From: a bacterium
Lineage (GTDB): Bacteria; Krumholzibacteriota; Krumholzibacteriia; LZORAL124-64-63
Direction of reading: 5' to 3'
DNA: 64,000 nt
NCBI GenBank assembly: GCA_024231905.1
Contig: JAAEQC010000142.1
Coordinates: 62,001-126,000, forward strand
Made by a program: the position numbers and the translations under genes. Below the pieces are notes generated by a model, which saw only the letters and a program-made list of their open reading frames with translations, ran no database searches and was not told the DNA's origin. Shown piece by piece: positions 1 to 64,000 of this stretch (position 1 is the first letter of the stretch; the number at the start of each line of letters is the position of its first letter).

Positions 1-461
1 CCGTGGTCAGCGACGCAGGCATGCCCTGTGTCTCGGACCCGGGATACACCCTGGTGCGGGCCCTGGGCGAGGCCGATCTGGAGTGGACGGTCATCCCGGG
101 ACCGTCGAGCGTCCTGGCCGCCCTGGTCCTGGCCGGATTTTCCCCTGACCGCTTCCTGTTCGTGGGTTATCCTCCACGGAAGAAGGGCCCGCGGGCGCGC
201 TTCCTCACCGAGGCGCTGGCGGACCGGGCGACGGTGATCCTGCTGGAGTCCTGCCACCGCATCAGCTCCACCCTCGAGATCCTTTCGGAGGTGGCGCCGG
301 AGCGCCGGGTGGCGGTGGTCCGCGAGATCACCAAGCTGCACGAGGAAACCCTGCGCGGCACGCCGGCCGAGGTGCTGGCGCGCATGACGGGAAAACGCCT
401 GAAGGGCGAACTCGTGCTCGTGGTCCAGGGAAGGGCGGACGCCGCAACGGGAGAAGAATGA
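1..461 (+). CDS. rsmI: RsmI, 16S rRNA 2'-O-methyltransferase (3' part, 5' end outside window)
   Basis: C-terminal portion of the SAM-dependent methyltransferase that 2'-O-methylates a cytidine of 16S rRNA in the decoding centre. The visible part begins at the VSDAGMPCVSDPG motif of the tetrapyrrole-methylase fold and continues with the conserved VIPGPSSVLAALVLAGF, the P-R-K-K-G segment and ESCHRISSTL. It ends with KGELVLVV, typical of the family's C terminus. About 152 residues are present, roughly half of a usual RsmI. The reading frame is open at the window edge, so the GTG at base 3 is not the start. The stop overlaps the next start (ATGA), implying co-transcription. Identification is firm; the N terminus is simply not in view. 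Confidence 0.93.
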   Translation, partial: VVSDAGMPCVSDPGYTLVRALGEADLEWTVIPGPSSVLAALVLAGFSPDRFLFVGYPPRKKGPRARFLTEALADRATVILLESCHRISSTLEILSEVAPERRVAVVREITKLHEETLRGTPAEVLARMTGKRLKGELVLVVQGRADAATGEE

Positions 462-1132
462 TGGATCTCACAGAACTCAAGCAGAGTGCCCGCGCGCGCG
501 TGCGGCCGGTGGTGCTGACGCTGGACCGTCTGGGGTTCTCGCCCCTGGGCGTGTCGATCCTGGGCCTGGTGATCACGGCCTTCTCGGGCTGGATCGTGGC
601 CAAGGGCGGCCTCTTCCTCGGCGGTCTGGTCTTCGTCATCGGTTCGGCATTCGACATGTTCGACGGTGACCTGGCCCGCCTGCAGGGCACCGTCTCCAAG
701 CGCGGCGCCTTTCTCGATTCCTGCTTCGACCGCATCGGTGAAGCCTTCCTCTTCACGGGCCTCATCTGGTACTTCGCCAACCTCGACCGCGGGCCGGACA
801 GTCTGGCCCTGGTCCTGGTCATAGCCACGGTGGTGGGCAGCCTCACCACCAGCTACGTCCGGGCCCGGGCCGAGGGTGTGGGGGAGACCTGCTTCGTGGG
901 TCTACTCCAGCGCACCGAACGGGTTATTCTGCTGACGTTCGGCCTGCTCCTGGGCCGTTGGGCCCTGGTGCCCATCCTGGGTTTCCTGGCCGTGGCCACC
1001 CTCGCCACCACCGTCCAGCGCATGGTCCACGTGGCCCGCAAGCTGCCCGGACCCGAGGCGGCGCCGCCCGCCGAGACCCCTGTGCCGTCCGCTGAAACCC
1101 CAGCCAAGGACGAGGGCGAGGACCCGGCGTGA
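458..1132 (+). CDS. CDP-alcohol phosphatidyltransferase family membrane protein
   Basis: An integral membrane enzyme of 224 residues that joins a CDP-linked lipid or alcohol to an alcohol acceptor in phospholipid synthesis. The full family signature is present: D66-x2-D69-G70-x2-A73-R74-x8-G83-x3-D87-x3-D91, the two-metal catalytic site. Several hydrophobic segments follow the usual layout, and the C-terminal 25 residues are a Pro/Glu/Ala-rich cytoplasmic tail. The start overlaps the rsmI stop by four bases and its own stop overlaps the tmk start (GTGA), so it lies in a tight operon. Whether the product is phosphatidylglycerophosphate, phosphatidylinositol phosphate or another lipid cannot be told from these motifs, so I give no gene symbol. 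Confidence 0.88.
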   Translation: MMDLTELKQSARARVRPVVLTLDRLGFSPLGVSILGLVITAFSGWIVAKGGLFLGGLVFVIGSAFDMFDGDLARLQGTVSKRGAFLDSCFDRIGEAFLFTGLIWYFANLDRGPDSLALVLVIATVVGSLTTSYVRARAEGVGETCFVGLLQRTERVILLTFGLLLGRWALVPILGFLAVATLATTVQRMVHVARKLPGPEAAPPAETPVPSAETPAKDEGEDPA

Positions 1133-1791
1133 CCCTCCACGGCGGCCAGGCTCCGGGCCGCGGCCTGCTCATCACCTTCGAGGGCCCCGAGGGCAGCGGC
1201 AAGACCACGCTCATCGGTGGCGTGGCCCGGGCTCTGACCCGTTGCGGGGCCGAGCCCCTGCTCGTGCGCGAGCCCGGCGGCACCGCCCTGGGCGAGCAGA
1301 TCCGGAACATTCTGCTGGATACCGCGTCTGAGGGGATGTGCGCCGAGACGGAGTTGCTGCTCATGGTCGCCAGCCGGGCCCAGCTCATACGCGAGAAGAT
1401 CGGGCCGGCCCTGGAGGCGGGCATGATCATTCTCTGTGACCGGTTCGCCGACGCATCCGTGGCTTACCAGGGATTCGGGCGGGCTCTCGGCGAGAAGACC
1501 GTGCACCAGCTCAACAAGGTGGCTTTGGGTGGGATCGAGCCCGACCTGACGCTGCTCTGCCTGCTGGATCCGGCGGTGGGCCGGGAGCGCCTCGAGCAAA
1601 GAGCGACCGACCGTCTCGACCGGGAATCCGTGGCCTTCCACGACCGGGTCTACGAGGGCTACCAGGCCATGGCCAGATCGGGCGACCTGCGCTTCCGGGT
1701 CATCGACGCGACGGCGACTCCCGACGCCATGCTCGCCGCCACTCTCGATCAGTTGCGGCGGCTGGAACACGGATTGCTTAAATACCTATAG
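1129..1791 (+). CDS. tmk: Thymidylate kinase
   Basis: Phosphorylates dTMP to dTDP for DNA synthesis. The P-loop is at residues 19-27 (GPEGSGKTT), followed by the REPGGT substrate motif at 47-52 and the DRFADASVAYQGFGR segment that binds the nucleotide. At 220 residues it has normal length for the family. Translation starts at GTG, overlapping the upstream stop in a GTGA arrangement, so expression is probably coupled to the phosphatidyltransferase. The reading frame ends 76 bases before the protease gene, which has its own Shine-Dalgarno-like GAAGGA. Identification is secure. Confidence 0.95.
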   Translation: MTLHGGQAPGRGLLITFEGPEGSGKTTLIGGVARALTRCGAEPLLVREPGGTALGEQIRNILLDTASEGMCAETELLLMVASRAQLIREKIGPALEAGMIILCDRFADASVAYQGFGRALGEKTVHQLNKVALGGIEPDLTLLCLLDPAVGRERLEQRATDRLDRESVAFHDRVYEGYQAMARSGDLRFRVIDATATPDAMLAATLDQLRRLEHGLLKYL

Positions 1792-1867
1792 GGAGAGGCT
1801 GGGACGCCGACTCCTTGACGACCGGGGCCCCACAGGCCCCGGCGCGGGCTTTTCCGAAGGACGGACC

Positions 1868-3610
1868 ATGTTCAACATCAACAACGACCTACGGTGGGGA
1901 AGCCTGCGGCCGCGGCCGCGCACCCTGCTGCTGCTGGTGCTGCTGGTGGCCGTGGCGGCCACGGTGACCGTCGTGCGCGCCACGGACGAAGAGCAGGAGC
2001 GGCGTCGCGAAAAGCTCGAAAATCTCAAGATTCTCAGCGAGGCCTACGACCGGATCCTGGAATATTACGTGGACGAGAAGGCCCCCGACGAGGTCATGAA
2101 GGCGGCGCTCAAGGGTATGCTCGACGAGTTGGATGCGCACTCCAACTATCTGCCGCCGGTGAACTACGAAGATCTGGTCATGTCCACCGAGGGCGAGTTC
2201 GGCGGCCTGGGCATCACCATCAACATTCGCGACCACTTCCCCACCGTGGTCTCGCCCATCGAGGGCACACCCGCCTACTACATGGGCATCCAGGGCGGCG
2301 ACCAGATCACCGAGATCGAGGGCGAGTCCACCTACGACTTCGCCAGCCGCGATGCGGTCAAGCTGCTGCGCGGTCCGCGCGGGTCCAAGGTGAACATCAC
2401 GATCCAGCGCCCGGGGAACGACGAGCCCATGCCCCTGACCATCACGCGCGACATCATCAAGATCGAGAGCGTGCCCTACGCCTTCATGATGGGCGACGTC
2501 GGCTACATCCGCGTCCAGAACTTCGCGCGCACCACCGCCTCGGAGCTGAAGGAGAAACTGGACGGTCTGGAGGACCAGGGCATGCGCGGTCTGATCCTCG
2601 ACCTGCGCTTCAACCCGGGCGGGCTCCTGACCGCGGCCGAGGCCGTGTCCGAACTCTTCCTAGAGCGCGACAAGATGATCGTCTTCACCCGCGGCCGGTT
2701 GCCCGAGCACAACATAAGCTACCGCAGCCGTGCCCGGGGCCGGATCTACGACCAGGTCCCCATGATCGTCATGGTCAACAACTCGTCGGCTTCGGCCAGC
2801 GAGATCGTCTCGGCGGCCATCCAGGACCACGACGCAGGCCTGGTGGTTGGCAAGACCTCCTTCGGCAAGGGCTCGGTGCAGACGGTCTTCCGGCTGGACC
2901 AGGACGAGGCCCTGAAGCTGACCACGGCGCGCTACTTCACGCCGTCGGGCCGCTCGATCCACCGGGAGAATCCGGATGAAGACGCCGAGGAACAGGCCGC
3001 GAGCGCCAACGATAGGCCTGCCGACCATCCGGATCTGGAGGAGTCTCCCGAGGAGCGGGAAGTGCCCCGCTTCGAGAAGGAGAAGTACTACACCGACAGC
3101 GGCCGCGTGGTGTACGGCGGCGGCGGGGTCACGCCGGACATCGAAATCGACCAGGACTTCCTGACCGACTTCGAGGTGGCCGTGGAACGCGACGGAGCCC
3201 TCTTCTCCTTCGCCGTGGACTACGCCTCCCGTCACGAGGGACTGGGCCCGGACTTCACCGCGGACGACGCGATCGTCGCCGAGTTCGACGCCTTCCTGGC
3301 CGCCCGCGAGAACATCGACGAGTACCTGGCGGACTACGAACTGGCCATGAGCGATTCCCTGCTCACGGCCAACCGGGACTTCTTGGAGCGAGGCATCCGC
3401 CGCGAGATGGCCCGGCGTGTGGTCGGCCCCGAGGCTGCCTACCGCGTGGCCATCGAGGCCGACACCCAGCTCCACGAGGCGCTGGCGCTGTTCGAGAAGG
3501 CGGAGAACCTGGCCGAACTGCTGGAACTGGCCGAGCGCTGGAACGAGGAGCAGATGCGGCAGTTGGCGGTGGAGGACCAGGCTGTGGAAGAGGAGACGGT
3601 CACCAACTGA
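1868..3610 (+). CDS. ctpA: Carboxyl-terminal processing protease (S41 family, CtpA/Prc type)
   Basis: A periplasmic serine protease that trims C termini of exported proteins. Residues about 15-37 form an N-terminal signal anchor, a PDZ domain lies near residues 95-190, and the peptidase core follows. The Ser-Lys dyad is visible as S309 in NSSASASEI and K334 in GKTSFGKGSVQ, with the 25-residue spacing typical of the family. After a charged, low-complexity insert (about 370-400) there is a further C-terminal helical region to residue 580, longer than in minimal CtpA proteins. The gene is preceded by GAAGGA and closed by the perfect hairpin at 3638-3669. It is last in the rsmI-tmk gene string but may have its own promoter in the 76-base gap. 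Confidence 0.93.
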   Translation: MFNINNDLRWGSLRPRPRTLLLLVLLVAVAATVTVVRATDEEQERRREKLENLKILSEAYDRILEYYVDEKAPDEVMKAALKGMLDELDAHSNYLPPVNYEDLVMSTEGEFGGLGITINIRDHFPTVVSPIEGTPAYYMGIQGGDQITEIEGESTYDFASRDAVKLLRGPRGSKVNITIQRPGNDEPMPLTITRDIIKIESVPYAFMMGDVGYIRVQNFARTTASELKEKLDGLEDQGMRGLILDLRFNPGGLLTAAEAVSELFLERDKMIVFTRGRLPEHNISYRSRARGRIYDQVPMIVMVNNSSASASEIVSAAIQDHDAGLVVGKTSFGKGSVQTVFRLDQDEALKLTTARYFTPSGRSIHRENPDEDAEEQAASANDRPADHPDLEESPEEREVPRFEKEKYYTDSGRVVYGGGGVTPDIEIDQDFLTDFEVAVERDGALFSFAVDYASRHEGLGPDFTADDAIVAEFDAFLAARENIDEYLADYELAMSDSLLTANRDFLERGIRREMARRVVGPEAAYRVAIEADTQLHEALALFEKAENLAELLELAERWNEEQMRQLAVEDQAVEEETVTN

Positions 3611-3637
3611 CCAGTCCGTCGATCTCCGTTTGGAAAC

Positions 3638-3669
3638 GAAAGGGCCCGCCATATTCGGCGGGCCCTTTC
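3638..3669. terminator. Strong bidirectional intrinsic terminator between convergent genes
   Basis: A perfect 13-base-pair stem (3638-3650 with 3657-3669) and a 6-base loop (ATATTC). The stem has a G+C-rich core flanked by A/T at its base, giving an A run on one side and a T run on the other, so it can act on both strands. It sits between the protease gene and the convergent paraslipin gene. Confidence 0.9.
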
Positions 3670-3691
3670 TTTGTGCCGGCTGTGATCCGGA

Positions 3692-4606
3692 TCAGGTCGT
3701 CTCGTCGATGAGCTTCTTCGCCGCCGCCACCATGCCCCCCACATCGCTCAGGTTCGAGGGGATGATCAGCGTGTTCCCCTCCTTGGCCAGGTTGCCGAAC
3801 TCCTTGATGTACTGCTCGGCCACTCGCAGGTTCACGGCGTCGCCGCCTCCGGGTTCGTTGATGGCCAGGGCGATCTCGCGGATGCCCTGGGCCGTGGCCG
3901 TGGCCACCAGTTCGATCTCCCGCGCCCGGCCCTCGGCCTCGTTGATGCACTTCTGCTTCTCGCCCTCGGACTCGGCGATGGCTTCCTGCCGCGTGCCCTC
4001 GGCCACGTTGATCGTGGCCTGGCGCACGCCCTCGGACTCGAAGATGGCGGCGCGCTTCTCGCGCTCGGCGCGCATCTGCTTCTCCAGGGCGTCCTTCACC
4101 GACGCGGGCGGTTCGATGTTCTTGATCTCGTAGCGAGTGATCTTCACACCCCAGGGGTCGGAGGCCTTGTCCACGGCCTGGATGATGGAGCCGTTGATGG
4201 CTTCCCGCTCCTCGAAGGTCTTGTCCAGCTCCAGCTTGCCGATCTCCGAACGCATGGTCGTCTGGGCCAGCTGGATTGAGGCGAACATGTAGTTCTCGAT
4301 GCCGTAGCTCGCCTTGACCGGATCGATGACCTGCAGGTAGAGCACGCCGTCTACTTCGACGGCAATGTTGTCGCGGGTGATGCAGGTCTGGGCGGGGACG
4401 TCCACCGCCACCTCCTTGAGCGAGTGCTTGTAGGCCACCCGGTCCAGGAAGGGGGTCAGGATGTGGAAGCCCGCGTTCAGAGTGCGTGAGTACTTGCCCA
4501 GGCGCTCCACGAGATAGGCACTCTTCTGGGGTACGATGCGCGCCGTGTTCAGCAGCGTGATGATGACCAGGACGACGATTCCCGCCGCGATGATGGTTCC
4601 TGTCAT
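3692..4606 (-). CDS. Paraslipin-type SPFH/Band 7 membrane protein (QmcA-like)
   Basis: A 304-residue stomatin-like protein that forms membrane-anchored oligomers and is usually linked to membrane organisation and protease control. A single N-terminal transmembrane segment (about residues 3-22) is followed by the Band 7 core, including VERLGKYSRTLNAGFH and the conserved EREAINGSII region. Next comes an alanine/glutamate-rich coiled coil (about 195-255) with E-x-E-G repeats. The start at 4606 is preceded by GGAGGG. The NfeD-like gene lies immediately upstream, nine bases away; paraslipin-NfeD pairing is a well-known arrangement in which NfeD binds the SPFH protein. The exact cellular role is not known from sequence. 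Confidence 0.93.
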   Translation of the reverse strand: MTGTIIAAGIVVLVIITLLNTARIVPQKSAYLVERLGKYSRTLNAGFHILTPFLDRVAYKHSLKEVAVDVPAQTCITRDNIAVEVDGVLYLQVIDPVKASYGIENYMFASIQLAQTTMRSEIGKLELDKTFEEREAINGSIIQAVDKASDPWGVKITRYEIKNIEPPASVKDALEKQMRAEREKRAAIFESEGVRQATINVAEGTRQEAIAESEGEKQKCINEAEGRAREIELVATATAQGIREIALAINEPGGGDAVNLRVAEQYIKEFGNLAKEGNTLIIPSNLSDVGGMVAAAKKLIDETT

Positions 4607-4615
4607 GATTCCCTC

Positions 4616-5065
4616 CTATTCCGGCTTCACGATCAGGGTGATGCCGTCGGTCTCCACGACCAACGCCCGCGCACCGGCGGGGATGGTCTCGTCACTGCGG
4701 GCGTTCCAGGCAGCGCCCTTGAATTCCACGCGGCCCTCGTCCGAGCCGGGTGCGATGTCGGCGGTGACCGTGACCACTGCGCCGGCGTCGCTGTCGATGT
4801 TGGCGGTGGGGTCCTGGTCGTCGCTCACGTGGCCGGTCAGACGGGCCCGCAGCCAGCGGCGCAGGACCGCCAGCAACACCACCGAGCTGATGCCTGCGGT
4901 GAGCAACTGGGACGTGAGGCCGTCGGTCAGGCCGATCCAGGTGGTCAATGCCGCGACCCAGGCGCCGAGCCCGAAGAAGACGATGATCACACCGGGGGCG
5001 GCGAACTCGAGCAGCAACAGGACCAGGCCAGCCAGGAACCAGATGAGGACGGGGTTGATGTTCAT
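4616..5065 (-). CDS. Short NfeD family membrane protein
   Basis: 149 residues: two to three hydrophobic helices in the first half (starting MNINPVLIWFLAGLVLLLLE) and a C-terminal OB-fold typical of NfeD1b/YbbK proteins, ending in the usual LVVETDGITLIV strand pair. I chose the start at 5065 rather than the longer frame to 5110 because AAGGAGG lies directly upstream and the family begins at the first hydrophobic helix. The serine-protease domain of long NfeD proteins is absent. It is cotranscribed with the downstream paraslipin gene, its expected partner. Confidence 0.9.
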   Translation of the reverse strand: MNINPVLIWFLAGLVLLLLEFAAPGVIIVFFGLGAWVAALTTWIGLTDGLTSQLLTAGISSVVLLAVLRRWLRARLTGHVSDDQDPTANIDSDAGAVVTVTADIAPGSDEGRVEFKGAAWNARSDETIPAGARALVVETDGITLIVKPE

Positions 5066-5202
5066 GGGGCCTCCTTGGCTGGCGACGTTGAAACGCGATC
5101 GCCACCGCATCTAACCAGTGGGGAAGGAGGATATTCAACTGGAAATACTGAGACGGCGGCGCCGGCCCGCCTGGGACCGGCGCCGCAAAGGGGAGTGGAT
5201 CG

Positions 5203-5547
5203 TCAACCCACGAGGTTGAGTTTGTGCATGACCTCTTCGAGGAGGTAGCCGTCGTCGTTGGCCAGGCTGACGAACTTGAAGCCCGCCTTGTAGTACTGCG
5301 GGTTCGTGTCGGGACCGGACCACATGACCTCGGCGCGGACATCCACGTCGGAACGGTAGTGCACCATCACCGGCAAGTTGATGCGGAGCTCGAAGATGTC
5401 GCCCAGATTGAAGCCCGTGCTGCTGACGAGCATCATGCCGTCGGCGGTGATGTCGACGACGCGTCCTATGACCTGACCCGTGGCGTGATCCACGGCCTTG
5501 ACCAGGTGGGGGGTGTTCTTGCGCGGTCGCTGTCGATTCTTGTACAT
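5203..5547 (-). CDS. PilZ-domain protein
   Basis: A soluble 114-residue single-domain protein. The N terminus holds a basic cluster (KNRQRPRKN), and the strand region VVDITADGMMLVSS corresponds to the D/N-x-S-x-x-G element of PilZ domains, here with the serine replaced by alanine. Binding of cyclic-di-GMP is therefore plausible but not assured. I start it at 5547, where GAAAGGAAC precedes the ATG; the longer frame to 5640 would run into the promoter region of the divergent arginine deiminase gene. It lies 137 bases upstream of the nfeD start and could belong to the same transcript. Confidence 0.75.
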   Translation of the reverse strand: MYKNRQRPRKNTPHLVKAVDHATGQVIGRVVDITADGMMLVSSTGFNLGDIFELRINLPVMVHYRSDVDVRAEVMWSGPDTNPQYYKAGFKFVSLANDDGYLLEEVMHKLNLVG

Positions 5548-5699
5548 GACGTTCCTTTCAAGGACGGGTCCACCCGATTGATCGACACGGGGGCGCGAAA
5601 CTTGAGCGGGAACCGGGGTTGCCGGGCTCGATCGCCACACCTATCATCGGCCCACGGCCGGAATGCCCGCGGGGGGCGCCGCAGCCGCGGGAGTATTCC

Positions 5700-6974
5700 A
5701 TGAAAGCCAATGCTGACAACGGGTTCGACGTGCAAGTTACCTCTGAGATCGGGCGCTTGACGGGGGTCGTCATGCACGACCCGGGACCCGAGGTCGCCAA
5801 CATGACCCCGGAAACAGCCGAACGCGCCCTCTACAGCGACATCCTGAACCCGGCCGTGGCCAGCGAGGAATACGCCCAGCTGCGCGGTGTGCTCAAGCGC
5901 CGGGCGCAGGTATTCCAGGTGAAGGATCTGCTGGAGGACATCCTGAGCAACGACCGGGTGCGGACGGGCCTCGTCCGCCGGGTCTGCCGGGCCGAGGAGG
6001 CGGACGACCTGGCCGAGGATCTGTCGGCCCTGCCGCCGAAGGAGTTGTCGCGGCTGCTCATCGAGGGCGTACCCCTGCGCAAGGACAACCTCTCCCGCTT
6101 CCTGAGCCGGGACCGCTACTCCCTGCCCCCCCTGCACAATTTCTTCTTCACCCGCGACGCCGCCGTGGTCGTGGAGGACCGGGTGCTCATCGCCCGCATG
6201 GCCAACCGGGTTCGTGGTCGTGAGTCGCGGATCATGGAGGCGGTCTTCGATTTCCATCCGCTGCTGGGCTCGGCCACCGTCAACCCGGAGCGGCTCGGCG
6301 GGGGCGGTCCACAGGTGACCATCGAGGGCGGCGACCTGCTGGTGGCCTCGCCGGAGGTGCTGCTGGTGGGCATCGGCGCCCGCACCACCGCCCGGGCCGT
6401 GGACTTCCTCATCGAGCGCTTCAAGCAGCAGGGTCGCGCCCGGCACATGCTGGTGCAGGAGCTGCCGCGGACTCCCGAGTCCTTCATCCACCTGGACATG
6501 GTCTTCACCTTCCTGGACCGGGACCTGTGCATGGTCTACGAGCCGGTCATCAACCAGACCCATCGCTACGACACGGTCCACATCGCCATCGACGAGGGCG
6601 GCCGGGTGGAGATCCGCGAGGAGGACAATCTCCTGACCGGCCTGGCCCGCCTGGGCCACGAGGTGGAACCCCTGTTCTGCGGGGGACGGTCCGACCGCTG
6701 GCTGCAGGAGCGTGAACAATGGCACAGCGGGGCGAACTTCTTCGCCATGGCGCCGGGCCAGGTACTGGGTTACGGGCGGAACGAGCACACGGTGGAGGAA
6801 CTGGCCGGTGCCGGTTTCGCCGTAGTGCCGGCCCGGGACGTGATTTCCGGCGCCGCGGATCTCGACACCCTGGGGCGTTGCGTCGTCACCATCGACGGGT
6901 CGGAACTGGCCCGGGGCGGCGGCGGGTGCCGGTGCATGACCATGCCCGTGGGGAGGGAGCCGGTCGACGGTTGA
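5700..6974 (+). CDS. arcA: Arginine deiminase
   Basis: Hydrolyses arginine to citrulline and ammonia. Length is 424 residues. Active-site elements are visible in order: NFFFTRD and EGGD with substrate-binding acids, ESFIHLDMVFT with the catalytic histidine, and the C-terminal GGGGCRCMTMP loop, whose second cysteine (C412) aligns with the nucleophile. A second cysteine two residues earlier (C410) is unusual, because that position is commonly proline or another small residue. The start at 5700 follows GGGAG; the frame stays open upstream to 5619 but without a ribosome site. No ornithine carbamoyltransferase, carbamate kinase or antiporter gene is adjacent, so it is not in a classical arc operon here. 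Confidence 0.93.
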   Translation: MKANADNGFDVQVTSEIGRLTGVVMHDPGPEVANMTPETAERALYSDILNPAVASEEYAQLRGVLKRRAQVFQVKDLLEDILSNDRVRTGLVRRVCRAEEADDLAEDLSALPPKELSRLLIEGVPLRKDNLSRFLSRDRYSLPPLHNFFFTRDAAVVVEDRVLIARMANRVRGRESRIMEAVFDFHPLLGSATVNPERLGGGGPQVTIEGGDLLVASPEVLLVGIGARTTARAVDFLIERFKQQGRARHMLVQELPRTPESFIHLDMVFTFLDRDLCMVYEPVINQTHRYDTVHIAIDEGGRVEIREEDNLLTGLARLGHEVEPLFCGGRSDRWLQEREQWHSGANFFAMAPGQVLGYGRNEHTVEELAGAGFAVVPARDVISGAADLDTLGRCVVTIDGSELARGGGGCRCMTMPVGREPVDG

Positions 6975-7063
6975 CGTCGAGTCCATGGATGCCCCTGCCG
7001 AATCCGCCGGGTGGCCGTATTCCGCGGCAGCCTCGGCCAGGTTTGTCGTTGTGGCGCTTTTTA

Positions 7064-7086
7064 GGTCATATTGTCGGTCATATTTG
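7064..7086 (+). repeat. Short direct repeat GGTCATATT(T)G upstream of secreted protein gene
   Basis: Two copies, 7064-7073 and 7076-7086, about 12 bases apart in an A+T-rich patch between arcA and the gene at 7190. A TATCAT hexamer at 7099-7104 could be a -10 element. The repeat could be an operator, but this is only a pattern observation. Confidence 0.35.
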
Positions 7087-7189
7087 TTGAGTTTGCTCTA
7101 TCATTGAGTTAGTCTCTCCTGGATCGTTTCGGGGGAAGCGATTACCGCATTTCTCGACTGCCTCGTCGATTCCAGGGGGGGACATACTC

Positions 7190-7903
7190 ATGCGCATCTT
7201 GATCACGATTCTGGCCTGTCTGATCCTGGCCGTCTCCGCCAGCGGAGTGGACCGTCCGGTCGAAGAGGTTCCTTTGACCGAGGTGGCTCAACCCACGCTG
7301 GCGCCGGTCGGAGTCTGCGTCTTCGGCAACGATGCCATTCTGACCTTTGCCATCGGCGACTGGATGCAGGGCAACGAGTCCTACGCCATCCTGTTCGACG
7401 CCGACCGGCCGGAATGCGGTTGCGCCGCGGGTTTCCAGGTGGAAGCGGTCCATATGCACATCAACTTCGGTCCCGAGGATGTGCCCGTGTTCCTGGAGGC
7501 GTCGGCTTCGTTCATGGAGACGACGCTCAACGAGTCGACCGGCTGCATGCAGCCCGGCGCGGAAATCTACAGGTCGCCGGTGCGTTCATTCAACATCGTG
7601 AACCCCGGCCTTTACGACATCTCCGTTCCCGTGGACCTCGAGTCGTGTCCCTGCGCCAAGTTCGGCTTCGAGTACGCGGTGGGCATGAACATCCTCACGC
7701 GGTTCGAGTCCTTCCCCGACGTGGTCACGGGCCGGACGGCGCCCATGAGTTGCTCGAGCTACACCACCGCGCCCGGCTATTGGTATGACCTCTCCAGGTA
7801 CGGTCTCGCCGATCCCAAGATCTTCGCAGACATCGTGTGCTGCAGCCCGGCCGTCCCCGATGACGACAGGTCCTGGGGTTCGTTGAAGTCGCTGTACCGC
7901 TGA
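7190..7903 (+). CDS. Secreted Cys-rich protein of unknown function with C-terminal LYR-type motif
   Basis: 237 residues with a clear N-terminal signal peptide (MRILITILACLILAVSASG). I do not recognise a known domain. The mature part is mostly predicted beta strand with about nine cysteines, including ECGC, CPC and a CC pair, suggesting a disulfide-stabilised exported domain. The last residues are SWGSLKSLYR, nearly the same as SWSSVKALYR at the end of the otherwise unrelated secreted protein encoded at 36562. The gene stands alone between an A+T-rich upstream region with a direct repeat and a perfect terminator at 7930-7959. It may be a surface or extracellular protein; function unknown. Confidence 0.8.
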   Translation: MRILITILACLILAVSASGVDRPVEEVPLTEVAQPTLAPVGVCVFGNDAILTFAIGDWMQGNESYAILFDADRPECGCAAGFQVEAVHMHINFGPEDVPVFLEASASFMETTLNESTGCMQPGAEIYRSPVRSFNIVNPGLYDISVPVDLESCPCAKFGFEYAVGMNILTRFESFPDVVTGRTAPMSCSSYTTAPGYWYDLSRYGLADPKIFADIVCCSPAVPDDDRSWGSLKSLYR

Positions 7904-7929
7904 TTCGGAATGTCTTGTCGAGTCCTTTC

Positions 7930-7959
7930 GATGGGACCCGGATTCGCCCGGGTCCCATC
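7930..7959 (+). terminator. Intrinsic terminator after the secreted protein gene
   Basis: Perfect 12-base-pair stem (7930-7941 with 7948-7959), 6-base loop (ATTCGC), followed by TCTTT. It starts 26 bases after the stop codon at 7903. Confidence 0.85.
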
Positions 7960-8293
7960 TCTTTCCGGCTGCATAGTTGATCGGCGGCGAGTAGAACTGA
8001 CATCCATGGGTTGGTTGCCGCCCGCGAGTCGGCCGTCCGGAGTTGCCTCGGTCTGTTGCCGCGGGTCTGCGCGGAGCTGCCGTATTGCGACAACGATGAT
8101 CCTCTTGCCTCTATTGCCACCTGATGTACCGACGCCTATCCCTCCTCGGCGACAGCCACCTTGTCCGCCCTGACGAACCATTTCCGTTCACGCTTGGGCG
8201 AAACGGTGGCCGGCAAGTCATTCCGAACAAGATCTACATATGGCAGACTACCACCACCTGAGGGTGTCTTGGCGGCCTATATGAAGAAAACCT
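7960..8293. other. Intergenic stretch without a convincing gene
   Basis: About 330 bases between the terminator and the chemoreceptor promoter region. Open frames here (for example 7910-8173 on plus) lack ribosome sites and have no recognisable family or gene-like composition. G+C content falls towards the right end. I see no RNA gene or repeat in it. Confidence 0.5.
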
Positions 8294-8319
8294 TAAGGTC
8301 GCTTTTAAACTATCGATAA
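8294..8319 (+). promoter_or_regulatory. Possible sigma-28 (FliA) type promoter for the chemoreceptor gene
   Basis: TAAGGTCG at 8294-8301 and ATCGATAA at 8312-8319 are separated by 10 bases. This resembles the flagellar-sigma pattern TAAAGTTT-N11-GCCGATAA, though the spacing is one base short and several positions differ. A chemoreceptor is a typical member of that regulon. Confidence 0.4.
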
Positions 8320-8408
8320 CAAATCGAGAATGGATGCACATTCGATTGCTCCGAGTTTCGCGGGGGAAATCTGCATCTGCCAACACCCTGGGTAAGAGGG
8401 AGCAGAAA

Positions 8409-10520
8409 ATGAACAGCTTCGGCAGCATGGGTTTGAAGGCGAAACTGATATGTGGCAGTTGTGGACCGCTGGTCCTGGTCGCCGCACTCGGCATTGTCAG
8501 CTACATGGGGATCGAATCGTTGCTCCAGAGCAGCGGTTGGGTCGAACACACGCATGTCGTCGTCGAGCAGGCGGAGAACATCGAAGCGGCGGCCGTGGAC
8601 ATGGAGACCGGGATGCGCGGCTATCTGCTGGCCGGCAAGGAGAGCTTCCTCGACCCCTACACTGCCGGCAACTCGCGGTTCGACGAACTCGTGGCCTCAC
8701 TCAAGGAATCCGTGAACGATAACCCGGCCCAGGTGGCCCTGCTGGGAGAGATCGAAACCACGGTCACACAGTGGCAGCAGGACGTCTCCGAGCCGATGAT
8801 CGAATTGCGACGCCGGATTGGCGACGCCAAGAATATGGACGATATGGCCGATCTGGTTGGCGAGGCCAAGGGCAAGGTCTACTTCGACGAATTCCGCCAA
8901 CAGATCAAGACCTTCCGGGTGCGCGAAGAGAAACTGCTCAAGGAACGTGTCGTCGCATCCAGATCCGCGACCGACATCAAGCAACTGCGCGACGCCGTGG
9001 ATTGGATCGATCACACCCACGTCGTGATCCGGCAGGCCATGGCCATCGAGGCGGCGGCCGTGGACATGGAGACCGGGATGCGCGGCTATCTGCTGGCCGG
9101 CAAGGAAGACTTTCTCGAGCCCTATACCGCCGGCGACTCGCGGTTCGACGAACTCGTGACCTCGCTCAAGGAAACCGTGAACGACAACCCGGCCCAGGTG
9201 GCCCTGCTGGGAGAGATCGAAGCCACGGTCGCACAATGGCAGCGGAACGTTACCGAGCCCACCATCGAGTTGCGCCGGGAGATCGGCGACGCCGAGACCA
9301 TGAACGATATGGCGGCCCTGGTCGGAGAGGCCAAGGGCAAGGTCTACTTCGACGAGTTCCGCGGACAGATCAAGACTTTCCGGGATCGAGAGTTGGAATT
9401 GATGGCGGAACGCCAGGCCAAGGCGAGTTCCACCGCTCGGGGCGCCAAGATGACCATCGTGGTCGGCGTCACCTTGACGGTCCTGTTCTCCCTGATCGTT
9501 TCGTTGTTCACCGCGGTGGCCGTCATGCGGAAATTCAAGGATATCTTCAGGGGCTTGAAGTCCTTCTCCGGCCGGGAACTCACCGAGCTGGGAATCCGCT
9601 TCAACGACATCATCGGCTCACTCGATTCCGGTGCATCCAACGTAGCTTCGGCCAGCACCCAGATCGCGTCGGGCGCATCGGAACAGGCGGCGTCGATCGA
9701 GGAGACATCGGCGTCGCTGAACATGGTCGCATCTTCGACCAAGGATAACGCTGTCTCGGGCGACAAGGCCAACGTCGCGATGAAGGATGTCGGCAAGGTC
9801 GTCGCCGAGGCGAACGCGACCATGGACAAGCTGACGAAATCCATGGAAGACATTTCCGAGTCGAGCGAAGACATCTCCAGAATCATCAAGACCATCGACG
9901 AGATCGCCTTCCAGACGAACCTGCTCGCGCTGAACGCTGCGGTCGAGGCGGCCCGCGCCGGAGATGCCGGCAAGGGATTCGCCGTGGTCGCGGAGGAGGT
10001 CCGGAACCTGGCCCAGCGCAGTGCCGAAGCGGCAAAGGATACGTCCGAACTTATCGAGAAAACAGTCGTTCGGGTTTCCGAAGGGTCGGATCTGGTGACC
10101 CAGACCAGCGAAGCATTCGGCAAGATAACCGAGAACGCCGATACGGTCGGTACCATCGTCAGAGAGGTGGCGGTCGCCAGTGAGGATCAGGCTTCCCAGG
10201 TCGACCAGGTAAGGCAGGCCGTGTCCCAGATGGAAGCAGTCACCCAGTCGAACTCCGCCAGCACCGAGGAAATGTCGGCTCAGGCCGAAGAACTGCGAAG
10301 CATCGTTCTCGCCCTCAAGGTGATCGCGGGAAACGATGGGGGAAGCGGGAACCATCGCGCAGTGACGAACGCATTTACGGACGAATCGACACGGGCTCCG
10401 GCCAGGAAACGGAAGCCGGGCGACTATCCGGTCCCCGCCGATAGCCATGTGACGCCCCTGGAGCTCGAGTCGCAGGAGTTGGTCTACGCCATGGATGACG
10501 AGAGTCTGATCGAGTTCTAG
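8409..10520 (+). CDS. Methyl-accepting chemotaxis protein with tandemly duplicated CHASE3-like sensor domain
   Basis: 703 residues. TM1 is near residues 10-33. The periplasmic part consists of two copies of a CHASE3-like four-helix unit (about 44-198 and 199-334), each with the hallmark [21 protein letters not shown]2 lies near 348-373. I cannot find a HAMP domain; a linker of about 35 residues ([19 protein letters not shown]...) leads straight into the signalling domain. That domain has the usual hairpin tip, [21 protein letters not shown], at about 498. The C terminus ends DDESLIEF without the NWETF-type tether. I start at 8409 (GAGGGAG upstream) rather than 8334. It signals to CheA/CheW, whose genes are not in this window. 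Confidence 0.92.
8538..9411 (+). repeat. 465-base tandem internal duplication inside the chemoreceptor gene
   Basis: Copy 1 runs from 8538 to 9002 and copy 2 from 9003 to about 9411, with an exact period of 465 bases (155 codons). Long stretches are almost identical at the DNA level, for example around 8595-8641 and 9060-9106, so the duplication is fairly recent or is kept alike by gene conversion. The last part of copy 2 runs into the second membrane helix. Confidence 0.92.
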
Positions 10521-10679
10521 GATTCGGTGGCGAGCAAGGAAGACAACGCCGCCGAGAGCCCTGTAGTGCTGCGGACTTTCGACTCCGATATGTTCCTGGG
10601 CTTGGGAAAGATCGGCACCAACACATCCGGACTGGACCGATAGACCAATTGCGGGACGCCTTCCTGCGTCAGCAAGCAG

Positions 10680-11900
10680 CTAGTCCAAGCGGTTCGCCCG
10701 TTCCCGTTGCCTGCGCCCCAAGACCACCGCCAGCACGCCCCAGACCACCGTCAGGGGCAAGGCCAGCCAGGTGACCGCGGCCACCGCTCCGCTCACCAGG
10801 GAGCCCACGGCGTCGCCGCCCCGATAGACGAAGGTGTCGATGAAGTTCTTGGCCTTGTAGCGGTCCTCCCGGGGGACGACCGTGAAGAGCGTTTCCCGCG
10901 CCGGCTTGGCCAGGGCGTAGTTGGCCGCCCGCCTCACGGCCTGGAAGATCACCAGCGCCGCCAGGGATGACTTCCAACCCAGCACCGCGAAGCCCGCCAC
11001 GAAGACCACCGGCAGCAGAACCAACAGGGGACCGCTGCCCAGGCGGGTCATGAGGCGCCCGGTGAGCAGGAGTTGCGCCGCCAGAGTGAGCGCGTTGGCC
11101 CACACGTCGATGGAGCCCAGCAGGGCCGCGCGGGCGTCGCGGCCGGCCACGTTCTCGGCCACGATCCGGGCTTGCTCGAAGTAGAGGAAGGTCACCAGCA
11201 GGGTGTACAGGAAGATGTAGCCGCTGATGCCCAGGAGGTAGGGCGAGCGCACGGTGCGGGTGATGCCGGCCAGGATGCCCGAGTCCTCGTGGGTCCGGGT
11301 CGCGTCCGGGGCGCCGGCCAGGTCGAAGCGGCGGGACAGGGGACCCACGCAGCGGGCGGCGGCTTCCATGAGCACCATGGCCGCCAGCAGCAGGTTGGGC
11401 CGCCCCACCAGGGAGACCAGCCCCGTGGTGACGCTGGCGCCGGAGATGGCGCCCACCGTACCCGCCACGGCGATCATGCCGAAGAGGCGGCGGCTGCGCT
11501 CGTAGCCGAAGCCGTCGGCCATGAACGACCAGAAGAGGGACAGCACCGCCAGGTTGAAGACGCTCAGCCACACGTAGAAGACCCGGCCGGACCACACCAG
11601 GACGTCGCCCTCGGCGAATTTCAGGGCCAGGAAGAACAGGATCAGGTTCGCCCCGAAGAAGCGCAGGGCCGCCGGGAGGAAGACGTCCCGCCGGAAACGG
11701 CGCACGAGCCAGCCCACCACCGGGGCTGCCACGGCGGTCACCGCCAGCGTGACCAGGAAGAGCCGGTGGAGCAGATCCTCGCCCCCGTGGATGCCCAGTT
11801 CGTCCCGGATGGGGCGCAGGATGTAGTAGCCGGACATGAGCAGGTAGAAGAGCAGTCCGGACAGCAGGACCGGGCCCGTTTCGCCGGGGCGCAGGGTCAA
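10680..11900 (-). CDS. MFS-like transporter related to NTP/NDP translocases
   Basis: 406 residues with about 10-12 hydrophobic segments. The stretch YYILRPIRDELG near the N terminus and KAKNFIDTFVYRGGDAVGS near the C terminus are characteristic of the Npt1/Tlc-like nucleotide exchange transporter group and its free-living MFS relatives. These motifs do not define the substrate: in intracellular parasites such proteins import ATP, but most free-living bacterial homologues are uncharacterised. The start is at 11900; no good Shine-Dalgarno is evident, and the upstream region is shared with the divergent chimeric gene at 12094. The gene converges on the chemoreceptor across a 159-base gap. Confidence 0.8.
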   Translation of the reverse strand: MTLRPGETGPVLLSGLLFYLLMSGYYILRPIRDELGIHGGEDLLHRLFLVTLAVTAVAAPVVGWLVRRFRRDVFLPAALRFFGANLILFFLALKFAEGDVLVWSGRVFYVWLSVFNLAVLSLFWSFMADGFGYERSRRLFGMIAVAGTVGAISGASVTTGLVSLVGRPNLLLAAMVLMEAAARCVGPLSRRFDLAGAPDATRTHEDSGILAGITRTVRSPYLLGISGYIFLYTLLVTFLYFEQARIVAENVAGRDARAALLGSIDVWANALTLAAQLLLTGRLMTRLGSGPLLVLLPVVFVAGFAVLGWKSSLAALVIFQAVRRAANYALAKPARETLFTVVPREDRYKAKNFIDTFVYRGGDAVGSLVSGAVAAVTWLALPLTVVWGVLAVVLGRRQRERANRLD

Positions 11901-12093
11901 GGTGCGTTGCAGGAAGTTGACGATGGCGGGGCCCTTCCCGGGTGGACGAGGCGGCGGAAAGCCCTTCTACGGACTCGGCCGGGCGAGGTTACACCAACTG
12001 CGCCGCCCGGCCAACGTCCGGCGTGCTGTTGACACGGATATCAAGCGTGACTATTTCCGTCGCGAATCAACGTTCTCATTGAAGGGAGCAACG

Positions 12094-12896
12094 ATGGCCT
12101 TGGAGCTGAAGCGCATCACCACGTGGAATTCCTCGTGGGCGACGCCAAGCAGGCGACCTACTTCTATCGCACCGCCTTCGGGTTCGACCGGGTGGCCTAC
12201 CGCGGACCCGAGACCGGCGACAGCCAGCGCGCCTCCTACGTGTTGCAGCAGAACGACATCTGGCTCGTCTTCACGACCCCGCTGCGCCACGACGACGCCC
12301 TGAACATCTGGCTCACCCTGCACGGCGATGGCGTGCGCGACATCGCCTTCGAGGTGAACGAGATCCCCGGCAACGGTACCGGCCTCACCTGCATCGACCA
12401 CATCGTCGGCAACGTGGAGGACCGCCAGATGGACAACTGGGTCCAGTGGTACGACGAGGTCCTGGGCATGGGCCGCTTCGTGTCCTACGACGACAAGGAC
12501 ATCTCCACCGAGTTCACGGCTCTGCGCAGCAACGTCGTGGCCATCGACGACCGGCACGTCAAGTTCCCCATCAACGAGCCCGCCGACGGCCGCCGCAAGA
12601 GCCAGATCCAGGAGTACATCGACGCCAACCTCACGCCGGGCGTGCAGCACCTGGCCCTGAAGACCGACGACCTGGCTTCCGAGCTCAAGACCCGCATCCG
12701 CCGGGAAGCCTCACCGCGCCACGTACCGGCGGTGCTGCGGGCGGTACCGGAGATTCCGCGCACCCTCAGCGGCAAGACCGTGGAATTGGCCGTGCGGGAG
12801 GCCCTCCACGGGCGGCCCGTGGCCAACGTGGACGCGCTGGCCAACCCGGACAGCCTCGAACACTTCCGGCGCCTGGGCGTAGAATTGGCGGATTGA
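12094..12896 (+). pseudogene. hpd: Damaged 4-hydroxyphenylpyruvate dioxygenase fused to the tail of acetoacetyl-CoA synthetase
   Basis: Translation appears to start at 12094 (ATG, with GAAGGGAG upstream) as MALELKRI, then needs a one-base shift near 12117 to continue as HHVEFLVGDAKQATYFY, the conserved HPPD N terminus. One C seems missing. The HPPD reading then shows a likely internal loss: RDIAFEVNE (about 12360) jumps to GTGLTCIDHIVGNVE, skipping about 70 residues that HPPDs normally carry. HPPD identity continues through DDKDISTEF, KFPINEPADGRRKSQIQEY and GVQHLAL to about 12674. From there the frame is the C-terminal tail of an acyl-CoA synthetase of the acetoacetyl-CoA synthetase type (RIRREASPRHVP, IPRTLSGKTVEL, DALANPDSLEHF). 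Metal and substrate sites in the lost C-terminal HPPD half are gone. Either a decayed locus or an assembly artefact. Confidence 0.85.
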
Positions 12897-12916
12897 CGCG
12901 CCGGTCGGCCACTTCT

Positions 12917-13939
12917 CTACCAGCTGAAACGAAGCTCGGACAGTTGCAGGCGGACCCGGCGGCTGGTTCGCCAGTCGTCCTCGAACCACAAGCGGATGTG
13001 GTCCATGTGGGCGAGGTCTGGAGCGCCGATGGGACTCACTTCCATGGCTGAACCCAGGGGGATACGGTACTTCCGCCAGGTTTGCCCCATGTTCCGGAGT
13101 TCCTGGACGTCGGTGTAGTCCAGGAGCACGTCGACCTCGGCGGGTGTCTCATGGAGATCGATCGTCACGGTGAAGTACTGATTGTGGGTGGCGAAGAAAC
13201 CGTTGTGGTTGAGGTCCTCGCGATCCCAGATGCGGTTCCCGCGCATGCTGTTGATGTAGGGATAGGTGCCCGTGGACAGATCGTACTCGGTGGAGTATTC
13301 GTGCCCATCGGTGATCTCGCCGAGGCCGGTGTCCTCATTCCAACCGGTCATGACCTCGAAGTAACCGTTGCGATTCGCGTCCTCATCCTGTTGGGTGCCC
13401 ACCAAACCCCCGGGCCAGCACCCGTCCTCGTTGATCTCGCCGAAGTCGATGTGGATCCTGCCGGAGCGATCGTGCGGATCGGCCTCGCCGTCGTTCACCC
13501 AGAATTCCAAATACCGGGCGTGGCTGATGTCCCAGGCGGCGATATCGAGGCCGCTCATGACGCCGCCCCAGTCTTCCACATCCCAGACCTGATCCCCGTC
13601 GACCGCCAGATAGATCTCCATGACATGCTGGGCCATATCACGCTCTGCACCTTCGAGGTCCGGATCCAGGTAGCGCCTCAGGATCTTTTCTTTGGGCCGG
13701 AACCAGCGAATGGTCTCCACGCGGTCCGACGGGCCGAAAACCGCATCGGCGACCGTGCCGCTGCGGCCGTGGATCGGCTGGCTGGGCAGGGTCCACCATG
13801 TCCGCATCAGCGGAATCTCCCGGTAATCCTCTGCGGGCGTATCGACCGCGACCGGATCGTCGCCGTCGCAACCGGTGGCGAGCATGCACGGTGCCGCCAT
13901 GACGAGAGCCAGGATCAGAAAAGCAGCTTTCTTGTGCAT
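12917..13939 (-). CDS. Lipoprotein with SprA-like (T9SS/gliding) region
   Basis: 340 residues. The N terminus MHKKAAFLILALVMAAPCMLATGC is a signal peptide ending in a likely lipobox (ATGC, cysteine at 24). The body resembles a segment of the giant SprA/Sov outer-membrane protein: EDWGGVMSGLDIAAWDISHA, RYLEFWVNDG, GRIHIDFGEINED, then ED(A/L)N-x-NG elements with DTGLGEI and the WDREDLNHNG block. The protein ends in a strand-rich domain (RVRLQLSELRFSW). Full SprA proteins exceed 2000 residues, so this is a short stand-alone version. The start at 13939 has GGAG eight bases upstream. It is divergent from the S46 peptidase gene. The role is unknown; surface display or interaction with the secretion apparatus is an inference. 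Confidence 0.72.
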   Translation of the reverse strand: MHKKAAFLILALVMAAPCMLATGCDGDDPVAVDTPAEDYREIPLMRTWWTLPSQPIHGRSGTVADAVFGPSDRVETIRWFRPKEKILRRYLDPDLEGAERDMAQHVMEIYLAVDGDQVWDVEDWGGVMSGLDIAAWDISHARYLEFWVNDGEADPHDRSGRIHIDFGEINEDGCWPGGLVGTQQDEDANRNGYFEVMTGWNEDTGLGEITDGHEYSTEYDLSTGTYPYINSMRGNRIWDREDLNHNGFFATHNQYFTVTIDLHETPAEVDVLLDYTDVQELRNMGQTWRKYRIPLGSAMEVSPIGAPDLAHMDHIRLWFEDDWRTSRRVRLQLSELRFSW

Positions 13940-14161
13940 CGGGATCTCCATCCGTATGAGTCGATGGTATGGTTTCATTATACGCGGATCCCTCAACGAA
14001 AACACCTCCGTATGCCTGGCAGCCGAGCGCTCCTTGCGATGTCGGTCTCGACGACGATCGCTCCCGTGACGGCCGGTCAGTCCAGGGCCGGTGTTGCGGC
14101 CGCGCGACCTTCCCGCTACTCTCCCCGGACCAACGCCACCCCCGCCGAGGAGCCGACCGTC

Positions 14162-16312
14162 ATGACCAAGATCCTGTGCACCCTCCTGACCGTCCTCCTG
14201 CTCGCCTCGGCCCTGCCGGCCCTGGCCGGCGAAGGCCAATACCCCATGAGCGAACTGGAGAGTCTCGATCTGGGCGCCATGGGCATCCGCCTGGACGCCG
14301 CCGAGATCTTCAATCCCGACGGCACCGCCCTGGTGGACGGCATCGTCAAGCTGGGCGGTTGCACCGGTTCCTTCGTCTCAGAGGACGGACTGATCCTCAC
14401 CAACCATCACTGCGCCTTCCGGGCCATCCGCGACGCCTCCACCGCCGAGCACGACTACCTGGACCAGGGCTTCGCAGCGGCGACCCGGGCCGACGAGGTC
14501 CACGCCGTTGGCTACACCGTGCGCATCACCGATTCCTACCGGGACGTGTCGGCCGAAGTGCTGGCGGTGGTGCAGGAGGGCATGGATCCGGTGGCCCGTA
14601 CCAAGGCCATCGACAAGATCAAGAATCAACTCAGCGTGGACTACGAGGCGGCCCATCCGGGCAAGCGCGCCGAGGTGGCGGAGATGTTCCGGGGCGAGAC
14701 CTACGTCCTCTTCGTCTACACCTACCTGAAGGACGTGCGGCTGGTCTTCGCACCGCCCCGGGCCATCGGCAACTTCGGGGGCGAGGCCGACAACTGGGTG
14801 TGGCCCCGCCACACGGGTGATTTCTCGTTCATGCGCGCCTACGTGGGTCCCGACGGCGAGCCTGCGGGCTATGCCGAGGACAATGTACCCTACAGCCCCA
14901 AACGCGTGCTCGCAGTGGCCGGCGGCGGTGTGGGCGAGGGCGAGGCCGTGTTCATCCCCGGCTATCCGGGCCGCACCTACCGCCACCGCTCGTCCCACTT
15001 CCTGGGCTTCCTGAACGACCACTTCATGCCCGCCATCGTCGAATGGTACGTGTGGCAGATCGAGCACCTGGAAGCCCTGGGCGAGGGTGACCGGGCGCGC
15101 CAGTTGCGTCTGGCTTCCCGGGTCAAGAGCCTGCACAACACCTCCAAGAACTACCGGGGCAAGCTGCAGGGCATGGCCCGCCTGGATCTGGTGGAAGCAC
15201 GTCGTGGGCAGGAGCAGGGCCTGCTGGACTTCATGGCCCAGGACGCTCGCTTCGCCGACGATACGAGTGTGCTGGACGCCATCGGCGCCGTGTACGCCCA
15301 AAGAGCCGAGTCCCTGCCCCTGGAACTGTGGGTGCGCAACGTCATGCGCCACCCGGAGATCATGGACATCGCCCTGACCCTGTGGGAGAACGCCGTCGAG
15401 GGGACCAAGCCCGACGTGGAGCGCGAGTCAGCCTACACGGACCGCAACCTGGGCCGCACCCGGGACGGCCTGAAGGTGAGCGTGGCGAACCTGGACACCG
15501 AGGCCGACCGCGTGCTGCTGGCGGAGCTCCTGCTGCGGGCCGGCGACCTGCCCGCCGCGCAGATGCCCGCGGTGGTGCGCAGCCTGGCCGGCGTCGCCAA
15601 CGCCGACGCGGCGGCGGCCTTCCTGGACGACGCCTTCGGCAAGTCCAGGCTCGGCGACATCGATTTCGTCCTGAAAGCCATGGAGAAGGATACGGCCGGT
15701 CTCGAGGACGCCGCTGATCCCTTCGTGGATCTGGTCGCCGGCCTCTACGGCGCCCGCCTTGCCCAGCGCGAGGAATCCAAGCGCCGCAGCGGCGAACTGG
15801 ACCGTCTGCAGGCCGTCCTGACCGATGCCCGCCGGGCCTACCTGGGCAGTGGTTTCGTGCCCGACGCCAACGGCACCCTGCGATTGACCTGGGGTGTGGT
15901 GGAGGGCTACGCCCCCCGGGACGCCGTGGTCTACACGCCGTTCACCACCGTGCAGGGGCTCCTGGAAAAGGACACGGGCGAGGCGCCCTTCAACCTGCCG
16001 GCGCGCATCCGCCAGCTGGCGGAGGCCAGAGCGTGGGGGAACTTCGCCACCTCGGCCGAGGCGGGTGTCCCGGTGGACTTCATCTACAGCGCCGACACCA
16101 CCGGCGGCAACTCGGGCAGCCCCGTGCTCGACGCGGACGGCCGCGTGGTGGGCCTGAACTTCGACCGGGCCTGGGAGGCCACCATCAACGACTTCGCCTG
16201 GAACCACGCCTACAGCCGGTCCATCGGCGTGGACGTGCGCTACGTGCTGTGGGTGACCTGGCATCTGGGCGGCGAGCGCCTGCTGGCGGAGATGGGAATC
16301 GACCCGGAGTAG
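14162..16312 (+). CDS. S46 family dipeptidyl-peptidase, DPP11-like (Asp/Glu-specific)
   Basis: 716 residues with signal peptide MTKILCTLLTVLLLASALPALA. This family removes N-terminal dipeptides from peptides in the periplasm. The catalytic histidine lies in LTNHHCAF (about H82) and the serine is S651 in GGNSGSPVL. Eighteen residues after that serine is R669 in NFDRAWE, aligning with Arg673 of DPP11, which selects acidic P1 residues; DPP7-type enzymes have glycine there. Length matches the family. The start at 14162 follows GAGGAG; the open frame upstream to 13082 is the shadow of the opposite-strand lipoprotein gene. Such enzymes support amino-acid-based growth in Bacteroidota. Confidence 0.92.
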   Translation: MTKILCTLLTVLLLASALPALAGEGQYPMSELESLDLGAMGIRLDAAEIFNPDGTALVDGIVKLGGCTGSFVSEDGLILTNHHCAFRAIRDASTAEHDYLDQGFAAATRADEVHAVGYTVRITDSYRDVSAEVLAVVQEGMDPVARTKAIDKIKNQLSVDYEAAHPGKRAEVAEMFRGETYVLFVYTYLKDVRLVFAPPRAIGNFGGEADNWVWPRHTGDFSFMRAYVGPDGEPAGYAEDNVPYSPKRVLAVAGGGVGEGEAVFIPGYPGRTYRHRSSHFLGFLNDHFMPAIVEWYVWQIEHLEALGEGDRARQLRLASRVKSLHNTSKNYRGKLQGMARLDLVEARRGQEQGLLDFMAQDARFADDTSVLDAIGAVYAQRAESLPLELWVRNVMRHPEIMDIALTLWENAVEGTKPDVERESAYTDRNLGRTRDGLKVSVANLDTEADRVLLAELLLRAGDLPAAQMPAVVRSLAGVANADAAAAFLDDAFGKSRLGDIDFVLKAMEKDTAGLEDAADPFVDLVAGLYGARLAQREESKRRSGELDRLQAVLTDARRAYLGSGFVPDANGTLRLTWGVVEGYAPRDAVVYTPFTTVQGLLEKDTGEAPFNLPARIRQLAEARAWGNFATSAEAGVPVDFIYSADTTGGNSGSPVLDADGRVVGLNFDRAWEATINDFAWNHAYSRSIGVDVRYVLWVTWHLGGERLLAEMGIDPE

Positions 16313-16322
16313 GGGGCGGGAC

Positions 16323-16688
16323 TCAGTCGAGCAGTTCCTTGACCGCCGCCAGGATGTCCTCGTTGGTGAACGGCTTCTTGATGGTGCGGTCTGCGCCCAG
16401 CAGGCGCGCCGAGTGGAGGTAGTTCTCGGGCTCGGCGCGGCCGCCGCCGCTGATGGCGATGACCTTCAGGTCCCGACGCACCCGCTTCATGTCCATGATG
16501 GTCTCGATACCGTCCTTTTCGGGCATGATGATGTCGGTGATCACTAAGTCGATGGCTTCGGCCTCGAAGACCTCCACGCCCTCCTTGCCGTTGGCCGCGG
16601 TTGCGGTGGTGTAGCCTGCCCGGCCGAGCAGGCTGTCGAGGTAGGCCCGGACTTCCGTGTCGTCCTCGATGATCAGGATCGTCGCCAC
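16323..16688 (-). CDS. Single-domain response regulator
   Basis: 121 residues forming one receiver domain with no output domain. The acidic pocket (EDD at 8-10), the phosphoacceptor aspartate in LVITDIIMPEKDG and the late lysine in IKKPF are all present. Translation starts at GTG with AAGGAG just upstream. It lies 67 bases downstream of the hybrid histidine kinase on the same strand, so it is a likely partner that could pass phosphate onward or act by protein contact. Confidence 0.92.
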   Translation of the reverse strand: MATILIIEDDTEVRAYLDSLLGRAGYTTATAANGKEGVEVFEAEAIDLVITDIIMPEKDGIETIMDMKRVRRDLKVIAISGGGRAEPENYLHSARLLGADRTIKKPFTNEDILAAVKELLD

Positions 16689-16755
16689 GTCGCTCTCCTT
16701 CGGTTGACCGGCGGCCTGTCGGCTCCGGGAGGAATCCGCTCGTCGTGACGGCGTC

Positions 16756-19368
16756 TCAGGACGCCGTTTCGTTCGGCACCAGGGCCCGCGCCACCGCGTG
16801 CCGCAGCAAGTCGCCGTTGAAGGGTTTCTGGACCACGGCCACCACGCACTCCGGAGGTTGCCGCCAGCCCGCCAGTTGTCCCAGATCTTCGCCGCTGCCC
16901 GTCACCAGCATCACCGGCAGGTCCGGCCGGATGGCGGCCGTGCCCTCGGCGACCTGCAGGCCGTTCACCCCCGGCATGAGGACGTCGGTGATGACCAGGT
17001 CGTAGTCCTCCTCAAACTCCTTCAGCGCCGCCAGGGCGCTCTCGCCGTCGTACCGGATCGCCACGTCGTGGCCGCCGATCTCCAGGATGGAGGCCGCGAC
17101 CTCGGCGGCGGCGGCGTCGTCCTCCACCAGGAGGATGCGGCCTGCGCGCGCCGCGGGCGCCGGTGTCTCACGCCGGCTGCTGGTCACGTGCCGCGGCAGG
17201 TAGATCGTGACCTCGGTGCCGCGCTCGGTCTCGCTGGCTATATGGACGTCGCCCCCGTGGGCCACCACGATGCCGTGCACCATGGACAGGCCCAGACCCG
17301 TGCCCCGGCCCACCTCCTTGGTGGTGAAGAAGGGGTCGAAGAGGCGGTCGAGGGTCGCGCGGTCCATGCCGGTGCCCGTGTCGCTCACCTGCAGCACGAG
17401 CAGATCCTTGTCCTGGAGGAAGGCGTGCAGGCCGGGCCGTTCGTCGTCCGGTCGTGAACGCCGAAGCTCGAAGGCGAGCGTCCCGCCGTCGGCCTCCATG
17501 GCGTGGACGGCGTTGGTGGCCAGATTCATGAGCACCTGGTTCAACTGCGAAGGGTCGCCGAGCACCTCGCCCGCATCCTCGGCCACCCGTGCTTCGATCT
17601 TGATCTTTCCGGGCACGGTGGGCACCAGGAAGTCCACCGCCTCCTGCACCACCTCGGCCATGACCAGGGGCCGGATCTCCTGTTCCTCGCGGCGGCTGAA
17701 CAGGAGGATGCGCCGGACCAGGTCCTCGCCGCGGTTGGCGGCCTTGAGGATGCGTTCCAGATCGTGGGCCAGATGGCTGTCCACGGCGGCGTCCTCGGCC
17801 GCCAGGCTGGCGAAACCGTGGATGGCTTGCAGGATGTTGTTGAAGTCGTGGGCGATGCCGCCGGCCAGGACGCCCAGGGCCTCCATCTTCTGGGCCTGGC
17901 GCAACTGGGCCTCGGTGGTCTCGTTGGCCTGGCGGTCCTGGAGCATGGGGGCCAGGTAGCCGACCACGGACTCGAGCAGCGCTTGGTCCGTCGGGCCGTA
18001 GGGCTCGGAGCGATCGCCGACGACCACCAGACCCAGCACCTCGTCGCGGCTGGCGATGGGTACCGTAAGAGAGCCTGCGACCGGATCGGCGAAGCCCGGC
18101 AGGATGGCCGTGGCCGGATCGCGAACCGATTGCTGCTTCTGGACCGCACGCCCCAGCCGCGGTCCCAGGTCCTCCGGTGTGACCGGTGGTGTGGGCTGTT
18201 CGTCAGCCCGGGGCCGGATAGCGGCCACGCGCAGGTTGCCGGCCTTGTCGAAAGTGCCCAGCAGCCCGGTGGGGCTGGACAGGGACCGACACAGGACCTC
18301 GAGAATCTCCGTGTAGAGCCCCTGGCCCCGGACCGTGAGGAAGGTCTCGGCCAGCTGGTTGCGGACCGCCAAAGCGATCTCCGCTTCCTTGCGCGCGGTG
18401 ATCTCGCGGTGGGTGCCGGTCATGCGCAACGCCCGGCCCGCCGGGTCCCGCTCCACCACGCGGCCGCGGTCCAGCACCCAGATGTAATGGCCTTTGGCGT
18501 GGCGGGCCCGGACTTCGGTCTCGTAGTTGGGGATCTCTCCGCGCAGATGGGACTGGAGCAGGGTCTCCTCCCGCGGGCGATCATCCGGGTGCAGGATGCG
18601 CATCCATGTGGACTGGTCCGGCGGCACGTCTTCGAGCCGGAGACCGAGCATGGACGCCCAGGCGCGGTTGTACACCATGGTGCCGGAGGGGATGTCCCAG
18701 TCCCACACGCCATCACGGGCCGCGTCGAGGGCCAGGCTCAGGCGTTCGCGGCTGGCCAGGAGGTCGCGCCGGGTTTCGATCTCGTCGCCGATGTCCCTCA
18801 GGAAGAGCAGGAGTGACCGCGGCCCCTGGAATTCCACGGCGCCGGCGGCCACCAACAGGTGGGCTTCGCTGCCGTCCAGGCGCATGATCCGCAACTCGAA
18901 GGGCGGCAGGGTGTCGTGACCTGCCGTGAAGCGGGCCAGGCGTTCCTCGGCGATGCCCCGGTCCTCCGGATGGACGAACTGCAGGACGTCGCGATCCGGC
19001 AGCATTTCCAGGCTTGCCGCGCCGATCAGGTCCAGGCAGGGCTGGTTGGCGAAGATGATCCGGCGGCCGTCCGCCACGGCTACGGCCTCGGGGAGGCTCT
19101 CCACCAGGGACACGTAGCGGCCCCGGCTCGCTTCCAGGTCCGCCTGCATGGTGCTCATCCGCACCACGTTCCGGCTCCAGCGGACACCGCCGACGATGAT
19201 GATGATACCGCCCAGAAGGCGGACGTACACCTCGTGGAAGTCGGGTCGGAGGATGGAGTCGCCGAGGGAGAACTTGTGGAACACGACCGTGTCCAGCACG
19301 GCGTCGGCCAGCCAGAAGCCGATCGCCGACACGAAGGCGAGGACCAGGATGGAACGCGGCGAGAGCAC
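16756..19368 (-). CDS. Membrane hybrid sensor histidine kinase (PAS-PAS-GAF-HisKA-HATPase-REC)
   Basis: 870 residues from the start I prefer, a GTG at 19368 with GGAGG four bases upstream; the open frame runs on to a TTG at 19482 without a ribosome site. Two hydrophobic segments lie near the N terminus, followed by two PAS domains (FANQPCLDLIG; GVWDWDIPSGTM) and a PAC-like segment, then a GAF-like domain. The kinase core has its H-box in GGIAHDFNNILQ, an N-box in LMNLATNAVHAM and G-boxes at DTGTGMD and GRGTGLGLSM. A C-terminal receiver domain carries DLVITDVLMPGVNG. It pairs with the response regulator encoded immediately downstream. The signal sensed is not evident. Confidence 0.9.
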   Translation of the reverse strand: MLSPRSILVLAFVSAIGFWLADAVLDTVVFHKFSLGDSILRPDFHEVYVRLLGGIIIIVGGVRWSRNVVRMSTMQADLEASRGRYVSLVESLPEAVAVADGRRIIFANQPCLDLIGAASLEMLPDRDVLQFVHPEDRGIAEERLARFTAGHDTLPPFELRIMRLDGSEAHLLVAAGAVEFQGPRSLLLFLRDIGDEIETRRDLLASRERLSLALDAARDGVWDWDIPSGTMVYNRAWASMLGLRLEDVPPDQSTWMRILHPDDRPREETLLQSHLRGEIPNYETEVRARHAKGHYIWVLDRGRVVERDPAGRALRMTGTHREITARKEAEIALAVRNQLAETFLTVRGQGLYTEILEVLCRSLSSPTGLLGTFDKAGNLRVAAIRPRADEQPTPPVTPEDLGPRLGRAVQKQQSVRDPATAILPGFADPVAGSLTVPIASRDEVLGLVVVGDRSEPYGPTDQALLESVVGYLAPMLQDRQANETTEAQLRQAQKMEALGVLAGGIAHDFNNILQAIHGFASLAAEDAAVDSHLAHDLERILKAANRGEDLVRRILLFSRREEQEIRPLVMAEVVQEAVDFLVPTVPGKIKIEARVAEDAGEVLGDPSQLNQVLMNLATNAVHAMEADGGTLAFELRRSRPDDERPGLHAFLQDKDLLVLQVSDTGTGMDRATLDRLFDPFFTTKEVGRGTGLGLSMVHGIVVAHGGDVHIASETERGTEVTIYLPRHVTSSRRETPAPAARAGRILLVEDDAAAAEVAASILEIGGHDVAIRYDGESALAALKEFEEDYDLVITDVLMPGVNGLQVAEGTAAIRPDLPVMLVTGSGEDLGQLAGWRQPPECVVAVVQKPFNGDLLRHAVARALVPNETAS

Positions 19369-19513
19369 CGGGACCTCCGCGGTGGCGAACTGACGTCCGG
19401 CCGGTGCCGCCGGGCTGGCGGTCCTTTCCCTCGGGCCGGATGGGATATCCTCGATCCTAGTCCAGATGGCGCCGGAGTTCAACTCGCAGGACGGTACCGG
19501 AACCCGCCGTGTC

Positions 19514-20719
19514 TCAGCACTTGGCCAGGGCCTGCCTCAGGTCGGCGATGATGTCCTTCACGTTCTCCAGGCCCACCGAAAGCCGGACCATGGCCGGGTC
19601 GATGCCCACCGTGCGCAGCTCGTCCTCACCGTAGGTGGAGTGGGTCATGGAGGCCGGGTGCTCGATGAGGGTGTCCACGTCCCCGAGGCTCACCGCCAGG
19701 GTGCACAGTTTGACGTTGTCCATGACGATCTCGCCGGCGGCACGGCCACCCTCGACCATGAAGCTGATCATGCCCCCGAATCCGCGCTGCTGGCGCGCGG
19801 CCAGGTCGTGCTGGGGATGGGTCTTCAGGCCCGGGTAGATGACCTCGCTCACCTTGGGGTGGTAGGACAGGAACTGGGCCACTTCCAGGGCGCTCTCCAT
19901 GTGCCGGTCCATGCGCACGGGCAGGGTCTTCAGGCCTCGTAAAAGGAGCCAGGCGTTGAAGGGGGAGATGCAGCCGCCCACGTCCCGCAGGATCTCCATG
20001 CGGGCGGTCATGATCCAGTCCTGCTTGCCCACCAGGATCCCCGCCACCGTGTCGCCGTGGCCACCGATGTACTTGGTGGCCGAGTGCAGCACGATGTCGG
20101 CGCCCAGTTCCAGCGGGTTCTGGAGGTAGGGTGTGCAGAAGGTATTGTCCACCAGGACCGGGATGCCCTTGGCGTGGGCGATCTCGGCCACGGCTCCGAT
20201 GTCGGTCAGGACCAGCGTCGGATTCGCCGGCGATTCCAGATAGATCAACCGTGTCTTGTCGGTGATGGCGTTGGCGAAGTTCTGTGGATCGTCGGCCGGG
20301 ACCTCGGTGACCTCGATGCCCATGCGGGGCAGGGTCTGGGTGAAAAGCTGGTGCGTGCCGCCGTAGAGGGTGTCGCCGGAAACGATATGCTCGCCGTGGC
20401 GGCAGCAGGTCAGGACAGCCGTGGTGGCGGCGGCCATGCCGCTAGAGAGGGCCAGGGCCGCCTCGCCTCGCTCCAGGTACGCCAACTCTGTCTCGAGGGC
20501 GGTTTGGGTGGGGTTGCCAAGGCGCGTGTAGACGTAGCTCGGGTCCTCGCCCCGGAAGACCGCCGCCCCGTGGGCCACGTTCTCGAATGCGAAAGTGGAG
20601 CTCTGGAAGATGGGTGTGCTGACGGCCCGGATGGGACGGTCGCTCTCGTGCTTGTCCAGGTGCTTCTTGCCGTGGATGCAGAGGGTCGAAAAGCCCGGTT
20701 CGCGTTGCTTGGAACTCAT
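19514..20719 (-). CDS. PLP-dependent cystathionine gamma-synthase/lyase family enzyme
   Basis: 401 residues of the gamma-family PLP enzymes of sulfur amino-acid metabolism. Visible are YTRLGNPT, SSGMAA (phosphate binding), YGGTHQLF, and the PLP lysine in SATKYIGGHGD. The position that is cysteine in bacterial methionine gamma-lyases (YGCT) is glycine here, which argues against that activity. Cystathionine or O-acyl-homoserine chemistry is more likely, but synthase versus lyase cannot be decided by eye. Its start overlaps the metK stop (ATGA), so methionine supply and SAM synthesis are co-expressed. The longer open frame beyond 20719 is only a shadow of metK. Confidence 0.88.
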   Translation of the reverse strand: MSSKQREPGFSTLCIHGKKHLDKHESDRPIRAVSTPIFQSSTFAFENVAHGAAVFRGEDPSYVYTRLGNPTQTALETELAYLERGEAALALSSGMAAATTAVLTCCRHGEHIVSGDTLYGGTHQLFTQTLPRMGIEVTEVPADDPQNFANAITDKTRLIYLESPANPTLVLTDIGAVAEIAHAKGIPVLVDNTFCTPYLQNPLELGADIVLHSATKYIGGHGDTVAGILVGKQDWIMTARMEILRDVGGCISPFNAWLLLRGLKTLPVRMDRHMESALEVAQFLSYHPKVSEVIYPGLKTHPQHDLAARQQRGFGGMISFMVEGGRAAGEIVMDNVKLCTLAVSLGDVDTLIEHPASMTHSTYGEDELRTVGIDPAMVRLSVGLENVKDIIADLRQALAKC

Positions 20720-21900
20720 CGCTTGCCTCCCTTGCGCCGGGGCAGGTGCCGCTTCAGCAGGTCCACGCGGTCGGTACGTTCCCAGGTGAAGTCCAGGTCC
20801 GGCCGGCCGAAGTGGCCGTAGGTGGCCGTGGGACGGTACACCGGGCGCCTGAGGTCCAGGGACTCGATGATGCCGGCGGGGGAGAGGTCGAATTCCCCGG
20901 TGATGATGGCGGCCAGCTTGTGGTCGGGCAGCTTGCCGGTGCCGAAGGTGTCCACGGACACCGACAGGGGCCGGGCGTGTCCGATGACGTAGGCGATCTC
21001 CACGGCGCAACGGGCGGCCAGGCCGGCGGCGACCACGTTCTTGGCCACCCAGCGGGCGCCGTAGCTGCCGCTGCGGTCGGGCTTGGTGGGGTCCTTGCCG
21101 CTGAAGGCGCTGCCGCCGTGGCCGCAGGCGGTGCCGTAGCAGTCCACGGTGATCTTGCGGCCGGTCAGGCCCGCGTCGGCCCGGGGGCCGCCCTCGCTGA
21201 AGGCGCCCACCGGGTTGATCATGACCTCGGTCTCCTTGTCCAGGAGGCCGGTGGGCCCCAGGACCGGCTTGATCACCAGTCGTTTCACGTCGCGCCGGAG
21301 TTTGGCCAGGTCCGCCTCGGCGTGGTGGTGGGCCGAGACGACCACGTGGGTCAGGGCCGTGGGGCGTCCGTCGCGGTAGGCCACCGACACCTGGACCTTG
21401 CCGTCCGGGTAGACATCCGGCAGCTTGCCCGCGCGGCGCATCTTGGACAGGCGCTCGGCCAGCCGGTTGGCCAGGAAGGCCGGCACGGGCATGTAGTCCG
21501 TGTCCACCGGCAGGCGGCGGCCCTCGTCGGTGGCGTAGCCCACGCACACGCCCTGGTCGCCGGCGCCCTTGCGATCCACGCCCAGGGACACGTCCTCGGA
21601 CTGCTCCTCGAGCATGACCACCACCGAACAGCTGTTGTGGTCGAAGCCCGTCACCGGGTCGTTGTAGCCCACGTCGCGGATGGTTTCGCGCACGACGCGG
21701 GTGATGTCCACGTAGCACTTGGTGGTGATCTGGCCCGTGACCACGACCATGCCGGTGGTGACCAGGACCTCGCAGGAGACCCGTGCGAAGCGGTCTCGTT
21801 CGAGAATGGCGTCCAGGACGGCATCAGCGATCAGGTCGCAGATCTTGTCGGCGTGGCCGGCGGTGACGGATTCGGCGGTCTGGATGGAGCGGCGAGGCAT
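20716..21900 (-). CDS. metK: S-adenosylmethionine synthetase
   Basis: Makes SAM from methionine and ATP. 394 residues, normal length. Signature 1 is GAGDQG, in a segment preceded by GVDRK, and signature 2 is GGSAFSGKDPTKPDRS, where the usual GGGAFSGKD has serine at the second to third glycine position. The N-terminal SVTAGHADKICD corresponds to the ATP-binding S-x-x-x-GHPDK motif, with alanine replacing proline. First gene of a minus-strand unit with the downstream PLP enzyme, whose ATG overlaps its stop. I saw no SAM riboswitch in the 129 bases upstream. Identification is firm. Confidence 0.95.
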   Translation of the reverse strand: MPRRSIQTAESVTAGHADKICDLIADAVLDAILERDRFARVSCEVLVTTGMVVVTGQITTKCYVDITRVVRETIRDVGYNDPVTGFDHNSCSVVVMLEEQSEDVSLGVDRKGAGDQGVCVGYATDEGRRLPVDTDYMPVPAFLANRLAERLSKMRRAGKLPDVYPDGKVQVSVAYRDGRPTALTHVVVSAHHHAEADLAKLRRDVKRLVIKPVLGPTGLLDKETEVMINPVGAFSEGGPRADAGLTGRKITVDCYGTACGHGGSAFSGKDPTKPDRSGSYGARWVAKNVVAAGLAARCAVEIAYVIGHARPLSVSVDTFGTGKLPDHKLAAIITGEFDLSPAGIIESLDLRRPVYRPTATYGHFGRPDLDFTWERTDRVDLLKRHLPRRKGGKR

Positions 21901-22029
21901 GGCGACCTCCTGGTCGGTCGGTTCCGGAGCGCGGCCGGGCGCCCGGAGAAATCGATTCCCAAATCCCGGTCCGGCTGAAACAATACCGGAGCGGAATCGT
22001 CATGGGGCGGACACATCCCGCGTCCTAGA

Positions 22030-23016
22030 TTGAGAGGCAGCGCCATCAAAGTCAACCACGCCGCAACGACCATCCGGGTCGACGACCTGAACTTCGGCTA
22101 CACCAGCGAACCCGTCCTCAAGGGCGTGACCTTCGAACTGGAGAAGGGCGGCGTCGGCCTGCTGGGTCCCAATGGCTCGGGCAAGACGACGCTCCTGCGC
22201 TGTCTGCTCGGCCAGGTGGGCGTGCAGACCGGCCAGGTGACGGTGCTGGGTCACGACATGGCTGTGAGCGCGCGCCTGGCCCGGTGCGGCCTGGGCTGGA
22301 TGCCCGAGACCGGCGGTATCATCCCCGGTATGAGCGGCGTGGGCCTGGTGGCCTACCTGGGCGAACTGTCGGGTATGCCCGCGCGCGACGCCATGCAGCG
22401 GGCCCATGAGGTGCTGCACTACGTGGGCCTGGCCGATGAGCGCTACCGCAAATGCGATGGCTACAGCCAGGGCATGAAGCAGCGCCTCAAGCTGGCCCAG
22501 TCCCTGGTCCACGATCCCCAATGGCTCTTCCTGGACGAGCCCACCAGCGGCCTGGACCCGCGCGGCCGCGTGTCCGTCCTCGAACTCATCCGCGACCTGG
22601 CCTGGAACAAGGGCTTGGGCGTGATTCTCTCGACCCATCTGCTGGCCGACGTGGAAGCCGTATGCCGGGAGATCCTCGTGCTGCGGAAGGGCGAATTGCT
22701 GGCCCGCCAGGAGGTGGACGCCGGTTCGCGTCAGCCCCGGCAGGTCTTCGAGGTGGAGGGCTTCGGCGACGAGGACACCTTCCGCCGGGGCCTGGCCGAC
22801 CTGGGGGCGGAGATCGCCGAGGAACAGCGTCTGCTGCTGGTCACCCTGGACCTGAACCGGGTCGAGGGCGCTGCCGCCGGCGAAGGCCAGTGGGATCCGG
22901 CCGCGGGCGTGAACGCCATCCTCGGGGTAGCCGCCTCTTCCGACTACGCATTGCGCCGCCTGCGCCGCCGCCCGGTGAGCCTGGCCGACGAGTTCTACGA
23001 CCTGGTGGAGGCCTGA
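22030..23016 (+). CDS. ABC transporter ATP-binding protein (first of two)
   Basis: 328 residues, ABC-2 export type. Walker A is GPNGSGKTTLL, the signature is YSQGMKQRLKLAQ and Walker B is WLFLDEPTSGLD, followed by the H-loop in STHLL. A C-terminal domain of about 100 residues follows the ATPase core. The start is uncertain: the frame first offers a TTG at 22030 with no good ribosome site, and the conserved core begins only at IRVDDLNFGY about 15 codons in. It heads a four-gene string with alternating ATPases and permeases, 23018-25686. The substrate is unknown. Confidence 0.88.
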   Translation: MRGSAIKVNHAATTIRVDDLNFGYTSEPVLKGVTFELEKGGVGLLGPNGSGKTTLLRCLLGQVGVQTGQVTVLGHDMAVSARLARCGLGWMPETGGIIPGMSGVGLVAYLGELSGMPARDAMQRAHEVLHYVGLADERYRKCDGYSQGMKQRLKLAQSLVHDPQWLFLDEPTSGLDPRGRVSVLELIRDLAWNKGLGVILSTHLLADVEAVCREILVLRKGELLARQEVDAGSRQPRQVFEVEGFGDEDTFRRGLADLGAEIAEEQRLLLVTLDLNRVEGAAAGEGQWDPAAGVNAILGVAASSDYALRRLRRRPVSLADEFYDLVEA

Positions 23017-23017
23017 G

Positions 23018-23880
23018 ATGCCCGTCTATGATCGCGGCTACACCCATTGGCAACCCTCGGACCGCCGGTCCTACCCGGCCTGGTGGGTCATCGCCCGCCG
23101 CGGCATCGTCCAGCCCTGGAAGACCAAGGGCATGCTCACGCTCCTGCTGATCCTGCTGGTGGCCTCCTGGGTCCCGGCCATCGTCAAGGGCGGCATCGTC
23201 TACTTCAAGCTCAAGGCCGGCGACATGGTCGACTTGGTGGGCGGGTCCTGGACGAGCATCGAGCCCGAGGGCTTCCTCAACTACCTGGACAAGCAGCACT
23301 TCTTCGTCTTCGTGATCATGGCCATCGTGGGCGCGGGTCTGGTGGCCACCGACCGGCGGGACAACGGACTCTCTCTCTACTTCAGCCGTCCCCTGGGCCT
23401 GCGGTCCTACGTGCTGGGCAAGACGCTCATCCTGCTCTTCTACTACGCGTTGGTGACCTTCGTACCGGCTCTGGCCCTGTGCATCTTTGCCTACCTCATC
23501 GCGCCGGACGCCGTGGGGATCGACCTGCTGCTGCTGACGCCCCTGCGCCTGCTGGTCTTCTGCGCCCTGACGGGTACGAGCATGAGCCTGGTGCTGCTGG
23601 CCTTCAGCTGCCTGGGCAAGCGTTCCATCTTCATCATGGTGTGGTGGACGGTCATGGTCACCGGCACCAAGACCCTGGGCGCCATCGCCGGCGCTCTGAA
23701 CAAGGGCGCCCTGCAGCTCCTGGATTTCATGGGGCAATACGACAACGCCGGCACCTTCATCTTCGGGGCCGACGCCACCCTCGAGGTCTCACGTTTCCTG
23801 AGCCTGGCGGTGGTGCTGGGCTGGACCGGCCTGGCCATATGGGTGCTGCGCTCGCGAATCAAGCCCGTGGAGGTGGTCGC

Positions 23881-23884
<4 letters not shown>
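23018..23884 (+). CDS. ABC-2 type permease (first of two)
   Basis: 288 residues with about six hydrophobic segments. A soluble N-terminal stretch (YDRGYTHWQPSDRRSYPAWWVIARRG) with a Y-x-x-G-Y-x-x-W-like start is common in ABC-2 permeases. It begins two bases after the upstream ATPase stop and ends by overlapping the next ATPase start (ATGA). It would form the membrane channel for one of the two adjacent ATPases. No substrate can be named. Confidence 0.85.
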
Positions 23885-24834
<950 letters not shown>

Positions 24835-25686
24835 ATGACGGACGCGACTATCACGACCGCCGACCGGGAACCGCGGGCCCTGCCCACGCTGACCGCGCTG
24901 CTCTCCATCGCCGTCTACAGCGTGCGCGAAATGGCGCGCCGACGCCGGCTGATCTCCCTGGGCCTGCTCTGCTCGCTGCCGGTGATCGCCGTCTTGGTGG
25001 TGAGGATCTTCTTCCCCGAGGAAGGGATCACGCCCCACCAGCAGCTGGCGGCTCTCAGCCATGACGTGATCATTCCCCTGCTGATCCCCATCGTGGCCAT
25101 GGCCGTGGGCGCCTCGGCCATCGGCGAGCAGGTGGAGGAGGGTACCATCGTCTACCTGTGGACGCGGCCCATCCGCCGTCGCGCCATCTACCTGGGCCGG
25201 CTGCTGGCCGCCCAGACCGTGGCCGCGGTCCTGCTGAGCCTCGCCCTGGCCGCCTGCTTCCTGATCATGATCAGCAACGGCCTGCAGGTCGTCACCTTCG
25301 ACTTCCTGAAGCTCTACCTCACCACGTTCCTGCTCATCGCCCTGGGAGCCTTCACCTACACGTCGCTCTTCGCCGCTTTCGGGACCTGGTTCCGCAAGCC
25401 CGTGCTGCCGGGCATTATCTTCGCCTTCGGCTGGGAGAACCTGATCACCAACATCCCGGCCCGAGTGCAGGAGTTCAGCCTCCGCTTCCACCTGCAGAAC
25501 CTGGTGGAACGGCCGCCCGTGAGCGACACCGCCGACCTGCCGGGCCTGCTGGGCGCGCTGTTGACCGCCGCTTTCAAGCGCGACCCTGTGCCGGCGCTCC
25601 AGTCCGTCGCGGTGCTGGTGGTCGTCGGGGTCGTGGCCGCCCTCGTGGGCATCTGGATGCTCCGCAACAAGGAACTCGAAAAGTAG
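24835..25686 (+). CDS. ABC-2 type permease (second of two)
   Basis: 283 residues, about six transmembrane helices, starting directly after the stop codon of the second ATPase. Features typical of ABC-2 permeases include the cytoplasmic N terminus with REMARRRRL and the GTIVYLWTRPIRRRAIYLGR motif after the second helix. The last helix ends with the positively and negatively charged tail RNKELEK. It completes the ATPase-permease-ATPase-permease module, which could be one heteromeric exporter or two related ones. Confidence 0.86.
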   Translation: MTDATITTADREPRALPTLTALLSIAVYSVREMARRRRLISLGLLCSLPVIAVLVVRIFFPEEGITPHQQLAALSHDVIIPLLIPIVAMAVGASAIGEQVEEGTIVYLWTRPIRRRAIYLGRLLAAQTVAAVLLSLALAACFLIMISNGLQVVTFDFLKLYLTTFLLIALGAFTYTSLFAAFGTWFRKPVLPGIIFAFGWENLITNIPARVQEFSLRFHLQNLVERPPVSDTADLPGLLGALLTAAFKRDPVPALQSVAVLVVVGVVAALVGIWMLRNKELEK

Positions 25687-25689
25687 CTC

Positions 25690-26253
25690 GTGGGACTCCG
25701 GCAGGAATTCTTCGACCGACCTGTGCTCGAGGTCGCGCGCGATCTTCTGGGCTGCGAACTGGTGGTGGATGGCCGTGCCCGTGTGCGCATCGTCGAGGTG
25801 GAGGCCTACGGAGGCGAGGACGACCCGGCCAGCCACGCCGGGCGGGGACCGACGCCCCGCAGCCGGCTCATGTTCGGTCCACCGGGCTTCGCCTACGTCT
25901 ATCTCATCTACGGTGTGCACCATTGCCTGAACTTCGTGACGGGTCCCGATGCGACGGCCGGCGCGGTGCTGGTGCGGGCTGCCGAGCCCCTGTCCGGGGT
26001 GGTGCCCCGCCCGGGTCTGGCCCTTGAACAAACCTGCGCCGGCCCGGGTAGGCTGTGTCGCGCCCTGGGTGTGGATCTGGCCTGGAACGGTGTGCCCGTG
26101 GCGGAAGATCTGCCGGGACCCGATCGTCTGCGCCTGGAAACGGGACGGACGCCGCGGCGGATCACCGCATCGCCCCGCATCGGAATCCGACTTGCGGTCC
26201 ACCGCTTGTGGCGTTTCCATGACCGGGAAAGTTCGGGTCTGTCCCGCCGCTGA
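25690..26253 (+). CDS. mpg: 3-methyladenine DNA glycosylase (AAG/MPG family)
   Basis: Removes alkylated purines from DNA in base excision repair. 187 residues, normal for the bacterial AAG family. Conserved elements are ARDLLGCELV, IVEVEAYGGEDDPASHA with the catalytic glutamate, the RSRLMFGPPGFAYVYLIYG block with the base-flipping tyrosine, and CAGPGRLCRALG, where GPG(K/R)L is typical. Translation starts at GTG three bases after the permease stop, so it is transcribed with the ABC module although the function is unrelated. Confidence 0.93.
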   Translation: MGLRQEFFDRPVLEVARDLLGCELVVDGRARVRIVEVEAYGGEDDPASHAGRGPTPRSRLMFGPPGFAYVYLIYGVHHCLNFVTGPDATAGAVLVRAAEPLSGVVPRPGLALEQTCAGPGRLCRALGVDLAWNGVPVAEDLPGPDRLRLETGRTPRRITASPRIGIRLAVHRLWRFHDRESSGLSRR

Positions 26254-26303
26254 CCGGCGCTGCAACCCGGCTGCGGCGCCTGCGTATCAGTGGTCGGCAT
26301 CCT

Positions 26304-26333
26304 TTGACACGGGCGAAGCGGAAGTGCTAGTTT
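26304..26333 (+). promoter_or_regulatory. Probable sigma-70-type promoter for the M16 protease pair
   Basis: TTGACA at 26304-26309, an 18-base spacer, and TAGTTT at 26328-26333, inside the 240-base gap upstream of the gene at 26494. The same GCTAGTTT -10 context recurs upstream of accD at 46840. Confidence 0.5.
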
Positions 26334-26493
26334 CGCCCGTCGGTTCACGCGGCCGGAGCCCCCACTATTCCGGTCGAAACGACCCCGTATTTCATGTCCT
26401 GCGCGCCGTCCGGCGGGAGACGGCGCCGGGATACGCGTTCGATGTTCCGAGAGAGTCAAACCCCGAAACCCACCCACAGAGGGGGAGCAATCC

Positions 26494-28269
26494 ATGCCCA
26501 ATCGCCTGCGAATCCCCATGCTGCTGACGGCGCTCGTCGTTGTCCTGGCGGCGGTCGGCGCCCCGGCGCAGACCTACCTGGACCTGGAGGACCAGATCCA
26601 GGAGTTCACTTTGGACAATGGGGTGCACTTCATCGTGCTCGAGAAGCACGACGTGCCCGTGTTCTCGTTCCGCACCTACGTCAACGTCGGTAGCGCCGAA
26701 GAGGTGCGCGGCATCACCGGCCTGTCCCACATCCTGGAGCACATGGCCTTCAAGGGCACCAGCGAGATCGGCACCGACAACTACAAGGCCGAACTGAAGC
26801 TCATGGAGGCCGAAGACGTGGCCTTCGACGCGTTGAAGGCGGCGCGGCGGGCGAGCGTGCCGGTCCTGCAGAAGTACGACAAACTGCTGAACGACATCCC
26901 CGAGCCCGACCAGGACCAGTACCGCACCATCGAGGGCTTCCTCAAGGACCAGCCCATCGACGTGAGCCTGGACGTGCCGAGCGGCGGCCCCCGCGAGATG
27001 ACCGAGGGTGAGACCGCGGCCGTACGGATCAACCACGGCATGGGCACCGAGACCGAGGCCCTGGACGAGTTCCAGGTGGGCCGCGAAGAGGCCCTGGCCA
27101 TCGCCTACTACCTCGAAGCGGTGAAGGACGCCCGCGAGGAGCTCATGAACCGGGAGAACGACTTCGAAGCGGCCAAGGACGCGGCCCGGGAACTGGTCGT
27201 CACCAACGAGTTCGGCAAGATCATCGAGAACAACGGCGGCGTGGGCCTGAACGCCTCCACCAGCTCCGACGTCACGCGCTACCACTACAGCTTCCCGAGC
27301 AACCGGCTAGAGCTGTGGGCTTACCTCGAGGGCAGCCGCATGGCCGATCCCGTGTTGCGCGAGTTCTACACGGAGAAGGACGGCCCGGTCACCGAGGAAC
27401 GCCGCATGCGGACGGACAACAATCCCATCGGGCGCATGATCGAGCAGTTCCAGAATCTCATGTTCATGGCCAACGGCTACCACCACAGCACCATCGGCTA
27501 CATGTCCGACATCGAGACCATCAGCCGGACCGACTGCCAAGCCTACTACGACGAGTTCTACGTGGGTTCGAACATGGTGGTAGCCGTGGTCGGAGACGTG
27601 AAGCTGGACGACGTGAAGAAATACGCCAAGAAGTACTTCAGCGATATTCCCAGGGGCCAGACCCTGCCCGTGGAGACCATCGAGCCCGAGCAGCTGGGCG
27701 AGAAGCGTTTCATCATGCAGGACCCGAGCCAGCCCATCTTCATCGCCGGCTACCACATCGGCAACATCCGCCATCCGGACTTCCCGGTGTACCAGGTCAT
27801 CGCCGACGTGCTGGGCCAGGGCCGTACGAGCCGCCTCCACAAGAAGCTCGTGAAGGAGGACAAGGTCGCGGTCCAGGCCATGTGCTTCCCCGGCTTCCCG
27901 GGCCAGAAGTACGATACGGGTCTGCTCGTCTTCGCCGTCCCGGTCAAGGACAAGACCGGCTACGACATGGAGACGGCGGTGCTGGCCGAGATCGATTCCA
28001 TCGTCGCCGATGGTATCACCGCCGAGGAACTGGCGGCCGTGAAGCAGCGCACCCGGGCCAACTTCGTTCGCGGTCTGTCGGGTCACGGCGGCATGGCCGA
28101 GCAGCTGGCCTTCTACCAGACCTACTTCGGCAACTGGCGCAACCTCTTCGACGAGGTGACCGTGATCGAGGACGTCACCCTGGAGGATGTCCAGCGGGTG
28201 GCCGAGAAGATTTTCGCCCGGACGAACCGCACCGTGGCCGTCATCGAGACCACGGAAGACGAGTCCTAG
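26494..28269 (+). CDS. M16 family zinc metalloprotease (active subunit)
   Basis: 591 residues with signal peptide MPNRLRIPMLLTALVVVLAAVGAPAQ. The inverted zinc motif HxxEH is intact (H79-I-L-E82-H83), and the expected third ligand glutamate lies in VTEERRM at about residue 301. The distance between them is about 220 residues rather than the usual 76, because a charged, probably helical insert of roughly 140 residues (about 95-235) interrupts the first domain. The second M16 half continues with the MQDPSQPIFIAGYH and RLHKKLV region. The start follows GGGGGAG. It is followed 51 bases later by a related gene lacking the zinc motif, as in heterodimeric M16B enzymes. Likely periplasmic peptide degradation. 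Confidence 0.9.
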   Translation: MPNRLRIPMLLTALVVVLAAVGAPAQTYLDLEDQIQEFTLDNGVHFIVLEKHDVPVFSFRTYVNVGSAEEVRGITGLSHILEHMAFKGTSEIGTDNYKAELKLMEAEDVAFDALKAARRASVPVLQKYDKLLNDIPEPDQDQYRTIEGFLKDQPIDVSLDVPSGGPREMTEGETAAVRINHGMGTETEALDEFQVGREEALAIAYYLEAVKDAREELMNRENDFEAAKDAARELVVTNEFGKIIENNGGVGLNASTSSDVTRYHYSFPSNRLELWAYLEGSRMADPVLREFYTEKDGPVTEERRMRTDNNPIGRMIEQFQNLMFMANGYHHSTIGYMSDIETISRTDCQAYYDEFYVGSNMVVAVVGDVKLDDVKKYAKKYFSDIPRGQTLPVETIEPEQLGEKRFIMQDPSQPIFIAGYHIGNIRHPDFPVYQVIADVLGQGRTSRLHKKLVKEDKVAVQAMCFPGFPGQKYDTGLLVFAVPVKDKTGYDMETAVLAEIDSIVADGITAEELAAVKQRTRANFVRGLSGHGGMAEQLAFYQTYFGNWRNLFDEVTVIEDVTLEDVQRVAEKIFARTNRTVAVIETTEDES

Positions 28270-28320
28270 CACTGACCCCGACTGCCCCGCCGCCGCGGCG
28301 GGGCCGCGAAAGGACCGAAG

Positions 28321-30441
28321 ATGAAGACGACGAGGTTTTTTGGGGGCTTGCTGTTGATCGCCTGCCTCCTGCTGTCCCTGGCTTCCACGGCCGCCCTGGC
28401 CAAGAAGCCCTGGGATAAAATCAAGACTCCGGAATTGAACGAAGTCAAAATGCCCGCGTACGAGCGCGTGGAACTCGCCAACGGCATGATCGTCTACCTG
28501 GCCGAGGACCATGAACTGCCCATGGTGGATCTGAGCGCCACCATCGATGTTGGAGCCATCTACGAGGATCCTGCCAAGGTGGGCCTGGCCAACATGACCG
28601 GCACGGTCATGCGCTCCGGCGGCACGGTCAATCGCTCTGGCGACGACCTGGACGAGCTGGTGGAGGCCCGCGGCCTGGCCGTGGAGACCTTCATCGGTCA
28701 GAACAACGGCGGGGCCTTCCTGTCGGCCATGTCCGAGGACACGGATCTGGGTCTGGAACTGCTGGCGGACATCCTCATGAACCCGGCGTTCCCCGAGGAC
28801 AAGATCAAGCTGGCCAAGGAGCAGCAGAAGGCTGGCATCAGCCGGCGCAACGACCAGCCCATGACCATTGCCCAGCGCGAGGCCATGAAGGCCGTCTACG
28901 GCGCCGACCATCCCTTCGCTCGCCACCCCGAGTACGACACCATCGCCGCGGTGACCCGCGACGACATGCTGGCTTTCCACGCCGACTGGTTCGGTCCGGA
29001 CCGCATGTATCTGGTGGTCATCGGCGACTTCGACAGTGCGGCCATGATCGACAAGATCGAGCAGGCCTTCGCGGGCTGGGCCCCGGCGCGCATGGATCTG
29101 CCGCCGGACCCGGAGATCTACGACCTTCCCCGCACGGTGAACGTGGTGGACAAGGACGACATCACCCAGTCGACCGTCGTCCTGGGCCACAAGGGCATCC
29201 GGGCCGACAGCGAGCACTACGCCGGCGTCATGGTCGGCAACCGCATTCTGGGCGGCGGCTTTGCCACGCGTCTGTTCAACGAGGTGCGTAGCCGCCAGGG
29301 CCTGGCCTACTCGGTGGGCTCCAGCTCGGGTACGGGCTTCCGCAACCCCGGCATGTTCATGGCCTTCACCATGACCAAGAGCGAGAGCAGCGAGAAGGCC
29401 ACCGACGCCATCCTGGCCGAGATCCAGAAGATGATCGAGGAGGAGGTCACGGACGACGAGCTGGCCTACGCCACCGACGGCATCCTCAATTCCGAGGTCT
29501 TCAACTTCGACACCAAGCGCGAGATCCTCGACCGCATGGTCATGTACGAACGCTACGGCTACCCGGTGGACTTCCTCCAGAAGTACCAGGAGCAGGTCAA
29601 GAACATGACCAAGGCCGAGGTGCTGGCCGCCACCAAGGCTGTCTGGAAGCCCGACAACATGACCATCCTGGCCGTGGGCAACTACGCCGACTGGGACGGG
29701 GACTTCAGCAAGTTCGGTCCGGTAACCATGGTGGACATCACCATTCCCGAGCCTGCCCTGGATATTCCCGACGCCACGCCGGCCAGCCTCGAGCAGGGCA
29801 AGGCCGCCCTGGTCGCCGCCCGCGATGCCAGCGGCGGGTCCAAGTTCGCCTCCCTGGGCTCCTACTTCGAGAGCGCCACCCTGGAGGCCACGATCCAGGG
29901 TATGGACCTGACCTTCACCACCGAGAAGACCGTGGTCTTCCCGGACCGTTCCTACACCCTGGTCAAGACGCCCTTTGGCAACCAGACCATGGTGCTGGCC
30001 GGCGACAAGGCCTGGGCCACCGGTCCCATGGGCGTGCGTGACCTGGAGGGCGACGACTTGACGAGCGCGCAGGAGGACATGGCCAAGGATCTGGTGTCGG
30101 TGTTCCGCGACCTGGACGATCTGCAGTGCCAGGCCCTGGACGTCCGGACCATCGAAGGCCGCGAGTGTCTGCCGGTCCACGTGAGTGGCTTCGGCGACGG
30201 CTACCAGATCGTCTTCCTGGATGATGCCGGCGAGGTCGTCATGGTCCAGCAGCCGGGGACGTCGCCCATGACGGGCGCCCCGGTTACCCAGAAGGTCTTC
30301 GTGGAGGAATACGGCGATCTGGGTGGTTTCCGGATGCCGTCGAAGATGCGTCTGACCTACGACGACGAGCTCTTCGGCACCATCGCGGTGCAGGAGTTCA
30401 CGGTTGACCCGGAGATCGACGGCGCGCTTTTCGAGAAGTAG
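28321..30441 (+). CDS. M16 family protein lacking the zinc motif (probable inactive partner) with C-terminal extension
   Basis: 706 residues with signal peptide (MKTTRFFGGLLLIACLLLSLASTAALA). It has two M16 domains, but the site expected for HxxEH reads GLANMTGTVMRSGGT, so zinc binding is lost. The substrate-binding region RLFNEVRSRQGLAYSVGS, typical of non-catalytic M16 subunits, is preserved. After about residue 480 a further domain of roughly 220 residues, rich in beta strands (LTFTTEKTVVFPDRSY...), resembles LolA/LppX-type lipoprotein-carrier folds; this is tentative. Paired with the active subunit upstream, it probably forms a heterodimer. A hairpin at 30463 ends the unit. Confidence 0.88.
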   Translation: MKTTRFFGGLLLIACLLLSLASTAALAKKPWDKIKTPELNEVKMPAYERVELANGMIVYLAEDHELPMVDLSATIDVGAIYEDPAKVGLANMTGTVMRSGGTVNRSGDDLDELVEARGLAVETFIGQNNGGAFLSAMSEDTDLGLELLADILMNPAFPEDKIKLAKEQQKAGISRRNDQPMTIAQREAMKAVYGADHPFARHPEYDTIAAVTRDDMLAFHADWFGPDRMYLVVIGDFDSAAMIDKIEQAFAGWAPARMDLPPDPEIYDLPRTVNVVDKDDITQSTVVLGHKGIRADSEHYAGVMVGNRILGGGFATRLFNEVRSRQGLAYSVGSSSGTGFRNPGMFMAFTMTKSESSEKATDAILAEIQKMIEEEVTDDELAYATDGILNSEVFNFDTKREILDRMVMYERYGYPVDFLQKYQEQVKNMTKAEVLAATKAVWKPDNMTILAVGNYADWDGDFSKFGPVTMVDITIPEPALDIPDATPASLEQGKAALVAARDASGGSKFASLGSYFESATLEATIQGMDLTFTTEKTVVFPDRSYTLVKTPFGNQTMVLAGDKAWATGPMGVRDLEGDDLTSAQEDMAKDLVSVFRDLDDLQCQALDVRTIEGRECLPVHVSGFGDGYQIVFLDDAGEVVMVQQPGTSPMTGAPVTQKVFVEEYGDLGGFRMPSKMRLTYDDELFGTIAVQEFTVDPEIDGALFEK

Positions 30442-30462
30442 CAGTCAAGATTCGGACAGAAA

Positions 30463-30496
30463 CACGGCGGGCGTCCCCTTGGGGGCGCCCGCCGTG
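30463..30496 (+). terminator. Hairpin terminator after the M16 pair
   Basis: A 16-base-pair stem with one G-U wobble (30463-30478 with 30481-30496) and a tiny TT centre, so effectively a 4-base loop. No T run follows, so termination strength is uncertain. It starts 22 bases after the stop at 30441. Confidence 0.65.
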
Positions 30497-30941
30497 CCGT
30501 TGTGCCGGTCGATCCCGGGGTCCGTTGACCATCCGCCCGGCAGATGATACGGTCCTCTAGGACGTAGAATAGCTGCTTCACGGTCTACTCGGGTTGAGGA
30601 TGAAGTGCGCGAGCTTCGACAGACCCGAGAATGTCGCCTATGAAGCAGCTATGGATATATTATGACATATAGGGATGTCGCAGGTCCAGTTATTTTCCTT
30701 TTTATCATATTCGTGTTCAGAAAAGACTCGAACCGAAAGCCAGTGTCCACCGTCGCGCCGGTGGTTCGACCCCCGAGCGGATCCGGCGAATATTCCGGTT
30801 TGGCCGCGGGTAGCGAAAGCGGTGCCGTCGCGATGCAACCCCAACGGTCGCGAATCGTAACACCAGAGCGCTTGCCGGCCAGGTCGGATGCCGACCGCCA
30901 TCCCTCCGCCGGCGCGAACCACAAGGTGAGGAGGATCGTCC
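30497..30941. other. Intergenic stretch with an A+T-rich patch
   Basis: About 445 bases without a gene I can support. A strongly A+T-rich patch lies at about 30645-30725, in a genome that is otherwise G+C-rich, and could hold the promoter of the small membrane protein gene at 30942. The long open frame through here (from 30662) is not gene-like before about 31200: it overlaps a real gene in another frame. Confidence 0.5.
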
Positions 30942-31214
30942 ATGTTCCTGGTGGAAGCCATCATTGCCCTGACCGTGCTGCTGGTAGTGCTCAGCGTCGG
31001 GCTTCTGCTCCTGAAATTCGTATTCACCGTGGCCTTGATCCCCATCAAGATCGCGTTCTTCCTGACCAAAGGGCTACTGGGCGTACTGCTGGTCCTGCCC
31101 CTGTTGCTGATCATGGGCGCCCTGATCACCGCCGTGCTGCCCCTGGGCTTGGTGCTGCTGGCCTTGCCGGCCCTGTTGCTGGGAGGCCTCGTCTGCGGCC
31201 TCGCCGGGGCCTGA
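30942..31214 (+). CDS. Small hydrophobic membrane protein of unknown function
   Basis: 90 residues composed almost wholly of Leu, Val, Ile, Ala and Gly, forming two or three membrane helices (about 4-28, 45-68 and 68-88) with a short basic break (IPIKIAFFLTKG). An excellent ribosome site, GAGGAGG, precedes the ATG. The stop overlaps a CTG that probably starts the Wzi-like gene, so the two may be translationally coupled. I do not recognise a family. Confidence 0.7.
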   Translation: MFLVEAIIALTVLLVVLSVGLLLLKFVFTVALIPIKIAFFLTKGLLGVLLVLPLLLIMGALITAVLPLGLVLLALPALLLGGLVCGLAGA

Positions 31215-32899
31215 GCCGCCGATTCCTGTCGTTCCTCTTGACCCTCGGCGTCCTGGTGGCGCCGGGGGTTTCGCTGTCCCAGCCTGCGGAGGGACCGCCG
31301 CCCGAACCTACCGCCAGCGAACTGGACGCGGGCTCCGTACCCTGGGAAACCCTCGAGCGCCTGTGCCTGGAGGCCGGGATCTTCCCGCCGCGGTACCGTC
31401 CCCTGGGCGCGGCGGAACTGGCGGCGCTGATGGAGCGGGTGGCGGCAGTTCTGGAACTGCGCCGTGATCCGGCGGCGACGGTGGACCTGGATCTGGCCCG
31501 GGCCTGGCGGGACCATTTTTCTACGGGCGGACCGGCCCTCTGGCGGGGATGCGAGTGTCGTGAACCGGCGGCCTCGCTCCACATGGGGGGGACGGTCCGG
31601 CTGGGGACCTCCGGTCTCGGCGATCCGGCTCCGGGCCAGGCCGGCCGGGCCTGGAGCGCGGGCACCAACCTGGCGACGGATCTGCGCGCGGACCTGGCCG
31701 TGGGCCGGTGGTGGCTGGGTGGCACCGTACGCGCCGGTGGCCGACTGCTCGATCACGGCACGGTCCTGGATCCCGACGACCCGCTGGCCTGGCCGGACTG
31801 GCCTGCCGCCACGGGACGTCCGGCCGTGGGTGCGGCCCGCAGCCGCGGCGGTGCCTGGTCCATGGAAGTGCCCCGGTTGGCCGGCGGCGTCAGCCTGGGA
31901 AGCTGGGCCTTGACCCTGGGACAGGCCTCCCGCCGGGTGGGTCCCGGACTGGGCGGCGGTCTCACCCTGGATGCCGACGGCGCGCCGTTTCCGGCAGGGA
32001 CCATCCGCCGCACCCGGCCATTCGCCCGCTCGGGCTGGATGCGCCTCCTGGCGCCGGACGACCTGCTCCTGCGCTGCGGTCGCGTGTCGAACCAGGAGGT
32101 CCGCCACCGGACCCACGACGGCGTGACCGCCACCCGGCAGCACCCCTGGTTCTTCCAGTGGCTCGTAGGCTGGCGGCCGGTCTCCTGGTTCCGCTTCACC
32201 GCCACCCACACGGCCGTGGCCGCCCGCCTGGACGACCACCTCTGGGGCGACCTCCTGCGCATCAACTTTCCCTTGGCCGGCACGCCCCTCAAGGAGCGCC
32301 GCAGCGGTCTGGCCACGGACCGGCTCTTCGCCCTCCAATTCGAACTCCGCTGGCGCGACGCCCCCTGGCCCGTGTTGCCATCCCGGGCGGGACGCGTCTA
32401 CTGGGAGTACGCCGGCACCGATGTTCTGACCGGCGACCCGGCCGGCCTGCCACGCATCGCCGCCCCGGCTTCCCTGGTAGGCGCGGTGCTGGTGGATCCG
32501 CGCTGGGATCTGGCCGCCGAATACGCGGGTCTGCGCCACGACCTGGTGCTGTGGTACTCCAACAGTTCCTTCCCCGCAGGCTACACTCACCAGGGCTGGT
32601 TGCTGGGCCAGGCCCTGGGGGGGAGCGGCCGCGAGGTGACCGGTCGGATCCGCGTGCGCCCGGGTCGTCGCTGGGAGACTGGCCTGGAGGTGGCCCGCCG
32701 GCGCTGGGGCATGGACGGGCGCACGCCGGGGGCGGGCAACGCCTGGTCCGTGGGTGCTTCGGTGGGCCGTTTGCCCCGGCCGGACGCTCCGCTCTGGACG
32801 TTCCAACTGGAGTGGCGCCAGGAGGAGGCCAAATCCCCGTCCGGTACCTATACGGGACGGCGCTGGTGGCGTGGCTGGATCACCCTCGAGGTGCCCTGA
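31211..32899 (+). CDS. Capsule-assembly Wzi-like outer-membrane protein
   Basis: About 562 residues. An N-terminal hydrophobic export signal (RRFLSFLLTLGVLVAPGVSLSQ) is followed by a helical segment (WETLERLCLEAGIFPP...) and then many amphipathic beta strands. The block YWEYAGTD and the later GYTHQGWLLGQALG resemble the family of Wzi-like beta-barrels that anchor capsule or surface polysaccharide. The start is uncertain: CTG at 31211 overlaps the upstream stop (CTGA); the alternative TTG at 31238 would give a very short signal. No capsule synthesis genes are adjacent. The 3' end lies 83 bases before icmF. Confidence 0.72.
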   Translation: MSRRFLSFLLTLGVLVAPGVSLSQPAEGPPPEPTASELDAGSVPWETLERLCLEAGIFPPRYRPLGAAELAALMERVAAVLELRRDPAATVDLDLARAWRDHFSTGGPALWRGCECREPAASLHMGGTVRLGTSGLGDPAPGQAGRAWSAGTNLATDLRADLAVGRWWLGGTVRAGGRLLDHGTVLDPDDPLAWPDWPAATGRPAVGAARSRGGAWSMEVPRLAGGVSLGSWALTLGQASRRVGPGLGGGLTLDADGAPFPAGTIRRTRPFARSGWMRLLAPDDLLLRCGRVSNQEVRHRTHDGVTATRQHPWFFQWLVGWRPVSWFRFTATHTAVAARLDDHLWGDLLRINFPLAGTPLKERRSGLATDRLFALQFELRWRDAPWPVLPSRAGRVYWEYAGTDVLTGDPAGLPRIAAPASLVGAVLVDPRWDLAAEYAGLRHDLVLWYSNSSFPAGYTHQGWLLGQALGGSGREVTGRIRVRPGRRWETGLEVARRRWGMDGRTPGAGNAWSVGASVGRLPRPDAPLWTFQLEWRQEEAKSPSGTYTGRRWWRGWITLEVP

Positions 32900-32982
32900 T
32901 CCGTTGCCCGCGTGGCTTCAGGCGTGGTACAGTAGCGGTCGATCCCGACGCTACCGGCCGCGCGCATTCTCCGAGGTGATCC

Positions 32983-35900
32983 ATGACCGACCATCCCGCC
33001 GCGGGCCCCGTGCCCGAACCGTACAAGCCCGAGCACCACGTCCGCATCGTGACGGCCGCCTCCCTCTTCGACGGCCACGACGCCGCCATCAACATCATGC
33101 GGCGGATTCTCCAGGCCAGCGGCGCCGAGGTCATCCACCTGGGGCACAACCGGGCCGTGCAGGAGATCGTCGACTGCGCCGTCCAGGAGGATGCCCAGGG
33201 CATCGCCATCACCAGCTACCAGGGCGGCCACGTGGAGTACCTCAAGTACATGCACGATCTGGTGGCGGCGGCTGGCGCGAACATCCGTATCTTTGCCGGC
33301 GGCGGCGGCACCATCCTGCCCGCGGAGATCGAGGAACTCCACGCCTACGGCATCAACCGCATCTTCTCCCCGGACGACGGCCGGGCCATGGGCCTGCAGG
33401 GTATGATCAACGACGTGCTCCAGCAGTGCGATTTCGCCGTGGGCGATGTCCCGTCGACCGCGAACCTGAAACCCCTCCTGGACCGCGTCCCGGCTCGCGA
33501 TCCGGGTGCCGTCGGCCGCCTCATCAGCCTGGCCGAGATCCACCCGGACCAGGGGGACGACCTGCTGGCGGCGGTGGCCGGCGCCGGCGTGGGGGAGCGG
33601 ATCATTCCCGTGCTCGGCATCACCGGCACCGGCGGGGCGGGCAAGTCCTCCCTGGTGGACGAACTGGTGCGACGTTTCCTGGCGGACTTCGTCGACCGCA
33701 CCGTGGCCATCGTCTCGGTGGACCCATCGCGCCGGCGCAGCGGCGGGGCCCTGCTGGGCGACCGCATCCGCATGAATGCCATCGACGACCCGCGCGTCTA
33801 CATGCGTTCCCTGGCCACGCGCCAGTCCAACCTGGCGCTCTCGCGCTACGTCCAGCACAGCATCGACATCTGCAAGGCGGCCGGCTTCGACCTGGTCATC
33901 GTGGAGACCAGCGGCATCGGCCAGAGTGATACGGAAATCGTCGAGCATTCGGACGTGGCGCTGTACGTCATGACCGCCGAGTACGGCGCGGCGACCCAGC
34001 TCGAGAAGATCGACATGCTCGACTTCGCCGACCTCATCGCCGTCAACAAGTTCGACCACCGGGGGTCCCTCGACGCCCTGCGGGACGTGCGCAAGCAGTA
34101 CCGTCGCAACCGGAACCTCTTCGACAGCGCCGATGAAAGTCTGCCCGTGTTCGGTACCATCGCCTCCCAGTTCAACGACCCGGGCATGAATCGCCTCTAC
34201 CGTGCCGTGGTGGGAACCCTGGCCGAGCGCACGGGCGCCGACCTGCATTCGGACTTCGCTCTCTCCGGCGAGACCGAGCACCGCGCCTACATCATTCCCC
34301 CGGACCGCACCCGGTACCTGGCGGAGATCGTCGAGGCCGACGGCCGGTACCGGGAGTTCGTGGCGGCCCAATGCGCCGTGGCGCGCCAGTTGGGGCAACT
34401 GCAGGGCGCCGTGGCGGCCCTGCGCGGCGAGGATGGCGACGCGCTGGTACCCCCCACGGAACTGGAGGCCGCCGCCGGCGACAGTGTGGCCGCGACCGAA
34501 CTGGTGGTCTTGCACAACGAACGCCTGCGCCGGCTGGACGCCGACTGCCGCGCCCGCCTGGAGAACTGGCCGGACCTGGTGGCCCGCTACCGGGCCGACC
34601 AGTACGTCTTCCAGGTGCGCGACCGGAAGATCGAGCAGGACCTGTGGCGCACCACCCTCAGCGGCAACCGCATCCCCAAGGTTTGCCTGCCCGCTTACCG
34701 GGACTGGGGCGACGTGCTGCGCTGGCTCTTGACTGAGAACGTGCCCGGCGAATTCCCCTTCGCCGCCGGGGTCTTCCCCCTGAAACGCGAGGGCGAGGAC
34801 CCCACGCGCATGTTCGCCGGCGAAGGCGGCCCCGAGCGTACCAACCGGCGCTTCCACTATGTCTCCGCGGGCATGCCCGCCGCCCGCCTGTCCACGGCCT
34901 TCGACTCGGTCACCCTCTACGGCGAGGATCCGGACCGCCGGCCGGACATCTACGGCAAGGTGGGCAACAGCGGCGTCTCGGTGGCCACCGTGGACGACGC
35001 CAAGAAGCTCTACTCGGGCTTCGATCTGGCCTGCCCCACCACATCGGTCTCCATGACCATCAACGGCCCGGCGCCCATGATGCTCGCCTTCTTCATGAAC
35101 GCGGCGGTGGACCAGGGCTGCGAGAAGCACATCCGCGAGAACGGCCTGACCGACCAGGTGGAGGCCAAGCTCGACGCCCTCTACCGCGATCTGGACCAGC
35201 CGCGCCCCACCTACGGCGGCGAACTGCCCGCGGGTCACGATGGCCTCGGTCTCATGCTGCTGGGCGCCAGCGGCGACCAGGTCCTCGAACGCGAGACCTA
35301 CGAGCGGATCAAGACCGCCACCCTCAAACAGGTGCGCGGCACGGTGCAGGCGGACATCCTCAAGGAGGACCAGGCCCAGAACACCTGCATCTTCTCCACC
35401 GAGTTCGCCCTGAGGATGATGGGGGACATCCAGCAGTTCTTCATGGACAACGGGGTGCGGAACTTCTACTCCGTGTCCATCAGCGGCTACCACATCGCCG
35501 AGGCCGGGGCCAATCCCATCAGCCAGCTGGCCTTCACCCTGGCCAACGGCTTCACCTTCGTGGAGTACTACCTGTCCCGGGGCATGCCCATCGACGCCTT
35601 CGCGCCCAACCTCTCGTTCTTCTTCAGCAACGGCATGGATCCCGAGTACTCTGTCATGGGCCGGGTGGCGCGGCGAATCTGGGCCAGGGCCATCAAGCAC
35701 GTCTATGGTGGCAACGAGCGCAGCCAGAAGCTCAAGTACCACATCCAGACCTCCGGCCGGTCGCTCCACGCCCAGGAGATCCAGTTCAACGACATCCGCA
35801 CCACCCTGCAGGCCCTGTACGCGGTCTACGACAACTGCAACAGCCTCCACACCAACGCCTACGACGAGGCCATCACCACGCCCACCGAGGAGAGCGTGCG

Positions 35901-36435
35901 CCGGGCCATGGCCATCCAGCTCATCATCAACAAGGAACTGGGGCTGGCCATGAACGAGAACCCGCTGCAGGGGGCGTTCGTGGTGGACGAGTTGACCGAC
36001 CTGGTGGAGGACGCGGTCCTCGAGGAGTTCCGCAGCCTGAGTTCGCGTGGCGGGGTGCTGGGAGCCATGGAGCGCATGTACCAGCGCACCAAGATCCAGG
36101 AGGAGAGCCTCCACTACGAGACCCTCAAGCACACCGGGGAGTTGCCCATCATCGGCGTCAATACCTATCTTGACCCCCTGGGATCGCCCACGATGCTGCC
36201 CCAAGAGGTCATCCGTTCCCGGGACGACGAAAAGGAATTCGCCATCACCACCCTGGAGGCCTTCCAGCGGCGCCATGCCGCGGCGGCTCCGGCGGCCCTC
36301 GACAAGCTCCAGCGCACGGCCGTGGAACACGGCAACATCTTCGCCCAACTCATGGAGGCGGTGAAGTTCTGCTCGCTGGGCCAGATATCCGGCGCCTTGT
36401 ACGGAGTGGGCGGCCAATACCGACGGAACATGTGA
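32983..36435 (+). CDS. icmF: Fused isobutyryl-CoA mutase (IcmF)
   Basis: 1150 residues combining all parts of an adenosylcobalamin-dependent mutase that interconverts isobutyryl-CoA and butyryl-CoA. The N-terminal B12-binding domain carries the base-off histidine in [11 protein letters not shown] (H32). A G-protein chaperone domain follows, with Walker [10 protein letters not shown] at about 215, [16 protein letters not shown] and NKFD. A linker leads to the large mutase barrel, with [21 protein letters not shown] and [21 protein letters not shown]. Domain order B12-GTPase-mutase is that of IcmF rather than methylmalonyl-CoA mutase. The family also includes pivalyl-CoA mutases, so the natural substrate is not certain. 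Start ATG 32983 follows GAGGTG. Confidence 0.95.
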
Positions 36436-36464
36436 TTGGTCAGGCCAACAATCGTAGTATTATT

Positions 36465-36495
36465 TTGCAAAAACAGCGGCTGATTGTGATATAAT
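36465..36495 (+). promoter_or_regulatory. Probable promoter with extended -10 for the secreted protein gene
   Basis: TATAAT at 36490-36495, preceded by TGA to give an extended -10 (TGATATAAT). A weak TTGCAA at 36465-36470 is 19 bases upstream. The same 11-base string TGTGATATAAT occurs before the exonuclease gene at 56965-56975. Confidence 0.65.
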
Positions 36496-36561
36496 TGGGG
36501 TCAACCAAGCAAGAATCCGGGGAACGGTCCCGGTGCGGGGACCCCTGAGGAGGACACGAAG

Positions 36562-37167
36562 ATGCGTATTTGCGTGCTGTTGCTGGTCTGTCTGCTGGCC
36601 GGTGCCGCGGTCGCCCAGCCCATCGACACCGATCCCAACGGGATCAGCATCTACTTCGACGAGGGCGCGCGGGTGTATTGCACCGACGCCACGGTGGGCA
36701 CCCAGATCACGGCCTACCTCTGCCTGACCAACGCCAGCGACACCTCCGGCTTCCTGGGCTGGGAGGCCAAGCTGGAATCGTCCGTGTCGAACACCTTGAT
36801 CGGTTTCGACCTGCGCGGTGACGCCACCAATACGGCCTCGGCCCCCGAGTTCGTGGTGGAATTCGGTACGCCCCTGCCTTTCAGCCCGTCGACCGTGCTC
36901 ATGGAGATCACCATCGACGTGGTGTGGGAGTGGTCCATCGCCCTGCGCGTGTGGCCGGCGGAGAGCCCGAGCGGTGCGGCCAATCTGCCGTCCTACACGA
37001 CGACCCTCGAGCCATCGACCCACACTTCCCTGCAGTACCTCTTCGGCTGGAACCCGGACGAGGTGCCCAACTGGTCGGCTGCCATCAACAATCCCGGGTG
37101 TGTGGACTTGCCGTCGGTGCCGGCGGAGGATACGAGCTGGAGTTCGGTGAAGGCGCTGTACCGCTGA
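36562..37167 (+). CDS. Secreted protein of unknown function with C-terminal LYR-type motif
   Basis: 201 residues with signal peptide MRICVLLLVCLLAGAAVAQ. The mature region is strand-rich, probably a single beta-sandwich (for example FLGWEAKLESSVSNTL), with few cysteines and no family I recognise. It ends in SWSSVKALYR, matching the end of the unrelated secreted protein encoded at 7190. GAGGAGG lies upstream of the ATG, with an extended -10 promoter at 36490. The gene is monocistronic and converges with pgeF, whose stop is one base away. The shared tail suggests a sorting or anchoring role, but this is an inference. Confidence 0.78.
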   Translation: MRICVLLLVCLLAGAAVAQPIDTDPNGISIYFDEGARVYCTDATVGTQITAYLCLTNASDTSGFLGWEAKLESSVSNTLIGFDLRGDATNTASAPEFVVEFGTPLPFSPSTVLMEITIDVVWEWSIALRVWPAESPSGAANLPSYTTTLEPSTHTSLQYLFGWNPDEVPNWSAAINNPGCVDLPSVPAEDTSWSSVKALYR

Positions 37168-37168
37168 T

Positions 37169-37885
37169 TCAGGCGTGGCCCACCATGGCCGCGAAGCGAC
37201 CGGCCGCCGCACCGTCCCGCCGGTAACTGGGATAGCCCTCGCTGCAGATGGTGCAGACTCCGGTGACCTGAACGTGATCGCCGGGGACGCCTGCCGCGAT
37301 CAACTGGGCGACGTTGACCCGCCACAGGTCCAGTAGCCAGCGCTCACCGCGACGCACGAAGAAGGCCTCGGCGAGCTTGCCGAGGCTTTCGCACGCCTGC
37401 TCCCGCACTTCGTCGCCCACTTCGTAACAGCACGGTCCGGCCGAAGGGCCGATCACCGCGCGGCAGGCGGTCGGCTCGGTTCCGGCGTTCTTCAACGCCG
37501 CCATCAACTCGGCCGTGATCCCCGCCACCGTCGACCGCCAGGACGCGTGGGCGAAGCCCCACCGTGGCGACGGGCTGTCGCAAGTCACGATCACCAGCGG
37601 ACAATCGGCCGAGCGGCCGACCACGCCTAGGCCGGGCCGGTCGGACCACAGGGCGTCGGCTTCGCCCAGGCAGCCGGGGCCTTCGGCCCTGAGGACTGTG
37701 CCGCCGTGGACCTGACGGACCCAGGCCGCGTCGTCCAGTCCTACCGCCGCGGAGAGGCTGGCGACAGCCGCGGCGTGGTCGGGCGCGTCGGGTGGTGTGT
37801 GGAAATCCGGTCCGGCGGCGGTGGTCCAGCCGTGGGCCCAACCGGACCGGTCCAGTAGGGGCGCGGTGCGCAGCCAGGACTTCAC
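37169..37885 (-). CDS. pgeF: Peptidoglycan editing factor PgeF (laccase-domain/YfiH family)
   Basis: 238 residues. This cytosolic family keeps L-Ser out of the muropeptide precursor and was first annotated as a multicopper oxidase. The metal site is visible as H60 (QVHG), C95 (SADC) and H113 (AHASW). Later conserved blocks are AVIGPSAGPCCYEVG, CTICSEGYPSYRRDG and GR. The usual AHAGWRGT is AHASWRST here, a mild variant. GTG start at 37885 overlaps the upstream stop (GTGA); the longer frame to 37948 is inside the neighbouring gene. Last of four overlapping minus-strand genes (pyrF-pyrE-glycosyltransferase-pgeF). Confidence 0.9.
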   Translation of the reverse strand: MKSWLRTAPLLDRSGWAHGWTTAAGPDFHTPPDAPDHAAAVASLSAAVGLDDAAWVRQVHGGTVLRAEGPGCLGEADALWSDRPGLGVVGRSADCPLVIVTCDSPSPRWGFAHASWRSTVAGITAELMAALKNAGTEPTACRAVIGPSAGPCCYEVGDEVREQACESLGKLAEAFFVRRGERWLLDLWRVNVAQLIAAGVPGDHVQVTGVCTICSEGYPSYRRDGAAAGRFAAMVGHA

Positions 37886-39393
37886 GGCGTGCTCGCTCCC
37901 AGATAACCGCGGATGGTCGCGCGTACGTCGTCGTCGTCCGGATCCCACACGGCGGGCCGGTCGGCGTACCAGGGAGCGGCCGAGGTCTTGACGAAGACCG
38001 GTCCCGGCGGCGCCTGAAGCAGGCGTTCGGTCTCCTGCCGGACCTGCGGTTGGCGGCGGGCGGCTTCAGCGGCTGCCTCGTCCCAGCCCGCAGGCGCTTC
38101 AGCCATGGCCCAGACCAGCAGAGAGGCGCAGACCGCGGCCGCGGGGGCCAGGAACCAGGGACGCTCCAGGAGCGACCTGTCGCGGGAGTCGGCCTTGCCG
38201 AACCAGGAGAGCACGAACTCGGCCGGCAGTTCGGCCAGGAAGGGACCGGTCTCCCATAGGACGATGGGCACCAGCACCGCCAGGTGGCGCAGGGAGTGGT
38301 CGTACACCGCGTAGAGGACGGTCAGCAGGATGAGGGTCAGCCCGACCACTCCCGGGCCCGCGGCCAGGTCCGGGATCTTCTTCGCGTCCCCTTCCAGCGG
38401 AGGGTGGAGTTTTTCCCGGACCAGGAGCGCGGCACCCAGCAGGGGCACCAGGAGCAGAAGCCAGGGCGCCAGGCCGTGCCCTTCGCGCCAGAAGAATCGC
38501 AGACCCCGTCCCGCCTTCTTCAGCACGGGCAGGGGGTCGTCGGCCAGGGTGGACACCAACGACTGGGGCTCGAGTCCCAGGTAGATGCCGTAGCCCGGGT
38601 GGTGGATCGTATCCTTCAGGTGTTCGGCGTGGGCTTGGATGCTGAAGAACGGGTCACCGGCCACCGCGGTGTTGCGCAGGGTCCAGGGCGCCGTCAGGGC
38701 CAGGAACGCCAGGGCCGGCGCCGTGAGGGAATGCAGGGTCGGACGGCGCCCCCGCCAGTCGGCCGCCCACCAGACTACCGGGACGATCACCAGCTCCGGA
38801 CGCAGCAGTCCCAGGACTCCGGCGCCGAGACCGTCGTGCCAGGTCAGGCCTGTGGTGCCGCCGCGGCGGCGCAGCCACATGGCCAGCAGGACCAGCGCCG
38901 CCGCCATTTCCACGTGTCCCCAGTCCACGGCAAAAACCAGCAGGGGGTTGGCGCCCAGGAGCACGAGCCAGCCTGCGGCGGCACCGGGACGGCCACGCCG
39001 CAACCAGGCGGTCGAGCCGAGCCAGGCCAGGCCCGTCAGCAGGACCAGTTGAAAAACGCGTACGGCATCCACCGCGCGCTCCGGGTCGCCGCCCGCAGCG
39101 GCGTAGGGGATGGTCAGTAGCAGGGGGAATCCCGGGGGTCGGTGGAGCAGGGGTTGAGGCAGTTCCCGGGCGAAGTCCCAGGCGAAGGAGAGGGGGTAGG
39201 CCAAGTCCGTCAGGAAGCCCTCGCCCCGGGCCAGGTGGCGGGCGGTGGCGAGACTGTCGTAGAGATCGCCGGTGGGGTGGACCGGGCGTGCGGGATGGGT
39301 GATGTACCAGACGGAAGCGAATGCGACAGCCAGGGCCAGGCCCCACAGGACAGTACACCGCCCGGAGCATGGCCGTGGCGCGCCGGATCTCAC
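37882..39393 (-). CDS. Multi-spanning membrane protein, probable GT-C/PMT-like glycosyltransferase
   Basis: 503 residues with about ten to twelve hydrophobic segments. The first extracytoplasmic loop contains HPTGDLYDSLATARHLARGEGF and a RPPGFPLL motif, the layout of lipid-phosphosugar-dependent GT-C enzymes (PMT/ArnT-like), in which acidic residues of loop 1 are catalytic. Other conserved features are LRPELVIVP and the TAPWTLRN motif. A soluble C-terminal tail of about 80 residues follows the last helix. The GTG start at 39393 overlaps the pyrE stop (GTGA). The donor and acceptor sugars are unknown, and the family call is by overall pattern only. Confidence 0.7.
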   Translation of the reverse strand: MRSGAPRPCSGRCTVLWGLALAVAFASVWYITHPARPVHPTGDLYDSLATARHLARGEGFLTDLAYPLSFAWDFARELPQPLLHRPPGFPLLLTIPYAAAGGDPERAVDAVRVFQLVLLTGLAWLGSTAWLRRGRPGAAAGWLVLLGANPLLVFAVDWGHVEMAAALVLLAMWLRRRGGTTGLTWHDGLGAGVLGLLRPELVIVPVVWWAADWRGRRPTLHSLTAPALAFLALTAPWTLRNTAVAGDPFFSIQAHAEHLKDTIHHPGYGIYLGLEPQSLVSTLADDPLPVLKKAGRGLRFFWREGHGLAPWLLLLVPLLGAALLVREKLHPPLEGDAKKIPDLAAGPGVVGLTLILLTVLYAVYDHSLRHLAVLVPIVLWETGPFLAELPAEFVLSWFGKADSRDRSLLERPWFLAPAAAVCASLLVWAMAEAPAGWDEAAAEAARRQPQVRQETERLLQAPPGPVFVKTSAAPWYADRPAVWDPDDDDVRATIRGYLGASTP

Positions 39394-39971
39394 GAGTTGC
39401 CGCGGCTGCCCGGCTTGGTCACGTCCAGGCCCTTGGCACAGAGGGGGCAGCCGTCGGCTTCCCACGTCTCCACCGTGACCTGGGCCAGGGCGTGCAGGGG
39501 CAGGGGCAGTTCCACGTCGCCGCCGGTGCGGTCGATGATGCTCGTCAGACCCACGACCTTGCCGCCGGCCTTTTCCACCACCTCGACCACCTCCAGGACG
39601 CTGGTGCCGCGGGTGACCACGTCCTCGGCGATGACGACCTTCTCGCCGTCTTCCAGGCCGAAGCCGCGGCGGATGGTCAGGACCCCGTCCACGCGCTCGG
39701 CGAAGACGAAGCGCCGGCCGAGGGCCCGGGCCACCTCGTGGCCCACCAGGATGCCGCCCATGGCGGGGCTGACCACCAGGTCGACGGCCGTGTCGGCGAA
39801 GAAGGCGGCCATGGCGGCGCCCAGTTCACGGGCCAGTTCCGGGAACTGGAGCAGGCGGGCGCACTGGAAGTAGGCGTCGCTGTGGCGGCCGCTGCTCAGG
39901 AGGAAGTGCCCGCGGTGCAGGGCGCCCAGTTCTTCCATCAGGTTCAGCACCTTGGTCTGGTCGAGGCTCAT
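39390..39971 (-). CDS. pyrE: Orotate phosphoribosyltransferase
   Basis: Converts orotate and PRPP to OMP in pyrimidine synthesis. 193 residues. The PRPP-binding motif is VVIAEDVVTRGTSVLEVV; near the N terminus FLLSSGRHSDAYFQCARLL and the PAMGGILVGHEVA loop are typical of the long bacterial/archaeal PyrE type. A short Cys pair (CPLC) near the C terminus is common in this subgroup. Its start overlaps the pyrF stop (ATGA), so pyrF-pyrE form a coupled pair. Confidence 0.95.
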   Translation of the reverse strand: MSLDQTKVLNLMEELGALHRGHFLLSSGRHSDAYFQCARLLQFPELARELGAAMAAFFADTAVDLVVSPAMGGILVGHEVARALGRRFVFAERVDGVLTIRRGFGLEDGEKVVIAEDVVTRGTSVLEVVEVVEKAGGKVVGLTSIIDRTGGDVELPLPLHALAQVTVETWEADGCPLCAKGLDVTKPGSRGNS

Positions 39972-40714
39972 GATGTCTGCTCCAGTTCGGCGGCGATGCC
40001 CGCCAGGGCGGTCGCCGGATTCTCGGCTCGGGTGATGGGCCGGCCCACCACCAGGAAGTCGGCGCCGGATTCGAGGGCGGCGCGGGGAGTGGCCACCCGC
40101 TTCTGGTCCTGGACGTCGGCGCCGGCGGGCCGGATGCCCGGGGTGACGACCAGGGGCTCGGGCCCGATGACGCCGCGCAGGCGGGGCAGGTCCGCCGCCG
40201 AGCACACCAGACCGTCGCAGCCGCAATCCCAGGCCAGGCTGGCCAGACGCTCCACGCGCTCCTGGACGCCGTCCGCCGAGGGGCCGGTCTCCTGCAGTTG
40301 CTCCTCGTCGAGGCTCGTCAGGACCGTCACTGCCAGCAGGGCCGGACGAGGGCCGTCTACGCCGGCCATGGCTTCGGCGGCGGCGGTCAGGGCCGCACGC
40401 CCGCTGCAGGCGTGGATGGTGCACAGGTCTGCGCCCAGAGTGGCGGCCACCCGGGCGGCCGAGGCCACGGTGTTGGGGATGTCGTGATACTTGAGGTCCA
40501 GGAAGATGCGGCGGTCCATGCTCCTGAGGCGCTCGACCACCTCCGGGCCACCGCTGGAGAAGAGTTCCAGCCCGACCTTCACGAAATGGCCGCCCGGGCC
40601 GAGAGCCGTGGCCAGGTCCAGGGCCTTCTCCGCCGTGGGAACGTCCAGGGCCGTGATGACCCTTTTGCCGGGGGGCAGTTCGCGCAGCCTCGCGATCACT
40701 GCGGATCGATCCAT
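39968..40714 (-). CDS. pyrF: Orotidine 5'-phosphate decarboxylase
   Basis: Decarboxylates OMP to UMP, the last step of de novo pyrimidine synthesis. 248 residues. The catalytic Lys-Asp network is in FLDLKYHDIPNT, preceded by ALDVPT and VKVGLELF (substrate lysine). The C-terminal phosphate-binding loop is TPGIRPAG with the arginine in VVGRPITRA. First gene of the minus-strand unit; its start faces serS across 184 bases, which must contain both promoters. Confidence 0.95.
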   Translation of the reverse strand: MDRSAVIARLRELPPGKRVITALDVPTAEKALDLATALGPGGHFVKVGLELFSSGGPEVVERLRSMDRRIFLDLKYHDIPNTVASAARVAATLGADLCTIHACSGRAALTAAAEAMAGVDGPRPALLAVTVLTSLDEEQLQETGPSADGVQERVERLASLAWDCGCDGLVCSAADLPRLRGVIGPEPLVVTPGIRPAGADVQDQKRVATPRAALESGADFLVVGRPITRAENPATALAGIAAELEQTS

Positions 40715-40898
40715 GGTTCTCGCCTCTCCTGGCGTGGGAGTCCGGGGATTTGCCTTGCCGCTCCGGGGGCGGTGCCACTACCCTTCTACCAGCCGAGGGT
40801 GCGGAATGCAAATCCCGTTTTACGAAGGGAAAGCGTCCGGCCCGTTGTGTTTTTGTGCCTGCTCCGAACCCGCTGCGAAAACCGGAAGGGACCCCGCC

Positions 40899-42158
40899 GT
40901 GCTGGACCGCAAGTACCTCCGCGAGAACCGCGACCTGGTGACCCGAGCCGTGGCCCTGAAGAACGAGTCCGTGGACATCGAGGCCTACTACGAGCGCGAC
41001 GCCGAGCGCCGGGCGGCCCTCCAGGAATCCGAGCAGCTGCAGGCGGAGGCGAACAAGGCCAACAAGGCCATCAGTGAACTGAAGAAGGCGGGCGAGGACG
41101 CGTCCGCGGCCATCGCGGCCATGAAAGAGATATCCGGCCGGGTCAAGGCACTCAAGGTCCGGGCCGCCGAACTGGACGAAGAGGTGGAAACCCTCTACCT
41201 GCGCATTCCCAACGTGCCCCACGAGTCGGTCCCCGCCGGCGGCGAGGAGAACAACGAGGTCATCCGCACCTGGGGCGAGCCGGTCGAGCGCGACTTCCAG
41301 GTCATGCCCCACTGGGATCTGGGCGCCGAGCTGGGCATCCTCCACCCGGAGCGGGCGGCCCGCATGAGCGGCAGCGGCTTTTCGGTCCTCACGGGCCAGG
41401 GCGCACGCCTCGAACGGGCGCTCATCAACTGGTTCCTCGACGTGCACCGGGCGCAGGGCTACACCGAGGTGAACATCCCCTACCTGGTGAACCGCACGGC
41501 CATGACCGGCACCGGCCAGTTGCCGAAGCTCGAGGACGATATGTACGTCTGCGGCATCGACGACCTCCTGCTCATTCCCACGGCCGAGGTGTCGGTGACC
41601 AACATCCATATGCAGGAGACTCTGCCGGCGGCGGATCTGCCGGTGAAGTACTGCGCTTTCTCGCCCTGCTTCCGGCGCGAGGCCGGCGCCGCGGGCAAGG
41701 ACACCCGGGGCCTGCTGCGCATGCACCAGTTCCACAAGGTGGAGATGGTGAAGTTCGTGACTCCGGAGACGTCGTGGGACGAACTGGAGACCCTGGTGAG
41801 CGACGCCGAGGTCCTCCTGCAGCAGCTCGAACTGCCCTACCGCGTGCTCACCCTGGCCTCGGGCGACCTGAGCTTCGCCGCGGCCAAGTGCTACGACCTG
41901 GAGGTGTGGTCCGCGGGGGTGGGCAAGTGGCTGGAGGTGTCGTCCTGCAGCAATTTCCTGGACTTCCAGGCGCGCCGGGCGGGAATCCGCTTCAAGGGAG
42001 ACGGAACCAAGGGCCTGGTCCACACCTTGAACGGCTCGGGCCTGGCCTTGCCGCGTATCCTCGTGGCGATCCTCGAGAACCACCAGACGCCCGACGGCAA
42101 GGTGCGCGTACCCGACGTGCTCGTGCCCTACCTGGACGGCCTGGAGATCATCGGATGA
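40899..42158 (+). CDS. serS: Seryl-tRNA synthetase
   Basis: Charges tRNA-Ser. 419 residues. The N-terminal long antiparallel coiled coil that contacts tRNA spans about residues 25-105. Class II motif 2 is FRREAGAAGKDTRGLLRMHQF and motif 3 is GSGLALPRILVAILE. I start it at GTG 40899, where GGAAGGG lies eight bases upstream and the protein begins MLDRKYLREN as expected. The open frame reaching back to 40491 lies in the divergent pyrF gene and is not coding. It ends four bases before the histidine kinase gene. Confidence 0.95.
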   Translation: MLDRKYLRENRDLVTRAVALKNESVDIEAYYERDAERRAALQESEQLQAEANKANKAISELKKAGEDASAAIAAMKEISGRVKALKVRAAELDEEVETLYLRIPNVPHESVPAGGEENNEVIRTWGEPVERDFQVMPHWDLGAELGILHPERAARMSGSGFSVLTGQGARLERALINWFLDVHRAQGYTEVNIPYLVNRTAMTGTGQLPKLEDDMYVCGIDDLLLIPTAEVSVTNIHMQETLPAADLPVKYCAFSPCFRREAGAAGKDTRGLLRMHQFHKVEMVKFVTPETSWDELETLVSDAEVLLQQLELPYRVLTLASGDLSFAAAKCYDLEVWSAGVGKWLEVSSCSNFLDFQARRAGIRFKGDGTKGLVHTLNGSGLALPRILVAILENHQTPDGKVRVPDVLVPYLDGLEIIG

Positions 42159-42162
42159 CCGC

Positions 42163-43422
42163 GTGAAGGCCAACAACTGGCAGGAACGTCTGGCGAGCTT
42201 CCGGCGGCGCCACCTGTTCAACGTCTACCTTTTGGTGGGGTCGGTGACCATCGTGGTGGCGGTCACGCTCTTCACCCTGAGCATCTCCAACAGCGTAGAG
42301 AAGCAGACCGAGCTGACCACGCGCCTGCTGTCGGACCTGGCCAGTCGCCTCATCACCGCCGAGCGCGTGGATGAGGTGCAGCCGGTGGTGGACCTGGCCA
42401 ACGAGATCGAGGTGCCGTTCATCATCACCTTGAATTCGGGGCGTCCCTACCTGTGGAACGAACCGGTCATCGGCATCCCCGTCCCGGAATACAGCCTGCT
42501 CATGGAGGAGGACATCAACGCGCCGCGCAACCCGCTGGTGCACGACATCATCCAGTTGGCGTCGCGGTTCGATTCGGAGAACGAGCCCTTCGCCATCTAC
42601 GCCGACGACGGAACGCGGGTGGGCACGCTCCACTACGGCAACTCGGCGTTGAGTCTCAGACTGCGCATCATGCCGTACCTGGAGTTGGGCATCATGGCCC
42701 TGTTCTTCCTGGTCATCCTGTGGGCCCTGCAGGCCCGCCGGCAGTCGGAGCAGAACGCCCTCTTCGCGGGCATGGCCAAGGAGACGGCCCACCAAATGGG
42801 CACGCCCCTGACCTCCATCATGGGCTGGGTGGCCCTGCTGGAGAACCGAGTGGACCCGGAGGACGATCTCCTGGTCGAACTGAACCGGGACGTTGACCGG
42901 CTGGGCATGGTTTCGGCCCGCTTCAGCCAGATCGGCTCCCTGCCGAAACTGGAGGACCGGAACTTCAACGAGGTCGTGGACGAGACCATCGAGTACTTCC
43001 GGCGGCGGTTGCCCCACCTGGGCGGCCGCGTTCAGCTGCGGCGGGAGGGCCAGGCCCAGGGCCACGTGCTCTTCAACCGCGACCTCATGGGCTGGGTGCT
43101 GGAAAACCTCATCAAGAACGGCATCGACGCCCTGGAGGACGGCAAGGGCACGATCACGGTCGGAGTGGTGGACGATCCCGACGGCGGGGCGCTCGTGCTG
43201 GTGACGGATACCGGCCGCGGCGTGCCGGGCGGCGTGGGCCGGCGCATCTTCGAACCCGGCTACACCACCAAGCAACGGGGTTGGGGCATGGGCCTGGCCC
43301 TGGTCAAACGTATCGTGGAGCGCTACCACGGGGGGCGCATCCGCATCGAGGAAACCGGGTCGGGCGGGACCACTATAGCGGTGCACCTGCCGGCTGCGGC
43401 GCCCGCAGACGAAGGAGCATAG
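42163..43422 (+). CDS. Membrane sensor histidine kinase, PorY-like
   Basis: 419 residues. TM1 lies near residues 18-40 and TM2 near 173-193, enclosing a periplasmic domain of about 130 residues. The H-box is KETAHQMGTPLTSI with H210, the variant (E-T-A-H-Q-x-G-T-P-L) common in Bacteroidota kinases of the PorY type. The N-box is LENLIKNGIDAL and the G-boxes are DTGRGVPGG and GWGMGLAL. The next gene, three bases downstream, encodes a PorX-type regulator, so this is its likely cognate kinase. It starts at GTG 42163, four bases after serS. The signal is unknown; in Porphyromonas the PorXY system controls type IX secretion genes. Confidence 0.85.
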   Translation: MKANNWQERLASFRRRHLFNVYLLVGSVTIVVAVTLFTLSISNSVEKQTELTTRLLSDLASRLITAERVDEVQPVVDLANEIEVPFIITLNSGRPYLWNEPVIGIPVPEYSLLMEEDINAPRNPLVHDIIQLASRFDSENEPFAIYADDGTRVGTLHYGNSALSLRLRIMPYLELGIMALFFLVILWALQARRQSEQNALFAGMAKETAHQMGTPLTSIMGWVALLENRVDPEDDLLVELNRDVDRLGMVSARFSQIGSLPKLEDRNFNEVVDETIEYFRRRLPHLGGRVQLRREGQAQGHVLFNRDLMGWVLENLIKNGIDALEDGKGTITVGVVDDPDGGALVLVTDTGRGVPGGVGRRIFEPGYTTKQRGWGMGLALVKRIVERYHGGRIRIEETGSGGTTIAVHLPAAAPADEGA

Positions 43423-43424
43423 AC

Positions 43425-44990
43425 GTGGCGTACAGGATCCTCTGGGTCGACGACAACATCGAGGAATTGAGGTCCCACCTGGTGTACCTCGGCGAGAAGG
43501 GCTACGAGGTCGAAGGCGTGACCAACGGGCGGGACGCCCTGGCGGTGCTTTCCGAGAAGCCCTTCGACGCCATCCTGCTGGACGAGATGATGCCGGGCAT
43601 GGGCGGTCTGGAAACCCTGGAGGGGATCCGGCGCATCAACGCCAACGTACCGGTCATCATGATCACCAAGAGCGAGGCCGAGGACCTCATGACCCGGGCC
43701 ATCGGCAAGCGCATCGACGACTACCTGGTTAAGCCCGTGTCGCCCCTGCAGATCCTCTCGGCCCTCAAACGCCAACTGGAAGCACGCAAGCTCACGGGCG
43801 AAACGGTCATGCGCGACTACATGAGCAACTTCATGTCCGTCAGCGACCGCATCGGCACCGCCGACGCCCCGGCCGACTGGGAGAGCATCTACACGGACCT
43901 GGTCACCTGGGGCATGGACATCTACCGCTACTCGGACCACGGTCTGCTGGAGACCCACTCGGAGCAGATCGCGGCGGCCAACCTGGCCTTCGCCAAGTTC
44001 GTGCGCCGGCATTACCGGGAGTGGGTCGCCACCGGCGGCGGCGACGGCCAGGAAGCGCCCCTGCTCAGCTCGGCGGTCTTCGAGACCTGGATCGAGCCGG
44101 AGATCCAGCGCAGCCGCCAGGTCTTCGTCATTCTCATCGACTGCATGCGCCTGGACCAGGTGCGCATGATCGAGCCCCTGCTGGAGCCCTTCTTCCACCT
44201 GGACCGTCGCAACTACTGGTCCATCCTGCCCACGGCCACGCCCTACGCCCGCAACGCGGTCTTCGCCGGACTCATGCCGCGGGAGATCGCCGCGCGCTAT
44301 CCCGACTGGTGGATCGGCCGCGCGGACCACGAGGGCAGCCGCAACGCCCACGAGTCCGAACTGCTGGGCGAACTCCTCGAGAGGATCGACAGCCCGGCCC
44401 GGGGCAGCCACCAGTACTACAAGGTCTCCGACGCCCGGGACACGGACCCCCTGCACCGCAACGTGGGCAGCCTGGACGAGACCCGCCTGGTGGCCGCCGT
44501 CTACAACTTCCTGGACATCATGGCCCACGGCCGCAGCCAGAGCCGCATCCTCAAGGAACTGGCGCCGGACGAGGCGGCTTTCCGCACCCTCATGCGCAGC
44601 TGGTTCGAGCATTCCAACCTCTACGAGGTCCTGCGCAACCTGGCCAAGCGCGATTGCACCGTCATCCTCACTACCGACCACGGTTCCATGCTCTGCCAGC
44701 GGGCCCAGAAGGTGCGCGGCAACCGGGATACGAGCACCAACGTGCGTTACAAATTCGGCGACAACCTGGGCGTGGACGAGGACAAGATCTTCCTCATGAA
44801 GAACCCGGCGGAGTTCGGGCTGCCGCCCCAGAGCAGCATCGAGAACTACGCCGTCGCCACCGAGAACCACTACCTGGTGTACCCGACGAATTTCCACGAG
44901 TACGAGCGCCTGTACCGGGACAGTTTCCAGCACGGGGGCATCAGCCTCGAGGAGATCATCTGTCCGTTCATCGTCATGCGGCCGCGTTAG
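43425..44990 (+). CDS. porX: PorX-type response regulator with PglZ (alkaline phosphatase-superfamily) domain
   Basis: 521 residues, close to the length of Porphyromonas PorX. The N-terminal receiver domain has its phosphoacceptor at D53 (LLDEMMPGMGG) and the conserved lysine in DDYLVKPVSP. A helical linker (about 120-220) is followed by the PglZ domain, whose metal-site residues include D239 in VILIDCMRLDQVR and D418-H419 in LTTDHGSM. PorX of Bacteroidota regulates the type IX secretion system and has been reported to hydrolyse oligonucleotides through this domain. The GTG start follows AAGGAG. Linked to a PorY-like kinase gene just upstream. Confidence 0.92.
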   Translation: MAYRILWVDDNIEELRSHLVYLGEKGYEVEGVTNGRDALAVLSEKPFDAILLDEMMPGMGGLETLEGIRRINANVPVIMITKSEAEDLMTRAIGKRIDDYLVKPVSPLQILSALKRQLEARKLTGETVMRDYMSNFMSVSDRIGTADAPADWESIYTDLVTWGMDIYRYSDHGLLETHSEQIAAANLAFAKFVRRHYREWVATGGGDGQEAPLLSSAVFETWIEPEIQRSRQVFVILIDCMRLDQVRMIEPLLEPFFHLDRRNYWSILPTATPYARNAVFAGLMPREIAARYPDWWIGRADHEGSRNAHESELLGELLERIDSPARGSHQYYKVSDARDTDPLHRNVGSLDETRLVAAVYNFLDIMAHGRSQSRILKELAPDEAAFRTLMRSWFEHSNLYEVLRNLAKRDCTVILTTDHGSMLCQRAQKVRGNRDTSTNVRYKFGDNLGVDEDKIFLMKNPAEFGLPPQSSIENYAVATENHYLVYPTNFHEYERLYRDSFQHGGISLEEIICPFIVMRPR

Positions 44991-44998
44991 GAGACGAC

Positions 44999-45523
44999 GT
45001 GGCGGACCAGCCCATGCCCGATCCCGCAGACTATCCCTGGCGCACCGTCACGCGTGCGCCGGCGGCGACCCGCGCCCTGGGTGCGGCGGCGGGCGAACTG
45101 TTGCGGGGCGGCGAGGTCATCCTGCTCGAGGGGCCCCTGGGCGCGGGCAAGACGTGCTTCGTCCAGGGCGTGGGCGAAGCCCTGGGCGTCACCGAAGAGG
45201 TCATCTCGCCCACCTTCACCCTGGTGAACAGTTTTCCCGGCCGACTGCGGCTGCACCACCTGGACTTCTACCGCGTGGAACCGGATCACGACCTGGCGGA
45301 CATCGGTGTGCCCGATCTGCTGGACGAGGTGCTCGACGGCGCCGCCGTCCTGCTGGTGGAGTGGCCGGTCCCCCTACGTCCCGAGTTGCGCGGCATCCCC
45401 CGGCTGGAACTGCTGGCCCTGCCCGGTCCGGGACCCGACGACCGCGCCTGGCACCTGCGGGGCGAACCGGCGCCGCCGGCGGCCTGGCAGACGCTCTTCG
45501 CCGGGGAGGCGACCCAGTGCTGA
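44999..45523 (+). CDS. tsaE: TsaE, ATPase for t6A tRNA modification
   Basis: 174 residues. TsaE is the ATPase partner of TsaB-TsaD in making the t6A base at position 37 of ANN-decoding tRNAs. Walker A is EGPLGAGKTCF, followed by the family motifs ISPTFTLVN, HHLDFYRV and LVEWP. I start at GTG 44999, eight bases after the porX stop and preceded by AGGAG. The upstream longer frame is a shadow of porX. The stop overlaps the tsaB start, and the neighbour identity strongly supports the call. Confidence 0.93.
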   Translation: MADQPMPDPADYPWRTVTRAPAATRALGAAAGELLRGGEVILLEGPLGAGKTCFVQGVGEALGVTEEVISPTFTLVNSFPGRLRLHHLDFYRVEPDHDLADIGVPDLLDEVLDGAAVLLVEWPVPLRPELRGIPRLELLALPGPGPDDRAWHLRGEPAPPAAWQTLFAGEATQC

Positions 45524-46308
45524 CCCTGGCCTTCGACACGGCTACCCTGCGCGGCCGCTTCGCCCTGGCGGAGGATGGCGGGCTTCTGGCCTCCCGTCCG
45601 GTGAATGTGGGGGGGAGCTACGCCGACGCCCTGTTGCCGGTCATCCAGGAGATGCTGGCCGACGCCGGGCGTAGCCGGACCGACCTGGCGGCCGTGGGCG
45701 TTACCACGGGCCCGGGCAGTTTCACCGGCGTACGCATCGGCGTGGCCACGGCCAAGGGCCTGGCCTGGGCCCTGGGCTGCGAGCTGGCCGGGGTGAGTTC
45801 CCTGTCCGCCATGGCGGCGGCGCTGCTCCAGGAACACCCGGATGCCGGCCACGCGATCCCGGTCCTGGACGCCCGGCGGGGCGAGGTCTACGCGGGCCTG
45901 TACCGCCGCGCGGGCCGGTGGGTGGAGGCCTTGCTGCCCGACGCGGCAGCGACGCCGGACGACTGGTGGTCGCGGTTGACCGCCCACGGTCCGGACGCCC
46001 TGGCCGCGGCTTGCGGCGGCGACGGTTCGACCCTGCTCCTGGGCCAGGGCGCTGACCTGCGGCCGGAGTTGCGGGAGACCGGCGACCCGGCCCTGCGGCC
46101 CTGGACCTCGGGCCATCCGGACACGGCCGCGGCCCTGGCGGTGGCGGTCTCGGCGGAGGATGGCCTCGTACCGCGGACCCATCCTTTCGCCCTGGTGCCC
46201 ACCTACCTGCGGGTCTCCGACGCCGAAGTGAAACGCCGGGTGGACCTGACTCCCCGCGAACCCGACGACGACATCGAACACCACCACAGCGAGCGGGGCG
46301 ATTCGTGA
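45517..46308 (+). CDS. tsaB: TsaB, t6A biosynthesis dimerisation partner
   Basis: 263 residues of the ASKHA-fold family that dimerises with TsaD. The N terminus LTLAFDTAT and the core GVTTGPGSFTGVRIGVATAKGLA are diagnostic. The catalytic elements of TsaD are absent, as is normal. The GTG start lies inside the tsaE 3' end, seven bases before its stop is complete, with GGGGAGG upstream. The stop overlaps rimI (GTGA). The C-terminal 30 residues are acidic and histidine-rich (DDDIEHHHSERGD). Confidence 0.93.
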   Translation: MLTLAFDTATLRGRFALAEDGGLLASRPVNVGGSYADALLPVIQEMLADAGRSRTDLAAVGVTTGPGSFTGVRIGVATAKGLAWALGCELAGVSSLSAMAAALLQEHPDAGHAIPVLDARRGEVYAGLYRRAGRWVEALLPDAAATPDDWWSRLTAHGPDALAAACGGDGSTLLLGQGADLRPELRETGDPALRPWTSGHPDTAAALAVAVSAEDGLVPRTHPFALVPTYLRVSDAEVKRRVDLTPREPDDDIEHHHSERGDS

Positions 46309-46796
46309 GCGCGCCGGACCCCGTCTTCACGGTGCGCCCGGGCCGGCCCGAGGATCTGGCCCAGGTGGAGCGCATCGAACGGCGCTGCTTCGACGACGCC
46401 TGGAGCCGGGACACCCTCTACGGCGAACTCCTTTCGGACCGCATGCGTCTCTGCCTGATGGCCGACCGGAACGGCACCGTGGGCGGCTACCTCATGGCCT
46501 GGCGGGTCGTCGACCGGCTCCACGTGCTGAACATCGCCGTGGATTCGGCGTACCAGCGTTCCGGTCTCGGCACGCTCCTGCTGCTCGAGGCGGTCCGTGA
46601 CGGGGCTTCCCGCGGCCAGCTCGAGATCACTCTCGAGGTGCGGGCAAGCAACGGCGGCGCCCGGTCCTTCTATCGCCGGCACTCCTTCGAGGAGACGGGC
46701 CTGCGGCCCCGCTACTACTCGGACAACGGCGAGGATGCGGTGGTGATGACCGCCCGGCTGGCCGACGTCGTGGCCGCCGCAGAAACCGGCGGCTGA
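46305..46796 (+). CDS. rimI: RimI-type N-alpha-acetyltransferase
   Basis: 163-residue GNAT enzyme that acetylates the N terminus of ribosomal protein S18 or other proteins. Conserved features are ERRCFDDAWS, the acetyl-CoA loop in NIAVDSAYQRSGLGTLLL (R/Q-x-x-G-x-G/A) and EVRASNGGARSFYRRHSFEETGLRPRYY with its family-typical A-x-x-F-Y-x-x-x-G/S-F. tsaE-tsaB-rimI is a common bacterial order, which supports the call. It starts with GTG overlapping the tsaB stop. Confidence 0.92.
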   Translation: MSAPDPVFTVRPGRPEDLAQVERIERRCFDDAWSRDTLYGELLSDRMRLCLMADRNGTVGGYLMAWRVVDRLHVLNIAVDSAYQRSGLGTLLLLEAVRDGASRGQLEITLEVRASNGGARSFYRRHSFEETGLRPRYYSDNGEDAVVMTARLADVVAAAETGG

Positions 46797-46815
46797 CCTG
46801 CGGCGAGGAATATGG

Positions 46816-46845
46816 TTGTCCCCGCGGGCTTCCACGGGCTAGTTT
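46816..46845 (+). promoter_or_regulatory. Possible promoter upstream of accD
   Basis: TTGTCC at 46816-46821 and TAGTTT at 46840-46845 with an 18-base spacer, in the 125-base gap before accD. The GCTAGTTT -10 context matches the candidate promoter at 26304-26333. Confidence 0.4.
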
Positions 46846-46921
46846 GATCGGGAATTCCCACGGCACGTGCGGCGACGAACGTGCGTGCGCCGTCGTCCAG
46901 GTTCGAAGCGAGGAGGACGCC

Positions 46922-47803
46922 GTGTCCTGGTTGACCCAGGCCGCCAAGGGCATCAAGGCCCTGACCAGCCAAAAGAAGGACATCCCGGATAATCTGTGGC
47001 GCAAGTGTCCGCAGTGTACCGAGGTGCTCTACCATCGGGAACTGGATCGCAACCTGTGGGTGTGCGGTTCCTGCGGCCACCATCTGCCGTTCACCACGGA
47101 GCAGTATCTGGATCTCCTCTTCGACGAGGGCACCTGGCAGGAAACCCACCGCGGCATCACCAGCCGCGACGCCCTGGATTTCAAGGACTCCAAGCGTTAC
47201 AAGGACCGCATCAAGGCCAGCCGCGCCAAGACCGGCAAGGAGGACGCGGTCGTCACCGGCCGCGGGACCATCGGCCTGATCCCCGTGTCGGCGTCCATCA
47301 TGGACTTCTCGTTCATGGGCGGCAGCATGGGGTCGGTGGTGGGCGAGAAGATCGCCCGCGCCCTGCTGGACAGCCTGCGGCACCGGGAAGCCGCCCTGGT
47401 GCTCAGCCGCAGCGGCGGCGCGCGCATGCAGGAGTCCCTGCTCTCGCTCATGCAGATGGCCAAGACCAGCGCGGTACTGGCCCGCCTGCGCGCCGAGGGC
47501 ATCCCCTTCATTTCGGTGCTGACCAACCCCACCACCGGCGGGGTGACCGCCAGCTACTCCATGCTCGGGGACATCAACGTGGCCGAGCCCGGGGCGCTCA
47601 TCGGGTTCGCCGGCCCGCGGGTCATCAAGCAGACCATCGGCGGCGACCTGCCCGAGGGATTCCAGTCCTCGGAGTTCCTGCTGGAGCACGGTCAGGTGGA
47701 CGTCATCACCGAGCGCAAGGATCTGAAGCAGACCCTCGAGACGACGCTGCACTGGTTCGTGGACGACCGCGACGTCTCGGTCCGTCGCCCGCCCCGGGGC
47801 TGA
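46922..47803 (+). CDS. accD: Acetyl-CoA carboxylase carboxyltransferase subunit beta
   Basis: 293 residues. AccD pairs with AccA to transfer CO2 from biotin to acetyl-CoA, the first step of fatty-acid synthesis. The N-terminal zinc ribbon is intact (C29, C32, C48, C51). The crotonase-like core includes LSRSGGARMQESLLSLMQMAK and TNPTTGGVTASYSMLGD, with the acetyl-CoA-site glycines, and the GFAGPRVIKQTI block. I start at GTG 46922, preceded by GAGGAGG. The accD-folC order is seen in many bacteria. Confidence 0.95.
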   Translation: MSWLTQAAKGIKALTSQKKDIPDNLWRKCPQCTEVLYHRELDRNLWVCGSCGHHLPFTTEQYLDLLFDEGTWQETHRGITSRDALDFKDSKRYKDRIKASRAKTGKEDAVVTGRGTIGLIPVSASIMDFSFMGGSMGSVVGEKIARALLDSLRHREAALVLSRSGGARMQESLLSLMQMAKTSAVLARLRAEGIPFISVLTNPTTGGVTASYSMLGDINVAEPGALIGFAGPRVIKQTIGGDLPEGFQSSEFLLEHGQVDVITERKDLKQTLETTLHWFVDDRDVSVRRPPRG

Positions 47804-47809
47804 CCCGTC

Positions 47810-49258
47810 ATGGGCCTGGGCAACCCGCGCCCGGACGCGGACGACCCCCGCCTGCCCGGCGAACCGGGCGTGGGCGTGGACCTGCCACCTCCCTTCGCCG
47901 CCCGCGACGAGGCCACCCGCTGGCTCTTTGCCCTCAATCGTTTCGGTATCCGCCCCGGCCTGGCGCGCATCGAGGGGTTGCTGGCGGACCTGGGACACCC
48001 CGAGCGCGATCTCAGGGTCATGGTCACCGCCGGCACCAACGGCAAGGGCAGCACCACCCGTGTCCTGGGCCACCTCCTGCAGGCGGCCGGACTGAAGACC
48101 GCTGTCTACACCAGTCCCCACCTGCTGGACGTGCGCGAACGCATCCTCATGGACGACCGCCCCCTGGACGTGGACGAATTCTCCGACCGCGTCGCGGCCA
48201 TCAAACCCCTGGTGGAAAAACACGAGGCCAGCTGGTTCGAGACCCTGACGGCCCTGGCTGTCCAGGCAGCCTGGGACCACGGCGTGGACATCATGTGCTG
48301 TGAGACCGGCCTGGGTGGTCGCCTCGACGCCTCCAACGCCCTGCCCGCCGAGGCGCTCCTGTTGACGACCATCGGCCTGGACCACCAGCGTATCCTGGGG
48401 GAGACACGCCCGGAGATCCTGGCGGAGAAGCTGGGCCTCATGAAGCCGGGCGTGCCCCTCTACTGCGGCGTGGACGAGGAACTTCGGGGCCAGGTCTTCG
48501 GCCAGGCGGTGAAGATCGGCGCTCCCGTGCTCTACCTGGACGAACTGGCCCGTTGGGGCGAGGCGCCCGGGAACTGGGACCTCTCCCTGCGCGACCGCCG
48601 CTTCACCGATTTGCCCGACCCGGGAACACCCGCCCTGCGCCGCAATGTGGCCCTGGCCCTGCTGGCCATGGCTGAACAGGAGCAACGTCTGGGCACGCGC
48701 CTGTTGCCCGACGACCCCGCCGCCGCCCTCGGGAATCTTTTCCTGCCGGGCAGGTACCAGCACGCGTTGCGCGAGCCCGACTGGATCTTCGATACGGCCC
48801 ACAACACACAGGCTTTGACGGTGGCCCTCGATGCCTTCGGCAGCCGTCCCGTCGCCGGTCGCCGGGTCCTGGTCCTGGGCACCATGTATGACAAGCCGCT
48901 GGCGCCGGAGCTGGCTCCCCTGGTGCAGGCCTGCGACGTGGTGGTGGGCGCCCCGGTGTCTCTGCCCCGCTCGCGTACGGTCGACGAGCTGATCGCCGCC
49001 TTCGACGCCTGGGACCTGGCCGCCACACCCTGGACGGGCGACCTCCCGGAGCGCTGCGCGGCGGCGCCGGATCTGGCCGCGGCGCTGCAGGCGCTGTCCC
49101 GCGGGTTGGATCCTCGGGACGCGGTGCTCGTCACCGGTAGCTGTTTCACGGTGGCCGAGTCCCTGTGGCGCCTCGGCTTCCGGGATCTGGACGGAACGCG
49201 GACGCCGGTGGCGGCAGGGAATCTGCCGAGCGTAACCACGGAAGGGGAAGGGCCGTGA
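47810..49258 (+). CDS. folC: Bifunctional folylpolyglutamate/dihydrofolate synthase
   Basis: 482 residues, a Mur-ligase-fold enzyme that adds glutamate to folates. The P-loop is TAGTNGKGSTTRVL, followed by YTSPHLLDVRERI, ETGLGGRLDASNAL and the TTIGLDHQ motif; the C-terminal domain has FDTAHNTQAL. The N-terminal extension of about 25 residues before FAARDEATRWLF is slightly long. It lies six bases after accD, and its stop overlaps the start of the ROK kinase (GTGA). Confidence 0.93.
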   Translation: MGLGNPRPDADDPRLPGEPGVGVDLPPPFAARDEATRWLFALNRFGIRPGLARIEGLLADLGHPERDLRVMVTAGTNGKGSTTRVLGHLLQAAGLKTAVYTSPHLLDVRERILMDDRPLDVDEFSDRVAAIKPLVEKHEASWFETLTALAVQAAWDHGVDIMCCETGLGGRLDASNALPAEALLLTTIGLDHQRILGETRPEILAEKLGLMKPGVPLYCGVDEELRGQVFGQAVKIGAPVLYLDELARWGEAPGNWDLSLRDRRFTDLPDPGTPALRRNVALALLAMAEQEQRLGTRLLPDDPAAALGNLFLPGRYQHALREPDWIFDTAHNTQALTVALDAFGSRPVAGRRVLVLGTMYDKPLAPELAPLVQACDVVVGAPVSLPRSRTVDELIAAFDAWDLAATPWTGDLPERCAAAPDLAAALQALSRGLDPRDAVLVTGSCFTVAESLWRLGFRDLDGTRTPVAAGNLPSVTTEGEGP

Positions 49259-50229
49259 GCGACATCATGCACCTGGGCCTGGACACGGGCGGCACCGGTA
49301 CGAAGTTCGTGCTCGTGGACGCGGACGGTGAGACCGTGGGCACCGGCGAGATTCCCACCAACCCCGACGACCCCGTGGACTCCTTCGGTTATCTGCCGAA
49401 CATGCTCAACCAGTGGCAGGGCGACCGCGAGCCCCTCGTACCGCGGGTGGTGGGCCTGGCCTGCGCCGGCATCGTCGATCCGGAGAACCTCACCCTCGGC
49501 CGCTCGCCGAACCTGCCCGGCTGGGAGGGACGCGATCTGGGCGCGGTGCTGCGCCGGGTCTTCCCCGCCTCGGGCATCGTCCTGGTGAACGACGTGAACG
49601 CAGCTCTCTACGGCGAGTACCGGCAAGGCGCCGGACAGGGCTGCCGTGACCTGGTCATGCTGGCCCTGGGCACCGGTGTCGGTGGCGGCGTCCTGGTGGA
49701 CGGCAAGCTGCTCACGGGCGGCCACCACGGGGCAGCCGAACTGGGGCACATGGTTCTCGATCCCCAAGGACCCGTGTGCCGGTGCGGCAACCGGGGTTGC
49801 CTGGAAGCCTGGGCCGGCAGCGTGGCCCTCAGGCACCGGGCAAGGCAGGCGGCGCAGGGCGAGGACGACGGGGCGGCCGATCTCCGCCGCCGTGCGCAGG
49901 ATCGGGGCTGCGATCTCGATCCGCGCGATCTGGCCGAGGCGGCCGCGGCGGGCAACGAGCTGGCCTCGAGCATCTACGCGGAGGCAGGCACGCGTCTGGG
50001 ACAGGCCGTGGGCAACCTGTTGAACGTGCTGGACCCGGACAAGGTCATCATCGGCGGGGGCGTCGCTCAGGCGGGCGAACTGCTCCTGGAGCCCTGCTGC
50101 CGGGAGGCCCGGCGGATCGTCCTGGCCGAGGGGGCGCGCGAGACGCCCATCGTGCCGGCGGAACTCGGCGTCCATGCGGCGGCCGTGGGCGCCTGCTGGC
50201 TCGCTCGCGAAGCGGAGGCCGGCGGTTGA
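49255..50229 (+). CDS. ROK family sugar kinase (glucokinase-like)
   Basis: 324 residues. The ATP-binding motif DTGGTGTKFVLV opens the protein; the catalytic aspartate is in VNDVNAALYGE, and the ROK zinc signature is CRCGNRGCLEAWAG, preceded by GHMVLDPQGP with the conserved histidine. E-L-G-H in AAELGHM is typical of glucokinases and N-acetylmannosamine kinases, so glucose is a likely but unproven substrate. No helix-turn-helix domain is present, so it is an enzyme rather than a regulator. The GTG start overlaps the folC stop, with a GAAGGGGAAGG stretch upstream; its stop overlaps lptD. Confidence 0.88.
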   Translation: MSDIMHLGLDTGGTGTKFVLVDADGETVGTGEIPTNPDDPVDSFGYLPNMLNQWQGDREPLVPRVVGLACAGIVDPENLTLGRSPNLPGWEGRDLGAVLRRVFPASGIVLVNDVNAALYGEYRQGAGQGCRDLVMLALGTGVGGGVLVDGKLLTGGHHGAAELGHMVLDPQGPVCRCGNRGCLEAWAGSVALRHRARQAAQGEDDGAADLRRRAQDRGCDLDPRDLAEAAAAGNELASSIYAEAGTRLGQAVGNLLNVLDPDKVIIGGGVAQAGELLLEPCCREARRIVLAEGARETPIVPAELGVHAAAVGACWLAREAEAGG

Positions 50230-53200
50230 ACCGAACCCCACGGCAGACACGGTCATCGCGGAGCCGGTTCCCCTGCCTGCTGCTGCCGGCGGTGATCGCC
50301 CTGGGGGTGCTGGGCGGCGCGCTGGCCGCCGACCGTCCCGCCGCCGCCGCCGACCGGCGCTTCTCCCGGCTCAGAGCCGACCGCGTCGTCGAGCGTATCG
50401 TGGACGGCGAGCGCATCACCTACCTGTACGGGAACGCTTTCATCGACCGGGACACGGTCACCGCCGCGGCGGACACGGGCGTCGTCTACCGCGACCGGGA
50501 ACGCTACGAACTCTACGGCCACGTCCGCCTGACGAATCTTGGCACCATCCTCACCTGCCGGCGGGCGATCTATCTGCGGTTGCTTGGGTCCGGGGATTTC
50601 TACGACGACGTGCGGGTGGTCGAGGATGAAGTGGTGGGTACTGGCCGCATGGGCAAGTCCCGCCGGGCCGGGCGCGACCTGCACCTCATGGGTAACGCGC
50701 TGCTGGTCACGCCCGAGTACTCGGTGCGCGCCGACACCATCTACCGCGACCGCCTCACCGGCGTGGGCGAGGCCTTCGGCCACGTACGAATCATGGAGCC
50801 CGGGGCCGAGAACCTGGTCACCGGCGACCACGCCGTCTTCCTGGCCGACGAGGACGTGGCCGAGGTGGACCGCAACCCGGTCCTGACGAGCCGCGGCCAG
50901 ACCAACGGCCCCCTGGTGAGCACGGCGGGCCTCATGCGCTTCTTCCGCGCCGAAGACCGGGTGGTGATGATCGACTCGGTGCGCATCCGCCAGGCCCAGA
51001 TGTTCGCCAAGGCGGATACGGCCGTGGCCCTGGGACGCGAACGCCTCCTTCTGACCGGCAACCCGGAAGTGGAGCAGGGCGCCTCCAGCGTCATGCGGGG
51101 CGAGGAGATCGAGTTCTTCTACCGCAACGGCCTCCTGCACCGGGTCATCCTCACCGGGCAGGCGATCATGGAGGACTCGGCTCCCGACAGCCTGTCGGGC
51201 ATCTATCGGGGCCTGCCCGGCCATGATGTGCTGGAGGGCGACTCCATCTCCATCGAGTTCGAGGAGGGCCAGATCCGGCGCAGCGTCGTGGTGGGCAACG
51301 CCCGCAGCCGCTACACGCCCCTGGACCTGGAGGAGGAGGTCGCCACCAACGACGTCTCCGGCGACACCATCGTCCTCTACTTTCGGCAGGACCAGGTCCA
51401 GGAAGTGGATGTGCGGGGCGGCGCCAGCGGCAACTACCGCTTCGCCCGCATCGGGGACATGCTCGACCGGCGGGCCCGTTCCCGGCGGCTGGCCGACTTG
51501 CTGGCGGACCCGGAGGCAGCTGCGGGGGATTCGTCCCTGGCCGCCGACCTGGACAGCCTCTCCTTCGCCGACCTGGACAGCGCCCGCCTGGTCGAGGTCG
51601 ACTCCCTGGCCCGGGACCTGGGCTTCCACCTGCCGGATCGCTCGGCGGCCACCGAGGGCATGGCCGATTCCCTGCTCGCGGCGGCCCTCGACTCCCTGGC
51701 GGTGGCGGGGTTGGATACGGCCCGGTCGATCCTCGATTTTCTGGCCACCGCCGAAGACGTGCACTACAGCGGCAACGCCCTGACCTTCGGCATGCGCGAA
51801 CGGAAGATCGACATCGAGGGGGACGGTCGCCTCGAATACGGCTCCATGGTCCTGACCGCCCGCCACATCAAGCTCGACACCGACGAGCGCGAACTCTACG
51901 CCGACGGCGATCCCCTGGTGGAGGATGCCGAGACCATCGCCGGCGAACGCATGGGCTACAACTTCAAGCACAAGACCGGCGCCGTGACCGAGGGCGTGAC
52001 CAGTTTCGACCAGTTCTACTACGTGGGTGACGAGATCAGGCGTTTCGAGGACACGACCCTCAAGATCCGCGGCGGACGCATGACGTCCTGCGACCTGGAG
52101 GAGCCCCACTACCATTTCTGGTCCAACCGCATGAAGATGCGCATGGAGGACAAGGTCGTCGCCGCGCCGGTGGTCATGCACGTGGGGCGGGTGCCCATCT
52201 TCGCCCTGCCCTTTTACTACAAGAGTCTCAAGCAGGGTCGCCAGTCGGGCATCCTCTTTCCGAATTTCGAGTTCGGCTGGTCCAACCGTGAAGGCCGCTA
52301 CATCCGCGACTTTGGCTACTACTGGGCCACCAACGAGTACATGGACATCATGTTCGAGGTGGATTACAACGAGCGCCGGGACCTGGGTTGGCGGGTCCAG
52401 CAGGTCTACAACAAGCGCTACGCCTTCAACGGGTCCGTGAACTACAGCCGCAAGGTCAGTCTCGGCAGCAATACGAAGAAGAAGGAGTGGAGCCTGCGGG
52501 CCAACCACAACCAACCGAACCTCTTTGACGACTACCGCTTCACCGCCAAGATAGAGTTGGCCAGCCAGACCCTCTCCAGCAACGACCTGGCCGGCAGCAT
52601 CGACCGCGACGTGGTCAGCGGCCGGCAGGCCACGGACATCAGCATCTCCCGCTCCTGGGGCTGGGGCAACACCAGCCTCACGGGTAACCGGCGCGAGTTC
52701 ACCAACGCCGGTGACGACGACCCCAAGACCGACGCCACGCTGCACACCATGACGCTGCCTTCGCTGAGTGTGAACTTCAAGGACATCACGGTTCTGCCCC
52801 AGCGGCGGGGGGCCGGCCAGGGCAGCTTCCTGGGTGAACTCGGTCGCAACACCTACTTCAAGCAGTCCTACCGGACCAAGGTGGACGAGCGGGGCGGCGA
52901 GGAGATCGACACCCGCCGGATGGATGCCGCGGGCAACTGGTCCCTCACCGTGCGCCCGCCGCGGCTGGGCTTCCTCAACTTCAGCGGCGGCGCCAGCGCG
53001 GCCCAGACCTGGTCACGGACCGATTCCACGGGCCGCCACTGGATCGAGGAGACGGAGACCGAGGAAGGCTACTGGGAGGAGATCGATTCCTTCGTGGAGA
53101 AGACCACGCCGAGCATGAGGTTCAATGCCAACGCCAACACGACCCTCTACGGCCTCTTCCCCGTGCAACTGGGCAGCCTGCGGGCCATCCGCCACACCCT

Positions 53201-54128
53201 GCGCATGTCCACGGGTTGGAGCGTGCAGCCGGCGCTGCCTGGCCACCAGATCCACTCCTCCACTTTCAGCTTCGGCCTGGGCAACCGCTTCGACGTGAAG
53301 TACGAGGGAGCCGGCGAGGACTCGACGGTCACCGAGAAGAAGCTCGACGGTCTCATCGACTGGGACCTGGGGACCGGCTACAACCCGCGGGCCGAGCCGG
53401 ACGTGCGATGGAGCGACATCACCAGCCGTCTGACCATACGGCCGGGCCAGGCGCGGTACCTCCAGCTCAAGGTGACCAACCGCATCGACCCCTACAGCCT
53501 CGCCCTGAAATCCACGAGCTTCTCCTACGGATTGAATTTCTCCGGGCGCCTGGACGTGGGCGAGGTGGCCCCGCCGCCCGAGACGGCCCGCAACCGGAAC
53601 ATCGAACGCCTGGGGGAGCCGGCGGAGGCGGAGGCCGATACGGTCCTCGACGAGGACGCCCAGATCCTGGCGGAATTCGACGAGGAACAGGGCCTCCAGG
53701 GCAGCCGTCCCGACACCCGGGAAGACGAATACTCCCGCTTCAATCGGGGCGACATGGCCAAGGATACCAAGGACCCCACCGAGGGTGGTCGCTACATCCC
53801 GTTCGACATGGGTACCAACCTCAACTACAGCTACTCCAACGCCAGCGAACAGAAGAACGCCACGGCCAACTTCAATCTCACCACGAACTTGACGCGCAAC
53901 TGGGAATTCCGGTACCAGGTCGGTCTCGACCTGGCGAACGACTCGATCGTACGCCAGCAGTACAGTCTGAACCGCAATCTCCACTTCTGGCGCCTGGAGT
54001 TCACGCGCACCATCAGCACCTTGGATTCCTCCTTCGGATTCCGTCTCTACCTGCGGGCGATTCCCGATCTCAAATTCTCCCGCGGGGTGGAGAACTACAC
54101 CGCCTCTCCCGGCAGTTTCCTCCCCTAG
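50226..54128 (+). CDS. lptD: LPS-assembly outer-membrane protein LptD
   Basis: About 1300 residues, unusually long. A signal segment (about 17-40) is followed by repeated OstA/LptA-like jellyroll strands (for example YLYGNAFIDRDTVTAAADTGVVY, then RDLHLMGNALLVTPEYSVRAD), then an alanine/aspartate-rich stretch (about 415-510). The conserved LptD core comes next: a TSCDLEEPHYHFW segment, RVPIFALPFYYKSLKQGRQSG and a long beta-barrel. It threads lipopolysaccharide to the cell surface. The gene starts at TTG 50226, overlapping the ROK kinase stop (TTGA), so translation is probably coupled. The longer frame upstream is a shadow. It proves the presence of an outer membrane in this organism. Confidence 0.9.
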   Translation: MNRTPRQTRSSRSRFPCLLLPAVIALGVLGGALAADRPAAAADRRFSRLRADRVVERIVDGERITYLYGNAFIDRDTVTAAADTGVVYRDRERYELYGHVRLTNLGTILTCRRAIYLRLLGSGDFYDDVRVVEDEVVGTGRMGKSRRAGRDLHLMGNALLVTPEYSVRADTIYRDRLTGVGEAFGHVRIMEPGAENLVTGDHAVFLADEDVAEVDRNPVLTSRGQTNGPLVSTAGLMRFFRAEDRVVMIDSVRIRQAQMFAKADTAVALGRERLLLTGNPEVEQGASSVMRGEEIEFFYRNGLLHRVILTGQAIMEDSAPDSLSGIYRGLPGHDVLEGDSISIEFEEGQIRRSVVVGNARSRYTPLDLEEEVATNDVSGDTIVLYFRQDQVQEVDVRGGASGNYRFARIGDMLDRRARSRRLADLLADPEAAAGDSSLAADLDSLSFADLDSARLVEVDSLARDLGFHLPDRSAATEGMADSLLAAALDSLAVAGLDTARSILDFLATAEDVHYSGNALTFGMRERKIDIEGDGRLEYGSMVLTARHIKLDTDERELYADGDPLVEDAETIAGERMGYNFKHKTGAVTEGVTSFDQFYYVGDEIRRFEDTTLKIRGGRMTSCDLEEPHYHFWSNRMKMRMEDKVVAAPVVMHVGRVPIFALPFYYKSLKQGRQSGILFPNFEFGWSNREGRYIRDFGYYWATNEYMDIMFEVDYNERRDLGWRVQQVYNKRYAFNGSVNYSRKVSLGSNTKKKEWSLRANHNQPNLFDDYRFTAKIELASQTLSSNDLAGSIDRDVVSGRQATDISISRSWGWGNTSLTGNRREFTNAGDDDPKTDATLHTMTLPSLSVNFKDITVLPQRRGAGQGSFLGELGRNTYFKQSYRTKVDERGGEEIDTRRMDAAGNWSLTVRPPRLGFLNFSGGASAAQTWSRTDSTGRHWIEETETEEGYWEEIDSFVEKTTPSMRFNANANTTLYGLFPVQLGSLRAIRHTLRMSTGWSVQPALPGHQIHSSTFSFGLGNRFDVKYEGAGEDSTVTEKKLDGLIDWDLGTGYNPRAEPDVRWSDITSRLTIRPGQARYLQLKVTNRIDPYSLALKSTSFSYGLNFSGRLDVGEVAPPPETARNRNIERLGEPAEAEADTVLDEDAQILAEFDEEQGLQGSRPDTREDEYSRFNRGDMAKDTKDPTEGGRYIPFDMGTNLNYSYSNASEQKNATANFNLTTNLTRNWEFRYQVGLDLANDSIVRQQYSLNRNLHFWRLEFTRTISTLDSSFGFRLYLRAIPDLKFSRGVENYTASPGSFLP

Positions 54129-54175
54129 GCGCCTGAAAACCCGCGCCATCACTGGAATAACCCTCCGTTTTTGTA

Positions 54176-54205
54176 TTGACAGCTTTCCGGGGAGCGGGGT
54201 TTGAT
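54176..54205 (+). promoter_or_regulatory. Promoter of the HU gene
   Basis: TTGACA at 54176-54181, an 18-base spacer and TTTGAT at 54200-54205, upstream of a near-perfect Shine-Dalgarno (AAAGGAGGTGA at 54213-54223). The arrangement suggests strong expression, as expected for a nucleoid protein. Confidence 0.6.
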
Positions 54206-54227
54206 GGATCCGAAAGGAGGTGACAGC

Positions 54228-54521
54228 ATGAATAAGACGGAACTGACCGACACGCTGGCCAAGAAGACCGGGATGAGCAAGGCAGCCGCCAAGCGCGCTG
54301 TTGACGCTCTATTCTCGACCGCCCCCCGCGAGGGGATCATCGCCTCGGCCGTGTCCAAGGGCGACAAGGTCCGGATCACCGGTTTCGGCACCTTCGAACA
54401 GCGCAATCGCAAGAAACGCATGGGGCGCAACCCGCAGACGGGCGCCTCGATCACGATCCCGGCCGCCAAGTACCCCGCTTTCGTGGCGGGCAAGAGCCTG
54501 AAGGATCGGATGCAGAAGTAG
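54228..54521 (+). CDS. HU family DNA-binding protein
   Basis: 97 residues, the standard HU/IHF length, a small basic protein that bends and packs DNA as a dimer. N-terminal helices (MNKTELTDTLAKKTGMSKAAAKRAVDAL region) are followed by the DNA-binding beta arm with GFGTFEQRNRKKRMGRNPQTG. The proline-tipped arm RNPQTG is intact. The ATG at 54228 is preceded by AAAGGAGGTGA, an almost ideal ribosome site, and followed by its own terminator, so the gene is monocistronic and probably highly expressed. Confidence 0.95.
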   Translation: MNKTELTDTLAKKTGMSKAAAKRAVDALFSTAPREGIIASAVSKGDKVRITGFGTFEQRNRKKRMGRNPQTGASITIPAAKYPAFVAGKSLKDRMQK

Positions 54522-54541
54522 GAACGTGCGCACGCGCAGAG

Positions 54542-54563
54542 GGGACGGCTCACGGGCCGTCCC
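54542..54563 (+). terminator. Terminator after the HU gene
   Basis: An 8-base-pair G+C-rich stem (54542-54549 with 54556-54563) and a 6-base loop (TCACGG), starting 21 bases after the stop; the downstream T run is short (TTCG). Confidence 0.6.
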
Positions 54564-54749
54564 TTCGCCGTTTCCGTCGGGAGGGCGGGATGACCCGGGT
54601 CCTTGCCCGGGAGCGGTGCGCGGTCTATCATGATTCAACGGGAACCCCGGTGGCCTATGCGTGTTACGCCCCGGGTGTCGTCCGAAGCCGGCCGCGTCTC
54701 GGGAGATCGGCCGGAACTCCGTATCCATCGTTCCGAAAGGCAAACGGAC

Positions 54750-56132
54750 ATGAGCGAACGTGATGCCCGCGGACTGCGTGCGCGGCTTCCCTGGTTGATT
54801 CTCGCGGCCGTGGTGATACTGCTGGTTGCCGCCTCCGTGGCGGCCGCCGAGGCCAAGGACCGCGGCGAGGCCGCCGAAGAAGACTGGGCACCGGTCACCC
54901 TGCTCTACATGACAGATGTGAAGGGCAAGATCGAACCCTGCGGCTGAAAGGCTAACAAGCGTGGCGGGTTGGCCCGGAGGGCCACCTTCATGGAAAACGT
55001 TTGGAACGAGAACGCGCCGACTCTGATGCTCGACGGCGGCGACGTGTTCGGCCAGCGCAACCGGAAAGACAAGCTGCAGACGGAATTCCTGTGCGAAGTC
55101 ATGGGTGATCTGGGTTACGACGCCATCGGTCTCGGTGAGCGCGACCTCAACTATGGCCTCGGTTTCCTGCGCGGGATGATCGAGAAGTTCGAACTGCCGT
55201 TCACCAGCGCCAACGTGCGGGTGGCGGGCAGCGAGGACCTCCTGCTGCCGGAGTTCCTGGTCGTCGAGCGCGGTGGTGTCCGCTTCGGCATCGTCAGCGT
55301 CCTGGATCCCAACAAGCGCATCATCACCATGTCCTCCGACGCCGAGAGCTTCGAGGTGGACGACCCGGTGGTGACCCTGCGCACGGTGCTGCCGCGCCTG
55401 CGCGAGCAGTGCGATACGGTGGTCCTGCTGGGTCACCTGGGCAACGGCGTCACCGAAGAGGTGGTGCGCGAGGTGCGCGGCATCGACCTGGCGGTCATGG
55501 GCCACACCTACCGGGCGGCCAATGACGAGCGCATCGTCGACGACACGATCCTGCTCTCGTCGGCCTACGAGGGGCGGCAGGTGGGTCGGGCCGACATCTT
55601 CGTGAGCCGGGACAAGGGCCGGATCATGGCCGTCGACGTGAACATCACCCAGCTCAACGACAAGGTCGCCGACGACGAGTCCATGGCCGCCCGCATGGAG
55701 AAATACAAGGCGGACCTGGTGGCCATGAAGGAGGCCCAGCGTGCGGCCTTCCCCCGGAACCTGGGCTCGGCCAAGGAAAACTTCCTGGGCGACCGCGCCT
55801 GTAAGGCCTGCCACGAGACCTCCTGGAACGCCTACGCGTCCTCGGCCCACAAGCAGGCGTTCCGCACCCTGCGGGCCAAGGGGCAGGGCTTCGAACCCGA
55901 GTGCCTGGTCTGCCACACCACGGGATTCCAGCACCGGAACGGCTACAGCGACAAGAGCCCCTACAACCGTTTGACCAACGTCCAGTGCGAGGCCTGCCAC
56001 GGTTACGGCACCGAGCACGAGCGGAGCGGCCCCTGGGGCGCTCAGGCCAAGGATTCCTGCGTGCGCTGCCACGACCAGGAGAACAGTCCGAATTTCGACT
56101 ATGAGACCTACTGGGCCAAGATCAAGCACTAG
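54750..56132 (+). CDS. Probable selenoprotein: metallophosphatase-like (UshA-like) domain with C-terminal tetraheme cytochrome c
   Basis: Read as one 460-residue protein through an in-frame TGA at 54945-54947 (codon 66). The first part has a signal peptide (LPWLILAAVVILLVAASVAAA) and TLLYMTDVKGKIEPCG; after the TGA the same frame continues as KANKRGGLARRATF. I would expect EPCGC-x(n)-GGLARR in this kind of protein, so the TGA replaces a cysteine in a C-x-C pair, as selenocysteine often does. The calcineurin-like fold follows, with LDGGDVF, GERDLNYG and MGHTYR, many canonical metal ligands being altered. Four CxxCH haem sites lie at C351, C385, C413 and C437. A hairpin suited to a SECIS starts 14 bases after the TGA. 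It is probably a periplasmic redox protein. The alternative is a nonsense mutation or sequencing error. Confidence 0.75.
54961..54985 (+). promoter_or_regulatory. SECIS-like hairpin downstream of in-frame TGA
   Basis: GTGG at 54961-54964 pairs with CCAC at 54982-54985, and CGGG at 54965-54968 pairs with CCCG at 54973-54976, leaving loop TTGG and a 5-base bulge (GAGGG) on the 3' side. The apical loop begins 22 bases after the TGA and contains GG, the region and feature expected for bacterial SelB recognition. No folding program was run. Confidence 0.5.
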
Positions 56133-56949
56133 CGGCCGAGGCCGCGCGGGGAACGGCCGGCGTCTGGCGCCGGTCGTTCTCGTGCTGGTGCTGCTGGCGG
56201 CGGCCGCTCCGGCGGCGGCCCTGGACGTCTTCACCCTCTGGCGCCAGCCCGAGGTGCCCCTGCGGCTGGAGGAAGGCGCCTGGGTGGATTACCGCACCCA
56301 GGTCATGACCGGCGGTCGCCGTCGGCACGGACTGACCCGGCTGGCCTGCCTCGGCCGTGACGGCCAGGACGAAAACGCCTCCTGGATCCTGGAGATCCTG
56401 CCCCTGGCCGAACGGGACGACGGCTCGCTGGTGCCCGTCAAGGAGGACGCGGTGCGGCTCGAGGTCGCTCCGGCCCTGGCCGAGCGGGCCGGCAGCCTGC
56501 TGGACAATGTGCGCCGGGCCCGCCAGTGGCGCGGCGGCAAGCCCACGGACCTCTCCCTGGAGCAACTGCGCGAGAACCCGCTGCTGGCCGCGTCCCTGGA
56601 GGATGAGTTCGTGGCCGACAGCGTGGAGACGAAACACCCCACGACCCGGGTCGTGGGCGGGCATGAACTCCTCTGCGACCAGCTCGTGCTCACGGCCGAG
56701 GACACCGACACCTCCGATCTACCCGCCGGCCGCGTGATCCAGACGACGGTCCGCGAGATCTCCGCCGCCGTCCATGCCGACGTGCCCTTCCTGGGTCTGG
56801 TCTACGTGGCCGAACGCGTGCGCAGCTCGTCGCGGCTCGATCCGCCCAGCGACCGCTTTCGCGACCCGCCGCCCCAGAGCCGGGTGGAGATCATGGAACT
56901 CGTAGGCTTCGGCGACGATGCGAAACCGGTGCTGACCGGGTCTGATTGA
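56101..56949 (+). CDS. Exported protein of unknown function downstream of the selenoprotein candidate
   Basis: 282 residues from the ATG at 56101, which overlaps the upstream gene by 32 bases; no ribosome site is obvious, so the start is tentative. An N-terminal hydrophobic segment (LAPVVLVLVLLAAAAPAAA) is a likely signal peptide. The mature protein is a mix of strands and charged helices (YRTQVMTGGRRRHG, DNVRRARQWRGGK) with two cysteines, and I do not recognise a family. Overlap with the multiheme gene suggests a shared transcript and perhaps a shared process. It ends just before the promoter of the exonuclease gene. Confidence 0.65.
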   Translation: MRPTGPRSSTSGRGRAGNGRRLAPVVLVLVLLAAAAPAAALDVFTLWRQPEVPLRLEEGAWVDYRTQVMTGGRRRHGLTRLACLGRDGQDENASWILEILPLAERDDGSLVPVKEDAVRLEVAPALAERAGSLLDNVRRARQWRGGKPTDLSLEQLRENPLLAASLEDEFVADSVETKHPTTRVVGGHELLCDQLVLTAEDTDTSDLPAGRVIQTTVREISAAVHADVPFLGLVYVAERVRSSSRLDPPSDRFRDPPPQSRVEIMELVGFGDDAKPVLTGSD

Positions 56950-56975
56950 CCGTTTCGTGACAACTGTGATATAAT
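56946..56975 (+). promoter_or_regulatory. Promoter giving a probably leaderless exonuclease mRNA
   Basis: TTGACC at 56946-56951, an 18-base spacer and TATAAT at 56970-56975, with the extended TGA before it. The start codon at 56982 is seven bases after the -10, exactly where transcription should begin, so there is no room for a Shine-Dalgarno. Confidence 0.75.
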
Positions 56976-56981
56976 TCCCCG

Positions 56982-57821
56982 ATGCAACCGAGAGAATTGC
57001 AGGAACTCCGCGACCGAGCTCACGAGTTTCTCCTGGCCCAGCCCAAAGCCGTGCCGACGTCCCGAGTGGCGAGGCACCTCTTCGGCGCCCGCCGCCACGA
57101 GATGCCCGAGACCCAGGTCGTCGTACGCGCGCTTCTGTCGGGCGACGACCGCTTCGTGCGCACCCACGACAACCGCTGGACCGTGGCCGAAGGCGAAGTC
57201 CTGGCCCAGGCCCTGGCCGGCGCGACCTTCGCGGTGGTGGACCTGGAGACCACGGGCAGCGTCATAGGGGTGGACGAGATCATCGAGGTGGGCGCGGTCC
57301 TGGTGCGGGAAGGCAAGATCGTCGACCGCTTCGAGACCCTTGTCTGGACCGACCGCACGATCCCGTCCTGGGTGGCGCGATTGACCGGCATCGGCAACCG
57401 TGACCTGGCCGGTGCGCCGACCTTCTCGGACATCGCCGGCGAACTGTTCGACTTTCTGGACGATCGCGTCTTCGTGGCCCACGACATCCGCTTCGACCTG
57501 CCGTTCCTACGCTGGGAATTCGGCCGCCGTGGCCTGGACCGCCCCGCGGTCACCGGCCTCTGCACCCTGCAGCTCTCCCGGCATCTCTGGCCGGAACTGG
57601 AGAGCCGCAGCCTGGTCGACCTGGCCACGCGCTTCGGCGTCATCCACGACAATCCCCACCGGGCCGCGGCCGATGCCGAGGCCACCGCCGGAGTTCTCAT
57701 CCACGGCCTCGCCGCCGCGCGCGCCCTGGGACTGACCGACCTGGCTGACCTGCTGCGGGCCGAGGAGATCCTCGCCTCCCGTGGCGGTGAAGGCATGCCT
57801 GCGGTCGCCGCCGAGTCCTGA
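56982..57821 (+). CDS. DEDDh 3'-5' exonuclease (DnaQ-like) with N-terminal extension
   Basis: 279 residues. The exonuclease domain (about 82-245) has motif I VVDLETTG (D87, E89), motif II FVAHDIRFDLPFL and motif III HRAAADAEAT, with the histidine-aspartate pair of the DEDDh subclass. The first 80 residues look like a small helical, possibly winged-helix, domain ending DNRWTVAEGE. Such proteins resemble the proofreading subunit of DNA polymerase III or the exonuclease part of DinG/PolC-like proteins; the exact role is undetermined. The ATG sits seven bases after a strong extended -10 element, so translation is probably leaderless. Confidence 0.88.
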   Translation: MQPRELQELRDRAHEFLLAQPKAVPTSRVARHLFGARRHEMPETQVVVRALLSGDDRFVRTHDNRWTVAEGEVLAQALAGATFAVVDLETTGSVIGVDEIIEVGAVLVREGKIVDRFETLVWTDRTIPSWVARLTGIGNRDLAGAPTFSDIAGELFDFLDDRVFVAHDIRFDLPFLRWEFGRRGLDRPAVTGLCTLQLSRHLWPELESRSLVDLATRFGVIHDNPHRAAADAEATAGVLIHGLAAARALGLTDLADLLRAEEILASRGGEGMPAVAAES

Positions 57822-57855
57822 ATCCCGGTTAATCCGCTCAGAGAACCCGACCCGG

Positions 57856-57884
57856 TTGACTCGCCATTCGCGATCGGCTACTAT
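57856..57884 (+). promoter_or_regulatory. Sigma-70-type promoter for the small zinc-ribbon gene
   Basis: TTGACT at 57856-57861 and TACTAT at 57879-57884 with an ideal 17-base spacer, in the 146-base gap before the gene at 57968. Confidence 0.65.
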
Positions 57885-57967
57885 GCCTCCTTGTCGTCCG
57901 GTGGTGCGCCCCCTGTTTCCGATCGGAAAGCACCGGCGGCGACGGCGTCCCGATCAAGGAGGAACCG

Positions 57968-58147
57968 ATGACCAGTGTCAAGGATGATGGAATCCTGGTC
58001 CGCGACGAAAGCTTCGTGAAGTACGAACGCCTGCTGACCAAGGCCGAAGTCGAGGGTCGGATCGACGGTCCCAACAAGTGTCTGGTCTGCGGCATGCGTT
58101 ATCTCAGCAAGCGTGAAGCCGAGAATTGCTGCCGGACCCTGCCGTGA
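57968..58147 (+). CDS. Small Cys-rich (zinc-ribbon-like) protein of unknown function
   Basis: 59 residues. The ATG follows a strong AAGGAGG ribosome site and a clear promoter. The N-terminal half is charged and helical (DESFVKYERLLTKAEVEGR), and the C-terminal half holds C-L-V-C and a C-C pair (KCLVCGMRYLSKREAENCC), which could coordinate one zinc ion. I do not recognise a family. The gene is followed 71 bases later by another zinc-ribbon protein gene. It could be a small regulator or a subunit stabiliser. Confidence 0.7.
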   Translation: MTSVKDDGILVRDESFVKYERLLTKAEVEGRIDGPNKCLVCGMRYLSKREAENCCRTLP

Positions 58148-58218
58148 CGAAGATGTCCTAAGTTCGGATGTCGCGGGTGCGGCCTCCGCGTCTCACCCCG
58201 TCACGCTCGGAGACCACG

Positions 58219-58863
58219 TTGAAGTCCAGACAGTTCTGCTCCGTCTGCAAACAGCATCTCGAGATGGAAGTCGTACCCACCGGTGACGGGGACGATGACG
58301 GTGTCGTCTGGTTCCGCTGTCCCAAGTGCCAGGGCTTTCTGCCCAAGCTGGGTGGCGCCCTCGAGGAGGAGGCGGACGGGACCGGGGAGACGTCCGCCGA
58401 GGATACCGTCGACACGGGCACCGCGCCGGACGAACCGGAAGCCGGAACCACCACCGATACCGGAAGCATCGCTGAGCAGGACGAACCCGCCGATGACATG
58501 CCTTGGGACAGCCCCGCGGACATGCTCGCCTCCCGCTCCGCCGAAGCGGTCGCCGAACCCGGACCGGAAGCGGCGACGAAAACCCCTGAAACGAACAAGA
58601 AGGACGGCGCCGCCGACAAGGCCCAGGAACCCCCCGAGCCCATCGCCGAGTACGCTTCCCTGCTGGCCGGCAAGGATCCCTCCGAGGCCGAGCCCTATCG
58701 CCCGTGGCAGACCTACGAGGTGGGGCAGTGCGTGCACCACCTGGCCTGGGACGATTGCGGTGTCGTCGTTGCCAAGGAAGACCTGCCCGGCGGCCGCCAC
58801 GTCATCAAGTGCTACTTCTCCGAGGCCGGCGTGGTCCGGCTCATCGAACAGGCACCCCGGTGA
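58219..58863 (+). CDS. Two-domain protein: zinc ribbon, acidic linker and Tudor/CarD-like C-terminal domain
   Basis: 214 residues from the TTG at 58219, which has GGAG six bases upstream; an ATG at 58168 in the same frame has no ribosome site. The N-terminal zinc ribbon has F-C-S-V-C and C-P-K-C. A low-complexity acidic linker of about 100 residues (rich in Glu, Asp, Thr, Ala, Pro) leads to a C-terminal module (YEVGQCVHHLAWDDCGVVV...IKCYFSEAGVVRLI). This has the G-x-x-V-x-H-x-x-x-x-x-G-V-V pattern of small beta-barrel domains seen at the ends of UvrD-type helicases and in CarD-like proteins. Nucleic-acid or RNA-polymerase binding is a reasonable guess only. Confidence 0.7.
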   Translation: MKSRQFCSVCKQHLEMEVVPTGDGDDDGVVWFRCPKCQGFLPKLGGALEEEADGTGETSAEDTVDTGTAPDEPEAGTTTDTGSIAEQDEPADDMPWDSPADMLASRSAEAVAEPGPEAATKTPETNKKDGAADKAQEPPEPIAEYASLLAGKDPSEAEPYRPWQTYEVGQCVHHLAWDDCGVVVAKEDLPGGRHVIKCYFSEAGVVRLIEQAPR

Positions 58864-59747
58864 TACGCCCGCGGGTCGTGTGGGCTGTGGTTGCGGCGGT
58901 GCTCGCGGTTCTGCTGATCGGTCCCGCCGCCTCCCGTGCCCAGTTGCCCCACCTGGATCCGTTACCCTGGTTCGCTCCTGCCGACTCCACCGTCAGACGG
59001 GCCCTGATCGTGGACCTCGACCGATTCGACGACAGCGCCACCGACTGGGCCGTGAACCGTCTCCACTTGACGATCACCTTGCCGGCGGGCCAGGCGGCTG
59101 CGTGGTTCCTGCGGGCCTCCTACCTGCGCCTGGACACGGGCTCGGGCCTGGCCGGCGAACGTTGGCCGGACGCCCTGGGCGCCGAGACGGCCGCCGGCTG
59201 GCCGGGCGAACGGATCAGCAACGGCTTCGGTCCCCTGGAGGTCGGCGTCACCGGCCCCGTGCGGCTGCCCTTCCTGGGGGACTGGCGCCTGGCGGCGGGC
59301 ATGGGCCTACCGTCCGGTTCCAACCGGCTCTATCCCTTCTCCTCGACCAGCCTGCCCGTGCGGTTCCAATTGCGCCACGGCCTGGATCTGGGCAGCGCCC
59401 GCCTGTGGATGCAGGGGGGCGGTGTGGCCCATCTGGACGCCACCGGCGACGATCTGGCGGACACGTCCTTCCCCTCGGGCTACACCCTGGGCACGGAGGT
59501 GGCCTGGTACCGGGGCCGCGGCTCCCGCTCGACCCTGGGCTACGACTTCGAGGACCGGGGCGGCCGCCGCAGCCAGTTGGTGACGGCGGCCCTGTGGTTC
59601 CCTTGGCGGGACGACACCTCGGTGGGCCTGCGGGTGCGTCGGGAACTGGAGGGCGACGAGCACCGGCCGGCGGCCTGGTATTTTACGGTTTCGTGGCGAT
59701 TCGAGGGGGCGCGGATGGAGGAGCCCGAGGCCGAGTCCGGCCAGTGA
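58860..59747 (+). CDS. Exported beta-rich protein, probably outer-membrane
   Basis: 295 residues starting at GTG 58860, which overlaps the preceding stop (GTGA). A signal segment (VVWAVVAAVLAVLLIGPAASRA) is followed by alternating hydrophobic/polar strands with aromatic ends, for example LHLTITLPAGQAAAWFLRASYLRL and FQLRHGLDLGSARLWMQGGGV, and the C terminus runs AAWYFTVSWRFEG before an acidic tail. This is the look of an outer-membrane beta-barrel of the DUF3187 kind, but I cannot confirm the family. It follows the zinc-ribbon protein gene with no obvious functional link. Confidence 0.65.
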   Translation: MIRPRVVWAVVAAVLAVLLIGPAASRAQLPHLDPLPWFAPADSTVRRALIVDLDRFDDSATDWAVNRLHLTITLPAGQAAAWFLRASYLRLDTGSGLAGERWPDALGAETAAGWPGERISNGFGPLEVGVTGPVRLPFLGDWRLAAGMGLPSGSNRLYPFSSTSLPVRFQLRHGLDLGSARLWMQGGGVAHLDATGDDLADTSFPSGYTLGTEVAWYRGRGSRSTLGYDFEDRGGRRSQLVTAALWFPWRDDTSVGLRVRRELEGDEHRPAAWYFTVSWRFEGARMEEPEAESGQ

Positions 59748-59803
59748 AATATGCCCGGCGGCGGGAGCCGGGGTTGCGAAACGCCTCTCCGGTCGCCGCC
59801 GAT

Positions 59804-59867
59804 CCCCCCCGTTCCCCCCGCGACCGCCCACCTTCCGACCCTTCCCCGACGTTCCCCGCGATTCCCC
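59804..59867 (-). repeat. Decamer-phased C tracts (G-quadruplex-forming potential on the minus strand)
   Basis: C runs of 4-7 begin at 59804, 59814, 59844, 59854 and 59864, most preceded by TT and spaced by multiples of 10 bases. On the minus strand three consecutive GGGG tracts with 6-base loops are followed by a GGG. It lies in the 243-base gap upstream of the HisKA-only gene. Confidence 0.55.
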
Positions 59868-59990
59868 AGGACATCCGCCGACGGACGGTCGCGGACGAGG
59901 ACGGCGAGTCTGCGCCGGCCCCCCGGACCAGGGCATGCTCTTTGCGGTTTCATGGCACGCACCCGAGGACCGCACGTTGAAAGGTACGCC

Positions 59991-60290
59991 ATGCCCAGCG
60001 ACCAGAATGCCATCGCCACCGCGCCCGCACTCCCGGGGACGACTCCCGATCAGACCTACCGCGAGACCGTGGGGCACGAATTGCGTAGCCCCCTGACCGT
60101 GATCCGCACTGCTCTGGACACGGTGACGGACGATCTGGCCCAGACGAGCATCTCACCCGAGATGGTCCACATGTTGGAGATCGCCCTGCGCAACACGCGG
60201 CGCCTGGAGGAGGCGGTCGACCGGCATCTGCAGGAACTCGAGCAGGCCCACGTGAGGGCCGCCGCCGCCGAATCCAACCTGCCCGACTGA
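59991..60290 (+). CDS. Stand-alone HisKA (histidine kinase dimerisation) domain protein
   Basis: 99 residues with GAAAGG six bases upstream of the ATG. After a 16-residue Ala/Pro-rich lead, the H-box reads RETVGHELRSPLTVIRTAL with the phosphorylatable histidine, followed by the second dimerisation helix (MLEIALRNTRRLEEAVDRHL). No ATPase domain follows: the frame stops after SNLPD. It could be a phosphotransfer partner, a dominant-negative dimerisation partner, or a remnant of a kinase. The next gene, 54 bases downstream, encodes a complete hybrid kinase. Confidence 0.75.
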   Translation: MPSDQNAIATAPALPGTTPDQTYRETVGHELRSPLTVIRTALDTVTDDLAQTSISPEMVHMLEIALRNTRRLEEAVDRHLQELEQAHVRAAAAESNLPD

Positions 60291-60344
60291 CCTGCTGCCT
60301 ACGGTTACTCTTTCGCCGAATCGGCGCCGTGCCCGGGGCTTGCC

Positions 60345-61502
60345 ATGATCCAGGCGGGGTGTATGATGGCCCCCATGAACCGCGAGGACTCAACCGAACT
60401 CGAGATCGAAGGCGTCGTCCACGACGTCAACCAGATGCTCATGGCCATCATCGGCCGCTCCGAGTACCTGCAGCGCTTCGAAGCGCCGGAGGGCATGGTC
60501 GCGGACCTGGCTTCCATCGAGACCGCAGCCCGGGACGCTGCGGCCATGCTGAGGCGCCTGGTTCCCGCGGGGCGGGACGACAGCGACGATTTTATGGCCG
60601 AACTGCGGATCTGTGCCGCTACGGTGATCGGAGTCATCCGACCGCCGGGGGGTGCGTCCTGGTCGCCGGCCGGCACGGAATCCGGCCCTGGGGTCTGGTC
60701 ATTCGTCAACGACGTACCGGCGGGACTGGTGGCGGACCTGCCACCGGTCCTGGTGCGGGAGGTCCTCAACAACCTCCTGCTGAACGCCCTGGAGGTTCTG
60801 CCCGACGGTGGCTGCATTACGGTGGAGGCTGCGGGAGCAGGCGACCGCGTGCAGTTGTGGCTCTCCGACGACGGCCCCGGGGTGGCGGACGACCTGGCGC
60901 CGCGTATCTTCGAGGCCGGTCAGACCACCAGTGGCGAGACCGGTCGGGGCGTGGGCCTGGCCGCCTGCCGGCGGATCCTGGCCGCCCGGAACGCCGTCCT
61001 GGACCTGGCCGCGCCGCGTCATGGCGGCGCCACCTTCGTGCTCGACCTGCCGGCGGCTGCCGCCGCGGGACCGCAGGCGCCGGAGGCTTCGGTGACCGGT
61101 GTCCGCGTACTGGTGGTGGACGACGAACCGGCCGTCCGGGACATGCTCACGGATGTGCTGCGGGAATGGAGCTGCCGGGTAACCGCCGTGGCCGACGGCA
61201 CGGCGGCTCGCGAGTCGATGGCGGCCGGCGCGTTCGACGCGGCGCTGGTGGATCTCAGCCTGCCCGATGGCGCGGGCGACGAACTCGCCGCCAGTCTTCG
61301 GGAGCGGGACCCGGCAACGGGCATCGTGCTCATGACCGGGGTGGACCGGGCCGGCGCCCTGGCCGGCACAGGTGACGGTGCGGTGGACGCCACAGTACTC
61401 AAACCCTTGGATCTCGACGGCTTGCAGCGTCTGCTGACAGCCATGGCGGACCTGGCCCGCGCCCGCAGACAGGACGGGCCGGACCGGAAGGACACATCAT
61501 GA
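60345..61502 (+). CDS. Soluble hybrid histidine kinase-response regulator
   Basis: 385 residues without a membrane segment. The H-box-like element is GVVHDVNQMLMAIIGRSEYL, followed by an ATPase domain with N-box LNNLLLNALEVL and G-boxes DDGPGVAD and GRGVGLAACRR. The C-terminal receiver domain carries VVDDEP and the phosphoacceptor in AALVDLSLPDGAG, with the lysine in VLKPLD. No sensor domain precedes the kinase core, so it is probably driven by a partner protein, perhaps the HisKA-only protein upstream. The start is uncertain among ATGs at 60345, 60363 and 60375. Its stop overlaps the next start (ATGA). Confidence 0.85.
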   Translation: MIQAGCMMAPMNREDSTELEIEGVVHDVNQMLMAIIGRSEYLQRFEAPEGMVADLASIETAARDAAAMLRRLVPAGRDDSDDFMAELRICAATVIGVIRPPGGASWSPAGTESGPGVWSFVNDVPAGLVADLPPVLVREVLNNLLLNALEVLPDGGCITVEAAGAGDRVQLWLSDDGPGVADDLAPRIFEAGQTTSGETGRGVGLAACRRILAARNAVLDLAAPRHGGATFVLDLPAAAAAGPQAPEASVTGVRVLVVDDEPAVRDMLTDVLREWSCRVTAVADGTAARESMAAGAFDAALVDLSLPDGAGDELAASLRERDPATGIVLMTGVDRAGALAGTGDGAVDATVLKPLDLDGLQRLLTAMADLARARRQDGPDRKDTS

Positions 61503-62293
61503 TGCGCCACGAACGAAGGTTTACGGGTCTCGTCCCGCTCGCTTGTCTGCTTCTGCTGGCGACCGCGGTGGCGGCCGCTCCGGTCGACGAGCTGTCGAGC
61601 ACCTTCGGCGACACCCTGCGCATCCCGGGCGAAGGGGTCCTCACCGGGCTCGCCCAAGCCGGGGGGGACACCCTGGCCACCCTGGACGTAATGCCGGACA
61701 GCCTCTCCGCCTCCGGGCTGCGCGAGGTCCGGCTGGTTCTGCGGGACAGTCTCGGCGCGGTTCTCCTGGCGGCCGACTTCTCGGGCGTGCTGGACCGCAC
61801 CCTGGCCTGGGACGGGGAGTCCTTCTGGTCCTGTGGCGACGCCGCCGATGGTTCGTCCATCCTCTACAAGATCGTGCCGGACACCCTCGAGGTGGACAGC
61901 ACAGTGGCCCTGGTGGTGGAGGATGCGTTCACCGCTCCCGGCCACCACCCGGCGGGTTTGGCATGGGACGGCCGCTTCCTTTGGCTCACCGACCGGGACT
62001 CGGGCCGGGTGGACCGCTTCGACCCTGAGGTGGACGAGTTCACCCGGGCGGTGGCGGCCCCGGCATTCTCGCCCTGGGGGCTGGCCTGGGACGGCACACG
62101 CCACTGGCTGACCGACTCGGGCACCGGCCGTCTGTACCGCCTGGTGGGCGGCCGCCTGCGCTGGGATGCGGTGGTGGCGGCGGACACGTTCCTGTTCCGC
62201 GGGCGGGATGTGCTGCTCTGGCACGACGGGGTCGATTTGCGCTGCCTGGTCGAGGGCGCGCGGGATGCGGTGAAGATTGAAATCGGACCATAG
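61499..62293 (+). CDS. Exported beta-propeller-like protein of unknown function
   Basis: 264 residues. A signal peptide (RRFTGLVPLACLLLLATAVAAAP) is followed by a repetitive strand-rich domain: LAWDGESFWSCGD, GLAWDGRFLWLTDRDSGRVDRFDP and GLAWDGTRHWLTDSGTGRLYRL are three repeats of a W-D-G-x-x-x-W-x-(T/C)-D unit, as in glutamine-cyclotransferase-like and related propellers. Too short for a full seven-blade propeller, and no catalytic residues are evident. It overlaps the hybrid kinase gene by four bases, which suggests co-expression and possibly a periplasmic sensing role. Confidence 0.7.
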   Translation: MMRHERRFTGLVPLACLLLLATAVAAAPVDELSSTFGDTLRIPGEGVLTGLAQAGGDTLATLDVMPDSLSASGLREVRLVLRDSLGAVLLAADFSGVLDRTLAWDGESFWSCGDAADGSSILYKIVPDTLEVDSTVALVVEDAFTAPGHHPAGLAWDGRFLWLTDRDSGRVDRFDPEVDEFTRAVAAPAFSPWGLAWDGTRHWLTDSGTGRLYRLVGGRLRWDAVVAADTFLFRGRDVLLWHDGVDLRCLVEGARDAVKIEIGP

Positions 62294-62301
62294 TAGTTCC
62301 C

Positions 62302-62350
62302 TTGACACGGACCGATTGCAGACTTAACGTGGATTGCGAAAACCGTTTTC
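62302..62350 (+). promoter_or_regulatory. Promoter region with palindromic operator of the Fur-family gene
   Basis: TTGACA at 62302-62307 is a probable -35; the -10 is unclear. A perfect 6-1-6 inverted repeat GAAAAC-C-GTTTTC lies at 62338-62350, in the A+T-rich leader just before the Fur-family gene, where an autoregulatory binding site would be expected. Confidence 0.5.
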
Positions 62351-62387
62351 AATATCCACAAAATAACCTGGTCCTGAGAGGTCTGAG

Positions 62388-62900
62388 ATGGCACCGGTTC
62401 ACCATAGAAAAGAAGTCGATGAGAGCTACGCGAAGGAGAAGGAAGCAGCCTTCGCCGAGTTCATCCAGCGCAAGGGCCTGAAAACGACCCGTCAGCGCAA
62501 TACGATCGTGGCTACCTTCTTCCGCATGCGCGGCCACGTATCTGTCGAGGAACTGCTCAACGAGGTCAAGAAGGCCAACTCGAGGATCGGCTACGCCACC
62601 GTGTACCGGACCCTGCACCTGCTCGTGGAGAGCGAATTGGTGGAGGAACGGCGCTTCGGCGACGGCCTGGCCCGTTACGAGGGTCATTCGGACGTGGAGC
62701 ACCACGACCACATGATCTGCCTCGAATGCGGGGAGATCTTCGAGTTCTTCAACCCCCGGCTGGAGGCTCTCCAGGAGAAACTGGCCGAGGAGAACGATTT
62801 CAAGATCTTCCGTCACCGGTTGGAGCTCTACGGTGCCTGCAAGGATCCCGAAGCCTGCGCGAACCGCAAGCAAAAACGACAGGCCTCGGCCGGCAACTGA
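62388..62900 (+). CDS. Fur family metal- or peroxide-responsive repressor
   Basis: 170 residues. An N-terminal winged helix (LKTTRQRNTIVATFFRMRGHVSVEELL, then SRIGYATVYRTLHLLVESELV) is followed by the dimerisation and metal domain with HHDHMICLECGEIFEFF, where histidines and the CxxC motif bind metal. The last C-x(6)-C segment (GACKDPEACAN) could form a second zinc site. Fur, Zur and PerR cannot be told apart safely by eye. GAGAGG precedes the ATG, and an inverted repeat lies 38 bases upstream. alr follows closely. Confidence 0.92.
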   Translation: MAPVHHRKEVDESYAKEKEAAFAEFIQRKGLKTTRQRNTIVATFFRMRGHVSVEELLNEVKKANSRIGYATVYRTLHLLVESELVEERRFGDGLARYEGHSDVEHHDHMICLECGEIFEFFNPRLEALQEKLAEENDFKIFRHRLELYGACKDPEACANRKQKRQASAGN

Positions 62901-64000
62901 TCCGGCTCCGGATACCGGGGCCTGGCTGAGGATCGATGTCGACCACGACGCCCTGGTCCGGAACATGACAGCGTTCCGCGACCTCGTTCCCCGGTCCACA
63001 CGGCTCATGGCCGTGGTCAAGGCCGACGGTTACGGCCACGGCGCCTCCCTCGCCGCCCGCGCATTCCTGGCGGGCGGCGCCGATCTTCTCGGCGTGCACA
63101 GCCTGGCCGAGGCGCGAGCCCTGCGTGAGGACGACGTTCAGGCACCGGTGCTGGTCCTGGGGCCGTCCACCGCTGCCGAGTGCGCCGCCGCATCCGATCT
63201 CGACCTGGAACTCACGGTGGGCTCCCTGGACGCCTGCGAACGGGTGGCCCGTGCCGGTGTCCCGGCCCGGATCCATCTCAAGGTGGAGACCGGGGTCAAC
63301 CGCCAGGGTTTGGTGGAGTACGAGCTGAAACGGGCACTGGCGATCCTGGAGACGGCGCCGGACGTGCGTCTGGTGGGCCTCTCCAGCCACTTCGCAGACG
63401 TGGAAGACACCACCGACCACGCCTTCGCCGAATCCCAGATGTCCCGCTTCCGCCAGTGGCGCCGCCTGCTGGGCGCGGCCGGTCACGACGATCTCACGGC
63501 CCACATGAGTTGTAGCGCCGCGGTGCTGGTCTGGGACCGGTCCCACGCGGACCTGGCCCGGGTGGGCGTCTCCGCCTACGGCATCTGGCCTTCCCGGGAG
63601 ACCCGCGTGGCCATACGCAGCCGCGGTCGCGCCGAGATCAACCTGGAACCCGCCCTGACCTGGCGCGTACGCATCAGCCAGGTGCGAGAGGTGCCCGAGG
63701 GAGAGAGCGTGGGCTACGGCCGCACCTGGAAGGCCATGACCGACAGCCGCATCGCCGTGCTACCGGTGGGCTACGCCGACGGATGGCCCCGCGTCCTTTC
63801 CGGCCGGTCCCACGTGCTCGTGGGCGGCAAACGCGCGCCCCTGGTGGGCCGGATCTGCATGAATCTGTGCATGGCCGACGTTACCCACGTGCCCGACGCC
63901 CAGGCCGGTGACGACGCAGTGCTGCTGGGCCGCCAGGGTGATGAGACCATCACCGCCGAGATGCTGGCCGACCAGCTCGGCACGATTCCCTACGAGGTGC
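62833..64000 (+). CDS. alr: Alanine racemase (3' end outside window)
   Basis: Interconverts L- and D-alanine for peptidoglycan. The conserved part begins at W-L-R-I-D-V-D-H (62923). The PLP lysine is in LMAVVKADGYGHG, the catalytic tyrosine in SVGYGRTW, and the family block VLPVGYADGWPR is present, followed by VGRICMNLCMADVT. No standard start codon lies close to the conserved N terminus: the nearest upstream in frame is GTG 62833, inside the fur gene, while CTG 62926 and ATG 62965 would clip it. The frame is open through the end of the window at about 350 or more codons, so 20-40 residues are missing. Confidence 0.92.
   Translation, partial: MPARIPKPARTASKNDRPRPATDPAPDTGAWLRIDVDHDALVRNMTAFRDLVPRSTRLMAVVKADGYGHGASLAARAFLAGGADLLGVHSLAEARALREDDVQAPVLVLGPSTAAECAAASDLDLELTVGSLDACERVARAGVPARIHLKVETGVNRQGLVEYELKRALAILETAPDVRLVGLSSHFADVEDTTDHAFAESQMSRFRQWRRLLGAAGHDDLTAHMSCSAAVLVWDRSHADLARVGVSAYGIWPSRETRVAIRSRGRAEINLEPALTWRVRISQVREVPEGESVGYGRTWKAMTDSRIAVLPVGYADGWPRVLSGRSHVLVGGKRAPLVGRICMNLCMADVTHVPDAQAGDDAVLLGRQGDETITAEMLADQLGTIPYEV

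Follow-up and report, generated by a model that had tools for sequence, protein, structure and literature searches.

The gene at positions 54750-56132 (+ strand) of a 64,000-nucleotide stretch of bacterial DNA, called the window in what follows (positions 62,001-126,000 of the forward strand of contig JAAEQC010000142.1, assembly GCA_024231905.1; LZORAL124-64-63, Krumholzibacteriia, Krumholzibacteriota), contains an internal stop codon that, judging from sequence comparisons, is almost certainly read as selenocysteine (Sec). With a probability of about 0.85, we consider that the gene encodes a SECIS-directed selenoprotein of the curated family NF041198, which would reside in the periplasm and use a Cys64-Gly-Sec66 redox pair exchanging electrons with a tetraheme domain. 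The gene adds a well-supported member to a selenoprotein family that is already known, and the selenoprotein type itself is not new.

Gene layout and family membership

From the ATG at 54750, which has AAAGG nine bases upstream, to the TAG at 56132 there is a single frame whose sole interruption is the TGA at codon 66. As described in the initial annotation, which had seen two same-phase frames split by one TGA, reading through gives KIEPCG-U-KANKRGGLARR within a product of 460 residues. The parts of the gene are the following:

54750-56132, + strand: complete UshA-like selenoprotein gene, 461 codons including one UGA predicted to be read as Sec, with a TAG end (NF041198 score; tblastn matches of fused homologues reach residue 460)
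54786-54851, + strand: hydrophobic stretch at the N-terminus covering residues 13-34, putative export signal or membrane anchor (sequence; predicted helix 3-37 in the model)
54885-55649, + strand: UshA/5'-nucleotidase-like metallophosphoesterase domain in which several metal ligands are altered (profile matches; best folds are 5'-nucleotidases; ligand counts)
54936-54947, + strand: Pro-Cys-Gly-Sec motif, residues 63-66 (P63 and C64 in 45/46, G65 and U66 in 46/46 fused four-haem Sec proteins)
54945-54947, + strand: in-frame TGA, putative Sec codon 66 (column shared with aligned homologues)
54967-54987, + strand: putative bacterial SECIS hairpin with GGA (54976-54978) as its apical loop, inner six pairs unbroken in the window (comparison with relatives, covariation)
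55782-56129, + strand: tetraheme c-type cytochrome domain, c554-like (PF13435, 47.5 bits, cut-off 20.8; conservation)
55800, 55902, 55986 and 56058, + strand: four CxxCH motifs, at residues 351, 385, 413 and 437
55848, 56016 and 56127, + strand: three further invariant His codons of the tetraheme domain, H367, H423 and H460 (conserved in 46/46)

Taken alone, the downstream piece could start at the earliest at a TTG at 54969 in the list of open reading frames (ORFs), and it would then have no export signal. Since c-type haem motifs require export, this counts against a separate second gene. Against NF041198, named "UshA-like (seleno)protein" in NCBIfam, the same piece scores 242.9 bits, under the cut-off of 275, which is passed only by the read-through protein (285.8 bits, E 5.9e-85). 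The earlier view of the downstream part as a continuation is thus borne out, as is the suspicion that the family could be a known one, namely NF041198 (UshA_like_PCGU). The profile, with 519 positions, matches the window gene in two stretches (14-271 and 348-519), and its positions from ~345 to 519 matched the tetraheme part of many genes in a search across the phylum. Because the profile covers the tetraheme part too, the fusion of the UshA-like and tetraheme domains is the curated family's own architecture, and the proposal that it might be new is not supported. With NF041198 the window protein shares the score above the cut-off, the PCGU motif and both halves of the profile; no family-defining difference was found, and what is added is the host lineage and the genomic context.

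A Pfam scan of the read-through protein placed Cytochrome_C554 (PF13435) over residues 350-418, listed Metallophos with an E value of 0.13 only, and did not list the 5'-nucleotidase C-terminal domain. Cytochrome c554 shares the tetraheme domain with its four CxxCH motifs, which in the window protein is fused to a UshA-like domain. The second UshA-like family, NF049981, matched the N-terminal part at 46.4 bits, far under its cut-off of 140, and has, according to passages of a review, a CxxU motif (PMC13188914) instead of the CxU of the window protein.

The family has some history. In a 2008 ocean survey, a COG0737 UshA-like selenoprotein with a CxU motif (76 Sec and 92 Cys sequences) appears among the families described earlier (PMC2398784), and passages of two reviews also include a UshA-like protein with CxU (PMC9312934, PMC13188914), the second of them giving NF041198. 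The equation of the COG0737 entry with NF041198 rests on the shared name and on the CxU motif in those passages of the reviews. ExtKL of Geobacter (NF040886) is likewise a predicted c-type cytochrome selenoprotein, tied by its authors to selenite reduction in the relevant passage (PMC5877670), but its five haem motifs lie in the N-terminal part and its C-terminal part is described as having no characterised relatives (PMC1914089); no NF040886 match to the window protein was listed at E 1 or better. In the open literature searched we found no paper on the function or the haem part of the NF041198 family, nor any mention of the lptD-HU neighbourhood presented below; the initial annotation had suggested that the context may be new.

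Selenocysteine column, SECIS element and selenium machinery

In 69 other aligned homologues, partly hand-picked in favour of TGA-bearing copies so that the Sec:Cys ratio is no census, column 66 is Sec (TGA) in 54, Cys in 15 and another residue in none. The initial annotation had named this column as a place to look, together with the chance that the TGA was a read error, which is excluded because 54 other genes have a TGA at this very column. These genes come from GTDB families f1-f5 and f8, and one relative is titled Candidatus Latescibacterota. A search with the NF041198 profile across the phylum gave matches in all 80 genomes covered, out of 300 requested, and over the cut-off in 14; the weak matches are unspecific, 9 of 14 control genomes giving them too and none passing the cut-off. 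Within the window's own GTDB family, a copy with one TGA was found in at least 36 of 38 genomes among the matches listed. Neither of the two genomes without such a copy (G064 and G071) has the close HU copy or the downstream neighbour. A search for lptD found nothing in G064, and in G071 a match over the first third with the frame running off the contig end. For G071 this establishes a gap at the locus, and for G064 it makes one likely.

When a tree was built from the UshA-like part with residue 66 masked (68 rows), the 14 Cys rows all grouped in a single clade (100/99), and the window's branch held 38 fused Sec rows and no Cys row, with the caveat that deep forks joining long branches were flagged as unsafe by the tree tool. 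A divergent fused relative at L088:4938-6377 carries Ala-Gly-Sec in place of Cys-Gly-Sec, hinting that Sec rather than Cys may be the indispensable residue.

The host genome (G000, 94.7% complete) contains the machinery for selenocysteine insertion, whose presence had been raised as a check on the initial proposal. Profile searches for tRNA-Sec (selC), SelB, SelA and SelD gave one match each over the cut-off, and ARAGORN independently reported a tRNA-SeC with anticodon tca. As to the specificity of these searches, 5, 2, 1 and 2 of 14 control genomes, respectively, were also over the cut-off, and below it matches occur in up to all 14 of them. The selD gene (L019:1501-2418, - strand) has itself an in-frame TGA, in SAG-U-AAK, and SelD of this organism is probably a selenoprotein too. 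In two other genomes (G047 and G070) the TGA gene is present with no selA match, probably because these assemblies are incomplete.

For the SECIS element we relied on the bacterial model given in a passage of PMC13188914, with a loop of 3-9 nt, a stem of 4-16 bp, a G within the loop's first two positions, a UGA-to-loop distance of 16-37 nt and an energy of at most -7.5 kcal/mol, applied with our own script, which requires an uninterrupted stem. The window hairpin, UGGCCC-GGA-GGGCCA, conforms to this model, with -9.5 kcal/mol and a loop of 3 nt that lies 28 nt past the UGA. A hairpin with a 3-nt loop at this same distance occurs in 52 of 55 Sec genes (the window included), whereas among the Cys homologues, several of which have weaker hairpins, none of 15 has its best one at that position and with that loop size. 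All conditions of the model hold for 42/55 Sec genes, against 0/15 Cys homologues and a mean of 7.5% for the other codons of the same genes; 13 of the 55 fail the energy test with an uninterrupted stem.

Covariation points in the same direction. In an ungapped alignment of 55 rows, pairing within the 9-bp helix is possible in 87.6% of cells, compared with 78.5% in shuffled alignments and at most 56% in versions slid along the sequence. Covariation scores 0.307, compared with 0.159 after shuffling (0/500 shuffles attain the observed value) and no more than 0.146 slid, and the cells changed on both sides number 41, against 15.3 (again reached in 0/500). At column pair 27-39 all six standard pair types are seen, and RNAalifold alone recovers the inner six pairs. 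Two other measures did not rise above the controls in this comparison: the further pair types (13, with a shuffled mean of 13.9 and 16-17 in two slid versions), and the number of pairs in which both partners change (4, a value that 85 of 500 shuffles and two slid versions attain as well).

Codon usage beneath the hairpin agrees with this. In the 47 fused Sec genes, Arg76 is CGG in 45 and Arg77 is AGG in 31, compared with frequencies of 28.8% and 6.3%, respectively, among their remaining Arg codons; the Cys homologues have mostly CGC for Arg76 (8/15), and AGG for Arg77 is common there too (7/15; background 20.3%). Taken alone, a scan of synonymous identity over seven codons is weak evidence for a SECIS: the fused Sec genes have their highest value in the stretch that starts at codon 70 (0.701) with codon 104 nearly equal (0.700), in all Sec genes the codon 104 stretch leads (0.709 vs 0.682 for codon 70), and the stretch from codon 73 that covers the hairpin takes no better than 18th place among 410 and 42nd among 400, respectively. 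Codons 104-110 (55059-55079), 38 codons after the Sec codon, thus form a second stretch of high synonymous identity.

Folding of the window sequence by itself was not significant in four stretches (z from -0.09 to -1.64); the SECIS signal stems from the comparison with relatives. Rfam gave, over 54600-56400, two weak matches far below the gathering score, neither of them to a SECIS family. The initial annotation had a GG-containing hairpin beginning 14 bases after the TGA and pointed to 54945-54990 for a SECIS prediction; a hairpin does exist, but the fold of that region alone favours other hairpins, and the one that is conserved, covaries and agrees with the model lies at 54967-54987. At the ribosome, this hairpin would hold SelB with Sec-tRNA-Sec 28 nt downstream of the UGA at 54945, leading to the insertion of Sec.

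Two explanations do without selenocysteine. That the TGA is a real stop, in a pseudogene, through a sequencing error or between two separate genes, could draw on the TTG at 54969 as a start for the second part and on the use of TGA as a stop elsewhere in the window, where it terminates 7 of 10 ORFs checked (and two of the four with an assigned family: ROK, LptD, HU and exonuclease). Nevertheless, the downstream frame stays open and carries the haem motifs, its product would lack an export signal, the SECIS hairpin covaries, and the recurrence of the TGA across families f1-f5 and f8 has in practice already refuted this explanation, to which we give almost no credence. Equally hard to believe is that an altered code or a suppressor places another amino acid at the TGA: the support for Sec is admittedly sequence-based, but the same frequent use of TGA as a stop speaks against a changed meaning, Cys is the sole alternative at the column in the 69 homologues, none of the 15 Cys homologues agrees with the SECIS model, and the genome has a complete Sec machinery. 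Altogether, the sel genes, the Sec/Cys column and the SECIS comparison strongly support the proposal of a selenoprotein with which the work began.

Metal ligands, haems and the likely activity

In UshA and the 5'-nucleotidases, the two-metal ligand set consists of DxH, D, NH, H and GHxH/Q. Alignment and counts over the 46 fused Sec proteins that carry all four haem motifs revealed that the intact set is not present in the window protein, in agreement with the altered phosphatase ligands noted initially. Position 58, the His of DxH, is His in only 4/46; in the Asn-His pair at 130-131 Glu replaces Asn in 36/46 and the second residue is variable, as is position 254, the last His/Gln. On the other hand, D56, D95, H229 and H252 survive in 37-38 of the 46, so a metal site may remain. 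Several members (e.g., L081, L083, L087 and L090) have lost most ligands and yet keep CGU. In the same set of proteins, all Cys and His of the four CxxCH motifs, which had been recognized from the start, are kept in 46/46 together with G65, U66, H367, H423 and H460, and C64 in 45/46.

Cytochrome c554 has one five-coordinate haem, and the window family resembles it in combining four CxxCH motifs with three further invariant His. The four haems and three spare His suggest three bis-His haems and a fourth with an open or otherwise filled sixth position, that is, one that probably has no second His ligand. An AlphaFold2 model from a 3-row alignment (mean pLDDT 64.8) was used for the fold of the N-terminal domain only; the CGU loop, like a large part of the haem domain, was modelled at pLDDT < 50, so the model does not place the loop relative to a haem or to the metal site.

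With the ligands decayed and Cys-Gly-Sec and the haems fixed, we infer that Cys-Gly-Sec acts in redox chemistry and is coupled to the haems. The product is likely a periplasmic redox protein, and the idea that Cys-Gly-Sec is the active site of a redox enzyme, put forward in the initial annotation, is consistent with these data and likely. The protein would be exported and its four haems attached in the periplasm, where a former phosphatase domain that has lost its full metal set would present Cys64-Gly-Sec66 as a selenol/thiol pair, most likely swapping electrons with a substrate and passing them to or from the tetraheme domain.

It could be instead that the protein, while a selenoprotein, acts mainly as a metal-dependent hydrolase, a phosphatase or a SoxB-like sulfohydrolase, in which Sec binds the metal or serves as nucleophile and the haems play a minor part. 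The four surviving ligands would fit such an activity, as would SoxB being the second-best NCBIfam match (84 bits, far under its cut-off of 550), and UshA, the 5'-nucleotidases and SoxB do have the fold of the N-terminal domain. They differ, however, in the metal ligands that in the window protein are mostly replaced (His58, the Asn-His pair, His/Gln254), in the C-terminal domain that the Pfam scan did not list, and in scores far below the cut-offs; the members that drop most of the remaining ligands and retain CGU weigh further against a hydrolase, which we regard as unlikely. A more daring version of the redox reading would make the protein, in this class, a core, Sec-obligate, haem-wired selenol oxidoreductase for outer-membrane biogenesis beside LptD, in which CGU and an open haem swap electrons directly, with CGU possibly providing the sixth ligand. 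We hold this to be quite improbable; if true, selenium would offer thiol electrons a way into a cytochrome chain.

Gene neighbourhood and meaning for the family

The immediate neighbours of the gene are:

50301-54128, + strand: lptD, LPS-assembly barrel, upstream (PF19838, 178.1 bits; 49776-54128 in the ORF list, so that the start given is tentative; conserved upstream)
54201-54521, + strand: HU/IHF-type DNA-binding protein, upstream (PF00216, 102 bits; conserved upstream)
56101-56949, + strand: probably secreted protein, downstream, overlapping the gene end in the ORF list, where its start may be later (conserved downstream; no Pfam match at E 0.01)

Counting haem-motif Sec copies with enough flank and excluding the window, lptD lies upstream in 35/39, HU in 35/41 and a ROK kinase in 18/18, and the downstream side shows the unknown protein in 31/41, an exonuclease in 17/23 and a further unknown protein (58168 in the window) in 19/21. 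Beside four copies lptD was not found (L030, L035, L037 and L060), and HU was missing beside L058, L061, L074-L076 and L081. The block is absent beside the Cys copies (lptD 0/12) and beside six haemless Sec copies not cut by a contig end; among the haemless Sec rows, lptD accompanies only L091, which like L036 is cut off by a contig edge, and both may be truncated fused copies. Since the block is shared by the fused Sec copies and missing at the Cys and uncut haemless ones, the fused Sec gene is, by this comparison of gene order, a positional orthologue in families f1, f3, f4, f5 and f8. These neighbours being housekeeping genes, the synteny may reflect only slow rearrangement.

No ORF with two or more CxxCH motifs that could act as a haem partner in trans was found in the flanks of 20 haemless copies (mostly ~1.4 kb or 5 kb, some nearly absent). 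Two haemless Sec UshA-like copies of family f5 (L078 and L085) lie between an ORF of ~1500 codons and a second, presumably Nif3-like ORF. That a neighbouring selenol protein might serve the disulfide of LptD was also considered. Among 24 aligned LptD proteins of the class, one Cys is kept in 23 and another in 21, and the window LptD has Phe at the second of these positions, which leaves the idea unsupported for this genome.

Altogether, a catalogued and functionally uncharacterised selenoprotein family is extended to an uncultured class, where the gene looks fixed, with the TGA copy in at least 36 of 38 genomes of the family among the matches listed and no Cys among the 38 fused rows of the branch. 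What has been added to the known family is this fixation, a covarying SECIS, the decayed ligands beside fixed CGU and haems, and a conserved block with the ROK kinase, lptD, HU and the selenoprotein gene. The lptD-HU neighbourhood offers a concrete, though weak, lead to function, and the contrast of decayed metal ligands with a nearly invariant Cys-Gly-Sec and its four accompanying haem motifs speaks for a redox function, which makes the family testable.
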